A stretch of DNA of 64,000 bases from Methylococcus mesophilus (lineage in GTDB: Bacteria; Pseudomonadota; Gammaproteobacteria; Methylococcales; Methylococcaceae): assembly GCF_026247885.1 (NCBI RefSeq), contig NZ_CP110921.1, forward strand, positions 1,178,001 to 1,242,000, read 5' to 3'. Each line of letters opens with the position of its first letter. Within the stretch, counting starts at the first letter, position 1. The translations under genes were made by a program, and so were the position numbers. The notes below the pieces were generated by a model. That model was given only the letters and a program-made list of their open reading frames with translations, was not told where the DNA came from and did no database searches. Shown here one piece after another: positions 1 through 64,000 of the stretch.

Positions 1-460
1 CCTCCAGCAAGTCACGGCGGTAAAACAGAATGCGCGTGTCGACATACCAGGGCACGGCCAGCATCCTTTCGTCGACGACGGCCACATCCAGAGGCCCTTC
101 GAAGTAGTCGCCTTTCCGCCCGGTGTTCTCGAACCGGGCGGCGACATCCTCCAGTGCCCGGAGCGCGGCGAATTCCGCTATCCAGGTGTTGCCGAGCTGA
201 AATACGTCCGGCAGGTTGCCGCCGGCATAAGCCGTCAGCAGCTTTTCGTGGGCGGCGCTCCAGGGGATTTGCTGGACCTCGACGCGAATTTCCGGGTTCA
301 GCCGCTCGAACTCCCCGGCGAGCTCATGGGCGACTTCACCCTCGCTGCCGAACGCCCAGAATTCCACGACTTCGGCTTCTTCCTCCGGCTGGCAGCCGCT
401 CAGGATCAAGGCACAGGCCAGGAGGATCGAACGGGGACAGAGACTCCTGGTCCGGCTCAT
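1..460 (-). CDS. Sugar-type ABC transporter substrate-binding lipoprotein (3' part cut by window edge)
   Basis: I translated the minus strand from the ATG at 460; the frame stays open to the window edge, giving 153 residues. The start MSRTRSLCPRSILLACALIL runs into a lipobox (LSGC), so it should be a lipid-anchored periplasmic protein. After the Cys, the sequence FWAFGSEGEVAHELAGEFER, then GGNLPDVFQLGNTWIAEFAA and VPWYVDTRILFYRRD, is typical of family 1 extracellular solute-binding proteins for sugars or sugar-like ligands. It lies 24 bases downstream of a histidine kinase on the same strand, so it is probably the third gene of the regulator-kinase operon. Permeases would be expected beyond the edge. 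A lone ABC ATPase of the sugar type lies at 6439-7509. The ligand cannot be told. Confidence 0.85.
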   Translation of the reverse strand, partial: MSRTRSLCPRSILLACALILSGCQPEEEAEVVEFWAFGSEGEVAHELAGEFERLNPEIRVEVQQIPWSAAHEKLLTAYAGGNLPDVFQLGNTWIAEFAALRALEDVAARFENTGRKGDYFEGPLDVAVVDERMLAVPWYVDTRILFYRRDLLE

Positions 461-484
461 CGGAAGAACGGGCCCACCGGTTTC

Positions 485-1957
485 TCAGGCCGGAGCCGCC
501 AGGCTGAAAGTGAAGACTGCCCCGCGGCCTTCTCCGCTCAATGCCTCGATCGTACTTCCATGCAGTTCCAGCATCCGCTTGCTGATAAGCAGACCCAGCC
601 CGCCCCCCATATGCCTTCCGGAATCCCGGCGCAACGGCGAATCCCGTTCGAACAGGCTTGGCAGAAGTTCGCTGGCGATGCCGGCACCGCTGTCCTCCAC
701 CCGGACCGTCACCCTGTCGCCGGCTTCGCACCTCAGCGTCAAGTCGATCTCACCGCCCTCCGGCGTGTGGCGCAACGCGTTGTCGATGAGGTTGGTCAAA
801 ACCCGCTCGATCATCGCGATATCGGCATAGACCAAGGGAATGCGATCGCGAAACCGGGCGGCAATCCGGACTCCTTTGGCATCGGCGGCCAGCTCGAATT
901 TCTGCGCCACGTCCTGGACGAGCTCCTGCAGGGAGAAACGCTCGAAACTCGGCCGCACTTCCTCGCATTCCAGCTTCGCCAGTTCGAACAGCTCCTGAGC
1001 CAAGTGCGCCACACGCCGGCTCTGCCGCACGGCGACCTCAAGGTACTGTTGCCGTTCCGCCGGAGAAAGCCGGTCGGACTTCCGCAGCATGGTTTCCAGA
1101 TAACCCTGCATGGACGTGAGCGGGGTGCGCAGGTCGTGCGACACATTGGCGACCATTTCGCGCCGCAGCGTGTCCTGGGACTTGATATGTTGCACCTGCG
1201 CGGCGATGCGCTCGGCCATCCGCGAGAATGTCGCGGCGAGCCGGCCAATCTCGTCAGGACTGCTTTGCAGCGCGCCGTCCAGTTGCAAGGTGCCGGAAAA
1301 ACTCGCGTCGTCGAAGGCGGCGATCGTCCGCGTCAAGGCGTCCAAACGACGGGTCACCAGCGAAAACAGGCCCAACCCGGCAACCAGGGTGAGCAGCAAC
1401 GCCCCCGCTCCCGTCCACATGACACTCTGGAACACATGCCCCTGCCAGACGTCTTCGGCCAGCCTTTGGTACTCGTCTCCGGCCAGCACGATGTATAGGT
1501 AACCGATGATTCGCCCATCCCGCTTCAGCGGTGTGGCGCTGAATATCTCGCGGCGGTCCGGGCGGCGCGGATTGTCCCCTTTCACGGGCAGCGCACCGCC
1601 TTCGAGAAGGCCGCGCAGGGGGGCCAGGGAAACCTCCTTCAGCCGAACCCGCCCCGGCGGCGCATCGTAGGCCAGAATGGCACCCTTCGCGTCCAACAGA
1701 TAGAGTTCGATGCTGGGGTTGACGATCATGAGCATGTGGAACAGCTCGCTCACCGCCTTGCCGTCGAACCCCTCCCCATTCAACAAGGGCCAGTGGCTCG
1801 CGATGTGTTCCGCCAGGCCGCGGCTGAGCCGCTGGATGATTTCCTGCTGGTGATTTTTTGCCGCCACCAGATCGAGCCCGCCGCACAAGCCGCCGAAGAG
1901 GAGAACCAGAGCGGCGAAGGTGAGCGCGATGCGGCTGTAGAGCGACCTGAATTTCAC
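485..1957 (-). CDS. Sensor histidine kinase (HAMP, HisKA, HATPase)
   Basis: 490 residues. A membrane segment at about 8-33 and a second at about 178-200 flank a periplasmic sensor part. A HAMP linker follows, then HisKA with the phospho-accepting His274 in the motif NVSHDLRTPLTS. The ATPase domain shows the N box NLIDNALRHTP and glycine boxes VEDSGAGIA and GGGLGLLIS. It should autophosphorylate and pass phosphate to the OmpR-type regulator encoded just upstream, whose stop overlaps this ATG by four bases. The kinase is followed by a sugar-type binding lipoprotein, which suggests that the sensed cue is linked to that transporter. The family call is firm; the signal is unknown. Confidence 0.95.
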   Translation of the reverse strand: MKFRSLYSRIALTFAALVLLFGGLCGGLDLVAAKNHQQEIIQRLSRGLAEHIASHWPLLNGEGFDGKAVSELFHMLMIVNPSIELYLLDAKGAILAYDAPPGRVRLKEVSLAPLRGLLEGGALPVKGDNPRRPDRREIFSATPLKRDGRIIGYLYIVLAGDEYQRLAEDVWQGHVFQSVMWTGAGALLLTLVAGLGLFSLVTRRLDALTRTIAAFDDASFSGTLQLDGALQSSPDEIGRLAATFSRMAERIAAQVQHIKSQDTLRREMVANVSHDLRTPLTSMQGYLETMLRKSDRLSPAERQQYLEVAVRQSRRVAHLAQELFELAKLECEEVRPSFERFSLQELVQDVAQKFELAADAKGVRIAARFRDRIPLVYADIAMIERVLTNLIDNALRHTPEGGEIDLTLRCEAGDRVTVRVEDSGAGIASELLPSLFERDSPLRRDSGRHMGGGLGLLISKRMLELHGSTIEALSGEGRGAVFTFSLAAPA

Positions 1958-2664
1958 GGGCGATTCTCCCCAAAATCCACGAACTTATAGCCGACACCCC
2001 AGACCGTTTGGATGAATTCGGGCCGTCCGGGATCGCGTTCGATCTTCGCACGCAGGCGATTGATATGCGAATTCACCGTGTGCTCGTAGCCGTCGTGGCT
2101 ATAGCCCCACACCCGATCCAGCAGCGCCAGGCGGGTGAATGCCTGACCGGGATGGCGGGCGAAGAACAGCAACAACTCGAACTCCTTCAGCGTCAGGGCG
2201 ACAGGCCGACCTTCCAGCATGACGGAATAACCGACCGGGTCGATGGTCAGCGGCCCACGGACCATGACGCCGGCCTTTGCCTGCGACTCCCGTTCCATCG
2301 CTTCGACTCGTCTGAACAGGGCACGAATCCGCGCAATGAGTTCGGGGATGGAGAAGGGTTTGGTCAGGTAGTCGTCAGCCCCGAGTTCAAGGCCCAATAC
2401 GCGCTGCGTTTCCGTGGACTTTGCGCTGATGATAACGATCGGCTGGTAATGGGGCATGCGCCGGACTTGACGGCAGATTTCCAGGCCGTCGATGCCGGGA
2501 AGCATCAGGTCCAGAACCAGGAGGTCGAAACGGTAGGCCTTCAAACACGCAAGTCCGCCGGTACCGTCTCTTGCGATCTCCACGGCGTAACCTTCATCCC
2601 GCAGGTTGATGCCGAGCATGTCCCCGATGTCGGGATCGTCTTCGATGACCAGGATGCGTTTCAT
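1954..2664 (-). CDS. OmpR/PhoB-family response regulator
   Basis: 236 residues from ATG 2664 (MKRILVIEDDPDIGDM). A longer in-frame start at 2706 would add 14 residues not usual for the family. The receiver domain (about 1-120) has the acidic pair near the start, the phospho-acceptor Asp in LLVLDLMLPGIDG and the conserved Lys in DDYLTKPFS. The C-terminal half (about 135-232) is a winged-helix DNA-binding domain with ALTLKEFELLLFFARHPGQA and a wing ending TVWGVGYKF. It overlaps the kinase gene by four bases, so the two are translationally coupled. It is divergent from the beta-propeller gene at 2853, and the space between holds two direct repeats that could be its operators. Confidence 0.95.
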   Translation of the reverse strand: MKRILVIEDDPDIGDMLGINLRDEGYAVEIARDGTGGLACLKAYRFDLLVLDLMLPGIDGLEICRQVRRMPHYQPIVIISAKSTETQRVLGLELGADDYLTKPFSIPELIARIRALFRRVEAMERESQAKAGVMVRGPLTIDPVGYSVMLEGRPVALTLKEFELLLFFARHPGQAFTRLALLDRVWGYSHDGYEHTVNSHINRLRAKIERDPGRPEFIQTVWGVGYKFVDFGENRP

Positions 2665-2756
2665 TGCCGGAGCCGGACTCCCGCCGATCGGATGGTGGGG
2701 CCTCAATTATCGGCACGCGGCAAGGGACAGGCCAGTCACATTTATTTGAGCGCTCC

Positions 2757-2797
2757 GTGATGAATTCGTGATTTCTGGCCACGCACAATGGCCACGC
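2757..2797. promoter_or_regulatory. Two direct repeats between divergent regulator and beta-propeller genes (possible operator)
   Basis: GTGAT occurs at 2757-2761 and again at 2768-2772, an 11-base period typical of tandem OmpR-family binding. Just after, TGGCCACGC is repeated exactly at 2776-2784 and 2789-2797, a 13-base period. Both lie in the 188-base space between the regulator start (2664) and the propeller gene start (2853). The repeats are seen directly; the regulatory role is inferred from position and spacing. Confidence 0.4.
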
Positions 2798-2852
2798 CCG
2801 AAAAGCCCATGGCTTACCGGAGGAACCTTTTTCGATTCACACGAGGCCTGTC

Positions 2853-3974
2853 ATGAAGACCCTATTCAAGCTCATCTTCACCGCATTTGCGTTCGCATCG
2901 ATGATCCCCGGCATTGGCCTGGCCGATCCCGACAAACTCCCCAAATTCGGTGGAAATCCGCCGGTGGAGACGGTATACACGCTGTCCAACAATGCCGACG
3001 GAAACGAGGTGCTCGCATTTCACCGCCACGGCAATGGCCAAATGGAGCCGGCAGGCCGCTTCGCCACCGGGGGAACCGGTACCGGCTCCGGACTCGGCAA
3101 CCAGGGTGCTCTGGCACTGAGCGCAAATGCGCGGTACCTGTTCGCCGTCAATGCGGGCAGCAACGACTTATCGGTGTTCCGGATCGACCGGGACGGGCTG
3201 CGACTCATCGACCGCGCCGCCGAGGAAGGCACCACCCCCGTCAGCGTGGCCGTCGGCCCGAATCGGGTCTATGTCGTGAACTCGGGAGACGATTCCATCT
3301 TCGGCTTCCGCTTCGACCACCGCACCGGCAAGCTGCACCCCCTGCCCGAATCCCACCAGAAGCTCAGCGGAGACGGCACGGCGCCGGCCCAGATCAGCCT
3401 CGACCGCGGGGGCGACGCCTTGGTCGTCACCGAGAAAGCGACCAACAAAATCACGACATTTTCTCTGAACGAGGACGGCAGCCCGGAGGCCAGGCATTCG
3501 ATCGATTCCGCCGGATCGACGCCCTTCGGCTTTGCCTTCGGCAAGCGCGACCAGTTCTTCGTTTCCGAAGCCCAGGGCGGTGCCCCGGATGGCGCGACCG
3601 TGTCGTCCTACCAGTTGCTGGAGAACGGAACCGCGCAACTGATCGACGGAGCGGTCGCGGCCGGGCAAACCGCCGCATGCTGGCTGGCCACGACACCCAC
3701 GGGCCGCATTGCCTTCACCGCCGATACCCCCGCCAACGCCATTTCCGCATTCTCAATCGATGCCGCCGGCCATCTGTCGCTGTTGCACACCCGTGCAGCC
3801 GAGGAAAACCGGCCCACCGACCTCGCCGTTTCTACCGACGGCCGAATGCTGTATACCTTGAGCGGTGGCGACCACAGTATCGGCGTTTACCGCATCCTGA
3901 AGGGAGGCGCGCTGCAAAAGCTCCAGAGTCTGGGCGCCCTGCCCGCAGGCACCACCGGTCTCATTGTCCGCTAA
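2853..3974 (+). CDS. Secreted lactonase-like beta-propeller protein
   Basis: 373 residues. The N-terminus MKTLFKLIFTAFAFASMIPG, ending near IGLA, is a Sec signal peptide, so the protein should be periplasmic or secreted. The rest is a seven-bladed propeller of the 6-phosphogluconolactonase/YVTN type: recurring blades such as VYTLSNNADGNEVLAFHRHG, ARYLFAVNAGSNDLSVFRID, NRVYVVNSGDDSIFGFRFD and RMLYTLSGGDHSIGVYRI. Cytoplasmic 6-phosphogluconolactonases lack a signal peptide, so a sugar-lactone role is doubtful; many such secreted proteins have no known substrate. A gagg ribosome site precedes the ATG. It is divergent from the response regulator and may be its target. Confidence 0.8.
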   Translation: MKTLFKLIFTAFAFASMIPGIGLADPDKLPKFGGNPPVETVYTLSNNADGNEVLAFHRHGNGQMEPAGRFATGGTGTGSGLGNQGALALSANARYLFAVNAGSNDLSVFRIDRDGLRLIDRAAEEGTTPVSVAVGPNRVYVVNSGDDSIFGFRFDHRTGKLHPLPESHQKLSGDGTAPAQISLDRGGDALVVTEKATNKITTFSLNEDGSPEARHSIDSAGSTPFGFAFGKRDQFFVSEAQGGAPDGATVSSYQLLENGTAQLIDGAVAAGQTAACWLATTPTGRIAFTADTPANAISAFSIDAAGHLSLLHTRAAEENRPTDLAVSTDGRMLYTLSGGDHSIGVYRILKGGALQKLQSLGALPAGTTGLIVR

Positions 3975-3996
3975 CCCCACTTGCGTACCGGGATCG

Positions 3997-4024
3997 GCAA
4001 GCGCGGCCGGAAGGCCGCGCTTGT
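3997..4024 (+). terminator. Hairpin after the beta-propeller gene
   Basis: A perfect 11-base stem, caagcgcggcc and ggccgcgcttg, closes on a GGAA tetraloop (loop 4009-4012), 23 bases after the stop of the propeller gene. The distal arm ends in a short TT/TTG run rather than a long T tract, so termination may be partial. Confidence 0.7.
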
Positions 4025-4122
4025 TGCCGCAGCGTGGATCATTCGCCTCTTCCCCATTCAGGACGGCTTTTGTGGAAAGACTGCCGGGTTAGAATAGTTG
4101 ATCGCTCAATTTCCCCGCCCTC

Positions 4123-5319
4123 ATGAAAAATCCAGGCGCCCGGCCAGCTATGGGAGAGAGAAAGTCCTCCGCCATCCAAATCGCACAATCCTGCGCCAAA
4201 GACCCCCGCAAATCCGTGCGTGAATTCCATGCGGGCATCGCACCCCAACAGCCGGCACTGGTGACTTTCTTTTGCTCCAGCGAGTACGATCTGGGTGCGA
4301 TCGCTGCTGAGATGCGCCGCCTGTTTGCCGGAATCCCCGTCGTCGGCTGCACCACGGCTGGAGAAATCGGGCCGGCCGGCTACCGCGACCACAGCCTGGC
4401 GGGCGCGAGCTTTGAGGCCGGCAGCTTTCATGCAGCGGCGGACATCCTGACGGGTCTACAGCGCTTCGACCCGGACAAAGGTCATGCGCTGGTACAGGGA
4501 CTCCTGCAGCGGCTCGAAGTTTCCTCCCCCGCGGCACGGCCGGATGACAGTTTCGCCTTCCTGATGATCGACGGACTCTCGGTTCGAGAAGAGGAGGTCA
4601 CCCACGTGTTGCAGGACGCTCTGGGCGAAATTCCGCTGATCGGCGGCTCGGCGGGCGATGGCATGAAGTTCGCCAGGACCTGCGTCTATTTCGACGGCCA
4701 TTTCCACAGCGATGCCGCGGTGCTGGCGGTGTTTACCACTTCCCTGCCCTTCAAGGTGTTCATGACCGAGCACTTCGCCGTCACCGACGAACGGGTGGTG
4801 GTCACCGACGCCGACGCCGCCCATCGCGTCGTCCGGGAAATCAACGGACGGCCGGCGCTCCAGGAATATGCGCGGCTGATCGGCGTCGATCCCGCGCGAG
4901 TCGGTTCCGAGCATTTCGCAGCGTCGCCCGTCGTGGTCCGCATCGGCGGCACGGACTATGTGCGTTCGATCCAGAAAGCCGATGCCGACGGCAGCCTGAC
5001 CTTCTATTGCGCCATCGAGACGGGAATGGTGCTGCGCCTGGGCCGTAGCGGAGACCTGGAGGGGAACGTGGCGCAGACCTTCGAGCAGCTGCGGGAAACC
5101 CTGGGTCCACTGCAAGGCGTGATTGCCTGCGATTGCATTTTCCGCAACCTGGAAATGACCCGCTGCGGCGTGACGCAGCATGTGGGCGAGATTTTCCGGA
5201 ACAACCGCACCGTGGGCTTCAGCACCTACGGCGAGCAGTATCTCGGCGTACACATCAACCAGACCTTTACCGGAATCGCCATCGGCGCGCCAGGGAGACT
5301 TCGGCATGGCGGACAGTGA
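4123..5319 (+). CDS. FIST N/C-domain sensor protein (NosP-like)
   Basis: 398 residues, no signal peptide or membrane segment, so cytoplasmic. The N-terminal FIST domain (about 30-230) carries PALVTFFCSSEYDL, FAGIPVVGCTTAGEIGPAGY and IPLIGGSAGDGMKF. The FIST C part (about 240-390) ends with ACDCIFRNLEM and VGFSTYGEQYLGVHINQTFT. FIST proteins are ligand-sensing partners of signalling enzymes; the NosP branch binds haem and senses nitric oxide. The gene overlaps the next one, a PAS-GGDEF diguanylate cyclase, by 14 bases, so the FIST protein very likely controls that enzyme. A weak -10 (TAGAAT at about 4090) lies upstream, behind the terminator of the previous gene. Another in-frame ATG lies at 4150. 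Confidence 0.88.
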   Translation: MKNPGARPAMGERKSSAIQIAQSCAKDPRKSVREFHAGIAPQQPALVTFFCSSEYDLGAIAAEMRRLFAGIPVVGCTTAGEIGPAGYRDHSLAGASFEAGSFHAAADILTGLQRFDPDKGHALVQGLLQRLEVSSPAARPDDSFAFLMIDGLSVREEEVTHVLQDALGEIPLIGGSAGDGMKFARTCVYFDGHFHSDAAVLAVFTTSLPFKVFMTEHFAVTDERVVVTDADAAHRVVREINGRPALQEYARLIGVDPARVGSEHFAASPVVVRIGGTDYVRSIQKADADGSLTFYCAIETGMVLRLGRSGDLEGNVAQTFEQLRETLGPLQGVIACDCIFRNLEMTRCGVTQHVGEIFRNNRTVGFSTYGEQYLGVHINQTFTGIAIGAPGRLRHGGQ

Positions 5320-6466
5320 AATGGATTTGCGCGCGGAAATCGCCCGCCTGAACAAAATCATCGAGGTTCTCATGGACCGGGTGGAAAACAATCTGAGCCT
5401 GCGGCCGACCACCTACTTCGGACTGTTCCAGGGGAAAATCGTACTGGAGAACCAAGTCCGGCAGCGCACCCTGGAGCTGAACGCGGCGTTGCGCGAAATC
5501 GAAAAGATCAACCGGGTGCTGAAGGAATCCGAAGCGAAATTCCGCGCCGTACTGGACCAGTCCCTGGTCGGGATCGTCATTACCGAGCAGGGATCGTTCA
5601 GCTATGTCAATCCCAAGTTCACGGAGATCTTCGGCTACAGCGAAGATGAACTGGCACACATCCGCCCGATCGATCTGGCGATCGAGGAAGACCGCCCGCT
5701 GGTGAGCAAGCAGCTCCGCAAAGCCTTCGCCGGAAGAATCCACGAGGTCCGGTTCACCTTCCGGGGCACGCGCAAGGACGGTGCGGCCGTCCATGTGGAG
5801 GTGGCCGGCAGCCCGCCGACCCGGATCGCCGGCCACCGTTCCATCATCGCCGTCGTCACCGACATCACCGAGCGGGTGCGGGTGGAGAAGGAAATGCAGG
5901 CGCTCCAGGCACAACTGCGCGAGCAGGCGGTGCACGACCCGCTCACTGGCCTGCTCAACCGGCGCGCACTGGAGGATTCGCTCGGCCGGGAACTGATCCG
6001 GGCGGCGCGCCATGGCGATCCCCTCAGCCTGGTGATCTGCGACATCGACCGCTTCAAATCCATCAATGATACCCACGGACACCAGGCAGGCGACGAGGTA
6101 CTCAAGACCTTTGCCGGCCTGCTGAACCGGGCGACGCGAAGCGGCGACATCTGCTGCCGCTATGGCGGCGAAGAGTTCGTGCTGGTCTGCCCGCGCATGA
6201 CTCTGGCCAAGGCGGCGGAACGCGCGGAACAATTGCGCGAAACCTGCGCCGCCCTGCCGTTCGATTGCGGCGATGCGGTTTTGCAGGTCACGGCATCGTT
6301 CGGCGTCGCGGCCTTCCCACGTCACGGCGACACCGGCGACCTGCTGATCCGCTCCGCCGACCGGGCGCTGTACGCGGCCAAGAATGCCGGCCGCAATCAG
6401 GTCAAGTGTTATGCCAACACCGAATCCGGCGAATTCGCATGGGCAGCATCGCGTTCGAACGCCTGA
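5306..6466 (+). CDS. PAS-domain diguanylate cyclase
   Basis: 386 residues from ATG 5306, chosen because MADSEMDLRAEIARLNKIIE follows a GGGAG ribosome site; an upstream extension would lie inside the FIST gene. An N-terminal coiled coil (about 1-90) leads into a PAS domain (about 95-215, ending VVTDITERVRVEKEM) and then a GGDEF domain (about 245-375). The active-site motif is intact (RYGGEEF), and RSGD sits at the position of the RxxD inhibitory site, so it should make cyclic di-GMP with product feedback. It overlaps the FIST gene before it (14 bases) and the ABC ATPase gene after it (28 bases). No membrane segment is seen. Confidence 0.93.
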   Translation: MADSEMDLRAEIARLNKIIEVLMDRVENNLSLRPTTYFGLFQGKIVLENQVRQRTLELNAALREIEKINRVLKESEAKFRAVLDQSLVGIVITEQGSFSYVNPKFTEIFGYSEDELAHIRPIDLAIEEDRPLVSKQLRKAFAGRIHEVRFTFRGTRKDGAAVHVEVAGSPPTRIAGHRSIIAVVTDITERVRVEKEMQALQAQLREQAVHDPLTGLLNRRALEDSLGRELIRAARHGDPLSLVICDIDRFKSINDTHGHQAGDEVLKTFAGLLNRATRSGDICCRYGGEEFVLVCPRMTLAKAAERAEQLRETCAALPFDCGDAVLQVTASFGVAAFPRHGDTGDLLIRSADRALYAAKNAGRNQVKCYANTESGEFAWAASRSNA

Positions 6467-7509
6467 GCAAGATCTATCCGGGCGGTTTCGCGGCGCTGTC
6501 TGACCTGAGCCTCGAAATTGCCGACGGCGAACTTCTCGTCGTCGTCGGCCCATCGGGTTGCGGTAAATCCACCCTGCTGCGGCTCCTGGCCGGGCTCGAC
6601 CAGCCCACCGGCGGCTCAATCCGGATCGGCGCCACGAACGTGAACGCACTGTCCCCGGCAGAGCGCAATGTCGCCATGGTGTTCCAGGATTACGCGCTCT
6701 ATCCCAACATGACGGTACGCGGCAACCTCGAATTTCCGCTGAAGATGCGCAGCATGAGCCACGCCGAACGCCGGCGCCGGATCGAGCAGGTGGCCGGAAT
6801 GCTCGATCTTCTGCCGCTCCTCGACCGCAGCCCCGCCCAGCTCTCCGGCGGCCAGCGCCAGCGCGTCGCCATGGGACGGGCGCTGGTCCGCGAGCCCGCG
6901 GTGTTCCTGCTCGACGAGCCCCTCGCCAACCTGGACGCCCGCCTGCGCGCCCAGGTTCGCGCCGAAATCGCTGAATTGCAGCGGCGGACCGGGACGACCA
7001 TGATCTACGTCACCCACGACCAAGTCGAAGCCATGACCCTGGGCCAGCGCATCGCGGTTCTCGACCGCGGCCGGTTGCAGCAGGCCGCCTCGCCTCGCGA
7101 TCTCTATGCTCACCCCGCCAACACCTTCGTCGCCGGCTTCATCGGCAACCCACCCATGAACCTCCTGCCGGTCCGGCTTGAGCGCTCCGGCCGGATCGTC
7201 CTCCCCAGTTTCGGCGGCTGCCCGCTGCCTGGAATGACGGGGGCGCCGCAAAGCGCGGCCATCGCCGGCATCCGGCCGGAGGCGGTCCGGCTGGCGAAAG
7301 GCTCTTCCGAGGGGATCGCAGCCCAGGTCCAGGACGTGGAATATCTCGGCCATGAGACCTTGCTGCATTTCGCCCCTGAAGCGGGACCGGCCGCTCTCAT
7401 CGCCCGCCTCCCCGGCCTGCAGCCCTTTGTCCTGGGCGATGCCGTCCGCCTTGTGATGGCGCCGGAAGACTGGCGTTTTTTCGACGGGGCCGGTCAGGCG
7501 CTGGGCTGA
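6439..7509 (+). CDS. ABC transporter ATP-binding protein, sugar/glycerol-phosphate type (MsmK/UgpC family)
   Basis: 356 residues from ATG 6439 (MGSIAFERLSKIYPGGFAAL). The ATPase core shows Walker A GPSGCGKST, Q loop FQDYALYPNM, signature LSGGQRQRVAMGRAL, Walker B VFLLDEPLANLD and the switch His in VTHDQVEAM. A C-terminal TOBE regulatory domain (about 235-350) is typical of the sugar-import ATPases, which energise permease pairs fed by family 1 binding proteins. No permease is adjacent; the nearest candidate partner is the binding lipoprotein at the left edge. The start lies 28 bases inside the cyclase gene, so expression is tied to the FIST-cyclase pair. The 3' end overlaps the convergent mobA by 16 bases. 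Confidence 0.92.
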   Translation: MGSIAFERLSKIYPGGFAALSDLSLEIADGELLVVVGPSGCGKSTLLRLLAGLDQPTGGSIRIGATNVNALSPAERNVAMVFQDYALYPNMTVRGNLEFPLKMRSMSHAERRRRIEQVAGMLDLLPLLDRSPAQLSGGQRQRVAMGRALVREPAVFLLDEPLANLDARLRAQVRAEIAELQRRTGTTMIYVTHDQVEAMTLGQRIAVLDRGRLQQAASPRDLYAHPANTFVAGFIGNPPMNLLPVRLERSGRIVLPSFGGCPLPGMTGAPQSAAIAGIRPEAVRLAKGSSEGIAAQVQDVEYLGHETLLHFAPEAGPAALIARLPGLQPFVLGDAVRLVMAPEDWRFFDGAGQALG

Positions 7510-8102
7510 CTCCTGTGGGCTTCCAGCGCCTTCAGCTCCTCGAGGGAATTTGCATTCGCGAACAGTTCCGGCACGTCGCTGTAGTCGGCCCGGTGCGCCC
7601 TGTGCCGCGCCAGCCAGGCTTCGACCTTGCGCTCTCCCGACGCCAAAAATGCCTGGAGATCGACCAGCAAAGACCGCCGCGCGATGACGAACACCGGATG
7701 CAGGCGCTCGCCGTCGTGCGCCACGGCGATATCACAGTCCGACGCCTCCCGATCCTCGACCAGGCGTTTCAACATGCAGCCGGTGACCAGCGGTGTATCA
7801 CAAGGCACGGTCAGAACGAATTCCGTGTCGGCCCAGGCCATCGCGCTCAAAAGCCCCGCCAGCGGCCCCTCGAATTCACGGCTCTCATCGGCGATAACCG
7901 GGCAGCCGAAGCCGGCGTAAATTTCCCGGCTACGGTTGGCGCTGACCACCACCTGCCCTGCCACCGCCCGCAAGGCCTCCAACGCATAAACCACCAGCGG
8001 CCTGCCCTTGAATGGCACCAGCCCCTTGTCCCGGCCGCCCATACGGCTTCCTCTTCCGCCGGCAAGCACGCATCCGGTAATCTTCTCGGAAGGATATTTC
8101 AC
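7494..8102 (-). CDS. mobA: Molybdenum cofactor guanylyltransferase MobA
   Basis: 202 residues from a GTG at 8102, chosen because CGGGGAC lies just upstream and the protein then begins KYPSEKITGCVLAGGRGSRM as in the family; ATG starts at 8135 or 8150 would add residues that run into the divergent lipoprotein gene. The nucleotide-binding loop LAGGRGSRMGGRDKGLVPF and the metal-site Asp in TVPCDTPLVT are present. MobA transfers GMP from GTP to molybdopterin to form the guanine dinucleotide cofactor in the cytoplasm. The pathway gene moaA lies at 17090-18121 but is not in the same operon. The 3' end overlaps the convergent ABC ATPase gene. Confidence 0.92.
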   Translation of the reverse strand: MKYPSEKITGCVLAGGRGSRMGGRDKGLVPFKGRPLVVYALEALRAVAGQVVVSANRSREIYAGFGCPVIADESREFEGPLAGLLSAMAWADTEFVLTVPCDTPLVTGCMLKRLVEDREASDCDIAVAHDGERLHPVFVIARRSLLVDLQAFLASGERKVEAWLARHRAHRADYSDVPELFANANSLEELKALEAHRSQPSA

Positions 8103-8118
8103 GGCGCAGTCCCCGACG

Positions 8119-8583
8119 ATGATCGAAAAACCCATGTGGCACCTGTCCATACTGGCGGTGGCGGTCTTGTCCGCCTGCGCCTCAAAGCCGGCGGGCTGGC
8201 GCGCGGACTATTACGAAGTCGAAACCGCCAAACCGTACGCCGATGTGATGGCCGAACTGGAACTGGCGATCACCGAACAGAATTTCCGGATCACCGGCCA
8301 CAACAAGATCGGCAGTGTGATCCGCCAGCGGGATCATATAGACTTCCCCGATTATGACACGCTCCAGTTCTGCAACCTGACCCTGGCCCGGCAGATGCTG
8401 GAAATCGAGCCGGCGGCCGTGGCCTGGATGCCATGCAACGTCGCCGTCCGCTTCGAGCGGGGCCGCACGCGGATCACGGCGCATCTCTTGCCCGAAACCA
8501 CCCGAAACCCGCCCCTCGACGATTTCGCCAGGAGCATGAATGAGAAACTCAAGAAAATCGTCGATTTTGCCGCCGAAAATTAG
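8119..8583 (+). CDS. DUF302-like lipoprotein
   Basis: 154 residues. MIEKPMWHLSILAVAVLSAC gives a lipobox (LSAC), so it is probably lipid-anchored in the periplasm. The body resembles DUF302: VMAELELAITEQNFRITGHN, then IGSVIRQRDHIDFPDYDTLQ, FCNLTLARQMLEIEPAAVAW and MPCNVAVRFERGRTRITAHL. The function of DUF302 is unknown. A second Met at residue 6 (8134) is an alternative start. It is followed after 31 bases by another exported protein on the same strand, and the two are probably one unit. Its 5' end lies only 16 bases from the mobA start on the opposite strand, so the promoters must overlap coding DNA. Confidence 0.75.
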   Translation: MIEKPMWHLSILAVAVLSACASKPAGWRADYYEVETAKPYADVMAELELAITEQNFRITGHNKIGSVIRQRDHIDFPDYDTLQFCNLTLARQMLEIEPAAVAWMPCNVAVRFERGRTRITAHLLPETTRNPPLDDFARSMNEKLKKIVDFAAEN

Positions 8584-8614
8584 TTTCCTCTCCTCTCACC
8601 AATCGGATACGACC

Positions 8615-9076
8615 ATGGCGAAAACCTTCCCTGCTAAAACGACCCGGCCTGTTGGCCTGACCCTGCTGCTGGCGGGCCTGAATGCCTGCGACCCCCAGCC
8701 GGTGCAACCAACGGTCCAGGCCTCCGCCGCTTCCGAACAGCCCGCCGCCGCCCGAGGCGCCGGCGATTTCCCGACGCTGACGCGGGTCGAATACGTTCTG
8801 GAATGCATGCAGGAACACGGCGGTCAAAACTACGACAACATGTACCACTGCGCCTGCGCCGTCGACGTCGTCGCCAAGACGATGACCCCGGACGAGTATG
8901 ACCAGGCCGTGACCTTCACCAACCTGTTCGGCATGGGGGGGGAACGCGGCGCCGTGTTCCGCGATCCACCGCAATCCGAACAACTGCGCAAGAAGCTCAA
9001 GGACGCCAAGACGGCGGCGAACGACACTTGTTTTCCGAAGACGCCGGGGAGCGCCAGGGACCAGGAAGGGAGATAG
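8615..9076 (+). CDS. Small exported protein with conserved cysteines, function unknown
   Basis: 153 residues from ATG 8615. The N-terminus MAKTFPAKTTRPVGLTLLLA ends in AGLNAC, a plausible lipobox, followed by an Ala/Pro/Gln-rich linker. The folded part (about 50-140) has TRVEYVLECMQEHGGQNYD, then MYHCACAVDVVAKTMTPDEY and a last Cys in NDTCFPK. The cysteines are spaced like a disulfide scaffold; there is no CxxCH, so it is not a c-type cytochrome. I do not recognise a named family. It follows the DUF302 lipoprotein closely, which suggests a shared periplasmic job. Confidence 0.7.
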   Translation: MAKTFPAKTTRPVGLTLLLAGLNACDPQPVQPTVQASAASEQPAAARGAGDFPTLTRVEYVLECMQEHGGQNYDNMYHCACAVDVVAKTMTPDEYDQAVTFTNLFGMGGERGAVFRDPPQSEQLRKKLKDAKTAANDTCFPKTPGSARDQEGR

Positions 9077-9100
9077 CCGAGAGCAGGTGCGCCGATCACC

Positions 9101-9154
9101 TACCGAGGCGCCCCGGCACAGGCTCGAGCAGGACCTGTCGATGCGCCTCCGGTA
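9101..9154. repeat. Inverted repeat in a convergent gap (possible two-way terminator)
   Basis: TACCGAGGCGC at 9101-9111 pairs with GCGCCTCCGGTA at 9143-9154 with one bulged base. Between them acagg (9118) and cctgt form a nested stem. It lies between the ends of two convergent genes (9076 and 9179), where a structure serving both strands is expected. There is no T tract, so the role is inferred from position only. Confidence 0.5.
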
Positions 9155-9178
9155 TCGACGCGCACGACGGCACGGTCC

Positions 9179-10813
9179 TCATCTGAAATTCGGGGCGATG
9201 ACGCGCAAGCCATCGATCTCTCCGGCGAAGTCCGCCTTCGAGACGCGGCCGGAGACCAGGGCCCATAACGGCCCATCTTCAAATACGTATAACGTATCGC
9301 GGGACAGCTCGTTGCGGTACAAGGACAAAGCCAGCTCGCGTGCGACACGATCGATCTTGGCGTTATCAACTCTGCCGAAATAGGCCGCGTTCACCGTCAT
9401 CCCGTTCCTCGCAGCGAAGTGCGCCAAGGGCACCCAATTGGCCGGCTCGTTTTTCGGCGGAACGAACACAATATGTCTATATTTGGCGGCTATGTCAGTC
9501 CACTCCAGCGAAGTCAAGGGAGACGACCAGGTATATCGGCTGGTAAACATATCCCGCAGCCGGGCCAAGGCCGGGGACATGTCCGACACCTGCACGAGAA
9601 GCATCAGCACACATAGAATTCTGGCCGTTTTTATTTCCAGTTTTTTGAAAACAATATAAAAAGCTGCTATGTATATGACATAGAAAACCGGCCAGAACAT
9701 TCTTCCTGCCGCTCTAAATATCCGTGTCAGAGGCTCAACCGGCGCCGGAACACCATAGGAAATTAATTCATGGCTTCCAAACGCAATATGGTTTGAAATC
9801 GCGAACAGATATAGACATAGCGATAACAGGACTAACGGCGCGAGCCGCTTGGCATTCCATTCCAGACCATGGGACTTCAGCGTTTCGTACAGCCCCACGA
9901 ACAAAAGGCCCAAAATTCCCAGACCGAGGTAACTGAATCCACCATAATCTCCCGGTCCTTGTTTCTGGTCGCGCAGTAATATCGACCAGCCGGAATCGGG
10001 GTCGACCGGAGCCAGAACATTCATTCTATAATATCCGAAGCCACCGATTTCAACCCCGGTCCCCACCATGAAATATCCGACAACCCACATCACCAATACC
10101 GTGACGGTAGTTCCGGCACCAAACACGGCGACGCAGCCCGCAGTATTCGCCTGCGCCAGCCAACGGCGCTGCAAGAGATCGGCCACGAAAATCCCGGCAA
10201 CCATGAAAAGAAGATAAGCGTGTATAAGTGCCGTCACCGCCAGCAGCAAATACCACGACGAACTGCTGAACGGCCGCCTCACATAAAGATACAAACCCGC
10301 CAGCAACACCCATTGAGCGAACAGAGCATAATGAGCCGTTAGCCGCCAAAGCGCGGGTGGAGCCAGAGCAAAAAACACGCAGCCTGTCAGCGCGAGAATT
10401 CTGTCGTTGCCAATAGCGAAGAGAATCTTCCAGGCAAACATCGCCTGCAGACAAAATGACGCCAGTATCCAGAATCCGGAGTACTGAAACGGCTCTGGCA
10501 GAACCCCGTCAAACGGCTTCAGCAGAAGCGCCAACAAAGGTATCGAGTCGGTAAATACGATCGAGCTGCTGATCTCGCCGCCGTAGGCAGGATTGGCGCC
10601 GAGCGGGAACTGCAAAACCGGCGAGTGGCGGAAGAACTCCCAGCCGAGGTAGTGCATGGTGCGATCGACCATGATGGCATCCTGCCCTATCAGCCAATCG
10701 ACGTAGCCGGGATCGAGCACCCGTCCGCCGGTCAGCGCAACGAATACCACCAGTCCCACGAGGGAAGCGGACACCGGATTGATTGCCTCCCGGTGCCAGG
10801 CTGCATCATTCAT
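9179..10813 (-). CDS. Polytopic membrane protein, DUF6311/glycosyltransferase-like
   Basis: 544 residues with about ten to twelve predicted membrane segments, beginning near SASLVGLVVFVALTGG. A large loop after the first segment contains DWLIGQDAIMVDRTMHYLG and FPLGANPAYGGEISSSIVF, the acidic first-loop pattern of lipid-linked sugar transferases of the GT-C fold and of the DUF6311 family. The last 110 residues (WSSPLTSLEWTDIAAKYRH onwards) are soluble. The ATG at 10813 has GGAAG upstream. Parts of the gene, for example around 9640-9680, are much richer in A and T than the neighbours, which suggests acquisition by transfer. Its substrate and role in surface glycans are inference. Confidence 0.65.
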   Translation of the reverse strand: MNDAAWHREAINPVSASLVGLVVFVALTGGRVLDPGYVDWLIGQDAIMVDRTMHYLGWEFFRHSPVLQFPLGANPAYGGEISSSIVFTDSIPLLALLLKPFDGVLPEPFQYSGFWILASFCLQAMFAWKILFAIGNDRILALTGCVFFALAPPALWRLTAHYALFAQWVLLAGLYLYVRRPFSSSSWYLLLAVTALIHAYLLFMVAGIFVADLLQRRWLAQANTAGCVAVFGAGTTVTVLVMWVVGYFMVGTGVEIGGFGYYRMNVLAPVDPDSGWSILLRDQKQGPGDYGGFSYLGLGILGLLFVGLYETLKSHGLEWNAKRLAPLVLLSLCLYLFAISNHIAFGSHELISYGVPAPVEPLTRIFRAAGRMFWPVFYVIYIAAFYIVFKKLEIKTARILCVLMLLVQVSDMSPALARLRDMFTSRYTWSSPLTSLEWTDIAAKYRHIVFVPPKNEPANWVPLAHFAARNGMTVNAAYFGRVDNAKIDRVARELALSLYRNELSRDTLYVFEDGPLWALVSGRVSKADFAGEIDGLRVIAPNFR

Positions 10814-10869
10814 CGCTTCCGCCTCCCAAAGAGATTTCCCGACTCAGCACACATCATCCAGTGTTTGTC

Positions 10870-13440
10870 TCACCCCCGAGCGGGCAGCCGGCTGTCCAAC
10901 ATCTGACCCAGCGATTCGATGTCCACCGGCTTGGTCAGGTGATCGTCCATGCCGGCAAGTGCAAATTTCTCCTGATCGCCGGCGACTGCGCTGGCTGTGA
11001 GAGCAATGACGGGTATTGTCGGATCACAGGCACCCGCCTTCCCCGCCCGAATCAGCCGGGTGGTTTCGTAGCCGTCCATTTCGGGCATCAGGCAATCCAT
11101 GAGCACCAGATGGTACCGGCGTTCGCCCAGAGCCCGGAGGCAAGCCCGCCCGTCGCCTACCGCGTCGGCGGCGAATCCCAGCCTCTCGAGAATGGCGAGC
11201 AGCAGCTTGCGGTTGACGGGGCTGTCGTCGGCCACGAGGACCCTCCAAGGGCGCATCGACACGGGCGGAATCCCGCCCATGGCCGGACCAGGCGCCCAAG
11301 CGCCGGCTTGGGGTTCGGGCTGGCTGACTGGATCGACGGCGCCGGCCGACCCGCTCAAAGTCTGGCCGTTCCGGAGAAACCCGTGCGTCTTGCCGAAAAC
11401 CGCGGTGAACCAGAAACGCGAACCCTGCCCGTCTTCGCTGTCGACTCCGCATTCGCCCCCCATGAGCGTCACCAGTTTCCTGCTGATGGCGAGTCCCAGG
11501 CCCGTCCCGCCGTATTTCCGCGTGGTCGAACCGTCCGCCTGTTCGAACGGCGAGAATATCCGGTCCTTACAGTCCGCCGGAATACCGATACCGGTATCCG
11601 TAACGGTGAAACGCAGGGTCGCGGCCTCCGGCGTCTCCTGTTCCAGCGAAACTCTGAGCGCCACTTCCCCCCGCGCAGTGAATTTGACCGCGTTCCCGAC
11701 CAGATTGGCGAGGATCTGGCGCAGTGCGCCGTGATCGCCCTTCACCCAGTCCGGCACCGCGGATTCCACGTAACAGTGAAGTTCAAGGCTTCTGCTCAGA
11801 GCCTGCGCCCGGAACAACCCGATCGCCGCGTCGACGACCTCCCGCAGTTGGAATTCGGCCGGCTTGAGTTCGAGCTTTCCCGCTTCGATCTTGGACAGGT
11901 CCAGAATGTCGTCGAGCATCGCCAGCAAGGTCCGGCCGCTGCCGCGGATAATCTCCGCATACTCTCTCTGCCCCGCCTCCAGCGCGCCGTGGAGCAGGAG
12001 TTCCACGGCACTCAACATGCCGTGCAAGGGCGTGCGGATCTCATGGCTCATACGGGCCAGGAAGTCGCTTTTGGCCCGGGAGGCGGCCTCGGCCGCCTCC
12101 CGGGCACGGCGCGAGGCGGCTGCGATCCGTTCCTGCCGGCGGTATAGCAGGAAGGACAGCACGCCTGCCTCCACGACGACCGTCATAACGGGCGAGGCGA
12201 AATCGAGAGCCACACCGGCGCCGGTGAACGTTCCAACACCAAGCCCCACGAGCGCCGAGACGAGCGCCACGACTCCAAGCGTCGCCCGCAGCGCCGGCAA
12301 AAGGGCGAACAGCAGGGCTGTCACCAAGCCGGAGGCCAGAGTCGTGCCCAAGACGAACGCTTCCTGCCACGACGGCTCGCGGTAATAAGCCCCGGACAGG
12401 CTACCGTCAATGAGCACGGCGTGCGCCTCCGCGCCGGACAAGTCCGGCGCGACGGCGGTACGGTGCAGATCGCCCAGCCCCAGGGCGGAGGAACCGACCA
12501 GCACTGTCCGTCCTGCCAAGGTCTCAGGGGAGTACGCTTCCCGCAGAATGTCGAGGGCGGAGACCCTCTGGTGAGCATGACCCGCCGTCTGAAACCGCAG
12601 CAGCGCCACGCCTTGCCGGTCCACCGGAACAGTCAGATGGCCGAGTTTCAGCACCGGCCCGAACGCATCGGCCCCCACCTCGACGGCATCGGCACCGGCG
12701 ACGCGCATCAACAGCGCCAGCGAGAGGCTCGGGTACCACTGCCCTTCGTAGGCATGCAGCAGAGGCTGGCGCCGCAGACGTCCGTCCGGGTCGGTCGCGG
12801 TATTGATGAACCCGTGGCCGGCGAGCCCGCTGTGCACGGGAAAGGTATTGCAAAGCACGCTCTTCCCCTCGGGCGGGACGATGGCTTGACGCGCGCCGCT
12901 GATCGCAAGGGGAGCCAGAGCGCAGCGTGGTCCGGTGTCACGCAGATCGGGAGGGAAGTAGATCGAACCGACGGTCCCGCTGGCGGCGAGAACCGCGCCC
13001 AGGTAGCCGTCGTTGTCCTCCATCCCCGGCGGCACACCGCTGAAACCCAGTTCGAGCCCGAACTCGCGCCGGAAGCTGTCCCGTAGCGTGGAAAGCGAGG
13101 TGCGATCCGGCTCCGGGAACAGGATGTCGAGACCGATGGCCCGCGGCTTGGCAGAAGCGATCGCCTTGATCAGCGTTGCCACTCGATAGCGAGGCCACGG
13201 CCACTGCCCCGCTGCCGACAAGGTGTTCTCGTCGATGTCCACGATGACGACGTGGGACTCGGCCCGCGCGGCGAGGCGCACACGGACCAGATGGTCGAAA
13301 ATGGCGCCATCGAGCCCGATCCAGGGCACCGAGTCGGCCAGCCGCAGCAGCAAAGCCAACCCGGTCAGCAGACAGCCCGCGGCCAATACCGCGCGGGACG
13401 GCGTCTCGCCGGTGCCGCCGAGCCTGGAACCGGCATTCAT
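10870..13440 (-). CDS. CHASE2-domain hybrid sensor histidine kinase
   Basis: 856 residues from ATG 13440. A longer open frame to 14001 is rejected because it overlaps the ompA-like gene. A first membrane segment (about 17-35) precedes the periplasmic CHASE2 sensor (about 45-310). Three further segments lie at about 345-430 (FVLGTTLASGLVTALLFAL, GVVALVSALVGLGVGTFTGA, VMTVVVEAGVLSFLLY), the usual CHASE2 layout. A coiled linker leads to HisKA (SHEIRTPLHGM), the ATPase (NLVGNAVKF, GTGLGLAISRKLV) and a C-terminal receiver with Asp in LVLMDCLMPEMDGYE. A hybrid kinase needs an Hpt carrier, and one is encoded at 15853-16509. It follows FecR and OmpA-like genes on the same strand. Confidence 0.93.
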   Translation of the reverse strand: MNAGSRLGGTGETPSRAVLAAGCLLTGLALLLRLADSVPWIGLDGAIFDHLVRVRLAARAESHVVIVDIDENTLSAAGQWPWPRYRVATLIKAIASAKPRAIGLDILFPEPDRTSLSTLRDSFRREFGLELGFSGVPPGMEDNDGYLGAVLAASGTVGSIYFPPDLRDTGPRCALAPLAISGARQAIVPPEGKSVLCNTFPVHSGLAGHGFINTATDPDGRLRRQPLLHAYEGQWYPSLSLALLMRVAGADAVEVGADAFGPVLKLGHLTVPVDRQGVALLRFQTAGHAHQRVSALDILREAYSPETLAGRTVLVGSSALGLGDLHRTAVAPDLSGAEAHAVLIDGSLSGAYYREPSWQEAFVLGTTLASGLVTALLFALLPALRATLGVVALVSALVGLGVGTFTGAGVALDFASPVMTVVVEAGVLSFLLYRRQERIAAASRRAREAAEAASRAKSDFLARMSHEIRTPLHGMLSAVELLLHGALEAGQREYAEIIRGSGRTLLAMLDDILDLSKIEAGKLELKPAEFQLREVVDAAIGLFRAQALSRSLELHCYVESAVPDWVKGDHGALRQILANLVGNAVKFTARGEVALRVSLEQETPEAATLRFTVTDTGIGIPADCKDRIFSPFEQADGSTTRKYGGTGLGLAISRKLVTLMGGECGVDSEDGQGSRFWFTAVFGKTHGFLRNGQTLSGSAGAVDPVSQPEPQAGAWAPGPAMGGIPPVSMRPWRVLVADDSPVNRKLLLAILERLGFAADAVGDGRACLRALGERRYHLVLMDCLMPEMDGYETTRLIRAGKAGACDPTIPVIALTASAVAGDQEKFALAGMDDHLTKPVDIESLGQMLDSRLPARG

Positions 13441-13463
13441 GGACCGTCTGCCCGTCCGCCGCC

Positions 13464-14048
13464 TCAGCGCACGAAGACCTCGACCCGCCGGTTTCTCGGC
13501 TCCTCCACCCCCTCCGCGGCGGGAAACAACGGCGCGCGGAAGCCGTAGCTCTCCACCCGCATGATCTTCGGATCTATGCCCTCTTGCAGCAGCAGCGAAC
13601 GGACGGCATCCGCCCGTGCCGCCGACAGCCGCTCGTTGTGGTCGAAGTTGCCGACCTGATCGCTGTGGCCGATCAGCGTCACTTCGGGCAGAGGGCGCGC
13701 CTTGATCGCCCGCGCGATCTCCGGAATTTCCGCTTTGGAATCGGGCTTGGGTTCGGCCGAATCCTTGCCGAAATACAGCAAGTAGCTCAGCGGCTTGGCC
13801 GGGGCGGCCGCCAGCGCGGCACCGAACAGCGTCTGCAGCTTCGCTTCGTCCATGGGCCGGGGCTCGGAAATCTGGTTGGTCACATCCACATAAGCCGACG
13901 CTTCGGCGATCGTGCGGCTGGCGCCGCCGCCGGAGACTTCCACCCGTCCCAGCTTGCCGTCGTCGTCCGGCACCAGAACCACGGTGGTCGCCGGTGCGCA
14001 TGCCGCCAGCAGCAGACCGAGCAGCGAGATAAAACCGATACGTTTCAT
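13464..14048 (-). CDS. OmpA-family lipoprotein (peptidoglycan-binding)
   Basis: 194 residues. MKRIGFISLLGLLLAAC is a lipoprotein signal with lipobox LAAC. The C-terminal half is an OmpA domain: LSYLLYFGKDSAEPKPDSKA, then VTLIGHSDQVGNFDHNERLS and RADAVRSLLLQEG, ending NRRVEVFVR. The Asp and Arg that hold diaminopimelate are at the usual places (HSDQ and NRRVEV). It should tether the envelope to peptidoglycan. It sits 10 bases after the FecR-domain gene and 23 bases before the CHASE2 kinase, so the three are one unit. A role as periplasmic partner of the kinase is inferred from this position. Confidence 0.88.
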   Translation of the reverse strand: MKRIGFISLLGLLLAACAPATTVVLVPDDDGKLGRVEVSGGGASRTIAEASAYVDVTNQISEPRPMDEAKLQTLFGAALAAAPAKPLSYLLYFGKDSAEPKPDSKAEIPEIARAIKARPLPEVTLIGHSDQVGNFDHNERLSAARADAVRSLLLQEGIDPKIMRVESYGFRAPLFPAAEGVEEPRNRRVEVFVR

Positions 14049-14058
14049 CGCGATCTCC

Positions 14059-14496
14059 CTACTCCGCCCTGACCAGGAACTTGGTGCCCCGAATCCCGAT
14101 GCTGGCTTGCGGCGTATTGACTTTCACCGCTTCCGGCGCGAGCTTTCCGAACTTGCCGGTGGAAAAAACCGCCGAACCCTTGCGCAGGTAAACGTCGAAG
14201 GCATAGTCCTGCTTGATGGGGACGAACCGGTATCGATCGACCTTGAGCTCGGAACCGGGCCCCATGCTAATCCGGGTGCCATCCTGGAAACTGACGCCCG
14301 CGGAACTCGCATCGGCGGTCTTGAGCACATCGCCGGTATACAACGGCGCCCCGGCCGAGAGCGCGATGATCTGATCGTTGCGCGAGACCTCGACCTTCCC
14401 GCTTGCGGTTTTCAGACTCGCCACGGGGTCGTCGGCCAAGGCGGCGGCCGAAACGAGCGCGGTTGCCAACGCCACTGTGGAACGAATGTAGTTCAT
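14059..14496 (-). CDS. Periplasmic FecR-domain protein
   Basis: 145 residues from ATG 14496; a longer frame to 14745 runs back through the end of the cyclase gene at 14573. A signal peptide, MNYIRSTVALATALVSAAA, ends near ALA. The FecR domain follows: GKVEVSRNDQIIALSAGAPL, GDVLKTADASSAGVSF, then DGTRISMGPGSELKVDRY, and NTPQASIGIRGTKFLVRAE. There is no membrane anchor and no anti-sigma part, so it is not a FecR transmembrane regulator. Stand-alone periplasmic FecR proteins are often encoded beside CHASE2 signalling enzymes, as here; they may sense the envelope state for the kinase. Function is inferred. Confidence 0.88.
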   Translation of the reverse strand: MNYIRSTVALATALVSAAALADDPVASLKTASGKVEVSRNDQIIALSAGAPLYTGDVLKTADASSAGVSFQDGTRISMGPGSELKVDRYRFVPIKQDYAFDVYLRKGSAVFSTGKFGKLAPEAVKVNTPQASIGIRGTKFLVRAE

Positions 14497-14572
14497 GCCA
14501 AATTTCCTGCGGTTTCGTAGGGAAAGCAGGCATTGTCGGCGGCGGCCCCCCGCGCCGCAAGTATAAAGACCG

Positions 14573-15856
14573 TCAGTACACGGTGCCGTCCCGCCCGGCA
14601 TCGAAAATCCTGTAGCGATGCCTACCCGATGCCTTGGCGCGGTACATCGCCCGGTCTGCCCGCTGCAGCAGCAATTCCGGCTCCGCTCCATCGGCCGGAC
14701 AGAACGCCACGCCGATGCTGGCGGTAACGACGATGTGTTCCTCAAAGAGAGACACGGGCTCGGCTATGGCCTCCAGGATTCTGGCGAACACCGTTTCGAT
14801 GTCGCTCGCAATCTCCAGATCCGGCAGGATCAGGACGAATTCATCACCGCCGAACCGCCCGACGGTGTCGCTCATCCGCAATACTCCGCTCAGCCGCTCG
14901 GCGACCCGGGCCAGGACGGCGTCGCCCGCGTGGTGGCCCAGCCTGTCGTTCACCGGCTTGAAGCCGTCCAGATCCAGCACCGCGACCGCCAGCGGCGTCC
15001 GATGCCGCAGACTCAGGGCAATAGCGTGTTGCAGACGGTCCATCAGCAGGCGGCGGTTGGGCAGGCCGGTCAGTGCGTCGTGATAGGCGAGGCGCTCGAG
15101 TTGCCGGGCCTGGTCCAGCAGGAAGCGGATGTCGGAATGAAGGGCGACGAAGTGGCTGGTTCCGCCTCCGGCATTCTCGACCCGCGAAAGGTTGAGCAAC
15201 TGGGGATGGCTCTCCCCGTTCTTCATGCGGCTCCAGATTTCGCCTGCCCAGTGGCCGTTGCGCCGTACCGCCTCCCATATGTGATCGTAGAAAGACGCTT
15301 CGTGCCGGTCGGACTGCAGCATGGTCATGTTCAAACCCAGCAGGTCCTCCGGCCGGTAACCGGTCATGCCGCAGAAAGCCTCGTTCACTTTGATGATGAT
15401 CCTGTCGGCATCGGCCACGAGGATGCCTTCCATCGTGTTGTGAAACACGCTGGCTGCCAACCGCAATTCGGCAAACGCCCTGTGAAGTTCGAGCTGGTTG
15501 CGGATGCGGGTGCGGAGGACGGGGATGTTGATCGGCTTGCTGATGTAGTCGGCAGCGCCGGCTTGGAAGCCGTGCACCTCGTTCTCTTCGCCGCAGGCCG
15601 AAGTGATGAAAATGATGGGGATGTCGCGGGTGGCCGGATCGGCCTTGAGGCGTCTGCACACCTGATAACCGTCCATCGCCGGCATGACGACGTCGAGCAG
15701 CACCAGGTCGGGGGGAAGCCGCCGGGCCAGCCGCAGCGCCTCGTCGCCCGAAGTGGAGAACCGGACTTCGTAATCGTCGCCCAATGCGCCGCCCAACAGG
15801 CGGATATTGGAAGGCGAATCGTCGACGATGAGCAGGGTCGGCCGATATTGGCTCAC
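14573..15856 (-). CDS. Response regulator with PAS and GGDEF output (diguanylate cyclase)
   Basis: 427 residues from a GTG at 15856, which overlaps the Hpt gene stop as GTGA and has GGAAGG upstream. The receiver (about 1-125) has TLLIVDDSPSNIRLL, Asp in LVLLDVVMPAMDGY and Lys in ADYISKPINI. A PAS domain (about 135-250) is followed by GGDEF (about 265-420), with intact RFGGDEF and an RMSD inhibitory site at the proper distance. The protein should make cyclic di-GMP when its receiver is phosphorylated. The phosphate donor is probably the Hpt protein encoded immediately upstream, charged by the CHASE2 hybrid kinase downstream. Confidence 0.94.
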   Translation of the reverse strand: MSQYRPTLLIVDDSPSNIRLLGGALGDDYEVRFSTSGDEALRLARRLPPDLVLLDVVMPAMDGYQVCRRLKADPATRDIPIIFITSACGEENEVHGFQAGAADYISKPINIPVLRTRIRNQLELHRAFAELRLAASVFHNTMEGILVADADRIIIKVNEAFCGMTGYRPEDLLGLNMTMLQSDRHEASFYDHIWEAVRRNGHWAGEIWSRMKNGESHPQLLNLSRVENAGGGTSHFVALHSDIRFLLDQARQLERLAYHDALTGLPNRRLLMDRLQHAIALSLRHRTPLAVAVLDLDGFKPVNDRLGHHAGDAVLARVAERLSGVLRMSDTVGRFGGDEFVLILPDLEIASDIETVFARILEAIAEPVSLFEEHIVVTASIGVAFCPADGAEPELLLQRADRAMYRAKASGRHRYRIFDAGRDGTVY

Positions 15857-16509
15857 GGCTCGCCCTTCCTCGGCCAGACCCGGAGCGCCGCTTCCGCACG
15901 GAGGCTCTGCAACGCCTCCTCGAATCGAAGCCGTGCCATCAGGACGCGCAGGCCGGCGAGGAAAGGCCGGTATTCGGGGCCGGCAAGCAGCGCTTCCAGC
16001 CGGTCCAGCGTGTCGCTCGCACGGAGACTGCGGTCGGCCAACTGGCTTTCCAGCGTCGTGAGAACGGCGCCGAGAGGAGGCGCATCGGCTGCGGCGCGCG
16101 GAGTCTCCGCCACCGCAGCCGCCTCAGCGGGAAGGCCGGCCTGGAGCTCCCGCACGCTCCGGGCCACCGCATCCGCCAGCATCTCGGTCGAGGCAGCAAT
16201 CTCCCGCTCGGAACACGCCCGGAGCGCGGCATCCAACTGGCCGGCCGCGGTCCGGACCGCAGTAATGCCAAGGTTGCCGGCCTCGCCCTTCAGGGTATGA
16301 GCCAGGAGGCGCAGGGCTTCGGCGTCCGGACCAAGGCCAAGCCGGCGGAGGCGTTCCGGCGTGTCCTGATGGACGTCGGCGAAGGCCCGCAGGCTGTCCA
16401 GATAAAGTTCCCGGTCCTGTCCCAGGCGCCTCAACGCCGAGGCGGTCTCGACTCCCGGCAACTGCGGATATCCGTCGAGTTGGCTTTCGGGGGTGACGCT
16501 GCCGTTCAT
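15853..16509 (-). CDS. Hpt-domain phosphotransfer protein
   Basis: 218 residues, no membrane segment. The Hpt domain (about 20-120) has the phospho-accepting His in RLLAHTLKGEAGNLGITAV, the classic HxLKGxAxNLG pattern. The C-terminal half (about 125-215) is Ala- and Leu-rich, probably helical, and not recognised. The gene overlaps the receiver-PAS-GGDEF gene by four bases. Its job would be to carry phosphate from the receiver of the CHASE2 hybrid kinase to the receiver of the cyclase, completing a four-step relay. That wiring is inferred from the co-directional cluster. Confidence 0.88.
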   Translation of the reverse strand: MNGSVTPESQLDGYPQLPGVETASALRRLGQDRELYLDSLRAFADVHQDTPERLRRLGLGPDAEALRLLAHTLKGEAGNLGITAVRTAAGQLDAALRACSEREIAASTEMLADAVARSVRELQAGLPAEAAAVAETPRAAADAPPLGAVLTTLESQLADRSLRASDTLDRLEALLAGPEYRPFLAGLRVLMARLRFEEALQSLRAEAALRVWPRKGEP

Positions 16510-16538
16510 GTCTCCTCCGGCTCCGCTGTGGGCGACGG

Positions 16539-17081
16539 CTAATCCGTTGACCGAGAAAAGCTCATCCCGCCGCCGTTGCGCCCGAGATCCAAAAAAAGGC
16601 GGCCGCCGGACTGATGAAAATGCGACGCCCCCTCCAGCGACTGGATGAAGTGCTCGGCAACCGGCCCCGGCCGGCAGCGCCCGGCATCGGACCGGGTGAC
16701 GGCGATCACGATCCGGTCGCCGTGGGTCTCATAGATGCCCTCGCCTTTGAGGCATTCGGCCGAAAACTTGAGCCAGCCGTTGGCGAGCAATTGGACAGTG
16801 TAATTTTCAGGCTTGGACACCAGATGCGTCTTGCCGTGCTGATCCCAGGACTCCCATCGCCACAGCGGAACGCCGGGCACCGGGGATACCTCCCGGCGGT
16901 CGGTGGCAAGCGGCTCCGGCCGTTTCTGCACGACCGGCTTAGCCGGTTTGGCGGGTGCGGGCTGCGGCGGGGGCGCTACCGGCGGCTTGCCGGTACAGCC
17001 CGCTAAGCACACCAATATCAAGGAAATGACCGGCCACCGGCCAAACCGATCCGCCGGAATACGCAGACGCCCCGCTGCCAT
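16539..17081 (-). CDS. META/HslJ-domain lipoprotein
   Basis: 180 residues from ATG 17081. The segment RWPVISLILVCLAGC gives a lipobox (LAGC), followed by a Pro- and Lys-rich linker. The C-terminal half matches the META domain: WRWESWDQHGKTHLVSKPEN, YTVQLLANGWLKFSAECLK, then GEGIYETHGDRIVIAVTRSD and RLFLDLGRNGGGMSF. META lipoproteins are envelope proteins of uncertain role, some linked to heat-shock or drug tolerance. It lies 8 bases after moaA and 29 bases before the Hpt gene on the same strand, so it may belong to either unit. A longer frame upstream overlaps moaA and is rejected. Confidence 0.75.
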   Translation of the reverse strand: MAAGRLRIPADRFGRWPVISLILVCLAGCTGKPPVAPPPQPAPAKPAKPVVQKRPEPLATDRREVSPVPGVPLWRWESWDQHGKTHLVSKPENYTVQLLANGWLKFSAECLKGEGIYETHGDRIVIAVTRSDAGRCRPGPVAEHFIQSLEGASHFHQSGGRLFLDLGRNGGGMSFSRSTD

Positions 17082-17089
17082 CTTCCCTA

Positions 17090-18121
17090 TCAACCGCCCG
17101 TGACGTTCATGTGGCGCAGGATCACCGGCCGGGCGGCCAGATCGAAGTCGTGGCGCTCCGGCTTCCGGCTCATGGCCTCCACGATCACCCTCTTGAGTCG
17201 CTCGACATCGCCGGGATGAGCCCGCACGACCCGCTTGAGGTCCACGGAATGCTCGTTGCCCAGGCAGAGCAGCAGCCACCCTTCGGCGGTGAGCCGCACC
17301 CGGTTGCAACTGCCGCAGAAATTGTGCGAATGGGGGGACACGAAACCCACACGGGTCTCGGTGCCGGCGACCCGGAAATAGCGCGACGGCCCGCCGGTGG
17401 TTTCGGGGGTCGGCAGCAGGCTGAAACGCGCCTCCAGATCGTTCCGGATCGCGTCGCTCGAATAATAGCCTTCGAGGCGGTCGTGGCCATCGACCCGTCC
17501 CAGCGGCATCTCCTCGATGAAGCTGATGTCGACGCCCTTGTCCACGGCAAAGCCGACCAGATCGGCCACCTCGTCGTGATTGCGCTCCTTCAGGATCACT
17601 GCATTGAGCTTGATCCGCCCGAAACCGGCCACCACCGCGGCGTCGATGCCGCGCAGGACCGCGGCGAGGTCGCCCACCCGGGTCAGCGCCCGGAACCGCT
17701 CGGGCCGGAGCGAATCCAGGCTGATGTTGATGCGGCGCACTCCGCAGGCCTTGAGCTCCGCGGCGGTCCCCTCAAGCCGCATACCGTTGGTGGTCACCAC
17801 CAGTTCGCGCAGCCCCTCGAGCCGTCCGAGCCGCCGCAGCAAGTCCACGGCGCCCTTGCGCACCAGCGGCTCACCGCCGGTGATGCGGATCTTGTCGACT
17901 CCCAGCGCTACGAACGCGGCGGCAAGGGTGTGAATTTCCTCCAGCGTGAGAATCTGCGCACGCGGCAGAAAATCCATCTCCTCGCTCATGCAGTACACGC
18001 AGCGCAGATCGCAGCGGTCGGTGATGGAGATGCGCAGATAGTTGACGCGGCGGCCGAATCGGTCGATCAGACCGGAGGGGGGCGCGGAAGTGCTGGCCAT
18101 GGGAACGAGCGAAACAGTCAT
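17090..18121 (-). CDS. moaA: GTP 3',8-cyclase MoaA
   Basis: 343 residues from ATG 18121; a second Met at 18100 is possible. A longer frame reaching 19411 lies antiparallel inside no known family and overlaps gnd, so it is rejected. The radical SAM cluster motif is CDLRCVYC and the second cluster is CGSCNRVRLTAEGWLLLC. The GTP-site arginines lie in the C-terminal region, and the protein ends in the Gly-Gly tail (NVTGG) needed for catalysis. MoaA converts GTP to a cyclic intermediate, the first step of molybdopterin synthesis, with MoaC. moaC is not in the window. Confidence 0.95.
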   Translation of the reverse strand: MTVSLVPMASTSAPPSGLIDRFGRRVNYLRISITDRCDLRCVYCMSEEMDFLPRAQILTLEEIHTLAAAFVALGVDKIRITGGEPLVRKGAVDLLRRLGRLEGLRELVVTTNGMRLEGTAAELKACGVRRINISLDSLRPERFRALTRVGDLAAVLRGIDAAVVAGFGRIKLNAVILKERNHDEVADLVGFAVDKGVDISFIEEMPLGRVDGHDRLEGYYSSDAIRNDLEARFSLLPTPETTGGPSRYFRVAGTETRVGFVSPHSHNFCGSCNRVRLTAEGWLLLCLGNEHSVDLKRVVRAHPGDVERLKRVIVEAMSRKPERHDFDLAARPVILRHMNVTGG

Positions 18122-18225
18122 GCCGCGTATTTTCCCATCGTTGACCGCGCCTTGAAAGCTCCGGTAACGGCCGGATGCTTGCGCAGGGCGGATTCGCGTT
18201 CCGGCGAACCCTCCCGCGGACGCAT

Positions 18226-19743
18226 TCAGCCGCCGGCCTCCGCCTCGGGACGATCCGGCGCCGGCCAGTCGAGATGGAAGAAACGGCCGCGCGGCCGGTC
18301 GGTGCGTTCGTAGGTATGGGCGCCGAAATAGTCGCGCTGGGCCTGCAACAGGTTGGCGGGAAGGCTGGCGCTGCGGTAGCCGTCGAAATACGCCAGGGCC
18401 GAACCGAAAGCCGGGACCGGCAGCCCGTTGCGGACGGCGAGCGCCACGATTCCGCGCCAGTGGCCCTGGCCTCGATGGAGGGCGTCGCGGAAATAGGGGT
18501 CGAGCATCAGGTTCGAAAGCGCGGCATCCAAGGTGTAGGCGTCGGTGATCTTTTGCAGGAACCGGGCGCGGATGATGCAGCCGCCCCGCCAGATGCGGGC
18601 GATGGTGGCAAAGTCCAGTTGCCAGCCGTAGGTCTTCTGGGCTTCGGCCATGAGCTGGAAACCTTGGGCGTAGGCGCAGATCTTGGCGCAGTACAGGGCA
18701 TCCCGGACCGCCTCGACCAGGTGTGCGGTATCGGCCTCCCGCCGGACCTCCGGGCCCTGCAGGATGGCGCTTGCGGCCACCCGCTCCTCCTTGAGGGCCG
18801 ACAGCGCCCGGGCGAACACCGCCTCGGCGATGGCGTTGGCCGGTATGCCTTGCTCCAGCGCGCTGGCCGCGGTCCATTGTCCGGTGCCTTTCTGCCCCGC
18901 CGCATCCAGGACCTTGTCGACCAGGAAACCGCCGCCGGACGGGTCCTGCTGCTGCAGGATGTCGCTGGTGATTTCGATCAGATAACTCGAAAGCTCGCTC
19001 TCGTTCCAATCCCGGAAAATGGATGCGATGGCGCCGGCTTCCAGACCGCCCAGGTGCTTCAGCAGCCAGTAGCTTTCCGAGATCAGCTGCATGTCGATGT
19101 ATTCGATGCCGTTGTGCACCATCTTGACGTAGTGGCCGGCGCCGTTCGGGCCGATCAAGGCCGTGCAAGGCTCGCCGCCGCCAACGGGGCGGCCGGGCTC
19201 TGCCCCCTCCAGCGGCTGCCCGGTGGCCGGATCGACCTTGGCGGCGATCGCCTGCCATATCGGCTCCAGCAGACGCCAGCTTTCCGCGTTTCCGCCCGGC
19301 ATCAAAGAGGGCCCGAAGCGGGCGCCGATTTCTCCGCCGGAGACGCCGGAACCGATGAAGCGGAACCCGGCGGCATCCAGTTCCCGCTCCCGCCGGATCG
19401 TGTCCAGCCAATGGGCGTTGCCGCCGTCGACGACGAGGTCGCCCGGGTCCAGCAGCGGCAGGAGCTGCCCGATCACGGCATCGGTCCCCGCGCCGGCTTT
19501 CACCAGGAGAATGATGCGCCGCGGCCTTTCGATGGCCTGCACGAACTCCGCCAATTCGGCGCAGGGAAGAAGGCGTCCGCGCGACGGCTCGGCGCGTTCG
19601 CAGTGGGCCATGAATTCCCGCGTTCGCTCGTAGTTGCGGTTGTATACCGCAATCGTATAACCGTGATCGGCGATGTTGAGCGCCAGATTCTGGCCCATCA
19701 CCGCCAGACCGATGAGTCCGACGTCGGCATTCCCATTTTTCAT
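18226..19743 (-). CDS. gnd: 6-phosphogluconate dehydrogenase, decarboxylating
   Basis: 505 residues from ATG 19743 ([20 protein letters not shown]); a longer frame to 19848 adds residues absent from the family. The NADP-binding turn is [15 protein letters not shown]. Substrate motifs are [20 protein letters not shown] and the catalytic Lys in [15 protein letters not shown]. The length is that of the long form, with about 30 residues more than many homologues. It oxidises 6-phosphogluconate to ribulose 5-phosphate, CO2 and NADPH in the cytoplasm; in ribulose-monophosphate methylotrophs this is the dissimilatory formaldehyde-oxidising cycle. It is divergent from the protease gene. Confidence 0.95.
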
Positions 19744-19804
19744 CACGACAAGCTCCGAATGGCTAGGTTCGGAAGTCACCTTAGAACGCTTTGTGCGGCG
19801 AGTA

Positions 19805-19826
19805 AAGGCGGGAACCTTCCCACCTT
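19805..19826. promoter_or_regulatory. Imperfect palindrome between gnd and the protease gene
   Basis: AAGGCGGGAA at 19805-19814 and TTCCCACCTT at 19817-19826 form an inverted repeat with one mismatch and a two-base centre. It lies in the 156-base divergent space between gnd and the protease gene. The short centre favours a dimeric repressor site over an RNA hairpin. No regulator can be named. Confidence 0.35.
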
Positions 19827-19899
19827 GCATCCGGTCTGAAAAAGTCATCGATACATGAACTACTATAGGCTTGCGGCTTTCTCAAAAAGGACTCCCACG

Positions 19900-21858
19900 A
19901 TGAAGATGCGCTCGCTGTCCCTGGTCGTTGCCATCGCAAGCTCCTCCTCCGTCCATGCCGACCGGGCCGAGCCGGTTCAGCACCGGCCGGCCGTTCCGCT
20001 GAGCGCGGCGAGCGTCCCGGAGAGGGGTTTCCTCGGCAGCGGCAGCCAGCCTTTCGACCTGGAACTGCCCGCGGTGGTAGCGGACCTGACGTCCGCAAAA
20101 CCCGGCATACCCAAGACCGGAACCGTATACTCCTTGCCCATTCCCGTCACGCCGTCGGTGTTGCACTGGGAAGCGGTCCAAGGCGGTTATGCGGGCCGTA
20201 TCCGGGTGTCGACGGCCAATGCGGTTCGGCTCCGGCTGCACCTGGTTTTCGGCGCTGCTCCGCCGCCCCTCGAATTGCGCGTTCAAGGCAACGAGGACGC
20301 GACCCTGCCGGCGCCGATCGGCAATACGGCGATTCACGGCAACGAGCTTTGGCTGCCTATCACTCAGGGAAGCGGCGCCGATCTGGAAATTTTCGTCGGC
20401 GGCACCGCATCGCCGGAGGAACTCGACTTGAGGCTGGACAAGATCAACCTCATCCTGGTCGATGCCAGCGGCGCGGCTACCCCCGGCTTCTCCGCCCAAA
20501 GCCTGGGGTACGCCAAACACCTGGAATACGACCTCGCCTGCTGGTCGAACGACACGCACTATCCCGCCCTTCAAATCGCGGCAGCGGCCACGTCCAAGGT
20601 CAATTTCATCGAAGACGGCAGCTCCTATATCTGCAGCGGTACGCTCTTGAACGACATGGGCGACACCAGCACGCCGTGGTTCGCCACGGCCAACCATTGC
20701 CTGCCGGACCAAGCCGTCGCCGATACGGCATCCTTCGAATGGTTCATGCAGGCGACCGACTGTGACTTGTCCTACACCGATTCGCGCTACAGCCAGACAT
20801 TCGGCGGCGCGCAACTCCTGTGGACCGAGTTCAATCGCGAGCCTTCGTTTCTCAGGCTCCGGAATCCCCCGCCGGCAAACGTCTACTTCTCCGGCTGGGA
20901 CACGGCCATCCATGTCGGGGATGCCGTATGGGGCGTGCATCATCCGCGCGGAGATCACACGATGGTCAGCAAGGGAAAAGTCACGGCCCTGCAGAAGACG
21001 GTCACCGACAGCGGCCAGGGCGGTACTCACCTGCTGGATGAAGTGCAATATATCAAGGGCGGCACGGAAGGCGGCAGCAGCGGCTCCGGCCTGTTCGCCG
21101 CCGAGACGGAGGCGGCTTATTGGAAGGGCTCCCTCTTCGGCGGACCTGAAAACGACTATCAGACCAGCGTCTACAGCCACTTTGCCGGCTATTACGACCA
21201 GATCAAGCCCTGGCTCACCTCCTGCGTACTGCCCTGGGGAGGCAGCATTCCCGGAGGACAGAGCGTCACCGCCTACCAGAAAGCCACTGCCAGCAAGTGC
21301 GCTTCGGTGTCCGAGACCAGGACCTGCACCGACGGCAATCTCAGCGGAAGCTATACCTACGAAACGTGCACCTACGTGGCGGGCGCGTCCTGTACCCTCC
21401 CCTGGGGCGGCACCCTGGAAGACGGCCAGAGCGTCACCGCCTATCAGATCGACAGCGCCGTGAATTGCGCATCGGTCGCCGAAGTCCGTAGATGCTCGGA
21501 CGGCACCCTCAGCGGCAGCTACGACCATCAGACCTGTACGAACTCCGCCGACTCGGCCACCATGACCGTCATCCACCCCGCCGGTGGCGAAACCCTCACC
21601 GCCGGACAAATCGTGCCGGTACAATGGCAACTCACCGGCTATGGCTCCAAGGCGAAAGTGAACATCGCCTTGTCCAAGAACGGCGGGGCGAAATGGAGCG
21701 CCTTGAAGTCCGGCGCCCGGAATACCGGAAGCTGGAACTGGAAGGTCAAGAAGGGTCAGGCAACGTCCCAGGCGCTCATCCGCGTCTGCCTGCCCAAGAC
21801 CAAGAAAGCCCCGGCCATTTGCGATGTCAGTGACGCGGTCTTCACGGTCCAGAAGTAA
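19900..21858 (+). CDS. Secreted trypsin-like serine protease with C-rich tandem repeats
   Basis: 652 residues from ATG 19900, preceded by AAGGA; an earlier start at 19855 has no ribosome site. MKMRSLSLVVAIASSSSVHA is a signal peptide. A beta-rich prodomain-like part (about 60-200) comes first. The protease domain (about 205-435) has His266 in WFATANHC, an Asp in the GWDTAIHVGDAVWG region and Ser394 in GGSSGSGLF, like lysyl endopeptidase. Two 56-residue repeats start at Cys442 and Cys498 with CxLPWGG and GQSVTAYQ. The last 95 residues begin TVIHPAGGETLTAGQIVPVQ, an Ig-like domain. It should act outside the cell. It is divergent from gnd and monocistronic. Confidence 0.85.
   Translation: MKMRSLSLVVAIASSSSVHADRAEPVQHRPAVPLSAASVPERGFLGSGSQPFDLELPAVVADLTSAKPGIPKTGTVYSLPIPVTPSVLHWEAVQGGYAGRIRVSTANAVRLRLHLVFGAAPPPLELRVQGNEDATLPAPIGNTAIHGNELWLPITQGSGADLEIFVGGTASPEELDLRLDKINLILVDASGAATPGFSAQSLGYAKHLEYDLACWSNDTHYPALQIAAAATSKVNFIEDGSSYICSGTLLNDMGDTSTPWFATANHCLPDQAVADTASFEWFMQATDCDLSYTDSRYSQTFGGAQLLWTEFNREPSFLRLRNPPPANVYFSGWDTAIHVGDAVWGVHHPRGDHTMVSKGKVTALQKTVTDSGQGGTHLLDEVQYIKGGTEGGSSGSGLFAAETEAAYWKGSLFGGPENDYQTSVYSHFAGYYDQIKPWLTSCVLPWGGSIPGGQSVTAYQKATASKCASVSETRTCTDGNLSGSYTYETCTYVAGASCTLPWGGTLEDGQSVTAYQIDSAVNCASVAEVRRCSDGTLSGSYDHQTCTNSADSATMTVIHPAGGETLTAGQIVPVQWQLTGYGSKAKVNIALSKNGGAKWSALKSGARNTGSWNWKVKKGQATSQALIRVCLPKTKKAPAICDVSDAVFTVQK
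21223..21558 (+). repeat. Two tandem 168-base coding repeats in the protease gene
   Basis: Bases 21223-21390 and 21391-21558 encode two 56-residue units. Each begins CxLPWGG, continues with GQSVTAYQ and CASV, and ends near SGSYxxxTCT. Cysteines sit at the same four positions in both units, which fits two small disulfide-held modules, perhaps for binding a surface or a polymer. Confidence 0.8.
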
Positions 21859-21859
21859 T

Positions 21860-21891
21860 GCGGACACCGGCCCAAGGAAGAGCCGGTCCGC
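21860..21891 (+). terminator. Hairpin just after the protease stop
   Basis: GCGGACACCGGC at 21860-21871 pairs with GCCGGTCCGC at 21882-21891, with two bulged bases in the left arm and a ten-base loop. It begins directly after the protease stop codon. No T tract follows, so termination strength is uncertain. Confidence 0.5.
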
Positions 21892-22001
21892 CCCAAACGG
21901 ATTTCCCCCAGTGTTTCAGGTCTTGAAAGCTCACCGCCTTGCCCCCCACAATTCCGTGTATCCCTCCGAGCCGACTGTGTCTTTGGCAAGGAACGCGTGA
22001 G

Positions 22002-24815
22002 ATGAGCAGCAAACCCGGACTATTTCCAAACACCACTGCATTTTCCGAAGACAACGCCGGTTTCGTCGAAGCGCTGTACGAGCAGTTCCTGCGCGACCCG
22101 GAAGCCGTGGCGCCGGACTGGCAGGAGAAGTTCCGCGCCGTCCGCGAAGGCAGGGCGGCCGAACCGGCCGTTCCCCTCCGAACCGGGGACGCCGACCGGG
22201 CCGTGCGCAAGCAGGCGGCAGTGGACCGGCTGATCGACCGGTACCGCACGCATGGTCATCTGTCGGCAGACAACAACCCGCTGAAGCCGACTTCGCCTTC
22301 GCGTAACCTGGATCCAGCCCGCTACGGCCTCGATGCCAGGGACATGGAAGCCGCCTTCTACCTGGACGTTCTGCACAGCGACGAGAAGCTGCCGCTGAAA
22401 AGCATTCTGGACACCCTGCGGGCGACCTATTGCCGGCATGTAGGCGTAGAGTACATGCATATCATGGAACCCGAGATCAGGGAGTGGCTCCGGCAGAGCC
22501 TGGAAGGCTCGCGCGCCCAGGGCCATTTCGACCCGGAACAAAAGCGGGAGCTGCTGCGCCTCCTCACCGCCGCCGAGGGCATCGAAAAATATCTGCACCG
22601 CAAATACGTGGGGCAGAAGCGGTTCTCACTGGAGGGCGCCGAAAGCCTGATTCCCCTCCTCGACGAACTGATCCAGCGCTGCGGCGCCAAGGGCACGCGG
22701 GAAGTCGTCCTCGGCATGGCGCACCGCGGCCGCCTCAACGTCCTGGTAAACATCCTCGGCAAGAAACCCGAACTGCTGTTCCGCGAATTCGAGGGCACCG
22801 AGAGTCAGGACAGCGGGTCCGGCGACGTCAAGTATCACCTGGGGTTTTCCTCCGATGTGGAGAGTGCCGGCGGCCCGGTCCACCTGACCCTGGCGTTCAA
22901 TCCCTCGCACCTGGAAATCATCGACCCCGTGGTCGAGGGATCGGTGCGGGCGCGCCAGGACCGGCTTGCCGGCGACGCCGAGGCCGCCGTGGTGCCGGTG
23001 CTCATTCATGGCGACGCCGCTTTTGCCGGGCAAGGCGTGGTCATGGAAACCCTCAACATGGCGGAAACCCGCGCTTATACGACAGGCGGCACGATACACA
23101 TCGTCATCAACAACCAGATCGGCTTCACCACCAGCAACCCCTTCGATGCACGCTCCACGCTGTACTGCACCGATGTCGCCAACATGATCCAGGCGCCGGT
23201 GTTCCACGTGAACGGCGACGACCCCGAAGCAGTGCTGTACATCACCCGGCTCGCCGTCGACTACCGGATGAAGTTCAGGCGCGACGTGGTGGTCGACCTG
23301 CTTTGCTACCGCCGCCACGGCCATAACGAGGCAGACGAGCCGGCCGTCACCCAGCCGCTGATGTACCGCTTCATCCGCCGGCATCCGCCTGTACGGGCGT
23401 TATATGCCGAACAACTCGCCGCAGCTGGCATCATTTCCGCAGAGGACGCTGCGCGGATGGATCACGACTATCAGGAAGCTCTCGCCAGAGGGGAAACCGT
23501 GTCCAGACCGCTGCTGGGGGACTCCGCCGGCTACGTCAAGACCCGGTGGGACCGCTATCGCGGCGCGGACTGGACTACGCCCGCGGAGACGGGCTTGCCG
23601 ATGGCGGACCTCGCCGCCATGGCGGAGCGGATGACGGCGCTGGCCCCCGGCTTCGAAGCACACGCCAGGGTCGAAGCGATCCATGCGGCGCGACGGCGCA
23701 TGGCGGCGGGCGAACTTCCCGCCGACTGGGGATTCGCCGAGACCCTCGCCTACGCCTCCCTTCTGTGGGAAGGCCGCAACATCCGGCTGACGGGCCAGGA
23801 CGTCGGGCGCGGCACGTTCTTCCACCGCCATGCCATCGTCCACGACCAGCGCACAGGACAAGCCTATGCCCCGCTTCAGCACCTGAAAGCCGGCCAGGGC
23901 AGGTTCGACATCTACGATTCGCTGTTGTCCGAGGAGGGGGTGCTGGGCTTCGAATACGGCTACAGCAGTTCGGAACCCGAAACCCTGGTCATCTGGGAGG
24001 CCCAGTTCGGCGACTTCGCCAACAATGCCCAGGTGGTGATCGACCAGTTCATCTCCTCCGGCGAAACCAAGTGGGGCCGCCTGAGCGGCCTGACCCTGCT
24101 GCTTCCGCACGGCTATGAGGGACAGGGCCCCGAGCATTCCTCGGCCCGACTGGAACGCTATCTCCAGCTTTGCGCCGGCGACAACATGCAGGTCTGTGTG
24201 CCGACCACGCCGGCCCAGATTTTCCATCTGCTACGGCGCCAGTTGCTGCGTCCCTACCGCCGCCCGCTGATCGTGCTGACGCCCAAGAGCCTGCTGCGCC
24301 ACAAGCTGGCCACTTCCTGCCTCGCCGAGTTCGCCCAGGGAGGCTTCCGCTGCCTGATCGGCGAGACCGATCCGCATGAACCGGCCGGAATCACCCGCCT
24401 GGTGCTGTGCGCGGGCAAGGTCTATTACGATCTGTTGGAATCCCGGCGGCGGGACAACCTGAACCATGTCGCCCTGGTCCGCATCGAGCAGCTCTATCCA
24501 TTCCCGCGGGAGGATTTTCTGGCGATGCTGGAACGCTATCCCAAGCTGGAGGAATTGATCTGGTGCCAGGAAGAGCCGGAAAACCAGGGCGCCTGGCACC
24601 AGATCAAGCACCGCTTCCCCGGCGTTCCGGGCCGTTCCTTCAATATCGGCTATGCAGGTCCCCCGATGTCCGCCTCGCCCGCAGTCGGCAACTTCCGGCA
24701 GCACCTGGAACAGCAGAAAATGCTGGTGGAACGCGCCCTGGTTCTCCCGGTCAATCCCACCGCTACCATGGAAATAACCCATGCGCATCGAAATCAACGT
24801 GCCTCCTCTGCCTGA
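22002..24815 (+). CDS. sucA: 2-oxoglutarate dehydrogenase E1 component
   Basis: 937 residues from ATG 22002, with AAGGAA upstream; an earlier in-frame start at 21939 is not needed. The N-terminal segment [20 protein letters not shown] is the E1 arm that binds the complex. [28 protein letters not shown] and [20 protein letters not shown] are typical of the thiamine diphosphate active site, and the metal site lies near [16 protein letters not shown]. It decarboxylates 2-oxoglutarate and passes the succinyl group to SucB. It overlaps sucB by 35 bases. No lpd (E3) follows, so dihydrolipoamide dehydrogenase must be encoded elsewhere. Confidence 0.97.
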
Positions 24816-25926
24816 ATCTGTCAGCGACGCGACGCTGCTGGACTGGCACAAGAAAATCGGCGAGGCGGTCGGCAGGGGGGAGAATCTGGTCGACCTCGAA
24901 ACCGACAAGGTCGTGCTGGAAGTTCCAGCACCCGAAGACGGCGTGGTCACTGAACTGCACGGCGGCAGGGGCGACGTCGTGGTCGGCGGACAGCCGATCG
25001 CCGTGATCGACACGGACATTCGGCCCGCCGCGCCAGCGGTCGCCATGGCGGCGGAAAGGCCTGCGCCAGTGCTGAGCCCGGCGGTGCGCCGCCTGGTCGC
25101 CGAACACGCCCTCGATCCGGCGCAGATTCCGGCCAGCGGACGCGAAGGACGACTGACCAAGCAGGACGTGCTGGACTTCCTGGAAACCAGACCCGCCGCG
25201 CAGACGGCAAGCCTGCCCCCCCAGGGCCGGGCCGAACGCAGGGTACCCATGAGCCGGCTGCGCGTCAGGATCGCCGAGCGCATGCTGGAAGCCCAGCACC
25301 GAACCGCAACCCTGACCACCTTCAACGAGGTGAATCTGCAGAAGGTGTTCGACATCCGCAATGCGCACAAGACACGATTCGAGCAGCAACACGGCACCAA
25401 GCTCGGCTTCATGTCGTTCTTCGTCAAGGCCTCGGTGGAGGCGCTGCGCCGATTTCCCGTCGCCAATGCCTCCCTCGAAGGCGAGGAGATCGTCTACCAC
25501 GACTATTTCGACATCGGCATCGCCGTCTCAACCGACCGCGGGCTGGTCGTGCCGATCCTGCGCGACGCCGACAAAGCCGGCTTCGCCGAGATCGAGAAAG
25601 CGATCGCCGAATTCGGCCAAAAGGCCCGCAGCGGCAAATTGAGCCTCGACGAGCTCAGTGGCGGTACCTTCACCATCACCAACGGCGGCATCTTCGGCTC
25701 CATGCTGTCGACGCCGATCCTCAACCCGCCGCAAAGCGCCATCCTCGGCATGCACGCCATCAAGGAACGGCCGGTGGTAGAGGACGGTCAGATCGTGATC
25801 CGGCCCATGATCTATCTGGCGCTGTCCTACGACCACCGTCTCATCGACGGCCGTGAGGCGGTGTCATTCCTTTTCACCGTCAAGGAACTGCTCGAAGATC
25901 CCGTCCGGCTAATGCTCGAGGTCTGA
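24781..25926 (+). CDS. sucB: Dihydrolipoyl succinyltransferase, E2 of 2-oxoglutarate dehydrogenase
   Basis: 381 residues. The single lipoyl domain (1-75) has the lipoyl-lysine Lys43 in [11 protein letters not shown]. The peripheral-subunit-binding domain is near 95-135 ([35 protein letters not shown]). The catalytic domain (about 155-380) has [20 protein letters not shown] and the active His and Asp in [15 protein letters not shown]. It transfers succinyl from E1 to coenzyme A. It starts 35 bases inside sucA, so the two are translated together. The gene ends 62 bases from the convergent ppk1 end. Confidence 0.97.
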
Positions 25927-25987
25927 TCCGCGGGACGGATGCCGCCGGGCCGGCAGGACGGAAGGCGCTTGGCCATCCGCCGGCCGG

Positions 25988-28348
25988 TCAGACGGTTTTT
26001 TTGAGCGCCTCCAGCAATTCCCCCTGGGCGTCGCAGTGGCTGACGTCGGGCAGCCGCTCGTAGCTTCCATCCGTACGCAGCTGCCAAGCCTGGCAATCGT
26101 CCTTCAGATAAAGCTCGAGATCGTTGCGTATCCGCTCGGCCAGCTTCTTGTTTTCGATGGGAAAGCAGGTTTCCACCCGGCGGAACATGTTGCGCGCCAT
26201 GAAATCCGCACTGGCCGCGTAGATCTCGGGCTCCCCGCCGTTCTCGAAGCAATAGACACGGCTGTGTTCGAGGAACCGTCCGATGATGGAGCGTACCTCG
26301 ATGTTCTCCGAAACAGCCGGAATGCCTGGCCTCAAGCAGCAGATGCCGCGCACGATCAGCCTGACCGGCACCCCGGCGCACGAAGCGCGGTAAAGCGTCC
26401 GTATGAGCTTGGGCTCGACCAGGGAATTGATCTTGATGACGATCCGCGCCGGCCTTCCCTCCTTCGCATGCTCGATTTCCCGCTCGATCTTGCGGATCAG
26501 CGTCTTGTGGAGAGTGAACGGCGACTGCAGCAGCTTGTGCAGCTTTCCCATCTTGCCCAGGCTGGTGAGCTGGACGAATACCCGCTGCACGTCCTCGCCC
26601 AGCGCCTTGTCCGATGTCATCAGGCCGTAGTCGGTGTATATGCGGGCAGTGCGGGGATGGTAGTTGCCGGTGCCCAGATGGGTGTAGTACCGCAGCGCCC
26701 GCCCCTCCCGACGGAGGATCAGCAGGATCTTCGCGTGGGTCTTGTATCCGACGATACCGTAGACCACCTGTACCCCGGCTTCCTGCAGGCGCGTGGCGAG
26801 TGAAATGTTGGCACGCTCGTCGAACCGCGCCAGGAGTTCCACCACGACGGTCACTTCCTTGCCGGCCCTGGCGGCGCGCGCCAGCGCGTCGACGATGGGC
26901 GAATCCGGTCCGGTGCGGTACAGCGTCTGCTTGATGGCAACCACCTGAGGATCGTCGGCGGCCTGGCGGATCAGGTCGATGACCGGGATGAAGGACTCGA
27001 AGGGATGGTGCAGCAGAATGTCCTGCCGGCGCAGGACCTCGAAGAAGTCCTGGTGCCCCGTGAGCTGCGCCGGCCACCCCGGCGTGAAAGGTGGATATTT
27101 GAGGTCCGGCCGGTCGACCAGATCGTAGATCTCGCGAGTCCGGCTCAAATTGACCGGGCCGTCCACCCGGTACAGGCGGTCCTCGCCCAAGCCGAACTGG
27201 CTCAGCAGGAACTCGATCACCGTGTCCGGGCAATTGTCCGCCACTTCCAGCCGCACTTCGTCGCCGTAATTGCGGCTCGCCAACTCGCCTTCGACCGCCT
27301 GCAGCAGGTCGTCGATTTCCTCCTCGTCCAGGAACAGGTCGCTGTTGCGGGTCACCCGGAACTGGTAGCACCCTTTCACCTTCATGCCGTGAAAGAGGTC
27401 GTCGACGAAGGCGTGGATGATGGACGACAGGAACACGAAATCGTGCGGCCGCCCGCCGGTCGTGCTCTTCGGCAACTGGATGATGCGCGGCAGCGCCCTC
27501 GGTGCCTGCAGGATGGCGAGATGGATGTTGCGGCCGAAGGCGTCCTTCCCCGCGAGGGAGATGATGAAATTGAGGGCCTTGTTGAGCGGGCGCGGAAACG
27601 GATGGGTCGGGTCCAGCCCGATCGGGCTGAGTATCGGCGCGAGCTCTTCCTCGAAGTACCGGCGCAGCCATTTGTGCTGGGCATCGGTCCAGTCGGAGCG
27701 GCGGATGAACCGGATGCCCTCGGCTTCCAGCGCGGGCAGCAGTTCCTGGTTGAGCACGCGGTACTGCTCGGCGACCAGTTCGTGCACGCGTTCGCTGACG
27801 GCGGAAAGGATTTCCTGCGGCATCATGCTGTCCGGGTCGGTCTGCGCCGCCCCGAGTTCGGATTTTTGAAGCAGCCCGGCGACCCTGATTTCGAAGAACT
27901 CGTCCATGTTGGAACAGGCGATGCTCAGAAAATTGAGCCGTTCCAGCAGCGGCGTCCGGGTGTCCTTGGCCTGATCGAGCACCCGGCGGTTGAACTCCAG
28001 CAGGCTGAGTTCCCGGTTCAGGAAGCACCGCGACTCGTCCAGGCCGGCGTCCTCCAGTGAAACCTCCGCCGCCTCGGCCGCACCGGCAGATGCGACCGCT
28101 TCTTCACGCCCTTTTTCCATGTCGCCGACCATGAACTTGGCAGCCCTGACCATGCGCTGGGCTTTCTGCCGGCTGAGGCCGGGGATTTTGGTAAGCCGGC
28201 CGACGTCGGCATCGGCCAGCTCCTCGACCGAAAAAATCCCGTGCTCCGCCAGCATGATCCGTGTCGATTTGCTGATGCCTTTGACTTTACTGATGACCAA
28301 GCGGCCTCCCACCTTATCCTCGTTTTCGCGGTCCACGATATCCATCAT
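25988..28348 (-). CDS. ppk1: Polyphosphate kinase 1 with N-terminal helix-hairpin-helix extension
   Basis: 786 residues from ATG 28348, which overlaps the msrB stop as ATGA. The family is usually near 690 residues. The extra N-terminus (about 1-100) holds a helix-hairpin-helix unit: [20 protein letters not shown], then [20 protein letters not shown], resembling DUF4332 and DNA-binding repeats. The kinase proper starts at about 108 with [19 protein letters not shown]. The phospho-accepting His lies in [13 protein letters not shown], and later motifs include [20 protein letters not shown] and [14 protein letters not shown]. It makes polyphosphate from ATP. The fusion suggests nucleic-acid or protein contact; that is inference. 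Confidence 0.93.
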
Positions 28349-28800
28349 TTGAAAAGCGTCAGATACTCCTCGTAGCCGGCCTCGGCCAACTCCTCTTTGG
28401 GGATGAAACGCAATGCGCTGGAATTGATGCAGTAGCGCTTGCCGGCGGGCTCCGGACCGTCGTCGAAAACGTGCCCCAGATGGGAATCCGCATGCCTGCT
28501 GCGCACTTCGGTCCGGGTCATCAAGTGGGACCGGTCGGTCAACGTGATGATGTGGTCGGGCTCCAGCGGCCGGGTGAAGCTGGGCCATCCCGTCCCCGAG
28601 TCGAATTTGTCGCGCGAGCTGAACAGCGGCTCGCCCGACACGACGTCCACGTAGATGCCTTCCCGGTGGTTGTCCCAGTACGGATTGTCGAACGGCCGTT
28701 CGGTGCCATTCTCCCTGCAGATTGCATACTGTTCCTCGCTCAGCCGGCCCTTCAGTTCTTCCTCGGTCGGCTGCTTGAAGCGCTTCTCGTCCCAGCCCAT
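28345..28800 (-). CDS. msrB: Peptide-methionine (R)-S-oxide reductase MsrB
   Basis: 151 residues from ATG 28800 with GGAGA upstream; a longer frame to 28971 would cross the riboswitch. MsrB motifs are present: [30 protein letters not shown], and [13 protein letters not shown] with the catalytic Cys. The two CxxC zinc pairs of many MsrB proteins are absent ([15 protein letters not shown]). The usual recycling Cys in the GCGWPSF position is Thr, so Cys28 near the N-terminus may serve instead. It reduces methionine-R-sulfoxide in proteins, and no signal peptide is seen. Its stop overlaps the ppk1 start by four bases. Confidence 0.95.
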
Positions 28801-28845
28801 AAGCCTGTCTCCAAATAAATCTCTCAGATAATCAATTATTAACCA

Positions 28846-28874
28846 TTGGCGCTCCCGCTTCCATACGCTACAAT
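28846..28874 (+). promoter_or_regulatory. Sigma-70 promoter for the cobalamin riboswitch and btuB
   Basis: TTGGCG at 28846-28851 and TACAAT at 28869-28874 are separated by 17 bases, close to the sigma-70 consensus. A start near 28881 would begin the transcript directly at the riboswitch. It lies 46 bases from the msrB start on the other strand. Confidence 0.65.
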
Positions 28875-28882
28875 CCGCGCCC

Positions 28883-29100
28883 TTCACAGGTGTCGGCCGG
28901 CGGGAAACGCCGGTCGGTGAAACGGGAAGCCGGTGCGGATACCTTATCCCAGTCCGGCGCTGCCCCCGCAACGGTGATTGAGCCGGAACGTATCAAACGT
29001 TCCGAGGTGGATTCTTGACGCCACTGCGCGAATGCGCGGGAAGGCAGAAAACCGCCCGGCGGACACGCCTCTCATCAGCCCGGAGACCGGCCTGCGATCA
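28883..29100 (+). ncRNA. Cobalamin (B12) riboswitch
   Basis: The conserved aptamer parts are visible in order: the 5' stem with TCACAGGTG, GAAACGGGAAGCCGGTGCGG, the core GCTGCCCCCGCAACGGTGAT, the side stem around CCACTGCG and GGGAAGGC, and the B12 box AGCCCGGAGACCGGCCTG at 29077-29094. These features define the adenosylcobalamin-type riboswitch family. It precedes a BtuB-like receptor, the commonest target, and should lower its expression when cobalamin is plentiful. The space to the gene (29101-29250) would be the expression platform. Confidence 0.95.
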
Positions 29101-29221
29101 TTTGAAGACCCCGCGGAGGGCGAGGGTCGCGCCCTGCTTTGCCACCCGCCCGGTGCTCACCCCGGCGATGCGGCTGCGGCCGGCTTGCGACCTCTGTGGA
29201 ATCATTAACGCCATGCGGGTG

Positions 29222-29244
29222 TGCATGGCCATCCCATGCAGAGG
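29222..29244 (+). promoter_or_regulatory. Hairpin abutting the btuB ribosome binding site
   Basis: TGCATG at 29222-29227 and CATGCA at 29235-29240 form a perfect six-base stem with a seven-base loop. The second arm touches AGAGG at 29240-29244, which is six bases before the GTG at 29251. This fits a riboswitch that controls translation, with the stem hiding or freeing the ribosome site. The pairing is seen; the switching is inferred. Confidence 0.45.
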
Positions 29245-29250
29245 TTCATC

Positions 29251-31137
29251 GTGAAATTCCGGCTTTTCCGCCTTTCCCTGACGGCGCTCGGCGCCGCGCT
29301 TTCCTTCGACACATCGGCCATCGACAGCGATCCCGAGGAACTCGACACCGTGGTGGTCACGGCCACCCGCACCGAAACGCCCAGCCGGCAGGTCGGCAGT
29401 TCCGTCACCGTCCTGACCGCCGAGGACATCAAAGAGCGCGGCATTTATTCGGTCGATCAGATCCTGCGCATCGTTCCCGGCCTCGACGTGGCCCAAACCG
29501 GCGGTCCGGGGCGCGAGACCTCAGTATTCCTACGAGGCGCGAATTCGGGTCAAACCCTCGTCCTGATCGACTGGACCGAGATGAACGATCCATCCTCGAC
29601 CAATGCCGGGTTCGATTTCGCCAACCTGACCGTCGACAACATCGAGCGCATCGAAATCCTGCGCGGCGCGGCCAGTTCGGTGTATGGCTCGGAGGCCATC
29701 GGCGGCGTCATCAACATCGTCACCAAGAAGGGCACCGGCGAACCCCGCCTGAAAACCAGTGTCGACGGCGGCAGTTACGACACTTGGCGGGTCATGGGCG
29801 ACCTCGCCGGCGGCGACCCCGGCCTGAACTACAGCCTCACCACCAGCCACCGCGAAGTCCGCGGCTTTTCCGCCGCCGATCAGCATTTCGGCGCCACCGA
29901 GCGCGACGGCTACCGCAACACCACCGTCAGCACCCGCGTCGGCGGCAAACCTGCCGACAACCTGGAGCTGGGATGGAGCCTCCGCTACGACAACGGCTTC
30001 ACCAAGCTGGACAACTACGATTTTCTGCTCCGGCGCCCGGTCGACGATCCCAACTACACAGGCAACACCGACGAGATCTACACTCGCGGCTTCGGCACCC
30101 TCAAACTGTTCGATAACTTTTGGGAGCAAACCGCCGGGCTAGCCTACACCTGGGTCGACCGCCGCTACGACAACCCGAACAATCCCGGCGACCCCTACCC
30201 TTTCCGTGCGGCCTACATGGGGGAGAAGCTCAAGGTCAACTGGCTCAACACCCTCCGTCCGCACGAGACCAACACAATCTCCTTCGGCATCGACGACGAA
30301 GAGGACACCATGACCATCCGCGAACCATCGCAATTCGTCAAAGGCTACAACACGCTGGGATATTTTCTCGAAGACCAGATAAATCCCTTCGACTGGTGGT
30401 CCACCACGGCAAACGTTCGGCATGACCACAACAACTTCGTCGGCGGCAAGACGACTTGGCGTGTCAGCCAGGTCTGGACTGCTCCGCGCGTCGAAACCCG
30501 TTTGAAGGCAAACTACGGGACCGGCTTCAAGGTGCCAGCGCTCGCCCAGCTCTACGATCCCCTGTACAACACGGGGAACCCGAACCTCAAACCGGAAACC
30601 AGCACCAACTGGGACGTCGGGATCGAACAGCCGTTCTGGAAAGCGGTGAGAGGCAATGCCGGCATCGTATATTTCAACAACCGTTTCAAGGACTTGATCC
30701 AGTTCGATCCCATCGCGTTCCGCATGGAAAACATCAACAACGCCACGGCCGAGGGCGTAGAGACCTATGTTGAAGTGAATCCGCTGAGCGGCCTGGACCT
30801 GCGGGGAACCTACACCTATATGGACAGCCGGGACCAGGACACCGGGACCCAACTCTATCAAAGAGCCCGCAACAAGGGGGCATTCGACCTCAACTACCGT
30901 TTCGACAGCGGTGCCAACGTCCACGCGAACATCGTGATGGTCGGCCCCCGGATCAGCACGGGGAACCAGATCGCGGCCGGCTACGTCATCCTCAACCTCG
31001 CGGCATCCTATGAAATCAGCGAGCGCCTGTCGCTGTGGACCCGAGTGGATAACGCGCTCAACAAGTGGTACGAAGAAGTCTACGGCTACGGCGCCACCGG
31101 AACTGCGGCCTACGGCGGACTCACCCTGACCTATTAA
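29251..31137 (+). CDS. btuB: TonB-dependent vitamin B12 receptor, BtuB-like
   Basis: 628 residues from GTG 29251, chosen for the AGAGG six bases before it; ATG 29236 is the alternative and adds five residues but has no clear ribosome site. A signal peptide (KFRLFRLSLTALGAALSF) is followed by a TonB box, LDTVVVTATRTE. The plug domain (about 35-160) contains GRETSVFLRGANSGQTLVLI and RIEILRGAASSVYGSEAIGG. The rest is a 22-strand barrel ending in an aromatic residue (GGLTLTY), as outer-membrane proteins do. The riboswitch upstream makes cobalamin the likely ligand. It is monocistronic; the next gene is on the other strand. Confidence 0.93.
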   Translation: MKFRLFRLSLTALGAALSFDTSAIDSDPEELDTVVVTATRTETPSRQVGSSVTVLTAEDIKERGIYSVDQILRIVPGLDVAQTGGPGRETSVFLRGANSGQTLVLIDWTEMNDPSSTNAGFDFANLTVDNIERIEILRGAASSVYGSEAIGGVINIVTKKGTGEPRLKTSVDGGSYDTWRVMGDLAGGDPGLNYSLTTSHREVRGFSAADQHFGATERDGYRNTTVSTRVGGKPADNLELGWSLRYDNGFTKLDNYDFLLRRPVDDPNYTGNTDEIYTRGFGTLKLFDNFWEQTAGLAYTWVDRRYDNPNNPGDPYPFRAAYMGEKLKVNWLNTLRPHETNTISFGIDDEEDTMTIREPSQFVKGYNTLGYFLEDQINPFDWWSTTANVRHDHNNFVGGKTTWRVSQVWTAPRVETRLKANYGTGFKVPALAQLYDPLYNTGNPNLKPETSTNWDVGIEQPFWKAVRGNAGIVYFNNRFKDLIQFDPIAFRMENINNATAEGVETYVEVNPLSGLDLRGTYTYMDSRDQDTGTQLYQRARNKGAFDLNYRFDSGANVHANIVMVGPRISTGNQIAAGYVILNLAASYEISERLSLWTRVDNALNKWYEEVYGYGATGTAAYGGLTLTY

Positions 31138-31270
31138 CGTGAAAGTCGCTCAACCTTTCCCTTTGCGAGCGCACGGGGTGAGGGAGAGCGTAGCGAGGGT
31201 GCGCAATCATGGCGGGCAGTCGCTTTCATCAACCGTGGCGGCTGGTCACCATGACCGTTGGCGGGAAACC

Positions 31271-31663
31271 CTATTTCACAACCCGCAGCGCCGGCCGCTT
31301 TTTCGGCTCCGGCTCCTGCGGTTCCGGCGGCGGCTCGCCGCCCGGGCCCGGCCCCTCGTCCTGGTCGAACACCATGCCCTGGCCATTTTCGCGGGCATAT
31401 AGCGCCATGACGGCCGACACCGGGATGTACACGCTAGTGGGGGCTCCGCCGAAACGGGCGCTGAACGTCACCTCGCTGTTGCTCATATCCAGATGCTGCA
31501 CGGCCTGCGGGCGGAGATTGAGCACAATGCGGCCCTCCTGCACGTATTGCCGCGGCACGTTCACCGAGGGCGCCTCGGCGTCGACGAGCAGATAGGGCGT
31601 GAAATCGTTGTCGACCAGCCAGTCGTAAACAGCCCGTATGAGATAGGGCTTGAGAGGAATCAT
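31271..31663 (-). CDS. sspB: ClpXP adaptor SspB
   Basis: 130 residues. The substrate-binding domain (about 1-110) opens with PLKPYLIRAVYDWLVDNDFT and has VNVPRQYVQEGRIVLNL and SARFGGAPTSVYIPVSAVMA. A Pro- and Glu-rich flexible linker leads to the ClpX-binding tail PALRVVK at the very end. SspB brings ssrA-tagged stalled proteins to ClpXP in the cytoplasm. Its start overlaps the sspA stop by four bases (ATGA), the usual sspA-sspB arrangement. Confidence 0.97.
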   Translation of the reverse strand: MIPLKPYLIRAVYDWLVDNDFTPYLLVDAEAPSVNVPRQYVQEGRIVLNLRPQAVQHLDMSNSEVTFSARFGGAPTSVYIPVSAVMALYARENGQGMVFDQDEGPGPGGEPPPEPQEPEPKKRPALRVVK

Positions 31664-32313
31664 GCGTCTTCCGGCGTAACGTGGGCCGGCGCGGCGAACT
31701 CCCGCTCCTCTTCACTCAGGCTCGCCTGAAACGAATGGCGCTCGAACAGCCGGGTCGCATAAGCCTTGATCGGCTCGGCCTGGCGCGGCAGATCGATGCC
31801 CAGCATGGGCAGCCGCCACAGCAACGGTGCTAGCGAACAGTCGACCAAACAGAATTCGTCACTCAGGAAATAGGGCTTGGCGGCAAAGATGGGCGCAGCC
31901 GCGATCAGGCTTTCCCGCAACTGCTTCCTGGCCTTCTGGCTTCTGCCCTCGGGCGCATTTTCGATTTCCTCCAGCAGACTGTACCAGTCATGCTCAACCC
32001 GATGCGCCAGCAAACGCGCCCTGGCCCGCGAGACCGGGTCCATGGGATGCAGCGGGGGGTGGGGAAAACGCTCGTCGAGATACTCCATGATGATGCGGGA
32101 GTCGTAAAGCACCAAGTCGCGGTCGACGAGCGTCGGCATGGTGCCATAGGGATTCAACTCGACAAGATCCTCGGGAGGATCACTCATGTCGACATATTCA
32201 ATGTCCGCGGAAATCCCTTTTTCGTGCAGCACGATCCGCGTACGATGGCTGTACGCACAGGTCGGGGAGCAAAACAGAGTCATCACGGATTTTCGGCTGG
32301 CCGCTGTTGCCAC
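31660..32313 (-). CDS. sspA: Stringent starvation protein A (glutathione-transferase fold)
   Basis: 217 residues from a GTG at 32313. That start is preferred over ATG 32283 because the resulting ATAASRKSVMTLFCSPTCAY aligns with the family N-terminus. The thioredoxin-like half has LNPYGTMPTLVDRDLVLYDS and IIMEYLDERFPHPPLHPMDP; the helical half follows from about 90. SspA binds RNA polymerase and adjusts transcription under starvation. It is cotranscribed with sspB and lies downstream of the bc1 genes, as in many beta- and gammaproteobacteria. The 242-base space upstream holds no other gene; a TACAAT near its far end could be a -10. Confidence 0.95.
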   Translation of the reverse strand: MATAASRKSVMTLFCSPTCAYSHRTRIVLHEKGISADIEYVDMSDPPEDLVELNPYGTMPTLVDRDLVLYDSRIIMEYLDERFPHPPLHPMDPVSRARARLLAHRVEHDWYSLLEEIENAPEGRSQKARKQLRESLIAAAPIFAAKPYFLSDEFCLVDCSLAPLLWRLPMLGIDLPRQAEPIKAYATRLFERHSFQASLSEEEREFAAPAHVTPEDA

Positions 32314-32555
32314 GTATCACACCTCTTTCATGTCGTGATCACGCCCGGAACTCCCTTCCTTTCATGTCCAACCGCGAATCGGCGGGCCCATCCCTGTGGA
32401 AGCGGCAGAACACTCGAGAAAACCACCCCTCGGGGGAAGCCTCCACCATGGATGGCCCTTGGTCCGCTCGCCCAGTTGCAGCGAACCCGTGCGTTGAGCC
32501 AGACGGATCGGGACCTCGGCGCGCCACAACCCATCCGGATTGTATCATGATCGCT

Positions 32556-33278
32556 TCAGGCGATGTCTTTCCAGTATTCCCGCTTGAGCCGGTAGAGGAC
32601 GACCGCCAGAACGATCAGCACCGAGATCACATACTTGCCGATGCGCAGCCGGTCCAATTGTGCAGGCTCGGCGGCATAAACCAGGAAATTGACCAGATCG
32701 GCCACCATCTCGTCGAATTCCTCGGACGGCAGCGCCCCCTGACTGACATGTTTCAAACCGACGATGGCTTCCACCCCTCCGCCCTTCTTGACCACCGGCC
32801 GCTGAGCGCCCTGCAGCGAGGCGAATACGTTCGGCATGGCGACCTGACGGAAGAAGGCGTTATCCACGCCCGTCGGTCGTGAAGGGTCCAGATAGAAGCC
32901 CCGCAAATAACTGTAAATCCAGTCCGGATGGCGTGAACGCGCGATGAGAGAAAGATCGGGCGGCGCAACCCCAAACCATCCGTTCGCATCGGCGGCGCGC
33001 ATGGCGCTGAGCATGCTGTCCTGCGGCTTGGCCTGCCCCCGCAGGAAATCCCGCTCCAGGGCCTGCTGCTCCAGCTTGAGGTCGTGCGCCATGCGCGAAT
33101 AGCGCAGATGTTTGAGGGAGTGGCAGCCCTGGCAGTAGTTCGCGTACGTCACCGCGCCCCGCCTGAGCGACTCCTTGTCGAAGACGTCGATGTCGACGTC
33201 CTCCAACGGCATGACGCTTTCCACGGCCAACGCACTGCCGGCCACCCAAGTCAGAAAAAATCCGGCGATTCGTCTCAT
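32556..33278 (-). CDS. petC: Ubiquinol-cytochrome c reductase cytochrome c1
   Basis: 240 residues from ATG 33278, overlapping the cytochrome b stop by four bases. A short signal peptide, MRRIAGFFLTWVAGSALA, precedes the haem motif Cys49-Cys52-His53 (NYCQGCH). The axial Met is likely in QVAMPNVFASLQG. A C-terminal membrane anchor (LRIGKYVISVLIVLAVVLYR) ends KREYWKDIA. It carries electrons from the Rieske centre to soluble cytochrome c at the periplasmic face. This is the last gene of the bc1 operon, followed by sspA. Confidence 0.96.
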   Translation of the reverse strand: MRRIAGFFLTWVAGSALAVESVMPLEDVDIDVFDKESLRRGAVTYANYCQGCHSLKHLRYSRMAHDLKLEQQALERDFLRGQAKPQDSMLSAMRAADANGWFGVAPPDLSLIARSRHPDWIYSYLRGFYLDPSRPTGVDNAFFRQVAMPNVFASLQGAQRPVVKKGGGVEAIVGLKHVSQGALPSEEFDEMVADLVNFLVYAAEPAQLDRLRIGKYVISVLIVLAVVLYRLKREYWKDIA

Positions 33279-34654
33279 TTCTTGATCCCGCACAGTTCCC
33301 TGGCTTTGTCCGCCCAAGCGGTGATCTGCGCACAAGCGCGTCCGTACCACTCGGAATTCTCCGCCGCGGAAATACCCCGCCGCACACCTTCCCAAACGAT
33401 GCCCTCCCTTTTTTCCAAGGGAATGACGGCCTCGGTCAAACGCTCCGGCAAGGGATTGGTCCTGTCCTTCAGGCTGTACCAGGGCATCAGCAGGAAAAAG
33501 GCAAAGTAGTTGAACGAGAAAAACCGGGCCAGGAACGTCGTGGTGGGCGTCACCGGCTTGGTGCCCAGGATGCCGAGCCCGATGAAGCTCAGGACGAACA
33601 GGGTCAGGGCGGTCTTGTAATAGGCGCCCCGGTAGCGGATCGAGCGCACCTGGCAGCGGTCCAGCCACGGCAGTCCGAACAGCACCACCATCGAGGCACC
33701 CATCGCGATGACGCCACCGAGCTTGTCCGGCACCGAGCGCAGGACCGAATAGAACGGGGCGAAATACCAGACCGGTGCGATATGCTCCGGCGTCTTCATC
33801 GGGTCGGCCGGCTCGAAGTTGGGGTGTTCCAGGAAATAGCCGCCCATCTCCGGTGCGTAAAACACGACCACGGCAAAGAGCAGCACGAAGATCGCCATGG
33901 CATATAAATCCTTCACCGTGTAGTACGGGTGCAAGGGAATGCCGTCCAGGGGTACGCCTTCGGCATCCTTTTTTTCCTTGATCTCGATACCGTCAGGATT
34001 GCCCGAACCCGAGGTATGCAGCGCGGCCAGATGCAGCACCACCAGCATCACGATGGCCAGCGGAATCGCCACGACATGCAGGGCGAAGAACCGGTTCAGC
34101 GTGGCATCGGCCACAACGTAGTCGCCCCGCACCCAGGTGGCGAGATCCTCGCCGATCACCGGGATCGCGCCGAACAGCGAAATGATCACCTGCGCGCCCC
34201 AATACGACATCTGGCCCCAGGGCAGCAGATAACCCATGAAGGCCTCGGCCGCCAGCAACAGAAAGATCACCATGCCAAACAGCCACAACAGCTCGCGGGG
34301 CTTCTTGTACGATCCGTAGAACAACGCCCGGAACATGTGCAGATAGATCACGATGAAGAACGCCGAGGCGCCGGTCGAATGCATGTAGCGCAGCAGCCAG
34401 CCCCATTTGACGTCGCGCATGATGTATTCGATCGAGTCGAAAGCGAGGCCCGCGTCCGGCTTGTAGTGCATCGCCAGGAAGATGCCGGTGACGATCTGGT
34501 TGACCAGCACGAACAGGGCGAGCGAGCCGAAGAAATAGAGGAAGTTGAGGTTCTTCGGCGCGAAGTAATGGGTCAATTGGTCGCGAATGAACGCGCTCAC
34601 CGGAAGGCGCTCATCCACCCAGTCCATGACGGCTTTCATTCTCTCGTTGGGCAT
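33275..34654 (-). CDS. petB: Ubiquinol-cytochrome c reductase cytochrome b
   Basis: 459 residues with eight membrane helices. Haem-ligand histidines lie in the second and fourth helices (YMHSTGASAFFIVIYLHMF and NRFFALHVVAIPLAIVMLVV). The quinol-site motif is PEHIAPVWYFAPFYSVLRSV, a relative of PEWY. It is somewhat longer than usual: a soluble tail of about 45 residues (EKREGIVWEGVRRGISAAEN onwards) has two cysteines and no membrane segment. It abuts the Rieske gene by one base and overlaps the c1 gene. It transfers electrons across the membrane in the Q cycle. Confidence 0.97.
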   Translation of the reverse strand: MPNERMKAVMDWVDERLPVSAFIRDQLTHYFAPKNLNFLYFFGSLALFVLVNQIVTGIFLAMHYKPDAGLAFDSIEYIMRDVKWGWLLRYMHSTGASAFFIVIYLHMFRALFYGSYKKPRELLWLFGMVIFLLLAAEAFMGYLLPWGQMSYWGAQVIISLFGAIPVIGEDLATWVRGDYVVADATLNRFFALHVVAIPLAIVMLVVLHLAALHTSGSGNPDGIEIKEKKDAEGVPLDGIPLHPYYTVKDLYAMAIFVLLFAVVVFYAPEMGGYFLEHPNFEPADPMKTPEHIAPVWYFAPFYSVLRSVPDKLGGVIAMGASMVVLFGLPWLDRCQVRSIRYRGAYYKTALTLFVLSFIGLGILGTKPVTPTTTFLARFFSFNYFAFFLLMPWYSLKDRTNPLPERLTEAVIPLEKREGIVWEGVRRGISAAENSEWYGRACAQITAWADKARELCGIKK

Positions 34655-35250
34655 CAGGCCTCCTCCTCGCCGGCAACCCCCACCAGGATCAGGGTGTCGC
34701 TCAGATATTTATAGGGTGGGATGTCCAGATTCTTGGGCGCCGGAACCCCTTTGAATACGCGGCCGGCCAGATCGAAGCGCGAGCCGTGGCAGGGGCAAAA
34801 GAAGCCGCCGGGCCAGTCAGGACCCAGATCGGCCGGAGCCACTTCCGGACGGAACGTCGGGGCACAGCCCAGATGGGTGCAGACGCCCACAGCCACGAAA
34901 ACTTCAGGCTTCAAGGCGCGAGCAACATTGGTCGCCGCTTTAGGCTGATCGGATTCCTTGGACAAGGGATCGCGCAGCACGTCTTCGTCCAGTGCGGCCA
35001 AACGGTCGAGTTCCTCTCGAGTCCGGCGCAATACCCATACCGGCTTGCCGCGCCAGAGCACCCGAATGAGCTGGCCAGGCTCGAGTTTGCTGATATCGAC
35101 ATCGACCGGCGCGCCGGCCGCCTGAGCCTTGGCGCTGGGCTGCATGGAACCGACGAACGGCACGGCGACCATGCCGGCGCTGACGGCACCGATCATGGTT
35201 GCGGCTTGTGTCAGGAACCGGCGCTTCTCTGAATCGACGCCTTCTGTCAT
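34654..35250 (-). CDS. petA: Ubiquinol-cytochrome c reductase Rieske iron-sulfur subunit
   Basis: 198 residues from ATG 35250 with GGAG upstream; a longer frame to 35304 lacks one. A Tat-type N-terminus ([20 protein letters not shown]) forms the membrane anchor. The [2Fe-2S] ligands are in CTHLGC and CPCHGS, 30-odd residues apart as in the family. Together with cytochromes b and c1 it oxidises ubiquinol. It is the first gene of the operon, and a promoter candidate lies about 90 bases upstream. Confidence 0.97.
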
Positions 35251-35339
35251 CGTGAAAATTCTCCAGCGGTGGTCGGAAGGAGTTTTACTCCCGTTTGGAA
35301 ACAATCCATTTCGAAACCATCCTTATTGTTTGGCCGCCG

Positions 35340-35369
35340 ATTGTGTTGCATAGTGATCAGTTCGGTCAA
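35340..35369 (-). promoter_or_regulatory. Candidate promoter of the bc1 operon
   Basis: On the minus strand TTGACC (35369-35364) and CACAAT (35345-35340) are separated by 18 bases. The expected start is near 35333, 83 bases before the Rieske ATG. Matches to the sigma-70 consensus are five and four of six. Confidence 0.45.
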
Positions 35370-35395
35370 GCCAAACCGCGCAATTGTAGCACGCA

Positions 35396-35427
35396 CGCGG
35401 GTTCCAGCTTGTGGAAGCAGACCCGCG
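35396..35427 (-). terminator. Hairpin between hisD and the bc1 operon
   Basis: CGCGGGT at 35396-35402 pairs with ACCCGCG at 35421-35427, and inside it TCCA pairs with TGGA around a GCTTG loop, with AGCAG bulged on one side. It lies 84 bases after the hisD stop and before the bc1 promoter candidate. No T tract is seen, so it may be a weak terminator. Confidence 0.45.
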
Positions 35428-35510
35428 CGCTGTCATTCGGGAACATTTCCGGACGCAGTTTCGCCGTCGAAACCGCCTGTGAACGAGCCGGACGTACCGG
35501 CACCGGCTGC

Positions 35511-36821
35511 CTACCGGTGCCTGATCCGGTATTCGGCCGAACGGGCGTGCGCTCCCAGCCCCTCGCCCCAGGCCAGCAGCGAAGCGATGCGCCCCAGTTG
35601 ATCCGCGCCCTCCGCCGAACAGTAGATCAGACTGGAACGCTTCTGGAAGTCGTACACGCCCAGCGGAGACGAGAAGCGTGCCGTGCCCGAGGTCGGCAGA
35701 ACGTGATTGGGACCGGCACAGTAATCGCCGAGCGCCTCCGCGGTATAGCGCCCCATGAAGATGGCGCCGGCATTGCGGATCGAACGCACCAGAATCTCCG
35801 GCTTGTCCACCGAAAGCTCCAGATGCTCCGGCGCGATGCGGTTCGCGACCGCCGCCGCCTGTTCCAAATCGTCGACCAGGATCATGCCGCCACGCCGCTC
35901 CAGTGAGGTGCGGATGACCTCGGCGCGTTCCATGCCGGGCAGCAACCGCTCGATACTCGCCTGTACCGCCTCCAGATGGGCCGCATCCGGGCTGATCAGG
36001 ATCGCCTGGGCGTCCTCGTCGTGCTCGGCCTGTGAGAACAGATCCATGGCGATCCAGTCCGGATCGGTCCGCCCATCCGAAATCACCAGGATCTCCGACG
36101 GGCCCGCGACCATGTCGATGCCGACCTGGCCGAACACCAGCTTCTTGGCAGTCGCCACGTAGATATTGCCGGGACCGACGATCTTATCGACCCGCGGCAC
36201 CGTCTCCGTGCCGTAGGCCAAAGCCGCAACGGCCTGCGCGCCGCCGACGCGGAATACCCGGTCCACGCCCGATATGTAGGCGGCAGCCAGCACCAGGGCG
36301 TTCAACTCTCCCCTCGGCGCCGGCACCACCATGACGAGTTCCGGCACGCCGGCCACCTTGGCGGGAACCGCGTTCATCAGCACCGAGGACGGATACGCGG
36401 CCTTGCCTCCGGGCACATACAGGCCGACCCGGTCGAGCGGCGTGATCTGCTGGCCCAGCAGCGTGCCGTCGGCTTCGCGGTAGTCCCAGGATTCGAGCTT
36501 TTGCCGCTCGGCATAGGCCCGGATGCGCTCCGCCGCCTCCCGCAGAGCCTTGGCGCGTTCGGTGGGCAGCGCCTGCCAGGCCGCTTCCAGCGCATCCCTT
36601 GGGAGTTCAAGCGCCCCGGCATCGTCCACGACGAAATTGTCGAAGCGTGCCGTAAGCTCCACCAGGGCGGCATCGCCCTCGCGGCGGACGCGGCCGATGA
36701 TCTCGATCACGCGTTGATGGATCTCGGCGTCCTCGCTCTCGTTCCAGGCAAGCAGCCGATCCAATTGCAAAGCGAAATCCGCATCCGCGGTGTCAAGCCG
36801 TTTGATTCTTACTTCTGTCAT
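35511..36821 (-). CDS. hisD: Histidinol dehydrogenase
   Basis: 436 residues. Family motifs are [53 protein letters not shown], and the zinc and catalytic region [18 protein letters not shown] and [16 protein letters not shown]. HisD carries out the last two oxidations from histidinol to histidine with NAD. It follows hisG by four bases, so the two are cotranscribed. The other his genes are not in the window, apart from hisZ. Confidence 0.97.
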
Positions 36822-36825
36822 AAAC

Positions 36826-37467
36826 TTACCCCTCCCGAGCGGCCCGCTCCGAAACGATCCGCGCCAGATGGCCTACGAGTTCCGTAATGGCTCCATGTTT
36901 CATCTTCATGGCCGCCTTGTTCACCACCAGGCGGCTGCTGATGTCCATGATCAGTTCCAGCGGCTCCAGACCGTTCGCACGCAAAGTGTTGCCGGTGTCG
37001 ACCAGATCGACGATGCAGTCGGCCAAGCCGACCAGAGGCGCCAGCTCCATCGAGCCGTACAGCTTGATGACCTCGGCCTGCACACCGCGCCGGGCGAAAA
37101 AGCGCTTGGCGGTGTTCACATACTTGGTAGCAACCCGCAGACGGCGGCTGGAAGCCGGCATCTCCCGTGGCCCAGCCGTCATCAGCCGGCAGCGCGCTAT
37201 CCCTAAATCGAGCGGCTCGTAAAGTCCCTCGCCTTCGTATTCCACCAGCACATCCTTGCCGGCGATGCCGAGGTCGGCCGCGCCGTATTCGACGTAGGTG
37301 GGCACATCCGCCGCCCGGATGATGACGAGTTGCACGTCCTCCCGGCTGGTGGGAAGGATCAGCTTGCGGCTCTTGTCCGGATCCACCGACGGCACGATGC
37401 CGGCATCGGCCAAAAGCGGCAGGGCTTCTTCGTAGATGCGCCCCTTGGAGACGGCGATGGTCAGCAT
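36826..37467 (-). CDS. hisG: ATP phosphoribosyltransferase, short (HisZ-dependent) form
   Basis: 213 residues from ATG 37467 ([20 protein letters not shown]). Motifs include [20 protein letters not shown] and the PRPP loop [20 protein letters not shown]. It lacks the roughly 75-residue C-terminal regulatory domain of the long form, so it should need HisZ for activity and histidine feedback. A hisZ gene lies at 50315-51535. HisG condenses ATP with PRPP, the first step of histidine synthesis. It lies 5 bases after murA on the same strand. Confidence 0.96.
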
Positions 37468-37472
37468 GGCCT

Positions 37473-39093
<1,621 letters not shown>

Positions 39094-39095
39094 GG

Positions 39096-39593
39096 CTATT
39101 TCCCTTTGCCCGATTTGTCCTCGGACTTGCCATCGCCCTCCGCCTTGTTGAACAGGAAACGGCTGATGACTTCCTCCAGGACGAGAGCCGACTGGGTCAA
39201 CTCGATCTGCCCGCCTTCGCCCAGGTAGTCGTCGCTCCCGCCGGGTGTAAGGCCGACATACTGCTCTCCCAAGAGGCCTGCGGTCAGGATGCTGGCGCTG
39301 GTATCACTGGGAAGGGTGTCGTACCGCCGGTCGATGCGCATTTCTACGACAGCCTCGTACGAGGCCTTGTCGAAGGACACCGACGTGACCCGCCCGATCC
39401 GCACCCCCCCCATGGAGACGGCCGCGCGAGGCCGGAGGCTGCCGACATTCTGGAACCGCCCAATGATCCTGTAGCCTTCAGCGCCGGTCTCGAACTCGCT
39501 GAGATTGCTCACCTTCATGGCGAGCAGAAACAGCGACGCCAGCCCCAGGGCGACGAATATCCCCACCCAGATTTCGATCGATTTTGAATGCAC
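39096..39593 (-). CDS. mlaD: MCE-domain lipid-binding protein MlaD
   Basis: 165 residues from a GTG at 39593, with GGAAAGGA upstream. One membrane anchor (IWVGIFVALGLASLFLLAM) is followed by a single MCE domain (about 40-120) with VGSLRPRAAVSMGGVRIGRV and the hydrophobic pore segment LTAGLLGEQYVGLTPGG. A Lys- and Asp-rich tail ends the protein. A MlaD hexamer forms the periplasmic channel that passes phospholipids to or from the MlaE permease. The gene is three bases from mlaE. Confidence 0.95.
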   Translation of the reverse strand: MHSKSIEIWVGIFVALGLASLFLLAMKVSNLSEFETGAEGYRIIGRFQNVGSLRPRAAVSMGGVRIGRVTSVSFDKASYEAVVEMRIDRRYDTLPSDTSASILTAGLLGEQYVGLTPGGSDDYLGEGGQIELTQSALVLEEVISRFLFNKAEGDGKSEDKSGKGK

Positions 39594-39596
39594 GCC

Positions 39597-40388
39597 TCAA
39601 TCCTTTCCAAACATCAGGGCCGTGAGCACGAAGTCGCAGCCCAGCACTGCGAACGCCGAATAGACCACCGACCGCGTCGTCGCACGGCTGACGCCTTCCG
39701 AGGTCGGCACGGCATCATAGCCCTCGAATACCGCGATCCAGGTGACGACCGCACCGAAAACCAGGCTCTTGATTACGCCGTTGACGATGTCCTCGTCGAA
39801 ATCGATCTTGGCCTGCATCTGGGAGCGGAATGCGCCTTCGTCCACGCCGAGAAGGCCGACGCCGACGAAATAGCCGCCTAGCACGCCGATGATGCTGAAC
39901 AGCGCCGCCAGCAGCGGCATCGAAACCACACCGGCGAAATAGCGCGGTGCGATGATCCGCTTCACCGGATCAACCGCCATCATTTCCATGCCGGAAAGCT
40001 GCTCGGTCGCCTTCATGAGGCCGATTTCCGCCGTCAAGGCGGAACCGGCCCGGCCAGCGAACAGGAGCGCCGTCACCACGGGACCGAGTTCCCGCACCAG
40101 CGACGCGGCCACCATCACGCCCAGACTCTCCTCCGCGCCGAAATCCGAGAGGACATAGTAGCCCTGCAGCCCGAGCACCATGCCGACGAACAGGCCCGAG
40201 ATCATGATCAGAAGGATACTCAGCACGCCGACCGAATACATCTGAACGATCAGCAGCCGCAGGCGCGCGACCAGCCCTGGCAATCCCGTCAGAACGTGCA
40301 GAATGAACAGATGGGCCCGCCCCAGTTTGCGGACGCTGACCAGCGCAGACTGGCCGAGAAGCTGGAACGGCTTCAACACGGTATTCAT
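39597..40388 (-). CDS. mlaE: Phospholipid ABC transporter permease MlaE
   Basis: 263 residues from ATG 40388, one base overlapping the mlaF stop (TGATG). Family motifs are LIVQMYSVGVLSILLIMISG, VASLVRELGPVVTALLFAGR, EIGLMKATEQLSGMEMMAVD and PRYFAGVVSMPLLAALFSII. Five to six membrane helices are evident. It forms the membrane dimer of the Mla retrograde lipid transporter, driven by MlaF. It is the second gene of the mlaFEDB operon. Confidence 0.96.
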   Translation of the reverse strand: MNTVLKPFQLLGQSALVSVRKLGRAHLFILHVLTGLPGLVARLRLLIVQMYSVGVLSILLIMISGLFVGMVLGLQGYYVLSDFGAEESLGVMVAASLVRELGPVVTALLFAGRAGSALTAEIGLMKATEQLSGMEMMAVDPVKRIIAPRYFAGVVSMPLLAALFSIIGVLGGYFVGVGLLGVDEGAFRSQMQAKIDFDEDIVNGVIKSLVFGAVVTWIAVFEGYDAVPTSEGVSRATTRSVVYSAFAVLGCDFVLTALMFGKD

Positions 40389-41212
40389 CAACTCGCCACG
40401 AAACCCAGCAGATCGCTCGCGTAATCCTTGGAAGGATAATGGAAATGGACCGGGCCGTCCGGCAGCCCGTCCATGAACTGCCTGATCCAGGGCGAATCCG
40501 ATTGCGCCACTTCCACCGGCGTGCCGCGCCCGACCACTTTGCCTCCCGAGATCAGGTAGACGTAGTCCGCAATCGAGGCAGTCTCCTGCACATCGTGCGA
40601 AACCACGATACTGGTCAGACCCAGCCCGTGGTTGAGGTCGTGGATCAGCTGCACCAGCACCCCCATGGAAATGGGATCCTGGCCCGTGAACGGTTCGTCG
40701 TACATGATCATCATCGGATCCAGCACGATGGCCCGCGCCAGCGCGACGCGCCTCGCCATCCCGCCCGAAAGCTGGGCCGGCATCAGGTCGCGGGCGCCTC
40801 GCAAACCCACGGCTTCGAGCTTCATCAGCACCAGGGTGCGGATCATCGATTCCGGCAAGCGGGTATGCTCGCGCAAGGGGAAGGCGACGTTCTCGTAAAC
40901 CGAAAGGTCGGTGAGCAGCGCCCCGCTCTGGAACAGCATGCCCATGCGCTTGCGCAGGGCATACAGCTCATCCAACCCCAACCGGTGCACGTTGATCCCG
41001 TCCACCCGAACGCTACCGCTATCCGGGCGAAGCTGCCCGCCGATGAGCTTGAGCAGCGTGGTCTTCCCGGTGCCGCTGGGGCCCATGATGGCGGTGATCT
41101 TGCCGCGGGGGATGTCGAGGTCGATCTTGTCGAAGATCTTGCGACCGTTGCGGGAAAAACTCAGGCCGCGGATGGAAACGAGCGCTGTGGTGTCCGAAGG
41201 CTGGAAAGTCAT
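40388..41212 (-). CDS. mlaF: Phospholipid ABC transporter ATP-binding protein MlaF
   Basis: 274 residues from ATG 41212 (MTFQPSDTTALVSIRGLSFS); a longer frame to 41311 would cover the promoter. Walker A is GPSGTGKTT, the signature is LSGGMARRVALARAI, Walker B is MIMYDEPFTGQD and the switch His is in VVSHDVQETA. The FTGQDPI pattern after Walker B is typical of MlaF. It powers lipid transfer by MlaE and MlaD that keeps the outer leaflet free of phospholipid. It is the first gene of the operon behind a near-consensus promoter. Confidence 0.95.
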   Translation of the reverse strand: MTFQPSDTTALVSIRGLSFSRNGRKIFDKIDLDIPRGKITAIMGPSGTGKTTLLKLIGGQLRPDSGSVRVDGINVHRLGLDELYALRKRMGMLFQSGALLTDLSVYENVAFPLREHTRLPESMIRTLVLMKLEAVGLRGARDLMPAQLSGGMARRVALARAIVLDPMMIMYDEPFTGQDPISMGVLVQLIHDLNHGLGLTSIVVSHDVQETASIADYVYLISGGKVVGRGTPVEVAQSDSPWIRQFMDGLPDGPVHFHYPSKDYASDLLGFVAS

Positions 41213-41263
41213 TGGGCCGCTACGCGCGTCGTATCGTCGGTGCAGTACGCAAAAAAGGCGTGT

Positions 41264-41292
41264 ATTGTCGGGACTGGGGCGGTGTCCGTCAA
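41264..41292 (-). promoter_or_regulatory. Sigma-70 promoter of the mla operon
   Basis: On the minus strand TTGACG (41292-41287) and GACAAT (41269-41264) are spaced by exactly 17 bases, each matching five of six consensus bases. The start would be near 41257, 45 bases before the mlaF ATG. Confidence 0.65.
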
Positions 41293-41339
41293 CTCGAGCC
41301 CACCCCGCCAAGACAGAAAGCCTTTACGGATCAAGCGCA

Positions 41340-42119
41340 TCACTGAGGCTGCAGCTCGACCTGCGCCAGTGCGACGCCCCGTTCGTCCCCGATCCGCTTG
41401 ATCAGATTGCGGGCATAACCGTTGAACGGCTTGACCCTTACGGCGGCGGCGAGTTGATGGCCGATCACGGAAAATTTACGGTAGCTCACGCTGCCCGGCT
41501 CTTCGCCCGCCGGCTTAGCCACTTCGTACACCCGGTCGAAATAGTTCACCCGAAGACCGCGCGAACTCCCGCTCAACACCCCGGTTTCCAGCGAAAGCAA
41601 TCCGATGCCGATGAAATGCTGGGTCAGGTCGTTGCCGCGCACATAGCTCCACATTTCCTGCCGTGTCAGAGATTCGTCGAACAGGAAGCGCCAGCCGGAT
41701 TCGAAGGCGAAAACGAAGGCGCAATACTCGGAAAAGCCGCTCAGTTCCCAGGCCTCCATCTGGCTCAAGCACGCCAGCGTACGCTGCGAATAGAAGCCCG
41801 GCGCCGCCGTCTCCTTCGCCAGCACGCGCGCCCAGAATTCCTGCGCTTCTGGCTCGCCGACGTCCTGCGCCAGCCGGAAGAAGGTTTCCAGCCAATCGGC
41901 GCGGACCGGCTCCTGCGACGCGTATTGCGGCAACTCCGCGGCGGTAAGTTCCAGAATGCGTTCGATGTTGCGCTGGCGTTTCGCTTCCCTATGGGCGGTG
42001 CGAGCCGCCACGCGCGCTTCGAACGCCGCCGCTTCGGCCGCGTCCCCAGGCAGTTGACAGGCGCCCTCCCCCAGCACCGAAGCCGTGGCCTCGGCCAGTG
42101 TGATCCACAATTCGCTCAT
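41340..42119 (-). CDS. DUF2806/TIGR03899-like protein of unknown function
   Basis: 259 residues, no signal peptide or membrane segment. The first half is helical and charged (ARTAHREAKRQRNIERILEL), followed by VRADWLETFFRLAQDVGEPE and AQEFWARVLAKETAAPGFYS, the pattern of DUF2806 proteins. Later parts include YCAFVFAFESGWRFLFDESL and a C-terminal beta-rich stretch. The call is from pattern only. It follows serS by 12 bases on the same strand and is followed by the mla promoter, so it is the end of the serS unit. Confidence 0.6.
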   Translation of the reverse strand: MSELWITLAEATASVLGEGACQLPGDAAEAAAFEARVAARTAHREAKRQRNIERILELTAAELPQYASQEPVRADWLETFFRLAQDVGEPEAQEFWARVLAKETAAPGFYSQRTLACLSQMEAWELSGFSEYCAFVFAFESGWRFLFDESLTRQEMWSYVRGNDLTQHFIGIGLLSLETGVLSGSSRGLRVNYFDRVYEVAKPAGEEPGSVSYRKFSVIGHQLAAAVRVKPFNGYARNLIKRIGDERGVALAQVELQPQ

Positions 42120-42131
42120 GGCCTCGCTCGC

Positions 42132-43737
<1,606 letters not shown>

Positions 43738-43741
<4 letters not shown>

Positions 43742-44420
43742 CCCGTCCCCCTTGCCAATGCCAGCCCCAGACTCAGAAACACCACTGCGGCGAACGCCGA
43801 CAGGGTAAAACTGCCCCACAACTCGACCGGGCCCCGCAACTCGGTGCCCGTCAAAACCAAAGCCGCCAGGGTTCCTACGACGATGAGGCCGGTCAAGGCC
43901 ACCAGGACCAGCGATTCGAGCTGAGGGCCGAAGCCCGTCCGCGCAAACGCGTGAGCCGCAGCGAAGCCCGCTAGAAACGCCACCACGCAGGCCGCCCCGA
44001 ACACCCGCAGCCCCGGTCCGCCCGCCATGGTTGCGATCTCGCCGACGGCCAGGCGGCGTGCCAGCACCGTGCCGACCCAGACGGCCGCAAGACACAGAAT
44101 GACGCTCAACAGCACGTTGAGCGCAGCCTTGAACACGCTCCCTTCTTCGAACAGAACCAGCGTTTCCACGGAGAACGTCGAAAACGTCGTGTAAGCGCCG
44201 AGAAAGCCGACCAGCACGGCGGCACGGTATTCCGCCGCCAGGGCAAAACGCTGGATCATCAATACCGTCAGGAATCCCATGAGAAACGAACCGCTGACGT
44301 TGATGAACAGCGTTCCATGCGGAAAATCCCTGCCCAGCCAACCGTACAGGCCATTGGAGACCCAGAAGCGCGCCAGGGCTCCGGCGGCTCCGCCCAAGGC
44401 AATCGCGACCAGCGAAAGAT

Positions 44421-44424
<4 letters not shown>
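43738..44424 (-). CDS. crcB: CrcB/Fluc fluoride channel with extra C-terminal membrane domain
   Basis: 228 residues from ATG 44424; a frame reaching 44997 overlaps mtnA and is rejected. The first 125 residues are a complete Crc[40 protein letters not shown], the channel Asn and the [20 protein letters not shown] signature. CrcB normally ends here. Another 100 residues add three further hydrophobic segments ([40 protein letters not shown] and a last one) that do not repeat the CrcB motifs. It should export fluoride passively. It overlaps mtnA and DUF190 by four bases each. Confidence 0.92.
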
Positions 44425-45506
<1,082 letters not shown>

Positions 45507-45534
45507 CGGCTGCCGCAAGCGGCACAAGATGCGG

Positions 45535-45563
45535 ATTTTACGGGCTGAGAGCGGGATTGGCCA
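45535..45563 (-). promoter_or_regulatory. Candidate promoter of mtnA
   Basis: On the minus strand TGGCCA (45563-45558) and TAAAAT (45540-45535) are 17 bases apart, in the 75-base gap between the rlmB end and the mtnA start. Matches are four and five of six. Confidence 0.4.
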
Positions 45564-45581
45564 TGGACGCCGCCGGCCGAT

Positions 45582-46334
45582 TCAGGGCGCCGCCTGCCCC
45601 CGCTGGCGGAGGGCTTCGTACAGGACTATGCCGGTCGCCACCGACAGATTGAGGCTCTCCACCCCGCCCAGCATCGGTATCCGCAACAAAAAGTCGCAGC
45701 GCTCCCGGGTCAGACGCCTTAACCCCACCCCTTCTGCGCCCATCACGATCACCAGCGGCAGGTTCAGATCCAGCTCGTACAGCGTCTTTTCCGCTTCGCC
45801 TGCCGCCCCGGCCACCCAGTAGCCGTGCTGCTTGAATTGATCCAGGCTGCGGGCAAGATTCGTCACCCGGTACACCGGAACCGTCTCGGCGGCGCCGGAG
45901 GACACCTTGGCCGCGGTCGGCGTCAATCCGACCGACTGGTCCTTGGTCACCACCAGTCCTTTGACACCCGCAGCATCGCAAGTCCGCAGGCAAGCCCCGA
46001 GATTGTGCGGGTCCTGCACATGGTCGAGCACCAGATAGAGCGGATGGCCGTCGGCGGCATCCAGCGCGTCCAGCAATTCAGCCTCGCCCCGCTCGCTCGG
46101 CAGATCCAAATCCAACAGAATGCCCTGATGCTTGCGCGGATCGGCCATGCGGTCGAGCTGTTTTCGGTCCGCACGGACAATCTCCACCCCCAGTTCGTCC
46201 AGGCGCGAGGCGACCGCTTTGAGCCGGCTCTGCATGCGGTGGGCGTCCAGCCAAGCCTTGAGTACCTTGTCGGGCGAGTATTCCAGAGCCGCCTCGGCGG
46301 CGTGAATGCCCCAGACCCGGCGCGCTTCGCTCAC
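45582..46334 (-). CDS. rlmB: 23S rRNA (guanosine-2251-2'-O)-methyltransferase RlmB
   Basis: 250 residues from GTG 46334, overlapping the rnr stop as GTGA. The N-terminal substrate-binding part (about 1-80) has VWGIHAAEAALEYSPDKVLK. The SPOUT knot has HPLYLVLDHVQDPHNLGACL, with the catalytic Asn and Arg region, then VIVMGAEGVGLRRLTRERCD and IPMLGGVESLNLSVATGIVL. It methylates G2251 of the ribosomal peptidyl-transferase loop. rnr-rlmB is a conserved pair. Confidence 0.97.
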   Translation of the reverse strand: MSEARRVWGIHAAEAALEYSPDKVLKAWLDAHRMQSRLKAVASRLDELGVEIVRADRKQLDRMADPRKHQGILLDLDLPSERGEAELLDALDAADGHPLYLVLDHVQDPHNLGACLRTCDAAGVKGLVVTKDQSVGLTPTAAKVSSGAAETVPVYRVTNLARSLDQFKQHGYWVAGAAGEAEKTLYELDLNLPLVIVMGAEGVGLRRLTRERCDFLLRIPMLGGVESLNLSVATGIVLYEALRQRGQAAP

Positions 46335-48625
46335 TTCTTGCTCCGCTTCCGGCTGCGCTTTCTGCGCTTCTGCTGCGGCTCAGAGGCCTCCGCGGTCTTC
46401 TTGACCAGATCGAGGTCGATCTTGCGTTCGTCGAGATCGACCCGTGCGACTTTCACCCGCACGGTATCGCCGAGCCGGTAACGCACCCCGCTGCGCTCGC
46501 CGGTGAGGCGATGGCCGATGGGATCGTAGTGGAAGAAATCCTTGTCGAGATTGGAGATGTGCACCAGCCCCTCGACGAAGATTTCGCGCAGCTCCGCGAA
46601 GAAGCCGAACGAAGTGACGGCCGAAATGACGGCGTCGAATTCTTCGCCCAGCTTGTCCAACATGAATTCGCACTTGAGCCAGCTCACCACATCGCGGGTG
46701 GCCTCGTCCGCGCGGCGCTCGCAGGTCGAGCAATGCTCGCCGGCCAGCACCAGATCGTTGTGGGAATAGGCGAATTCGCTGGGTTTGGCTCTGCTCAAGG
46801 CATGCTTGATGGCACGGTGTATCAAGAGGTCGGGATAGCGTCGGATCGGCGAAGTGAAATGGGTATAGGCATCGGAAGCCAAGCCGAAATGCCCTTTCTG
46901 GTCGGGGCTGTAGACTGCCTGCGCCAGCGACCGCAGGAGCACGGTCTGTACCAGATGTTCGTCGGGCCGGCCATGGATGGCCTCGATTAGTTCTGCGTAA
47001 TGTCCGGGCTCCGGCTCGTCGCCGCCACCCAGGCTCAGGCCGACCTCGCCCAGGAAGGTGCGCAGATCCGTGAGGCGCTCCGCCGTGGGGCCCTCATGGA
47101 TGCGCAACAGGTGCGGCACCTTGGTCTTGGCGAGGAAGCGGGCCGTCGCCATGTTGGCGGCGATCATGCACTCCTCGATGAGGCGGTGGGCATCGTTCCG
47201 GACGACCGGCACGATGGTCTCGATCTTACGCCCGGCGCCGAACACGATCCGGGATTCCTGGGTCTCGAAATCGATGGCGCCGCGCTCGTCCCTCGCCCGC
47301 CGCAGAAGCCGATAGACCGAATGGAGATTTTCCAGGTGCGGCACCAGCGCCTTGTAGTGCCGCCGGAGCGGCTTGTCGCCGTCGACCAGCATCCGCGCAA
47401 CCTGACTGTAGGTCAGACGGGCGTGGGACCGCATCACGGCCTCGTAGAACTTGGCGCGGCCGACATTGCCTTCGTCGTCGAGGACCATCTCGCAGACCAT
47501 GCACAGGCGGTCCTGATCCGGGTTGAGCGAACAAAGCCCGTTGGACAGCACCTCCGGCAGCATCGGAATCACCCGCTCGGGGAAATACACCGAGGTGCCA
47601 CGGGTGTGGGCCTCCTGGTCCAGGGCCGTACCCGGCTTGACGTAATGCGAAACGTCGGCTATCGCGACGTACAGCTTCCAGCCCTTGGGGGTGCGGCGGC
47701 AATACACGGCGTCGTCGAAATCGCGCGCGTCTTCGCCGTCGATGGTCACCAGCGGGATATCCCGCAGATCGGTCCGGCCGACCTTGGCCTCCTCTGGCAC
47801 CTCCGGGGCCAGCCCGGCGATCATGGCTTCGACCTCGTCCGGCCACTGGTTCGGCAGATCGTAATTGCGTATCGCAACCTCGATCTCCATGCCGGGCGCC
47901 ATATGGTTGCCCAGGATCTCCACGATCCGGCCGATGGGTTCGCGCCGCGCGGTCGGCTGCTCAACGATCTCGACCACGACGATCTGGCCGTGTACCGCAC
48001 CGGCAAGAGCGTTTTCCGGCACCAGGATTTCAAGGGGGATGCGCTTGTTGTCCGGAACGACGTAGGCGATGTCGTTTTCGATGTAAAGCCGGCCTACGGT
48101 GCTGCGGGTGTTGCGCTCCAGAATCTGGACCACCGCGGCTTCCCGACGCCCCCGGCGGTCGATGCCGCGCACGCTGACTACCACGCGGTCGTCGTGAATC
48201 AGGGCGCGCATGTCCTTCGGCGAGATGAACAGGTCGGCGCTGCCGTCGTCGGGGTGGAGAAAACCGAAACCATCCGAATGGCCGATGACCCGGCCGGCGA
48301 TCAGATCCTTGGCGTTGACCACGCAGAAGTGGTCGCGGCGGTTGCGCAGCAGCTGGCCGTCACGTTCCATGGCGTTGAGCCGGCGCCGCAGCGACTCACG
48401 GTCGTCCGCGTCGTCCACGCCGAGCGCATCGGCAACCTCTTCGAGGTTGGCCGGCGCGCCGATGTTCTGCAGCACCTTGAGAATCAGTTCCCTGCTGGGG
48501 ATCGGGCGTTCGTACTTCTTCGCCTCCCTTTCCGCGTACGGATCCTTATGGCGGAACTCCCGCTCCCTGCTGGCGGCATCGGCCGAAGATGTATTCAAAT
48601 CGCTTTCCTGATCCTTGATGCTCAA
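46331..48625 (-). CDS. rnr: Ribonuclease R
   Basis: 764 residues from a TTG at 48625 with GAGAG upstream. No ATG lies in frame between the promoter region and residue 80; the next segment KDPYAEREAKKYERPIPSRE matches the family start. A winged helix (about 35-100) is followed by cold-shock domains, the RNB catalytic core with Asp cluster in VTIDGEDARDFDDAVYCRRT, and an S1 domain near the end. The basic tail ends KRRKRSRKRSKK. It degrades structured RNA from the 3' end. A longer frame to 48904 crosses the tRNA gene on the other strand and is rejected. Confidence 0.95.
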   Translation of the reverse strand: MSIKDQESDLNTSSADAASREREFRHKDPYAEREAKKYERPIPSRELILKVLQNIGAPANLEEVADALGVDDADDRESLRRRLNAMERDGQLLRNRRDHFCVVNAKDLIAGRVIGHSDGFGFLHPDDGSADLFISPKDMRALIHDDRVVVSVRGIDRRGRREAAVVQILERNTRSTVGRLYIENDIAYVVPDNKRIPLEILVPENALAGAVHGQIVVVEIVEQPTARREPIGRIVEILGNHMAPGMEIEVAIRNYDLPNQWPDEVEAMIAGLAPEVPEEAKVGRTDLRDIPLVTIDGEDARDFDDAVYCRRTPKGWKLYVAIADVSHYVKPGTALDQEAHTRGTSVYFPERVIPMLPEVLSNGLCSLNPDQDRLCMVCEMVLDDEGNVGRAKFYEAVMRSHARLTYSQVARMLVDGDKPLRRHYKALVPHLENLHSVYRLLRRARDERGAIDFETQESRIVFGAGRKIETIVPVVRNDAHRLIEECMIAANMATARFLAKTKVPHLLRIHEGPTAERLTDLRTFLGEVGLSLGGGDEPEPGHYAELIEAIHGRPDEHLVQTVLLRSLAQAVYSPDQKGHFGLASDAYTHFTSPIRRYPDLLIHRAIKHALSRAKPSEFAYSHNDLVLAGEHCSTCERRADEATRDVVSWLKCEFMLDKLGEEFDAVISAVTSFGFFAELREIFVEGLVHISNLDKDFFHYDPIGHRLTGERSGVRYRLGDTVRVKVARVDLDERKIDLDLVKKTAEASEPQQKRRKRSRKRSKK

Positions 48626-48649
48626 TGTGTTCTCTCGAGTGCTTCGTTG

Positions 48650-48678
48650 TTGACAGTAATGATGGAGCTGGCTATCAT
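48650..48678 (+). promoter_or_regulatory. Sigma-70 promoter for tRNA-Leu
   Basis: A perfect -35 TTGACA (48650-48655) and a -10 TATCAT (48673-48678) are 17 bases apart, with the expected start about 30 bases before the tRNA. It is among the strongest promoter matches in the window, as expected for a tRNA gene. Confidence 0.8.
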
Positions 48679-48714
48679 ACCAGCTCTCGCAAGGCTTTCG
48701 GGCCTCATCATCTT

Positions 48715-48799
48715 GCCGAGGTGGTGAAATTGGTAGACACGCATGTTTCAGGTACATGTGAGGCGACTCGTGGAGGTTCAAGTCCTCTCCTCGGCACCA
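48715..48799 (+). tRNA. tRNA-Leu (anticodon CAG)
   Basis: 85 bases including an encoded CCA. The acceptor arms are GCCGAGG and CCTCGGC. The D arm contains TGGTAGAC, and the anticodon stem CATGT/ACATG closes a TTCAGGT loop with anticodon CAG at its centre. A long variable arm follows, as in class II tRNAs, then GGTTCAAGTCC for the T arm. It reads CUG, the commonest Leu codon in this GC-rich DNA. It lies between rnr (divergent) and purA (convergent). Confidence 0.97.
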
Positions 48800-48904
48800 A
48801 GCACTTCCCGTACGCTCAGATCGAGCGGGCATCCCTAATATAGAAAATTCCGGTTGTTGATGGCATCCGCGCCAGCTTTGGCGTATCGTGCCACCTTTTC
48901 GCAT

Positions 48905-48932
48905 GCGGGCCTCCTCGCCGGAGGAAACCCGC
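48905..48932 (-). terminator. Hairpin after purA
   Basis: GCGGG (48905-48909) pairs with CCCGC (48928-48932), and CCTCC pairs with GGAGG inside, with three bulged bases and a five-base loop. Read on the minus strand it begins 14 bases after the purA stop and is followed by a GCGAAAAGG stretch, not a T tract. It could also stop the convergent tRNA transcript. Confidence 0.5.
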
Positions 48933-48945
48933 GTCCAGGCCCCTT

Positions 48946-50271
<1,326 letters not shown>

Positions 50272-50314
50272 TTAGCCCTTGCCGATTCCGCGACGGCACG
50301 GCTGGAAACTGGTG

Positions 50315-51535
50315 TCACGCGTCCTTTGCCACAACAGGACAAACACGCCAACGATCGCCGTCGAACTGCAGCTCGCTGCGGAACCCGTGCGTCGCCGCGT
50401 CGCCTTGCTGGCCGGGAAGATTCTCGATGACGATACGTCCGGCGTCGCGCAGTTCGCGGATGGCCCCGGTCAACGTGGGATCGGCGCCAACAGGGGCGAA
50501 TATGGCATCTTCTCTGCCCGAAAAAGATTCACCGAGTTCGGACAATCTGAGGATGACCTTGAGATCGGCACTGAATCCCGTCGCCGGACGCGCCCGCCCG
50601 AATACTTTTCCTATGTCGTCATATCGCCCGCCGCGCGCAATTTCCCTGCCGTAGCCTGGCACGAAAGCGGCAAAAACCACGCCGGTCTGATAGCGGTACC
50701 CCCGTAACTCGGCCAGATCGAAATTGATGGGAACCTCAGGGCAGTAGCTGCCAAGCCGCTCCGCCAGAACGGCCAACTCCTCCAGGGCAAGATGCACCAC
50801 CCTGTCGGCGTCTGCCAGAGACTCCAGGGCCCGCTCAATAACGCCGTGGCGGCCGTTGAGGTCAATCAGGTCCGTAAACATTCGCGCCAGCTGCGGCGCC
50901 ATTCCCATCCCCTCGATGGCCGCGTTGAGCTCGGGGCGCGCCTTCTGCTGCAACAAGGTAAACAGCTCGCCTTCCTGCTCTCCGCTCAGGCCGGCCTGGC
51001 GCGCCAAACCACGGAAGATGCCGACATGTCCCAGATCCAGATGGACTTGTCCGACACCGGCCGTCGCCAGAACTTCCAGCATCAGACGAATAATTTCGAG
51101 ATCGCTCGCCCCGCCGCCATGGCCGTATAGCTCCGCACCGAACTGGATGGGGCTGCGCGATTTCTCCAGACGATCGGCCTGGGTATGCAGCACGGAGCCC
51201 AGATAACAAAACCGCCCCGGCATGCCGCCGGCATGGGTGCGGGCATCGATGCGCGCGACCTGGGGTGTCATGTCGGCGCGGATGCCGAGGAGGCGTCCGC
51301 TGGCCTGATCGATCAGCTTGAACGTCTGAATGTCCAGATCGTGGCCGGCCCCTGTCAACAGCGAGTCGATGAATTCGATCAGGGGCGGCATCACCAGCCT
51401 GTAGCCCCAGGCGGCAAAACGATCGAGCACCCTTCGCCGAAGCAGTTCCAGCCGCTCGGCTTCCTCGGGCAAGAGTTCTTCAATGCCTTCCGGCAGCAGC
51501 CAGCGGTCATCGGCTGGGTAGGAAAAAGGGAACAT
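50315..51535 (-). CDS. hisZ: ATP phosphoribosyltransferase regulatory subunit HisZ
   Basis: 406 residues. It resembles the catalytic core of histidyl-tRNA synthetase (PEGIEELLPEEAERLELLRR, then IRADMTPQVARIDARTHAGG) but lacks the anticodon-binding domain and the synthetase histidine motifs, as HisZ does. Late motifs include GYRYQTGVVFAAFVPGYG and GGRYDDIGKVFGRARPATGF. HisZ joins the short HisG into an active, histidine-inhibited complex; a short hisG lies at 36826-37467. The gene occupies the space between hflC and purA. Confidence 0.94.
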   Translation of the reverse strand: MFPFSYPADDRWLLPEGIEELLPEEAERLELLRRRVLDRFAAWGYRLVMPPLIEFIDSLLTGAGHDLDIQTFKLIDQASGRLLGIRADMTPQVARIDARTHAGGMPGRFCYLGSVLHTQADRLEKSRSPIQFGAELYGHGGGASDLEIIRLMLEVLATAGVGQVHLDLGHVGIFRGLARQAGLSGEQEGELFTLLQQKARPELNAAIEGMGMAPQLARMFTDLIDLNGRHGVIERALESLADADRVVHLALEELAVLAERLGSYCPEVPINFDLAELRGYRYQTGVVFAAFVPGYGREIARGGRYDDIGKVFGRARPATGFSADLKVILRLSELGESFSGREDAIFAPVGADPTLTGAIRELRDAGRIVIENLPGQQGDAATHGFRSELQFDGDRWRVCPVVAKDA

Positions 51536-51663
51536 AAGGAATCAATTGGTTAGAGCCGCAACCAGCCGGCCCTCACCGGAACACCGTTGGGGAAAGACGT
51601 TGGTATCGAATTATAGCGGAGGAATCGCCCGGTGTGCCCGTCGGCGACGGGCACACGGCATCG

Positions 51664-52527
51664 TCACTTGCCGGTGGATTTCTTGAAATACCTGAAGAAC
51701 TCGGAATCAGGTTCGACCACCAGCGTGTCGTCTTCACGGATCGCGCTGCGGTAAGCCGACAGGCTGCGATAGAGACCGAAGAACTCCTTATTCTTGCCGT
51801 ACGCCTGGGCGTATATATCCGCCGCGGTTGCCTCCCCTTCGCCGCGCTTGAGCTCGGAATCCCGGTAGGCATCGGCCAGAATCACTTCCCGCTGACGGTC
51901 GGCATCCGCGCGAATCCGCTCCGCGGCCTCGGCACCGCGCGAGCGGAAATCGCGAGCCACCCGGGCCCGCTCGGCCTCCATCCGCCGATATACCGAGGAA
52001 CTGACCTCGCTCGGAAGATCGATGCGCATGACGCGGACGTCCAAAATCTGGATGCCCAGTTGTTCGGCCACCGGACTCGCCGCGCCGCTCAGCACGTCCC
52101 GGATCTGCGAACGTTCGGACGATACCAGTTCTCGGATGGTGCGCTTGCTGAATTCGCTGCGCATTGCGTCCTTGATGATCTGATCCAGGCGGATGTTCGC
52201 CTGGACCACGTCGCCCGCCACCGTCGTGTAATACTTGGCGACGTCCTTCACCCGCCACTTGACGAAGGAGTCGACGATGACGTTCTTCTTCTCGGAAGTC
52301 AGGAACCGCTCCGGTTTCGACTCCAGGGTCAAAATCCGACCGTCGAACTTCTTGACGTTGTTGATGAACGGCACCTGGAAATAAATCCCGGGCGTATAGT
52401 CCGATTGCACGATTTCACCCAGCCGGAACCTGATCACCTTCTGGGTTTCGGAGACGGTGAACATCGACAGCGAAGCCAGCACCGCCGCCGCGCCGGCCAC
52501 CGCAATCATTGCCTTAGCCTGTGCCAT
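51664..52527 (-). CDS. hflC: FtsH protease modulator HflC
   Basis: 287 residues. One N-terminal membrane segment (AMIAVAGAAAVLASLSMFTV) is followed by a prohibitin/SPFH domain in the periplasm, with VDSFVKWRVKDVAKYYTTVA and QIRDVLSGAASPVAEQLGIQ. The C-terminal part is a coiled coil with RMEAERARVARDFRSRGAEA. HflC with HflK forms a cage around FtsH that limits access of membrane substrates. The ATG overlaps the hflK stop by one base (TAATG). Confidence 0.96.
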   Translation of the reverse strand: MAQAKAMIAVAGAAAVLASLSMFTVSETQKVIRFRLGEIVQSDYTPGIYFQVPFINNVKKFDGRILTLESKPERFLTSEKKNVIVDSFVKWRVKDVAKYYTTVAGDVVQANIRLDQIIKDAMRSEFSKRTIRELVSSERSQIRDVLSGAASPVAEQLGIQILDVRVMRIDLPSEVSSSVYRRMEAERARVARDFRSRGAEAAERIRADADRQREVILADAYRDSELKRGEGEATAADIYAQAYGKNKEFFGLYRSLSAYRSAIREDDTLVVEPDSEFFRYFKKSTGK

Positions 52528-53744
52528 TATTGTCCCCTCCCGTCTCTGCCGCGGCTCGACGCACGCCCACCGCCGGCTTTGGCTCCACCATCCTGGCTAT
52601 CGATCTGCGCTGGAATGGATACGCTGCCGACTTCGGACTCTGACGCAGCGGCATCGGCCGCGCCCCGACCCGACCTGATCTTGTCCAGGGGCAGGTAGAT
52701 CACATTGTTCCCGCTCTTCACGTCCAGCATCAGGGTGTTAGCACGCTCCATCACTTCCTGCATCGACTCGATGTAAAGACGCTCGCGCATCACGTCCGGC
52801 GCCTTTTCGTATTCCGCAAGAAGCCGCTCGAAACGACCGGCCTCGCCCCGAGCCTTGGCGATGACCTTTTCCTTGTAGCCTTCCGATTCTTGAGTCAGCC
52901 GCGACGCCGCTCCTCGTGCCTTGGGAACGACCTCGTTCGCGTAGGCCTCCGCTTCGTTCTTGAGCCTTTGCTCGTCCTCGCGCGCCTTGATGGCATCCTC
53001 AAACGCCGCCTGCACCTCTTCCGGGGGCTGGGCATCCACCAGATTGACGGTGATGACCCGAATGCCGGCATGATACTGATCGAGGATCTCTTGGATTTCT
53101 GCCTTGATATCCGAGGCAACGCTGCTGCGGCCTTCCGTAAGCACGAAATCCATGGTGCTGTTGCCGATAACCGAACGCTCGGCGCTCTCGGTGACCTGTT
53201 TCAGCGTGCCCTCGGGATCCAGCACGTTGAACAGATACTCTTTCGCATCCTTGATCTGGTATTGCACGGCCAGACGCAGATCGACGATGTTCTCGTCCTG
53301 GGTCAGCATGAGCGCTTCGCGCGGCACCGAACCCAGAGAGCCGACCGCCTGCTGGCGACCGCCCGAGCGGTAGCCAACCTCGACGAAGCGCTGCTGCTCG
53401 ACGTTGACTACCGTCACGGCCTCGACCGGGGACGGCCAGTGCCAGTGCGGACCGGGCTGGGTCGTTTCGACGTACTTACCAAAACGCGTCACTACGCCGC
53501 GGCTGCCCTCGTCGACGATGTAAATGCCGGTCAGGCCCCATACCGCCACGGCGGCCACGCCGATCATGCCGGCAAGCCTGGCCGCGTTTCCACCGCCCCC
53601 GCCGCCGTCGGGCTTGCGCCCGAACAGCTTGTTGATGCGGTCCTGCAGATTGCGAAGAACCTCGTCCAGATCCGGAGGGGTATCCTGCTGGTCGCGCCCG
53701 CTCCACGGGTCCTTCTTTCCACCGCCCGGTTCATTCCAAGCCAT
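52527..53744 (-). CDS. hflK: FtsH protease modulator HflK
   Basis: 405 residues from ATG 53744 with AGGAG upstream; a frame to 53774 adds ten residues without a better site. The N-terminus (MAWNEPGGGKKDPWSGRDQQ) is Gly-rich, followed by a membrane segment at about 62-85. The SPFH domain has IYIVDEGSRGVVTRFGKYVE and PGPHWHWPSPVEAVTVVNVE, and a coiled coil covers about 230-330. It pairs with HflC at FtsH. The tail from about 350 is Ser- and Gly-rich. Confidence 0.96.
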   Translation of the reverse strand: MAWNEPGGGKKDPWSGRDQQDTPPDLDEVLRNLQDRINKLFGRKPDGGGGGGNAARLAGMIGVAAVAVWGLTGIYIVDEGSRGVVTRFGKYVETTQPGPHWHWPSPVEAVTVVNVEQQRFVEVGYRSGGRQQAVGSLGSVPREALMLTQDENIVDLRLAVQYQIKDAKEYLFNVLDPEGTLKQVTESAERSVIGNSTMDFVLTEGRSSVASDIKAEIQEILDQYHAGIRVITVNLVDAQPPEEVQAAFEDAIKAREDEQRLKNEAEAYANEVVPKARGAASRLTQESEGYKEKVIAKARGEAGRFERLLAEYEKAPDVMRERLYIESMQEVMERANTLMLDVKSGNNVIYLPLDKIRSGRGAADAAASESEVGSVSIPAQIDSQDGGAKAGGGRASSRGRDGRGQ

Positions 53745-53847
53745 GTGAACACTCCTGTGACGATCTATAGCCATTGCTTTCGAGTTGCAGCATTGCTGGA
53801 ATTATCCCGGAAATCCTTCAAACATACAAAAATCCCGAGTGGAATCG

Positions 53848-55146
53848 TCAGTGGCTCACGCTGAGTGGACCTTCGTGTTCCGCCTCGGTGGCGTTATCGC
53901 CGATGGCATGGCGTAAACCGCGAGCCGTGGCCGGAAACTCCACGGCCAGCCGCCAGCCGCCTGCCCCGTCGGGCTCGTCCGACAACACCCTGGCCTCGCG
54001 ATAGAGGCGTGCCCTGAGTTCGCCCTGGGCCGCAGACAGAGTCAGGATACGGCGCTCGACGCCACCGCCCAGGATCTCCTCCAGAAGTTCCTTGAGCAAC
54101 TCCAGGCCGGCGCCGCTCCGGGCCGAAACCCAGACCTGGGTCGGCCGGCCCGACGCACCGCGCTCGATGTGCGGAACCACGCCCTCCAAGCGGTCGATCT
54201 TGTTGTAAACCTCGACGCACGGAATGCGGTCGGCACCGATCTCCGCCAGCACCTGCCGCACCTCGGCGATGGTTTCGTCCATCCGCTCGTCGCTGGCGTC
54301 GACGACATGCAGCAGAAGATCCGCTTCGGCCGATTCCTGCAGGGTGGACCGGAACGCCGCGACGAGTTCATGCGGGAGATGGCGTATGAAACCCACGGTA
54401 TCCGCCAGCACCATGTTCAGACCGCCACTGCTCAGACGCCGCAGGGTCGGATCGAGAGTCGCAAACAATTGGTCGGCCGAATAGACTTCCGCATGTGTCA
54501 AGGCATTGAACAAGGTCGACTTGCCGGCGTTGGTATAGCCGACCAAGCCGACCACTGGCACTTGCGCCCGGCGACGCGCCTGACGCCCCTGATCGCGCTG
54601 CACTTCCACGTGCTGCAGCCGCTTCTGAATCTGGCGGATCCGGTTGGCGAGCAGACGCTTGTCGGTCTCGAGCTGGGTTTCACCGGGACCGCGCAGGCCG
54701 ATCCCGCCTTTCTGGCGCTCAAGGTGAGTCCAGCCCCGTACCAGCCGGGTGGAGAGATGTTTCAGCTGAGCCAGTTCGACCTGGAGCCGCCCCTCGAAGG
54801 AACGCGCACGTTGGGCGAAAATGTCCAGGATTAGGCCGCTGCGGTCGACCACCCGGACATTCAACGCTTTTTCAAGATTGCGCTCCTGGCTCGGTGTGAG
54901 CGCGTGATTGAAGAGTACCAGCTCCGCCTCGTGCGCCTTGACCGTTTCGGCCAGTTCTTCCAGTTTGCCCTGGCCGATGTAGTAGCGGGGATCGATCGCC
55001 CGCAACCGTCCCGTGAGCGTAGCCGCCGGCTCCGCCCCTGCGGAGAGGGCCAGGAGCCGCAGCTCGTCCAGATCCTCCTGATCCGGACCGGCCAGCGGCA
55101 TGTGCACCAGTACCGCGCGCGATCCGGTATCTGGCCTATCGAACAA
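53848..55146 (-). CDS. hflX: Ribosome-associated GTPase HflX
   Basis: 432 residues from a TTG at 55146. GAGGGAC lies just before it, and the resulting FDRPDTGSRAVLVHMPLAGP aligns with the known HflX N-terminus; an ATG at 55101 would cut the domain. The N-terminal HflX domain has ELVLFNHALTPSQERNLEKA and VDRSGLILDIFAQRARSFEG. The GTPase has the loop GYTNAGKSTLFN, switch DTVGFIRHLPHELVAAF and NKID. It rescues stalled or heat-damaged ribosomes. The neighbouring genes hfq and hflKC are in the conserved order. Confidence 0.96.
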   Translation of the reverse strand: MFDRPDTGSRAVLVHMPLAGPDQEDLDELRLLALSAGAEPAATLTGRLRAIDPRYYIGQGKLEELAETVKAHEAELVLFNHALTPSQERNLEKALNVRVVDRSGLILDIFAQRARSFEGRLQVELAQLKHLSTRLVRGWTHLERQKGGIGLRGPGETQLETDKRLLANRIRQIQKRLQHVEVQRDQGRQARRRAQVPVVGLVGYTNAGKSTLFNALTHAEVYSADQLFATLDPTLRRLSSGGLNMVLADTVGFIRHLPHELVAAFRSTLQESAEADLLLHVVDASDERMDETIAEVRQVLAEIGADRIPCVEVYNKIDRLEGVVPHIERGASGRPTQVWVSARSGAGLELLKELLEEILGGGVERRILTLSAAQGELRARLYREARVLSDEPDGAGGWRLAVEFPATARGLRHAIGDNATEAEHEGPLSVSH

Positions 55147-55193
55147 CCAAGTCCCTCAAGACTACGGCTCTATGAAGCACGTCTTTCGCTGCC

Positions 55194-55442
55194 TCACTCG
55201 GCATCCTCGTCGCCACCTTCACCCGCATGCGGCACGCGCACGGGGCGGCCGGGCACGATGGTCGAAATCGCGTGTTTGTACACCATCTGGCTGACGGTGT
55301 TCTTCAGCATGATCACGTACTGGTCGAACGAATCCACCTTTCCTTGCAGCTTGATTCCGTTGACGAGATAGATCGAAACCGGAACGTGTTCCTTCCGGAG
55401 TGTGTTCAGGAATGGATCTTGCAGATTTTGGCCCTTCGACAT
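55194..55442 (-). CDS. hfq: RNA chaperone Hfq
   Basis: 82 residues. The Sm1 motif is [20 protein letters not shown] and the Sm2 motif is the YKHAIST sequence; Gln8 and the proximal-face residues are present in [20 protein letters not shown]. The hexamer helps small RNAs pair with messages. The C-terminal tail is short, only about 17 residues ([15 protein letters not shown]). AAGGAG precedes the ATG at a normal distance. It is the first gene of the hfq-hflX-hflKC order. Confidence 0.98.
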
Positions 55443-55721
55443 CCTCTTTCTCCTTGTTGTTTTTGGATTGGATTACCTTCCCATCCAAGATTTGAAACAA
55501 ATTAACAGAATTGCACCGGCATAGCCATCTGCACAATCTTGAGACAAACCGTTTGCAATTCAAGCCTTCCCGTAAAATTTTCATGCGGCGACAGGACCTG
55601 GTCCCTTCACGCTTGCCTCATCACCGACCCAAGGCATCCCTATTACAATTCAACGGAAAACGCCGCCGTCCGACCGGAGTTCTATGGTTTACAATGCCCG
55701 CCCCAAAACGAAGAGAGCCCC

Positions 55722-56752
55722 ATGAACCCAATTCCGTCCCCTCGCTGTGTGATGTTCGACCTTATCGGGACCCGGATATCCGACGACGAGCGCGAATTCC
55801 TGCTTCACCCTGCGGCCGGGGGGCTGATCCTGTTCAGTCGCAACTACGAATCGCCGGACCAGATGATAACGCTGGTGTCGGAGGTCCGCGGCCTGCGGCC
55901 GGACATTCTCATCGCCGTGGATCACGAGGGCAGCCGGGTCCAGCGTTTCCGCGCGGGCTTTACCCGGCTGCCGGCGGCATCCGCGTACCTTGAAGCCGGC
56001 GCCGAAGCCGGGCTGGCGGCGGCCGAGACGGCGGGCTGGCTGATGGCGGCGGAGCTTCGCGCCGTGGGCGTGGACTTCAGTTTCGCGCCCGTACTCGACG
56101 TCGATACCGGCATCAGCACCGTCATCGGTGACCGCGCCTTCGCCCGCACGCCGGATGAAGTCACCGCCGCCGCCCGCGCCTTCGCCGCCGGCATGCGTCG
56201 GGCGGGCATGGCGGCGGTGGGCAAGCATTTCCCCGGCCATGGCGGCGTGGCCGGCGATTCGCACCTCACGCTGCCCGAGGACCCGCGCGAACTCGAGGAC
56301 CTGCTCGCCCGCGACCTGCTGCCCTTCTCGGCGTTGATACGCGAAGACCTGGAAGGCATCATGCCGGCCCATGTGCTGTATTCCCGCATCGACGCCCAGA
56401 CACCGTGTTTTTCTCATTTCTGGCTGCAGACCATCCTGCGCGAACGGATGAATTTCGACGGCGCGATCTTCTCGGACGACCTTTCCATGGCGGGCGCGAC
56501 CTTGGCCGGCGACTACGCCACCCGTGCCCTGGCGGCACTCAAGGCGGGCTGCGACATGCTGGTGGTCTGTAACACTCCCGAGGCGACGGCGGCGATCCTG
56601 CAAGTGCTTGAAAACCGCACCGCTTCCGCCGGCAGCGCCCGCCGCCTTGCCGCAATGCGCGGCCGCTTTCCGATCGACCGCAGCGATCTGCTGGCAAGCG
56701 CCGAATGGCGCGCCGCCGTCAGCCGCATCCAAACCCTCACCGGCCCTGCCCA

Positions 56753-56756
<4 letters not shown>
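55722..56756 (+). CDS. nagZ: Beta-N-acetylhexosaminidase NagZ
   Basis: 344 residues from ATG 55722; earlier starts give residues not found in the family. Glycoside hydrolase family 3 motifs are LIAVDHEGSRVQRFRAGFTR, VDFSFAPVLDVDTG and the flexible catalytic loop KHFPGHGGVAGDSH with its Asp and His pair. The nucleophile is in FSDDLSMAGA. No signal peptide, so it acts in the cytoplasm, removing GlcNAc from recycled peptidoglycan fragments. The stop overlaps the phosphoribosyltransferase start (ATGA), an order also known in pseudomonads. Confidence 0.96.
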
Positions 56757-58058
<1,302 letters not shown>

Positions 58059-58064
58059 CCCGGA

Positions 58065-58520
58065 TCAGCCGCAGCCGCCGACCGCCACCTTGACCGGCTT
58101 GCGGCTCCAACAGATACGCCCCCCGGCCTCTGCCAACGCAACCACCTCGCTGCTCTCGTTCATCTTGATACGGAGCGAGACCGAGGGCACCGCGCCGTCC
58201 AGGAAGTCGAAGGAGGCCGCCAACGGCCGGGGATTGCGCACCACCAGGAGATGCAGCGCAGTCGTGCGCTCTAGGCGGCTCTCCAGCGTCACCGGCACGA
58301 TGGCGCCGTTCTCTGCACTGTCCGGCACATCCAGCACCAGTTCACCGCTTTCTTCCGGCATTCGGCCGCCAGTGATGGCGCGCAGCGCAGCATCGTAAGA
58401 CATCGATTCTGCGCCTGCCGCATGAGCGGAGACTCTAAACAGCGGGAGACCGAACCCGAACCCGGCTGCACTGCGCACAAGGGCGAGGAGAAAATGGCGG
58501 CGGGAAGCGGATTCGTTCAT
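58065..58520 (-). CDS. soxY: Thiosulfate-carrier protein SoxY
   Basis: 151 residues from ATG 58520; a frame to 58655 is longer but covers the promoter. A Tat signal (SRRHFLLALVRSAAGFGFGL) ends near AHAAG. The fold has LVLDVPDSAENGAIVPVTLE and LHLLVVRNPRPLAASFDFLD. The C-terminus is VAVGGCG, the sulfur-carrying swinging arm with Cys150; many SoxY proteins end GGCGG. It would carry thiosulfate or sulfur intermediates with SoxZ in the periplasm. It is divergent from soxZ instead of cotranscribed, which is unusual. Confidence 0.9.
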   Translation of the reverse strand: MNESASRRHFLLALVRSAAGFGFGLPLFRVSAHAAGAESMSYDAALRAITGGRMPEESGELVLDVPDSAENGAIVPVTLESRLERTTALHLLVVRNPRPLAASFDFLDGAVPSVSLRIKMNESSEVVALAEAGGRICWSRKPVKVAVGGCG

Positions 58521-58599
58521 GTCGCACGAGTTGGCTTGTCGGTGATGCAGCTTATCGCTACCCTGAGTCTTCAGCCAAGACCCGTTCTTTCGCCGCTGC

Positions 58600-58902
58600 A
58601 TGAAGATTCGCACCAAGACCGTCGACGGCATGACGACCGTCCGCCTGCTGATCACCCATCCGATGGAAACCGGGCGCCGCCGGGACGAAGCCAGCGGAGC
58701 GGTCGTTCCGGCCCATTACATCGAGGAACTGACCCTCGAGCACGAAGGCATACCCGTGGTGCGCTGCCGCCTCAGCACCGCGGTGTCCAAGGACCCTTAT
58801 TTCTCCCTGCAATTCCGCGGCGGCCGGCCGGGGGAACGCATCCGGGTGAGCTGGACCGACAATCTCGGCGAAACCGAATCGCAGGACGCCGTCATCGAGT
58901 AA
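58600..58902 (+). CDS. soxZ: Thiosulfate oxidation carrier partner SoxZ
   Basis: 100 residues without a signal peptide; the partner SoxY would carry it out by the Tat route. Family motifs are VRLLITHPMETGRRRDEASG, VVPAHYIEELTLEHEGIPV and VSKDPYFSLQFRG, ending RIRVSWTDNLGETES. It forms a dimer with SoxY. The gene starts 79 bases from the divergent soxY and ends one base from the convergent prfC. No soxA, soxX, soxB or soxCD lies in the window. Confidence 0.93.
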   Translation: MKIRTKTVDGMTTVRLLITHPMETGRRRDEASGAVVPAHYIEELTLEHEGIPVVRCRLSTAVSKDPYFSLQFRGGRPGERIRVSWTDNLGETESQDAVIE

Positions 58903-60483
58903 TCAAAGCTCGCGGGTCGCGCTGAAGCGGATGTCCGGCCAGCGCTCCTCGGTGAGCGACAAGTTCACCCGGCTGGTGGCGAGATAGACCAGATAGCCGC
59001 TGCCGTCCTCCGCCAGGTTGTCGTGGACCTTGCGCCTGAACTCTTCGAGCTTCTTGGGATCGCTGCACGACACCCAGCGCGCCGTGGTCACCGGCACCGC
59101 ATCGTAGACGCAGTCCACGTTGTATTCGGATTTGAGCCGGAACGCCGTCACGTCGAACTGCAGCACGCCCACCGCGCCCAGGATCAGATCGTTGTTGCGC
59201 AGCGGCTTGAACAGCTGGGTCGCCCCCTCCTCGCTCAGCTGCTGCAGGCCGCGCTGCAGCGCCTTGGAGCGCAAAGGGTCCTTCAGCACCACGCGGCGGA
59301 ACAGCTCCGGCGCAAAGTAAGGAATGCCCTCGAACTTCAGGTTCTCACCCTGGGTGAAGGTGTCGCCGACCTGGATGGTGCCGTGGTTGTGCAGGCCGAT
59401 GATGTCGCCGGGATAGGCCTCCTCCACGTTCTCGCGGCTGTCGGCCTGGAAGGTGATGGCGTTGGCCACCTGCATGGCCTTGCCGCTGCGTACATGGAAC
59501 AGCTTCATTCCCTTGGTGTACTGGCCGGAACACACGCGCAGGAAGGCGATGCGGTCGCGGTGGGCCGGGTCCATGTTCGCCTGGATCTTGAATACGAAGC
59601 CGGAAAACCTGTCCTCTTCCGGCCCGACGGCGCGCTCGCGGGCCTGGCGCGAATGCGGCGGCGGCGCATATTCGGCGAAGGCGTCCAGCAGTTCGAGGAT
59701 GCCGAAGTTGTTGATCGCCGAGCCGAAGAACACCGGCGTCTGGCGCCCGGCGCGATAGGCCTCCAGGTCGAATTCGTGGCTCGCCCCGCGCACCAGTTCG
59801 ATCTCCAGGCGCAACTCGTCCGCCATGTCGCCCAAGAGTTCGTCCAGCTTCGGGCTGTTCAAGCCCTCGATGACCTCGCCCTTGACGATGCGGTCGCCGT
59901 GCGAGGCGCTGAACAAATGGATCGCATCCTCGTACAAGTGGTAAACGCCCTTGAAGCGCTTGCCCATGCCGATCGGCCAAGTGATGGGCGCGCACTGGAT
60001 GTTCAGGATGCGTTCGACCTCATCGAGCAGTTCCACCGGCTCCCGGCCCTCGCGGTCCAGCTTGTTGATGAAGGTGAGGATGGGCGTGTCGCGCAGCCGG
60101 CACACTTCCATCAGTTTGATGGTGCGCTCCTCCACGCCCTTGGCGCTGTCGATCACCATGAGGGCGGAGTCCACCGCGGTCAGAGTACGGTAGGTGTCCT
60201 CGGAGAAGTCCTCGTGACCCGGCGTATCGAGCAGGTTGAAGATGCGGTCGCGGTGCTCGAACTGCATCACGGAGGTCGTGACCGAGATGCCGCGCTGCTT
60301 CTCCATCTCCATCCAGTCCGAAGTCGCATGCCGCGCCGCCTTGCGGCCCTTGACCGAGCCCGCCAACTGGATCGCGCCGCCGAACAGCAACAGCTTCTCG
60401 GTCAGCGTGGTCTTGCCGGCGTCGGGGTGGGAGATGATGGCGAAGGTTCGCCGCCGCTCGATTTCGAATTCAAGATCGGACAT
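58903..60483 (-). CDS. prfC: Peptide chain release factor 3
   Basis: 526 residues. The GTPase has the loop [20 protein letters not shown], switch [20 protein letters not shown] and NKLD, followed by domains 2 and 3 (LPYFAPEL-type region, [17 protein letters not shown]). It recycles release factors 1 and 2 after termination. Upstream is the YoaA-like helicase gene, 69 bases away on the same strand. It ends one base from soxZ. Confidence 0.97.
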
Positions 60484-60552
60484 GGAACAGGCTTGCGGAA
60501 GGAAAACTGCTTATTGTAGGCCATTTCACCACTCAGACGGAGACGGGAAAAC

Positions 60553-62487
60553 TCAGGGGGAAACCTCGGGCTGGGGACCGGCGAAAAAGGCTCGCACCGC
60601 ATTTGACTCGCGGGTGATGCGCATCGGCGGCAGGCTGTCCAAAAACACCCGGCCGTAACTCTTGGAGGTGAGCCGCGGATCGGCCAGCACCAGCACGCCG
60701 CGGTCGTCCACGTCCCGGATCAGCCGGCCCGCGCCCTGCTTGAGGGTGATCACGGCAGCCGGCAGTTGGAACGCTGCAAAGGGGCTGTGGCCGCGCTTGC
60801 GGATGGCTTCCAGCCGGGCGCTGATGACGGGGTCGCCGGGTGATGCGAACGGCAGCTTGTCGATCACCACGCAGGACAGCGCCTCGCCGCGAACGTCCAC
60901 CCCTTCCCAGAAGCTGGCAGTCCCGAGCAGCAGGCCGTTGCCCGAGGCGCGGAAGGCCTCCAGCAACCGGGCCTTGGGCTGGGTGCCCTGGACGAACAGC
61001 GGAAACTCGATCTTGCCTTCCAGGATGGACGCCGCCTCTGCCAAAGCCTGGTGGCTGGTGAACAGCAGGAAGGCGCGGCCCCCGCTCGCCTTCAGCACCG
61101 GATACGCTGCCCGCAGCACCGCCCGGGTGTAGTCGCGAGTGCCCGGTTCGGGCAGGCCGGCCGGCAGGTACAGGAGGCTCTGGCGGCGGTAATCGAAAGG
61201 GCTTTCCCAGCGCCGGCACTCCGCATCGGCGATGCCGAGCTGGCGCGAGAAATGCTCGAAGCGCCCCGACACGCTCAAGGTCGCCGAGGTGAAGATCCAG
61301 GTCGCCTGCCTTGCCTTACGGAAGCGTGCGAATTCGCCGGCGATGTCCAGCGGGGTCCGGCTCAGGGAAAAGCCGCGGCGATGGGTCTCGAACCAGCGCA
61401 CCGATTCCTCGGTATCCTCGGCCAGGAAGGCCTCCAGCCGCTGGATGAACTCGTCGCAGCGCTTCCAGCAGGATTCCAGCCCCTTGCCCCGCACCGACGC
61501 CAGCTTCAACTGGGCGGCCAGGGCCAGCAGGCTTTCTTCCATGCGCCTGAGCCCGGTGTTAACGGCCTCATGACCGGCCACGCTGTGCCAGGCATCGCGC
61601 CGCAATTCCTCGCCCAGCGCGGCGCGCATCGCCGCCAGCTCGTTTTTGAGCAGGGTCGCGGAGTCTGCCAGCCCGCCCATGTCCGGCGCATCCTTGGCCC
61701 GTTCGATCAGGGTGTCGTCCGCCAGCTCGCCGAGCTGTCGCGTGCTCAGGCTGATCCCTAAGAATTGCGTCGCGGTTTCGGCGAACTGGTGGGCCTCGTC
61801 GACGATGATGACGTCGGCCTCCGGCAACAGTTCGCCGAAGCCGTCGGTCTTGACCGCCCAGTCGGCCCACAGCAGGTGGTGGTTAATGACGGTGATCTGC
61901 GCCTCTTGCGCCGCCTTTCTGGCCTGCACCACGTGGCAGTCTTCGTAAGCCCCGCAATCCTGGCCCAGGCAGTTCTCGGCGGTGGAGGTTACCGAGCGCC
62001 ACAGGAGCGAGGCTTCCGGCACATCGCTGACCTCGGCGACGTCGCCGCTGCGGGTTGTCTTCGCCCAGCGACGGATGCGCTCCAGTTGATCGGCCTCCTC
62101 GGCGCTGAAGCCGGCGCGAAAACCGAAATCGACGACGTTTTCCAGCCGATAGGGACAAAGATAGTTCGACCGCCCTTTCAGCAAGGCGGTCCGGACCGGT
62201 ACCGCCAGCGCCTGCCGCAGCAGGGGCAGGTCCTTCTGAAACAGCTGGTCCTGCAGGTTGCGGGTGCCGGTGGAGACCAGCACGCGCTTGCCGCTCAGCA
62301 GGGCCGGCACAAGATAGGCGAAGGTCTTGCCGGTGCCGGTTCCGGCCTCGGCGATCAGGCAACGGCCGTCGCGGATGGCCTGCTCTACCGCCCGCGCCAT
62401 GCCGGTCTGGGCTTCACGCGGCCGGAAGCCCGTGAGTGAGCGCGCCAGCGGGCCATCCTCCGCGAAGGCATCGTCGACGCTGCTCAC
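60553..62487 (-). CDS. DinG/YoaA-family iron-sulfur DNA helicase
   Basis: 644 residues from a GTG at 62487. Walker A is EAGTGTGKTFAYLVPAL and the box is VIIVDEAHQFAETA. Four cysteines in CPYRLENV and CLGQDCGAYEDC, between motifs Ia and II, hold the 4Fe-4S cluster of the XPD group. Late helicase motifs include FLLFTSHQALAEAA, GTASFWEGVDVRGEALSCVV and GAGRLIRDVDDRGVLV. It should unwind 5' to 3' and help repair or replication-fork conflicts. The name YoaA fits better than the larger DinG. The start is two bases from the end of the TPR gene. Confidence 0.93.
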   Translation of the reverse strand: MSSVDDAFAEDGPLARSLTGFRPREAQTGMARAVEQAIRDGRCLIAEAGTGTGKTFAYLVPALLSGKRVLVSTGTRNLQDQLFQKDLPLLRQALAVPVRTALLKGRSNYLCPYRLENVVDFGFRAGFSAEEADQLERIRRWAKTTRSGDVAEVSDVPEASLLWRSVTSTAENCLGQDCGAYEDCHVVQARKAAQEAQITVINHHLLWADWAVKTDGFGELLPEADVIIVDEAHQFAETATQFLGISLSTRQLGELADDTLIERAKDAPDMGGLADSATLLKNELAAMRAALGEELRRDAWHSVAGHEAVNTGLRRMEESLLALAAQLKLASVRGKGLESCWKRCDEFIQRLEAFLAEDTEESVRWFETHRRGFSLSRTPLDIAGEFARFRKARQATWIFTSATLSVSGRFEHFSRQLGIADAECRRWESPFDYRRQSLLYLPAGLPEPGTRDYTRAVLRAAYPVLKASGGRAFLLFTSHQALAEAASILEGKIEFPLFVQGTQPKARLLEAFRASGNGLLLGTASFWEGVDVRGEALSCVVIDKLPFASPGDPVISARLEAIRKRGHSPFAAFQLPAAVITLKQGAGRLIRDVDDRGVLVLADPRLTSKSYGRVFLDSLPPMRITRESNAVRAFFAGPQPEVSP

Positions 62488-62488
62488 C

Positions 62489-63013
62489 CTATTTTTCCGC
62501 GGCGCCCGCGAGTTGGCCCGCTTCTTCGATCAGCGCTTGGCTTTTCTGGACCAGATCCGGATTGCCTTTGGCCAGCACCTTGGATTTGCGCGCCAGATCG
62601 AGCGCGAGGCGCGGTTGCTGCTGCGCCATGCGGACCGTCGCCAGGCGGTACCACAACTCGGGATTGCGCGGCTGCATGCGGATGGCCCGCTCCAGGGTGG
62701 CAGCAGCGTTGTCGAGCTGGCCGGAGGCCTGCGCCTTGTCGGCGTCGGACATCAGCGCGGCCACCGCGGGCGTCGGTGCCGGCTGCTTCTTCACACCTCC
62801 CGAGGTTCCCGGAGCCGACCTGGCGGGCGGAGCCGCCGGTTTCGCCTTGGGGCTGGGCGCCGGTGTTGCCGTGGGCGCCGGACGAACGCCAGGGGCAGGC
62901 GGACCGACCGCCTTCCGTTGGGCGCATCCCACTGAAACGGCCAGACAGAGCACCACCGCCACCCATCGGCAGGGCAGCGTATTGAAACGCCGGGATTTAG
63001 CGTACGAATTCAT
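62489..63013 (-). CDS. TPR-repeat lipoprotein
   Basis: 174 residues from ATG 63013. WVAVVLCLAVSVGC gives a lipobox (VSVGC), followed by a Pro- and Ala-rich linker to about 85. About two tetratricopeptide units follow: AQASGQLDNAAATLERAIRM and PRNPELWYRLATVRMAQQQP. A role in envelope assembly as a protein scaffold is possible; no partner can be named. It lies between tatD (56 bases upstream) and the helicase gene. Confidence 0.82.
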   Translation of the reverse strand: MNSYAKSRRFNTLPCRWVAVVLCLAVSVGCAQRKAVGPPAPGVRPAPTATPAPSPKAKPAAPPARSAPGTSGGVKKQPAPTPAVAALMSDADKAQASGQLDNAAATLERAIRMQPRNPELWYRLATVRMAQQQPRLALDLARKSKVLAKGNPDLVQKSQALIEEAGQLAGAAEK

Positions 63014-63069
63014 CGAAAAACCGGGGGTAGGAAAAGCCCAACGGGGCAAGCAATATCTATTCCGTAACC

Positions 63070-63843
63070 TTAGTCGTTTTCGAACAGCGCGTAATAGTTC
63101 CGCGTCGTCCGGTCCGCCACCTCGGCCAGCGAAACGCCCCGAAGTTCGGCAATCATGCCGGCTACATGACGAACATGTTGCGGATAGTTCGGTTTGCCCC
63201 GCAGCGGCACCGGTGCCAGATAGGGCGAATCGGTCTCGATCAGATAGCGCTCGTCCGGCACTCGGCGGGCGACGTCCTGAATGGTTTCGGCAGTGCGGAA
63301 CGTGACGATGCCGGAAAAGGATATCGAGAAATTCAGATCGAGCGCGCGGCGCGCCGTGTCCCAGTCCTCGGTGAAGCAATGAAACACGCCGCCCGCCTCG
63401 CCCGCCCCTTCTTCCTCGAGGATGCGCAGGGTGTCGGCGCGGGAATCGCGGGTGTGTACGATCAGCGGCTTGCCGGCGAGCTTCGCGGCGCGGATGTGGG
63501 TGCGGAAACGCTCGTGCTGCCAAGCGAGGTCCCCCTCGCTGCGGAAATAATCCAGGCCGGTTTCGCCGATGGCGACGACGCGCTCGTCGCCCGCCAGCTC
63601 GGCCAAGCGTTCGGCGCTCGGCTCCTCGGTATCGGTTTCGTTGGGATGCACGCCGACGGAGACGGAGACGTTGGGATACGGCTCGATGAGCAGGCGCATG
63701 GCGGGATAATCTTCCAGATTGATCGATACGCACAGCATGCGGTCGACGCCTTGGGCGCCGGCCTCCGCCATGAAACGCGAAAAATTGCCGCCGAACGGTT
63801 TCAGGTCGAGCCGGTCGAGGTGGGCATGGGAGTCGATGAACAT
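63070..63843 (-). CDS. tatD: TatD-family metal-dependent hydrolase
   Basis: 257 residues from ATG 63843; a frame to 63915 adds residues absent from the family. Metal ligands are in FIDSHAHLDRLD, AIGETGLDYF, IVHTRDSR, VFHCF and the Asp in ETDSPYLAPVPLRGKPNYP. TatD proteins are DNases and hydrolases with roles in DNA repair and quality control; the exact substrate is not settled. It lies directly downstream of pilZ, an order known from pseudomonads (tmk-holB-pilZ-tatD). Confidence 0.93.
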   Translation of the reverse strand: MFIDSHAHLDRLDLKPFGGNFSRFMAEAGAQGVDRMLCVSINLEDYPAMRLLIEPYPNVSVSVGVHPNETDTEEPSAERLAELAGDERVVAIGETGLDYFRSEGDLAWQHERFRTHIRAAKLAGKPLIVHTRDSRADTLRILEEEGAGEAGGVFHCFTEDWDTARRALDLNFSISFSGIVTFRTAETIQDVARRVPDERYLIETDSPYLAPVPLRGKPNYPQHVRHVAGMIAELRGVSLAEVADRTTRNYYALFEND

Positions 63844-63883
63844 CGGATTGGGCGCAGTGAGTAGCGGGTTCTGCCCGCAAAGC

Positions 63884-64000
63884 TTACATGGTATGGGTCG
63901 GCTGGTCCGATTCAAGGTGGCCGGAGAGATAACTCTCGATCAGGGCCTTGGTGACGCCGGCGTCCTCTTCGTTGAATTGCACGCCCACGCCAGCCGACCG
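63884..64000 (-). CDS. pilZ: Type IV pilus protein PilZ (C-terminal part, cut by window edge)
   Basis: The minus strand reads in one frame from 64000 to a TAA at 63884. It shows GVGVQFNEEDAGVTKALIES, then YLSGHLESDQPTHTM. The ending QPTHTM and the GxGxQF pattern are those of the PilZ protein needed for type IV pilus assembly. It lies 41 bases before tatD. The N-terminal two-thirds lies outside the window. Confidence 0.85.
   Translation of the reverse strand, partial: RSAGVGVQFNEEDAGVTKALIESYLSGHLESDQPTHTM

Follow-up and report, generated by a model that had tools for sequence, protein, structure and literature searches.

A five-gene locus of Methylococcus mesophilus in which a FecR-OmpA-CHASE2 sensor trio adjoins a putative phosphorelay output ending in a diguanylate cyclase

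In the YfiBNR (TpbB) system of Pseudomonas aeruginosa, a precedent for the locus described here, the membrane protein YfiN is itself the cyclase and carries PAS-like, HAMP and GGDEF domains (PMC2837407). A FecR-domain periplasmic protein adjoins a CHASE2 histidine kinase both in the BiofilmReg operon of Burkholderia and in PA4035-PA4036 of P. aeruginosa, and BiofilmReg is needed for biofilm in Burkholderia contaminans, as seen from an insertion in the regulator gene (PMC5192318). Clusters of Campylobacterota pair a CHASE2 adenylate cyclase with a FecR-domain protein (PMC9239204). The signal read by CHASE2, a sensor domain of common occurrence, is stated to be unknown in PMC5192318, and a conserved pair of periplasmic partners, such as that reported below, offers a handle on it.

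The window analysed here is a stretch of 64,000 nucleotides of Methylococcus mesophilus, a methane oxidiser (contig NZ_CP110921.1, positions 1,178,001 to 1,242,000). Five intact genes lie on its minus strand between positions 10870 and 16509, and both the open reading frame coordinates and the Pfam matches, counted above curated cut-offs, bear out the original observation that they follow one another on one strand in the order Hpt, REC-PAS-GGDEF, FecR, OmpA-like and CHASE2 kinase. The first encodes a stand-alone Hpt protein of 218 aa (15853..16509), which scores 33.5 bits against a Pfam Hpt cut-off of 24.6 and has its phospho-histidine, H71, in LAHTLKG. It is followed by a diguanylate cyclase of 427 aa (14573..15856) with Response_reg, PAS and GGDEF domains, the last including the active site and an RMSD motif; by a short FecR-domain protein of 145 aa (14059..14496; Pfam FecR 52.1 bits); by an OmpA-like lipoprotein of 194 aa (13464..14048; Pfam OmpA 60.8 bits) with the lipobox LAAC and a peptidoglycan-binding OmpA domain; and by a hybrid histidine kinase of 856 aa (10870..13440) made up of CHASE2 (178.8 bits), HisKA, HATPase_c and Response_reg domains, with no Hpt domain of its own. 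The best reading of the starts places them at 16509, 15856, 14496, 14048 and 13440, respectively; the mechanical open reading frames of the FecR and kinase genes are longer, and the shorter starts were chosen from alignment with relatives.

Where YfiBNR (PMC2837407) has YfiR as its periplasmic partner the locus has a FecR-domain protein, and where the membrane protein of that system is the GGDEF enzyme, the locus has a CHASE2-HisKA-HATPase-REC kinase, which would act through Hpt on a GGDEF domain carried by a separate protein. The periplasmic protein matches Pfam FecR instead of YfiR, and the OmpA-like protein, while still an OmpA-domain lipoprotein, scores 56.2 bits with the NCBIfam YfiB model, below its cut-off of 128. 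The five-gene circuit is expected to operate in the manner of YfiBNR but does not belong to that system. BiofilmReg and PA4035-PA4036 share with the window a CHASE2 histidine kinase beside a FecR-domain protein, but as described in PMC5192318 they have a CreB-like DNA-binding regulator and a LysM-FecR protein, and are without the OmpA-like lipoprotein, Hpt and cyclase. In the window, Pfam finds neither LysM in the FecR protein nor a DNA-binding domain in the REC protein, and DUF4136, carried by a further protein of BiofilmReg, has no match in the seven window proteins scanned. The Campylobacterota clusters likewise have a FecR-domain protein adjoining a CHASE2 sensor; unlike the window, they have a cAMP output, a phosphodiesterase and a TPR protein and no phosphorelay, and the passages of PMC9239204 on these clusters make no mention of an OmpA lipoprotein. 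The kinase also matches NCBIfam models of the BarA, TorS and ArcB type, below their cut-offs, and shares with those hybrids the logic of HisKA, HATPase and receiver followed by Hpt, but in the window the Hpt stands apart from the kinase and CHASE2 serves as sensor. The kinds of parts are known, while their five-gene combination was not found described in the open-access literature, which agrees with the original statement that no described system with exactly these five parts was known. The same search, confined to open papers, returned no description of CHASE2 combined with FecR and OmpA, nor of FecR combined with HD-GYP and OmpA; three papers there combine CHASE2 with FecR, four combine it with HD-GYP, and eight combine it with a histidine kinase and a diguanylate cyclase.

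The short FecR protein, the OmpA-like protein and the CHASE2 sensor stand in the window in an order and on a single strand that recur widely. Among assessable CHASE2 loci, FecR and OmpA genes lie upstream in 28 of the 30 whose output is HD-GYP or a kinase and in none of the 23 with cyclase output, in a count for which loci were fetched by similarity to the window kinase, near-identical ones were merged (G002 with the window), and profiles were seeded from the window and grown on those very loci. The association between trio and output has p = 4.8e-13, a value that ignores kinship and sampling. Other loci (e.g. L008, L022, L062, L173, L240-L244) have the same trio, with homologous FecR, OmpA and CHASE2, and differ in that CHASE2 is fused to an HD-GYP output domain, whereas the window has a putative phosphorelay ending in a cyclase. 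Since breakdown of c-di-GMP is the usual activity of HD-GYP proteins, the trio is apparently tied to either side of c-di-GMP turnover. From these comparisons, the natural units appear to be a widespread FecR-OmpA-CHASE2 sensor trio and a two-gene relay output. We regard it as evenly balanced whether the trio forms a widespread envelope sensor of three proteins, hitherto undescribed and wired by HD-GYP fusion to breakdown in most lineages seen and by kinase, Hpt and REC-PAS-GGDEF to synthesis in Methylococcus relatives, and thus a second, unrelated solution to the problem solved by YfiBNR, with exchangeable outputs. If so, a sensor tied by lineage to breakdown or synthesis of c-di-GMP would allow its input-output logic to be tested through natural variants.

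Counting the window, the same five-gene order is found in four of the six genomes of the genus (G000, G002, G005 and G001); it also occurs in G072, which belongs to another genus and in which about 0.54 Mb separates the set from moaA, whereas moaA flanks it in the window. All five genomes whose CHASE2 region reaches 60% identity or more have the complete set; the original refuting condition, that the five genes rarely co-occur in relatives, thus does not hold where this kinase is present, yet the set is narrow, with only 5 of the 251 genomes of the order carrying it. A chance neighbourhood is ruled out by retention of the order in five genomes and two genera, including another chromosomal site. 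In three genome pairs, Ka/Ks values of 0.11-0.43 for these genes indicate purifying selection, and together with the absence of stop codons in all 25 coding sequences checked they rule out random open reading frames or decay. In the two remaining genomes of the genus, G003 and G004, the set is absent and scraps alone are left at the moaA site: homology breaks off a few dozen bases at most into the Hpt gene, with nothing shared beyond, and the right edges differ. The genus has thus lost the set, nearly whole, once or twice; given the differing edges and the lack of shared sequence, two losses, or one followed by erosion, both fit, and we have withdrawn a reading of them as two separate events.

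These patterns support treating the five genes as a single unit. It is rather improbable that they represent two adjoining but separate systems, in which the trio would act by itself or through some other regulator while another kinase served the Hpt-cyclase pair. The halves are divided by a gap of 76-82 nt within the genus and by a terminator-like site (14584-14569), for which reason a single transcript for all five genes is not assured, and the trio occurs without Hpt or cyclase in four loci (L002, L003, L005, L067). Against such a division, the two halves remain neighbours in both genera although the chromosomal site differs, the gap is only 30 nt in G072, both halves are jointly absent from G003 and G004, and CHASE2 kinases are fused to Hpt in L001, L004 and L006. 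Terminator-like sites are in only slight excess, 9 being found and 5.3 expected in shuffles (sd 2.2), and a promoter scan gave 0 promoter-like sites.

Judging from sequence, the five genes probably encode one circuit from envelope to c-di-GMP, in which phosphate is relayed from kinase to Hpt to cyclase. The OmpA-like lipoprotein, placed in the outer membrane, would bind peptidoglycan and, jointly with the small FecR protein of the periplasm, would govern the state of the CHASE2 domain, much as YfiN is governed by YfiB and YfiR; an outer-membrane, peptidoglycan-binding partner suggests that the input is envelope spacing or the state of the wall. The kinase would autophosphorylate on SHEIRTP and pass phosphate to its own C-terminal receiver, from which it would reach the separate Hpt and then the receiver of REC-PAS-GGDEF, a route suggested by fusions and gene pairings elsewhere. 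The phosphorylated cyclase would dimerise and make c-di-GMP, subject to product inhibition at its RxxD site. The direction of phosphate flow, the signal and the sign of the response are what we infer from these features. If this is correct, a four-step relay would join the ways of coupling envelope state to the sessile-motile decision.

All the parts of a phosphorelay, namely a hybrid kinase with HisKA, HATPase and receiver, an Hpt and a receiver-bearing terminal regulator, are present with key residues intact. The Hpt phospho-histidine (LAHxLKG), the kinase H-box (SHEIRTP), the aspartates of the kinase receiver (MDCLMP) and of the cyclase receiver, the GGDEF motif and the OmpA lipobox (LAAC or LAGC) are kept in 5/5 set-carrying genomes. 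The original claim that all catalytic residues are present thus stands for phospho-histidine, receiver aspartate and GGDEF and falls for RMSD, which lies five residues ahead of GGDEF and is the non-catalytic, inhibitory I-site. That the kinase receiver feeds an Hpt is plausible because both are fused in related loci, as CHASE2-kinase-REC-Hpt (L001, L006) or CHASE2-kinase-REC-REC-Hpt (L004). The claim that the kinase needs an Hpt does not extend to 4 of 11 related CHASE2-kinase loci (L002, L003, L005, L067), which have a receiver but neither Hpt nor cyclase nearby in the fetched DNA; there the kinase can dispense with such an output, and the complete relay is accordingly a local variant. Receiver phosphate sinks exist in other systems, and these kinases without a linked Hpt would also suit a direct two-component wiring, with the kinase histidine acting on the cyclase receiver, the kinase receiver as sink and Hpt as drain. 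We consider this very improbable, as the Hpt histidine and kinase receiver aspartate are both kept in 5/5 genomes, and Hpt is translationally coupled to the cyclase by a 4-nt overlap of their genes, also in 5/5, as expected of a donor.

In the relay as proposed, Hpt plausibly feeds REC-PAS-GGDEF since Hpt-ended hybrid kinases are paired with such genes elsewhere: one directly precedes a REC-PAS-GGDEF-EAL gene in the same genome (L180), and another a REC-PAS-GGDEF gene whose cyclase is 51% identical in a different genus of the family (L179 in G011), which makes the cyclase a credible last target, as had been proposed. Four Hpt domains occur in the genome, and that of the window is the sole stand-alone one, while three further hybrid kinases lack an Hpt (PAS-PAS-HK-REC, L283; HK-REC-REC, L284; PAS-HK-REC, L285). 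A hub, with this Hpt serving several such kinases and the cyclase gathering all their signals, is nevertheless unlikely: in 5/5 genomes the CHASE2 trio is accompanied by Hpt and cyclase, even at a differing site, and G003 has an Hpt-less HK-REC-REC hybrid (a 722-aa open frame) yet no stand-alone Hpt, so that this type, at least, needs none. Receivers beside the CHASE2-kinase-Hpt loci L004 and L001 share 51-52% identity with that of the cyclase; as proof of partnership this similarity is weak, since identity also reaches 46% with receivers from L012 and L021, two loci that showed no CHASE2 gene.

Like the fused hybrid kinases, the Hpt protein has a second helical region at its C-terminal end, and it aligns over about 180-200 aa with the fused kinase ends of L004 and L179. 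Its predicted structure has two helical units (mean pLDDT 81.5), and the best solved match is the Hpt domain 3myf, with a TM-score of 0.79 by target length and a Foldseek E of only 0.05. The FecR protein, with no Pfam family besides FecR above cut-off, has an apparent signal peptide, read by eye, and is putatively periplasmic. Its structure model (mean pLDDT 63.7) is confident in the middle part only, and the protein can be aligned with 14 homologs from trio loci.

The five genes, which the original prediction had placed in this order on one strand, were all located on the minus strand between positions 10870 and 16509, and Pfam assigned their domains. In order of transcription they encode Hpt (15853-16509), a REC-PAS-GGDEF cyclase (14573-15856), a FecR protein (14059-14496), an OmpA-like lipoprotein (13464-14048) and a CHASE2-HisKA-HATPase-REC kinase (10870-13440). 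Across the five set-bearing genomes the spacing is always -4 between Hpt and cyclase (5/5), while it is 76, 76, 76, 82 and 30 between cyclase and FecR, 10, 10, 9, 10 and 4 between FecR and OmpA, and 23, 23, 20, 18 and 12 between OmpA and kinase. A DUF6311 membrane protein gene (9179-10813) lies downstream of the kinase on the same strand; it is retained in two congeners, G002 and G005, whereas no copy was found next to the set of G001 (same genus) or of G072 (another genus of the family). The G001 kinase (L159/L015, 7241-10162), a 973 aa ORF, has an additional receiver-like insert between the ATPase and the last receiver.

The set is present in four of the six genus genomes, namely the window genome (G000), G001, G002 and G005, with locus L015 and G001 counted once. 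When the CHASE2 region was searched against 251 genomes of the order, 81 matched at E <= 1e-12, and identity was at least 60% in only five, those four and G072. In the latter all five genes recur with their order unchanged (46% identical to the window for Hpt, 67% for the cyclase, 67% for FecR, 68% for OmpA and 57% for the kinase). Co-occurrence of the whole set is borne out in most of the genus and in G072, but it extends to only 5/251 genomes of the order; in the contig search, the full order occurred only in L015 among the best 80 loci of 557 confirmed relatives. The site differs in G072: its set maps to around 3.43 Mb, whereas moaA, which adjoins the set in the window, maps to around 2.89 Mb. 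The upstream DNA retrieved for G002 yielded neither moaA nor the neighbouring lipoprotein gene, so the moaA side of the set differs there too.

No CHASE2 gene and no cyclase ortholog were found in the remaining congeners, G003 and G004, the best cyclase matches being a longer paralog or other PAS-GGDEF proteins. What remains beside moaA in G003 is an Hpt-start stub and a 249-base stretch of the kinase receiver (79% identical), followed by unrelated sequence; in G004 it is some 23 bases from the start of the Hpt gene, followed by part of the downstream DUF6311 gene. These remnants have no sequence in common past the Hpt start, which fits either two losses or a single one with later erosion; the all-or-none pattern stands in both cases. 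Hpt domains number 4, 4, 3 and 3 in the genus genomes with the set, and 2 and 2 in those without it. The G003 remnant (L281, about 10332-11100) runs from the Hpt stub through the receiver fragment into a transposase-like reading frame, which by its motif resembles part of an insertion-sequence transposase.

The FecR, OmpA and CHASE2 genes form a trio of wider occurrence, found in records titled Desulfobacteraceae, Desulfobulbaceae, Desulfovibrio, Thiobacillus, Mariprofundus and others, and likewise in additional genera of this order (L240-L244, L173). We sorted 96 distinct CHASE2 loci by output and scored them for FecR and OmpA upstream. Both were present at 19 of 20 loci with an HD-GYP output (assigned from Pfam HD_5/HD in two representatives and the HHExxDGxGYP motif) and at 9 of 10 assessable loci with a kinase output (one more was not assessable). 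The pair was found at none of the 23 assessable cyclase (CYC) loci, two of which had FecR alone (short flanks left 30 not assessable), and at none of three GGDEF loci, all with FecR alone. It preceded the one assessable SpoIIE output (one not assessable) and two of five other outputs (two not assessable). By these counts, the trio is therefore associated with HD-GYP and kinase outputs. HD-GYP proteins usually hydrolyse c-di-GMP. A trio with exchangeable c-di-GMP outputs is a bolder reading than a variant five-gene cassette. What precedes many CHASE2-cyclase genes in the order and phylum (L221-L238, L254-L277) is a gene that matches the HD-type profile or one without assignment, rather than FecR and OmpA.

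As predicted, the kinase has a C-terminal receiver and itself lacks an Hpt by Pfam. Hpt lies within the same chain as a CHASE2 kinase in L001, L004 and L006; Pfam confirms this for the first two, whose genomes carry Deltaproteobacteria-type labels. The window Hpt aligns with the L004 Hpt end over about 200 residues (29.5%), and more weakly with those of L001 and L006; alignment and a structure model place a second helical region in the window Hpt, as in the fused kinases. Against a kinase-Hpt link count L002, L003, L005 and L067, whose CHASE2 kinases have a receiver and no Hpt nearby. In L004 (184-5030), a CHASE2-HK-REC-REC-Hpt kinase precedes a REC-SpoIIE phosphatase-type regulator, which keeps the relay logic but changes the output.

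The window Hpt is the sole stand-alone one of four in its genome, the others lying in a CheA-like kinase and two hybrid kinases. Three further hybrid kinases lack an Hpt (L283, L284, L285). G003, whose genome has no stand-alone Hpt anywhere, still keeps a hybrid kinase of the HK-REC-REC type (as L284) that lacks an Hpt, and such kinases therefore need not depend on one; the window Hpt may nevertheless be shared with the other two of the three.

A link from Hpt to cyclase has a parallel in G011, which belongs to a different genus of the family. There a REC-Hpt-ended kinase, with 31% identity between its Hpt end and the window Hpt, lies immediately before a REC-PAS-GGDEF gene that shares 51% identity with the window cyclase. 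A further parallel is a second relay in the window genome, unlinked to the set (L180, G000:C1 2724316-2729912): the gene of a PAS-PAS-HK-REC-REC-Hpt kinase has a 4-nt overlap with a REC-PAS-GGDEF-EAL gene, and the first part of the latter shows 42-44% identity to the window cyclase. The simplest history that we infer is that an output of this kind, kinase plus cyclase, became attached to the sensor trio and that its Hpt came to be a separate gene.

The lipoprotein would sit in the outer membrane and CHASE2 in the inner membrane, with FecR in the periplasm between them, which is the geometry of YfiB/YfiR/YfiN in Pseudomonas aeruginosa. In that system YfiN is reported to be repressed by YfiR, and YfiB to relieve this repression (PMC2837407). 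By analogy, the lipoprotein may sense a wall or envelope change and pass it through FecR to CHASE2, and the downstream relay would then set c-di-GMP; the cyclase I-site predicts product inhibition. Parts of this arrangement are already published: FecR adjoining CHASE2 in the Burkholderia BiofilmReg operon and in PA4035-PA4036 of P. aeruginosa (PMC5192318) and in Campylobacterota cyclase clusters (PMC9239204), and control of c-di-GMP by an OmpA-type lipoprotein in YfiBNR. Neither CHASE2, FecR and OmpA combined nor FecR, HD-GYP and OmpA combined was found in the open-licence literature.

The NCBIfam LapA retention model matches the FecR protein (14059-14496) weakly (19.3 bits, cut-off 50). The profile of this protein matches the cell-surface anchoring domain 5ix9 by sequence (E 5.8e-5), and Foldseek matches its structure model to the same domain (TM 0.75 by target length, rmsd 1.1 over 62 columns, E 2.3e-3). 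The domain 5ix9, named antifreeze protein in the PDB, is an adhesin retention module; such modules and FecR domains may have a common fold.
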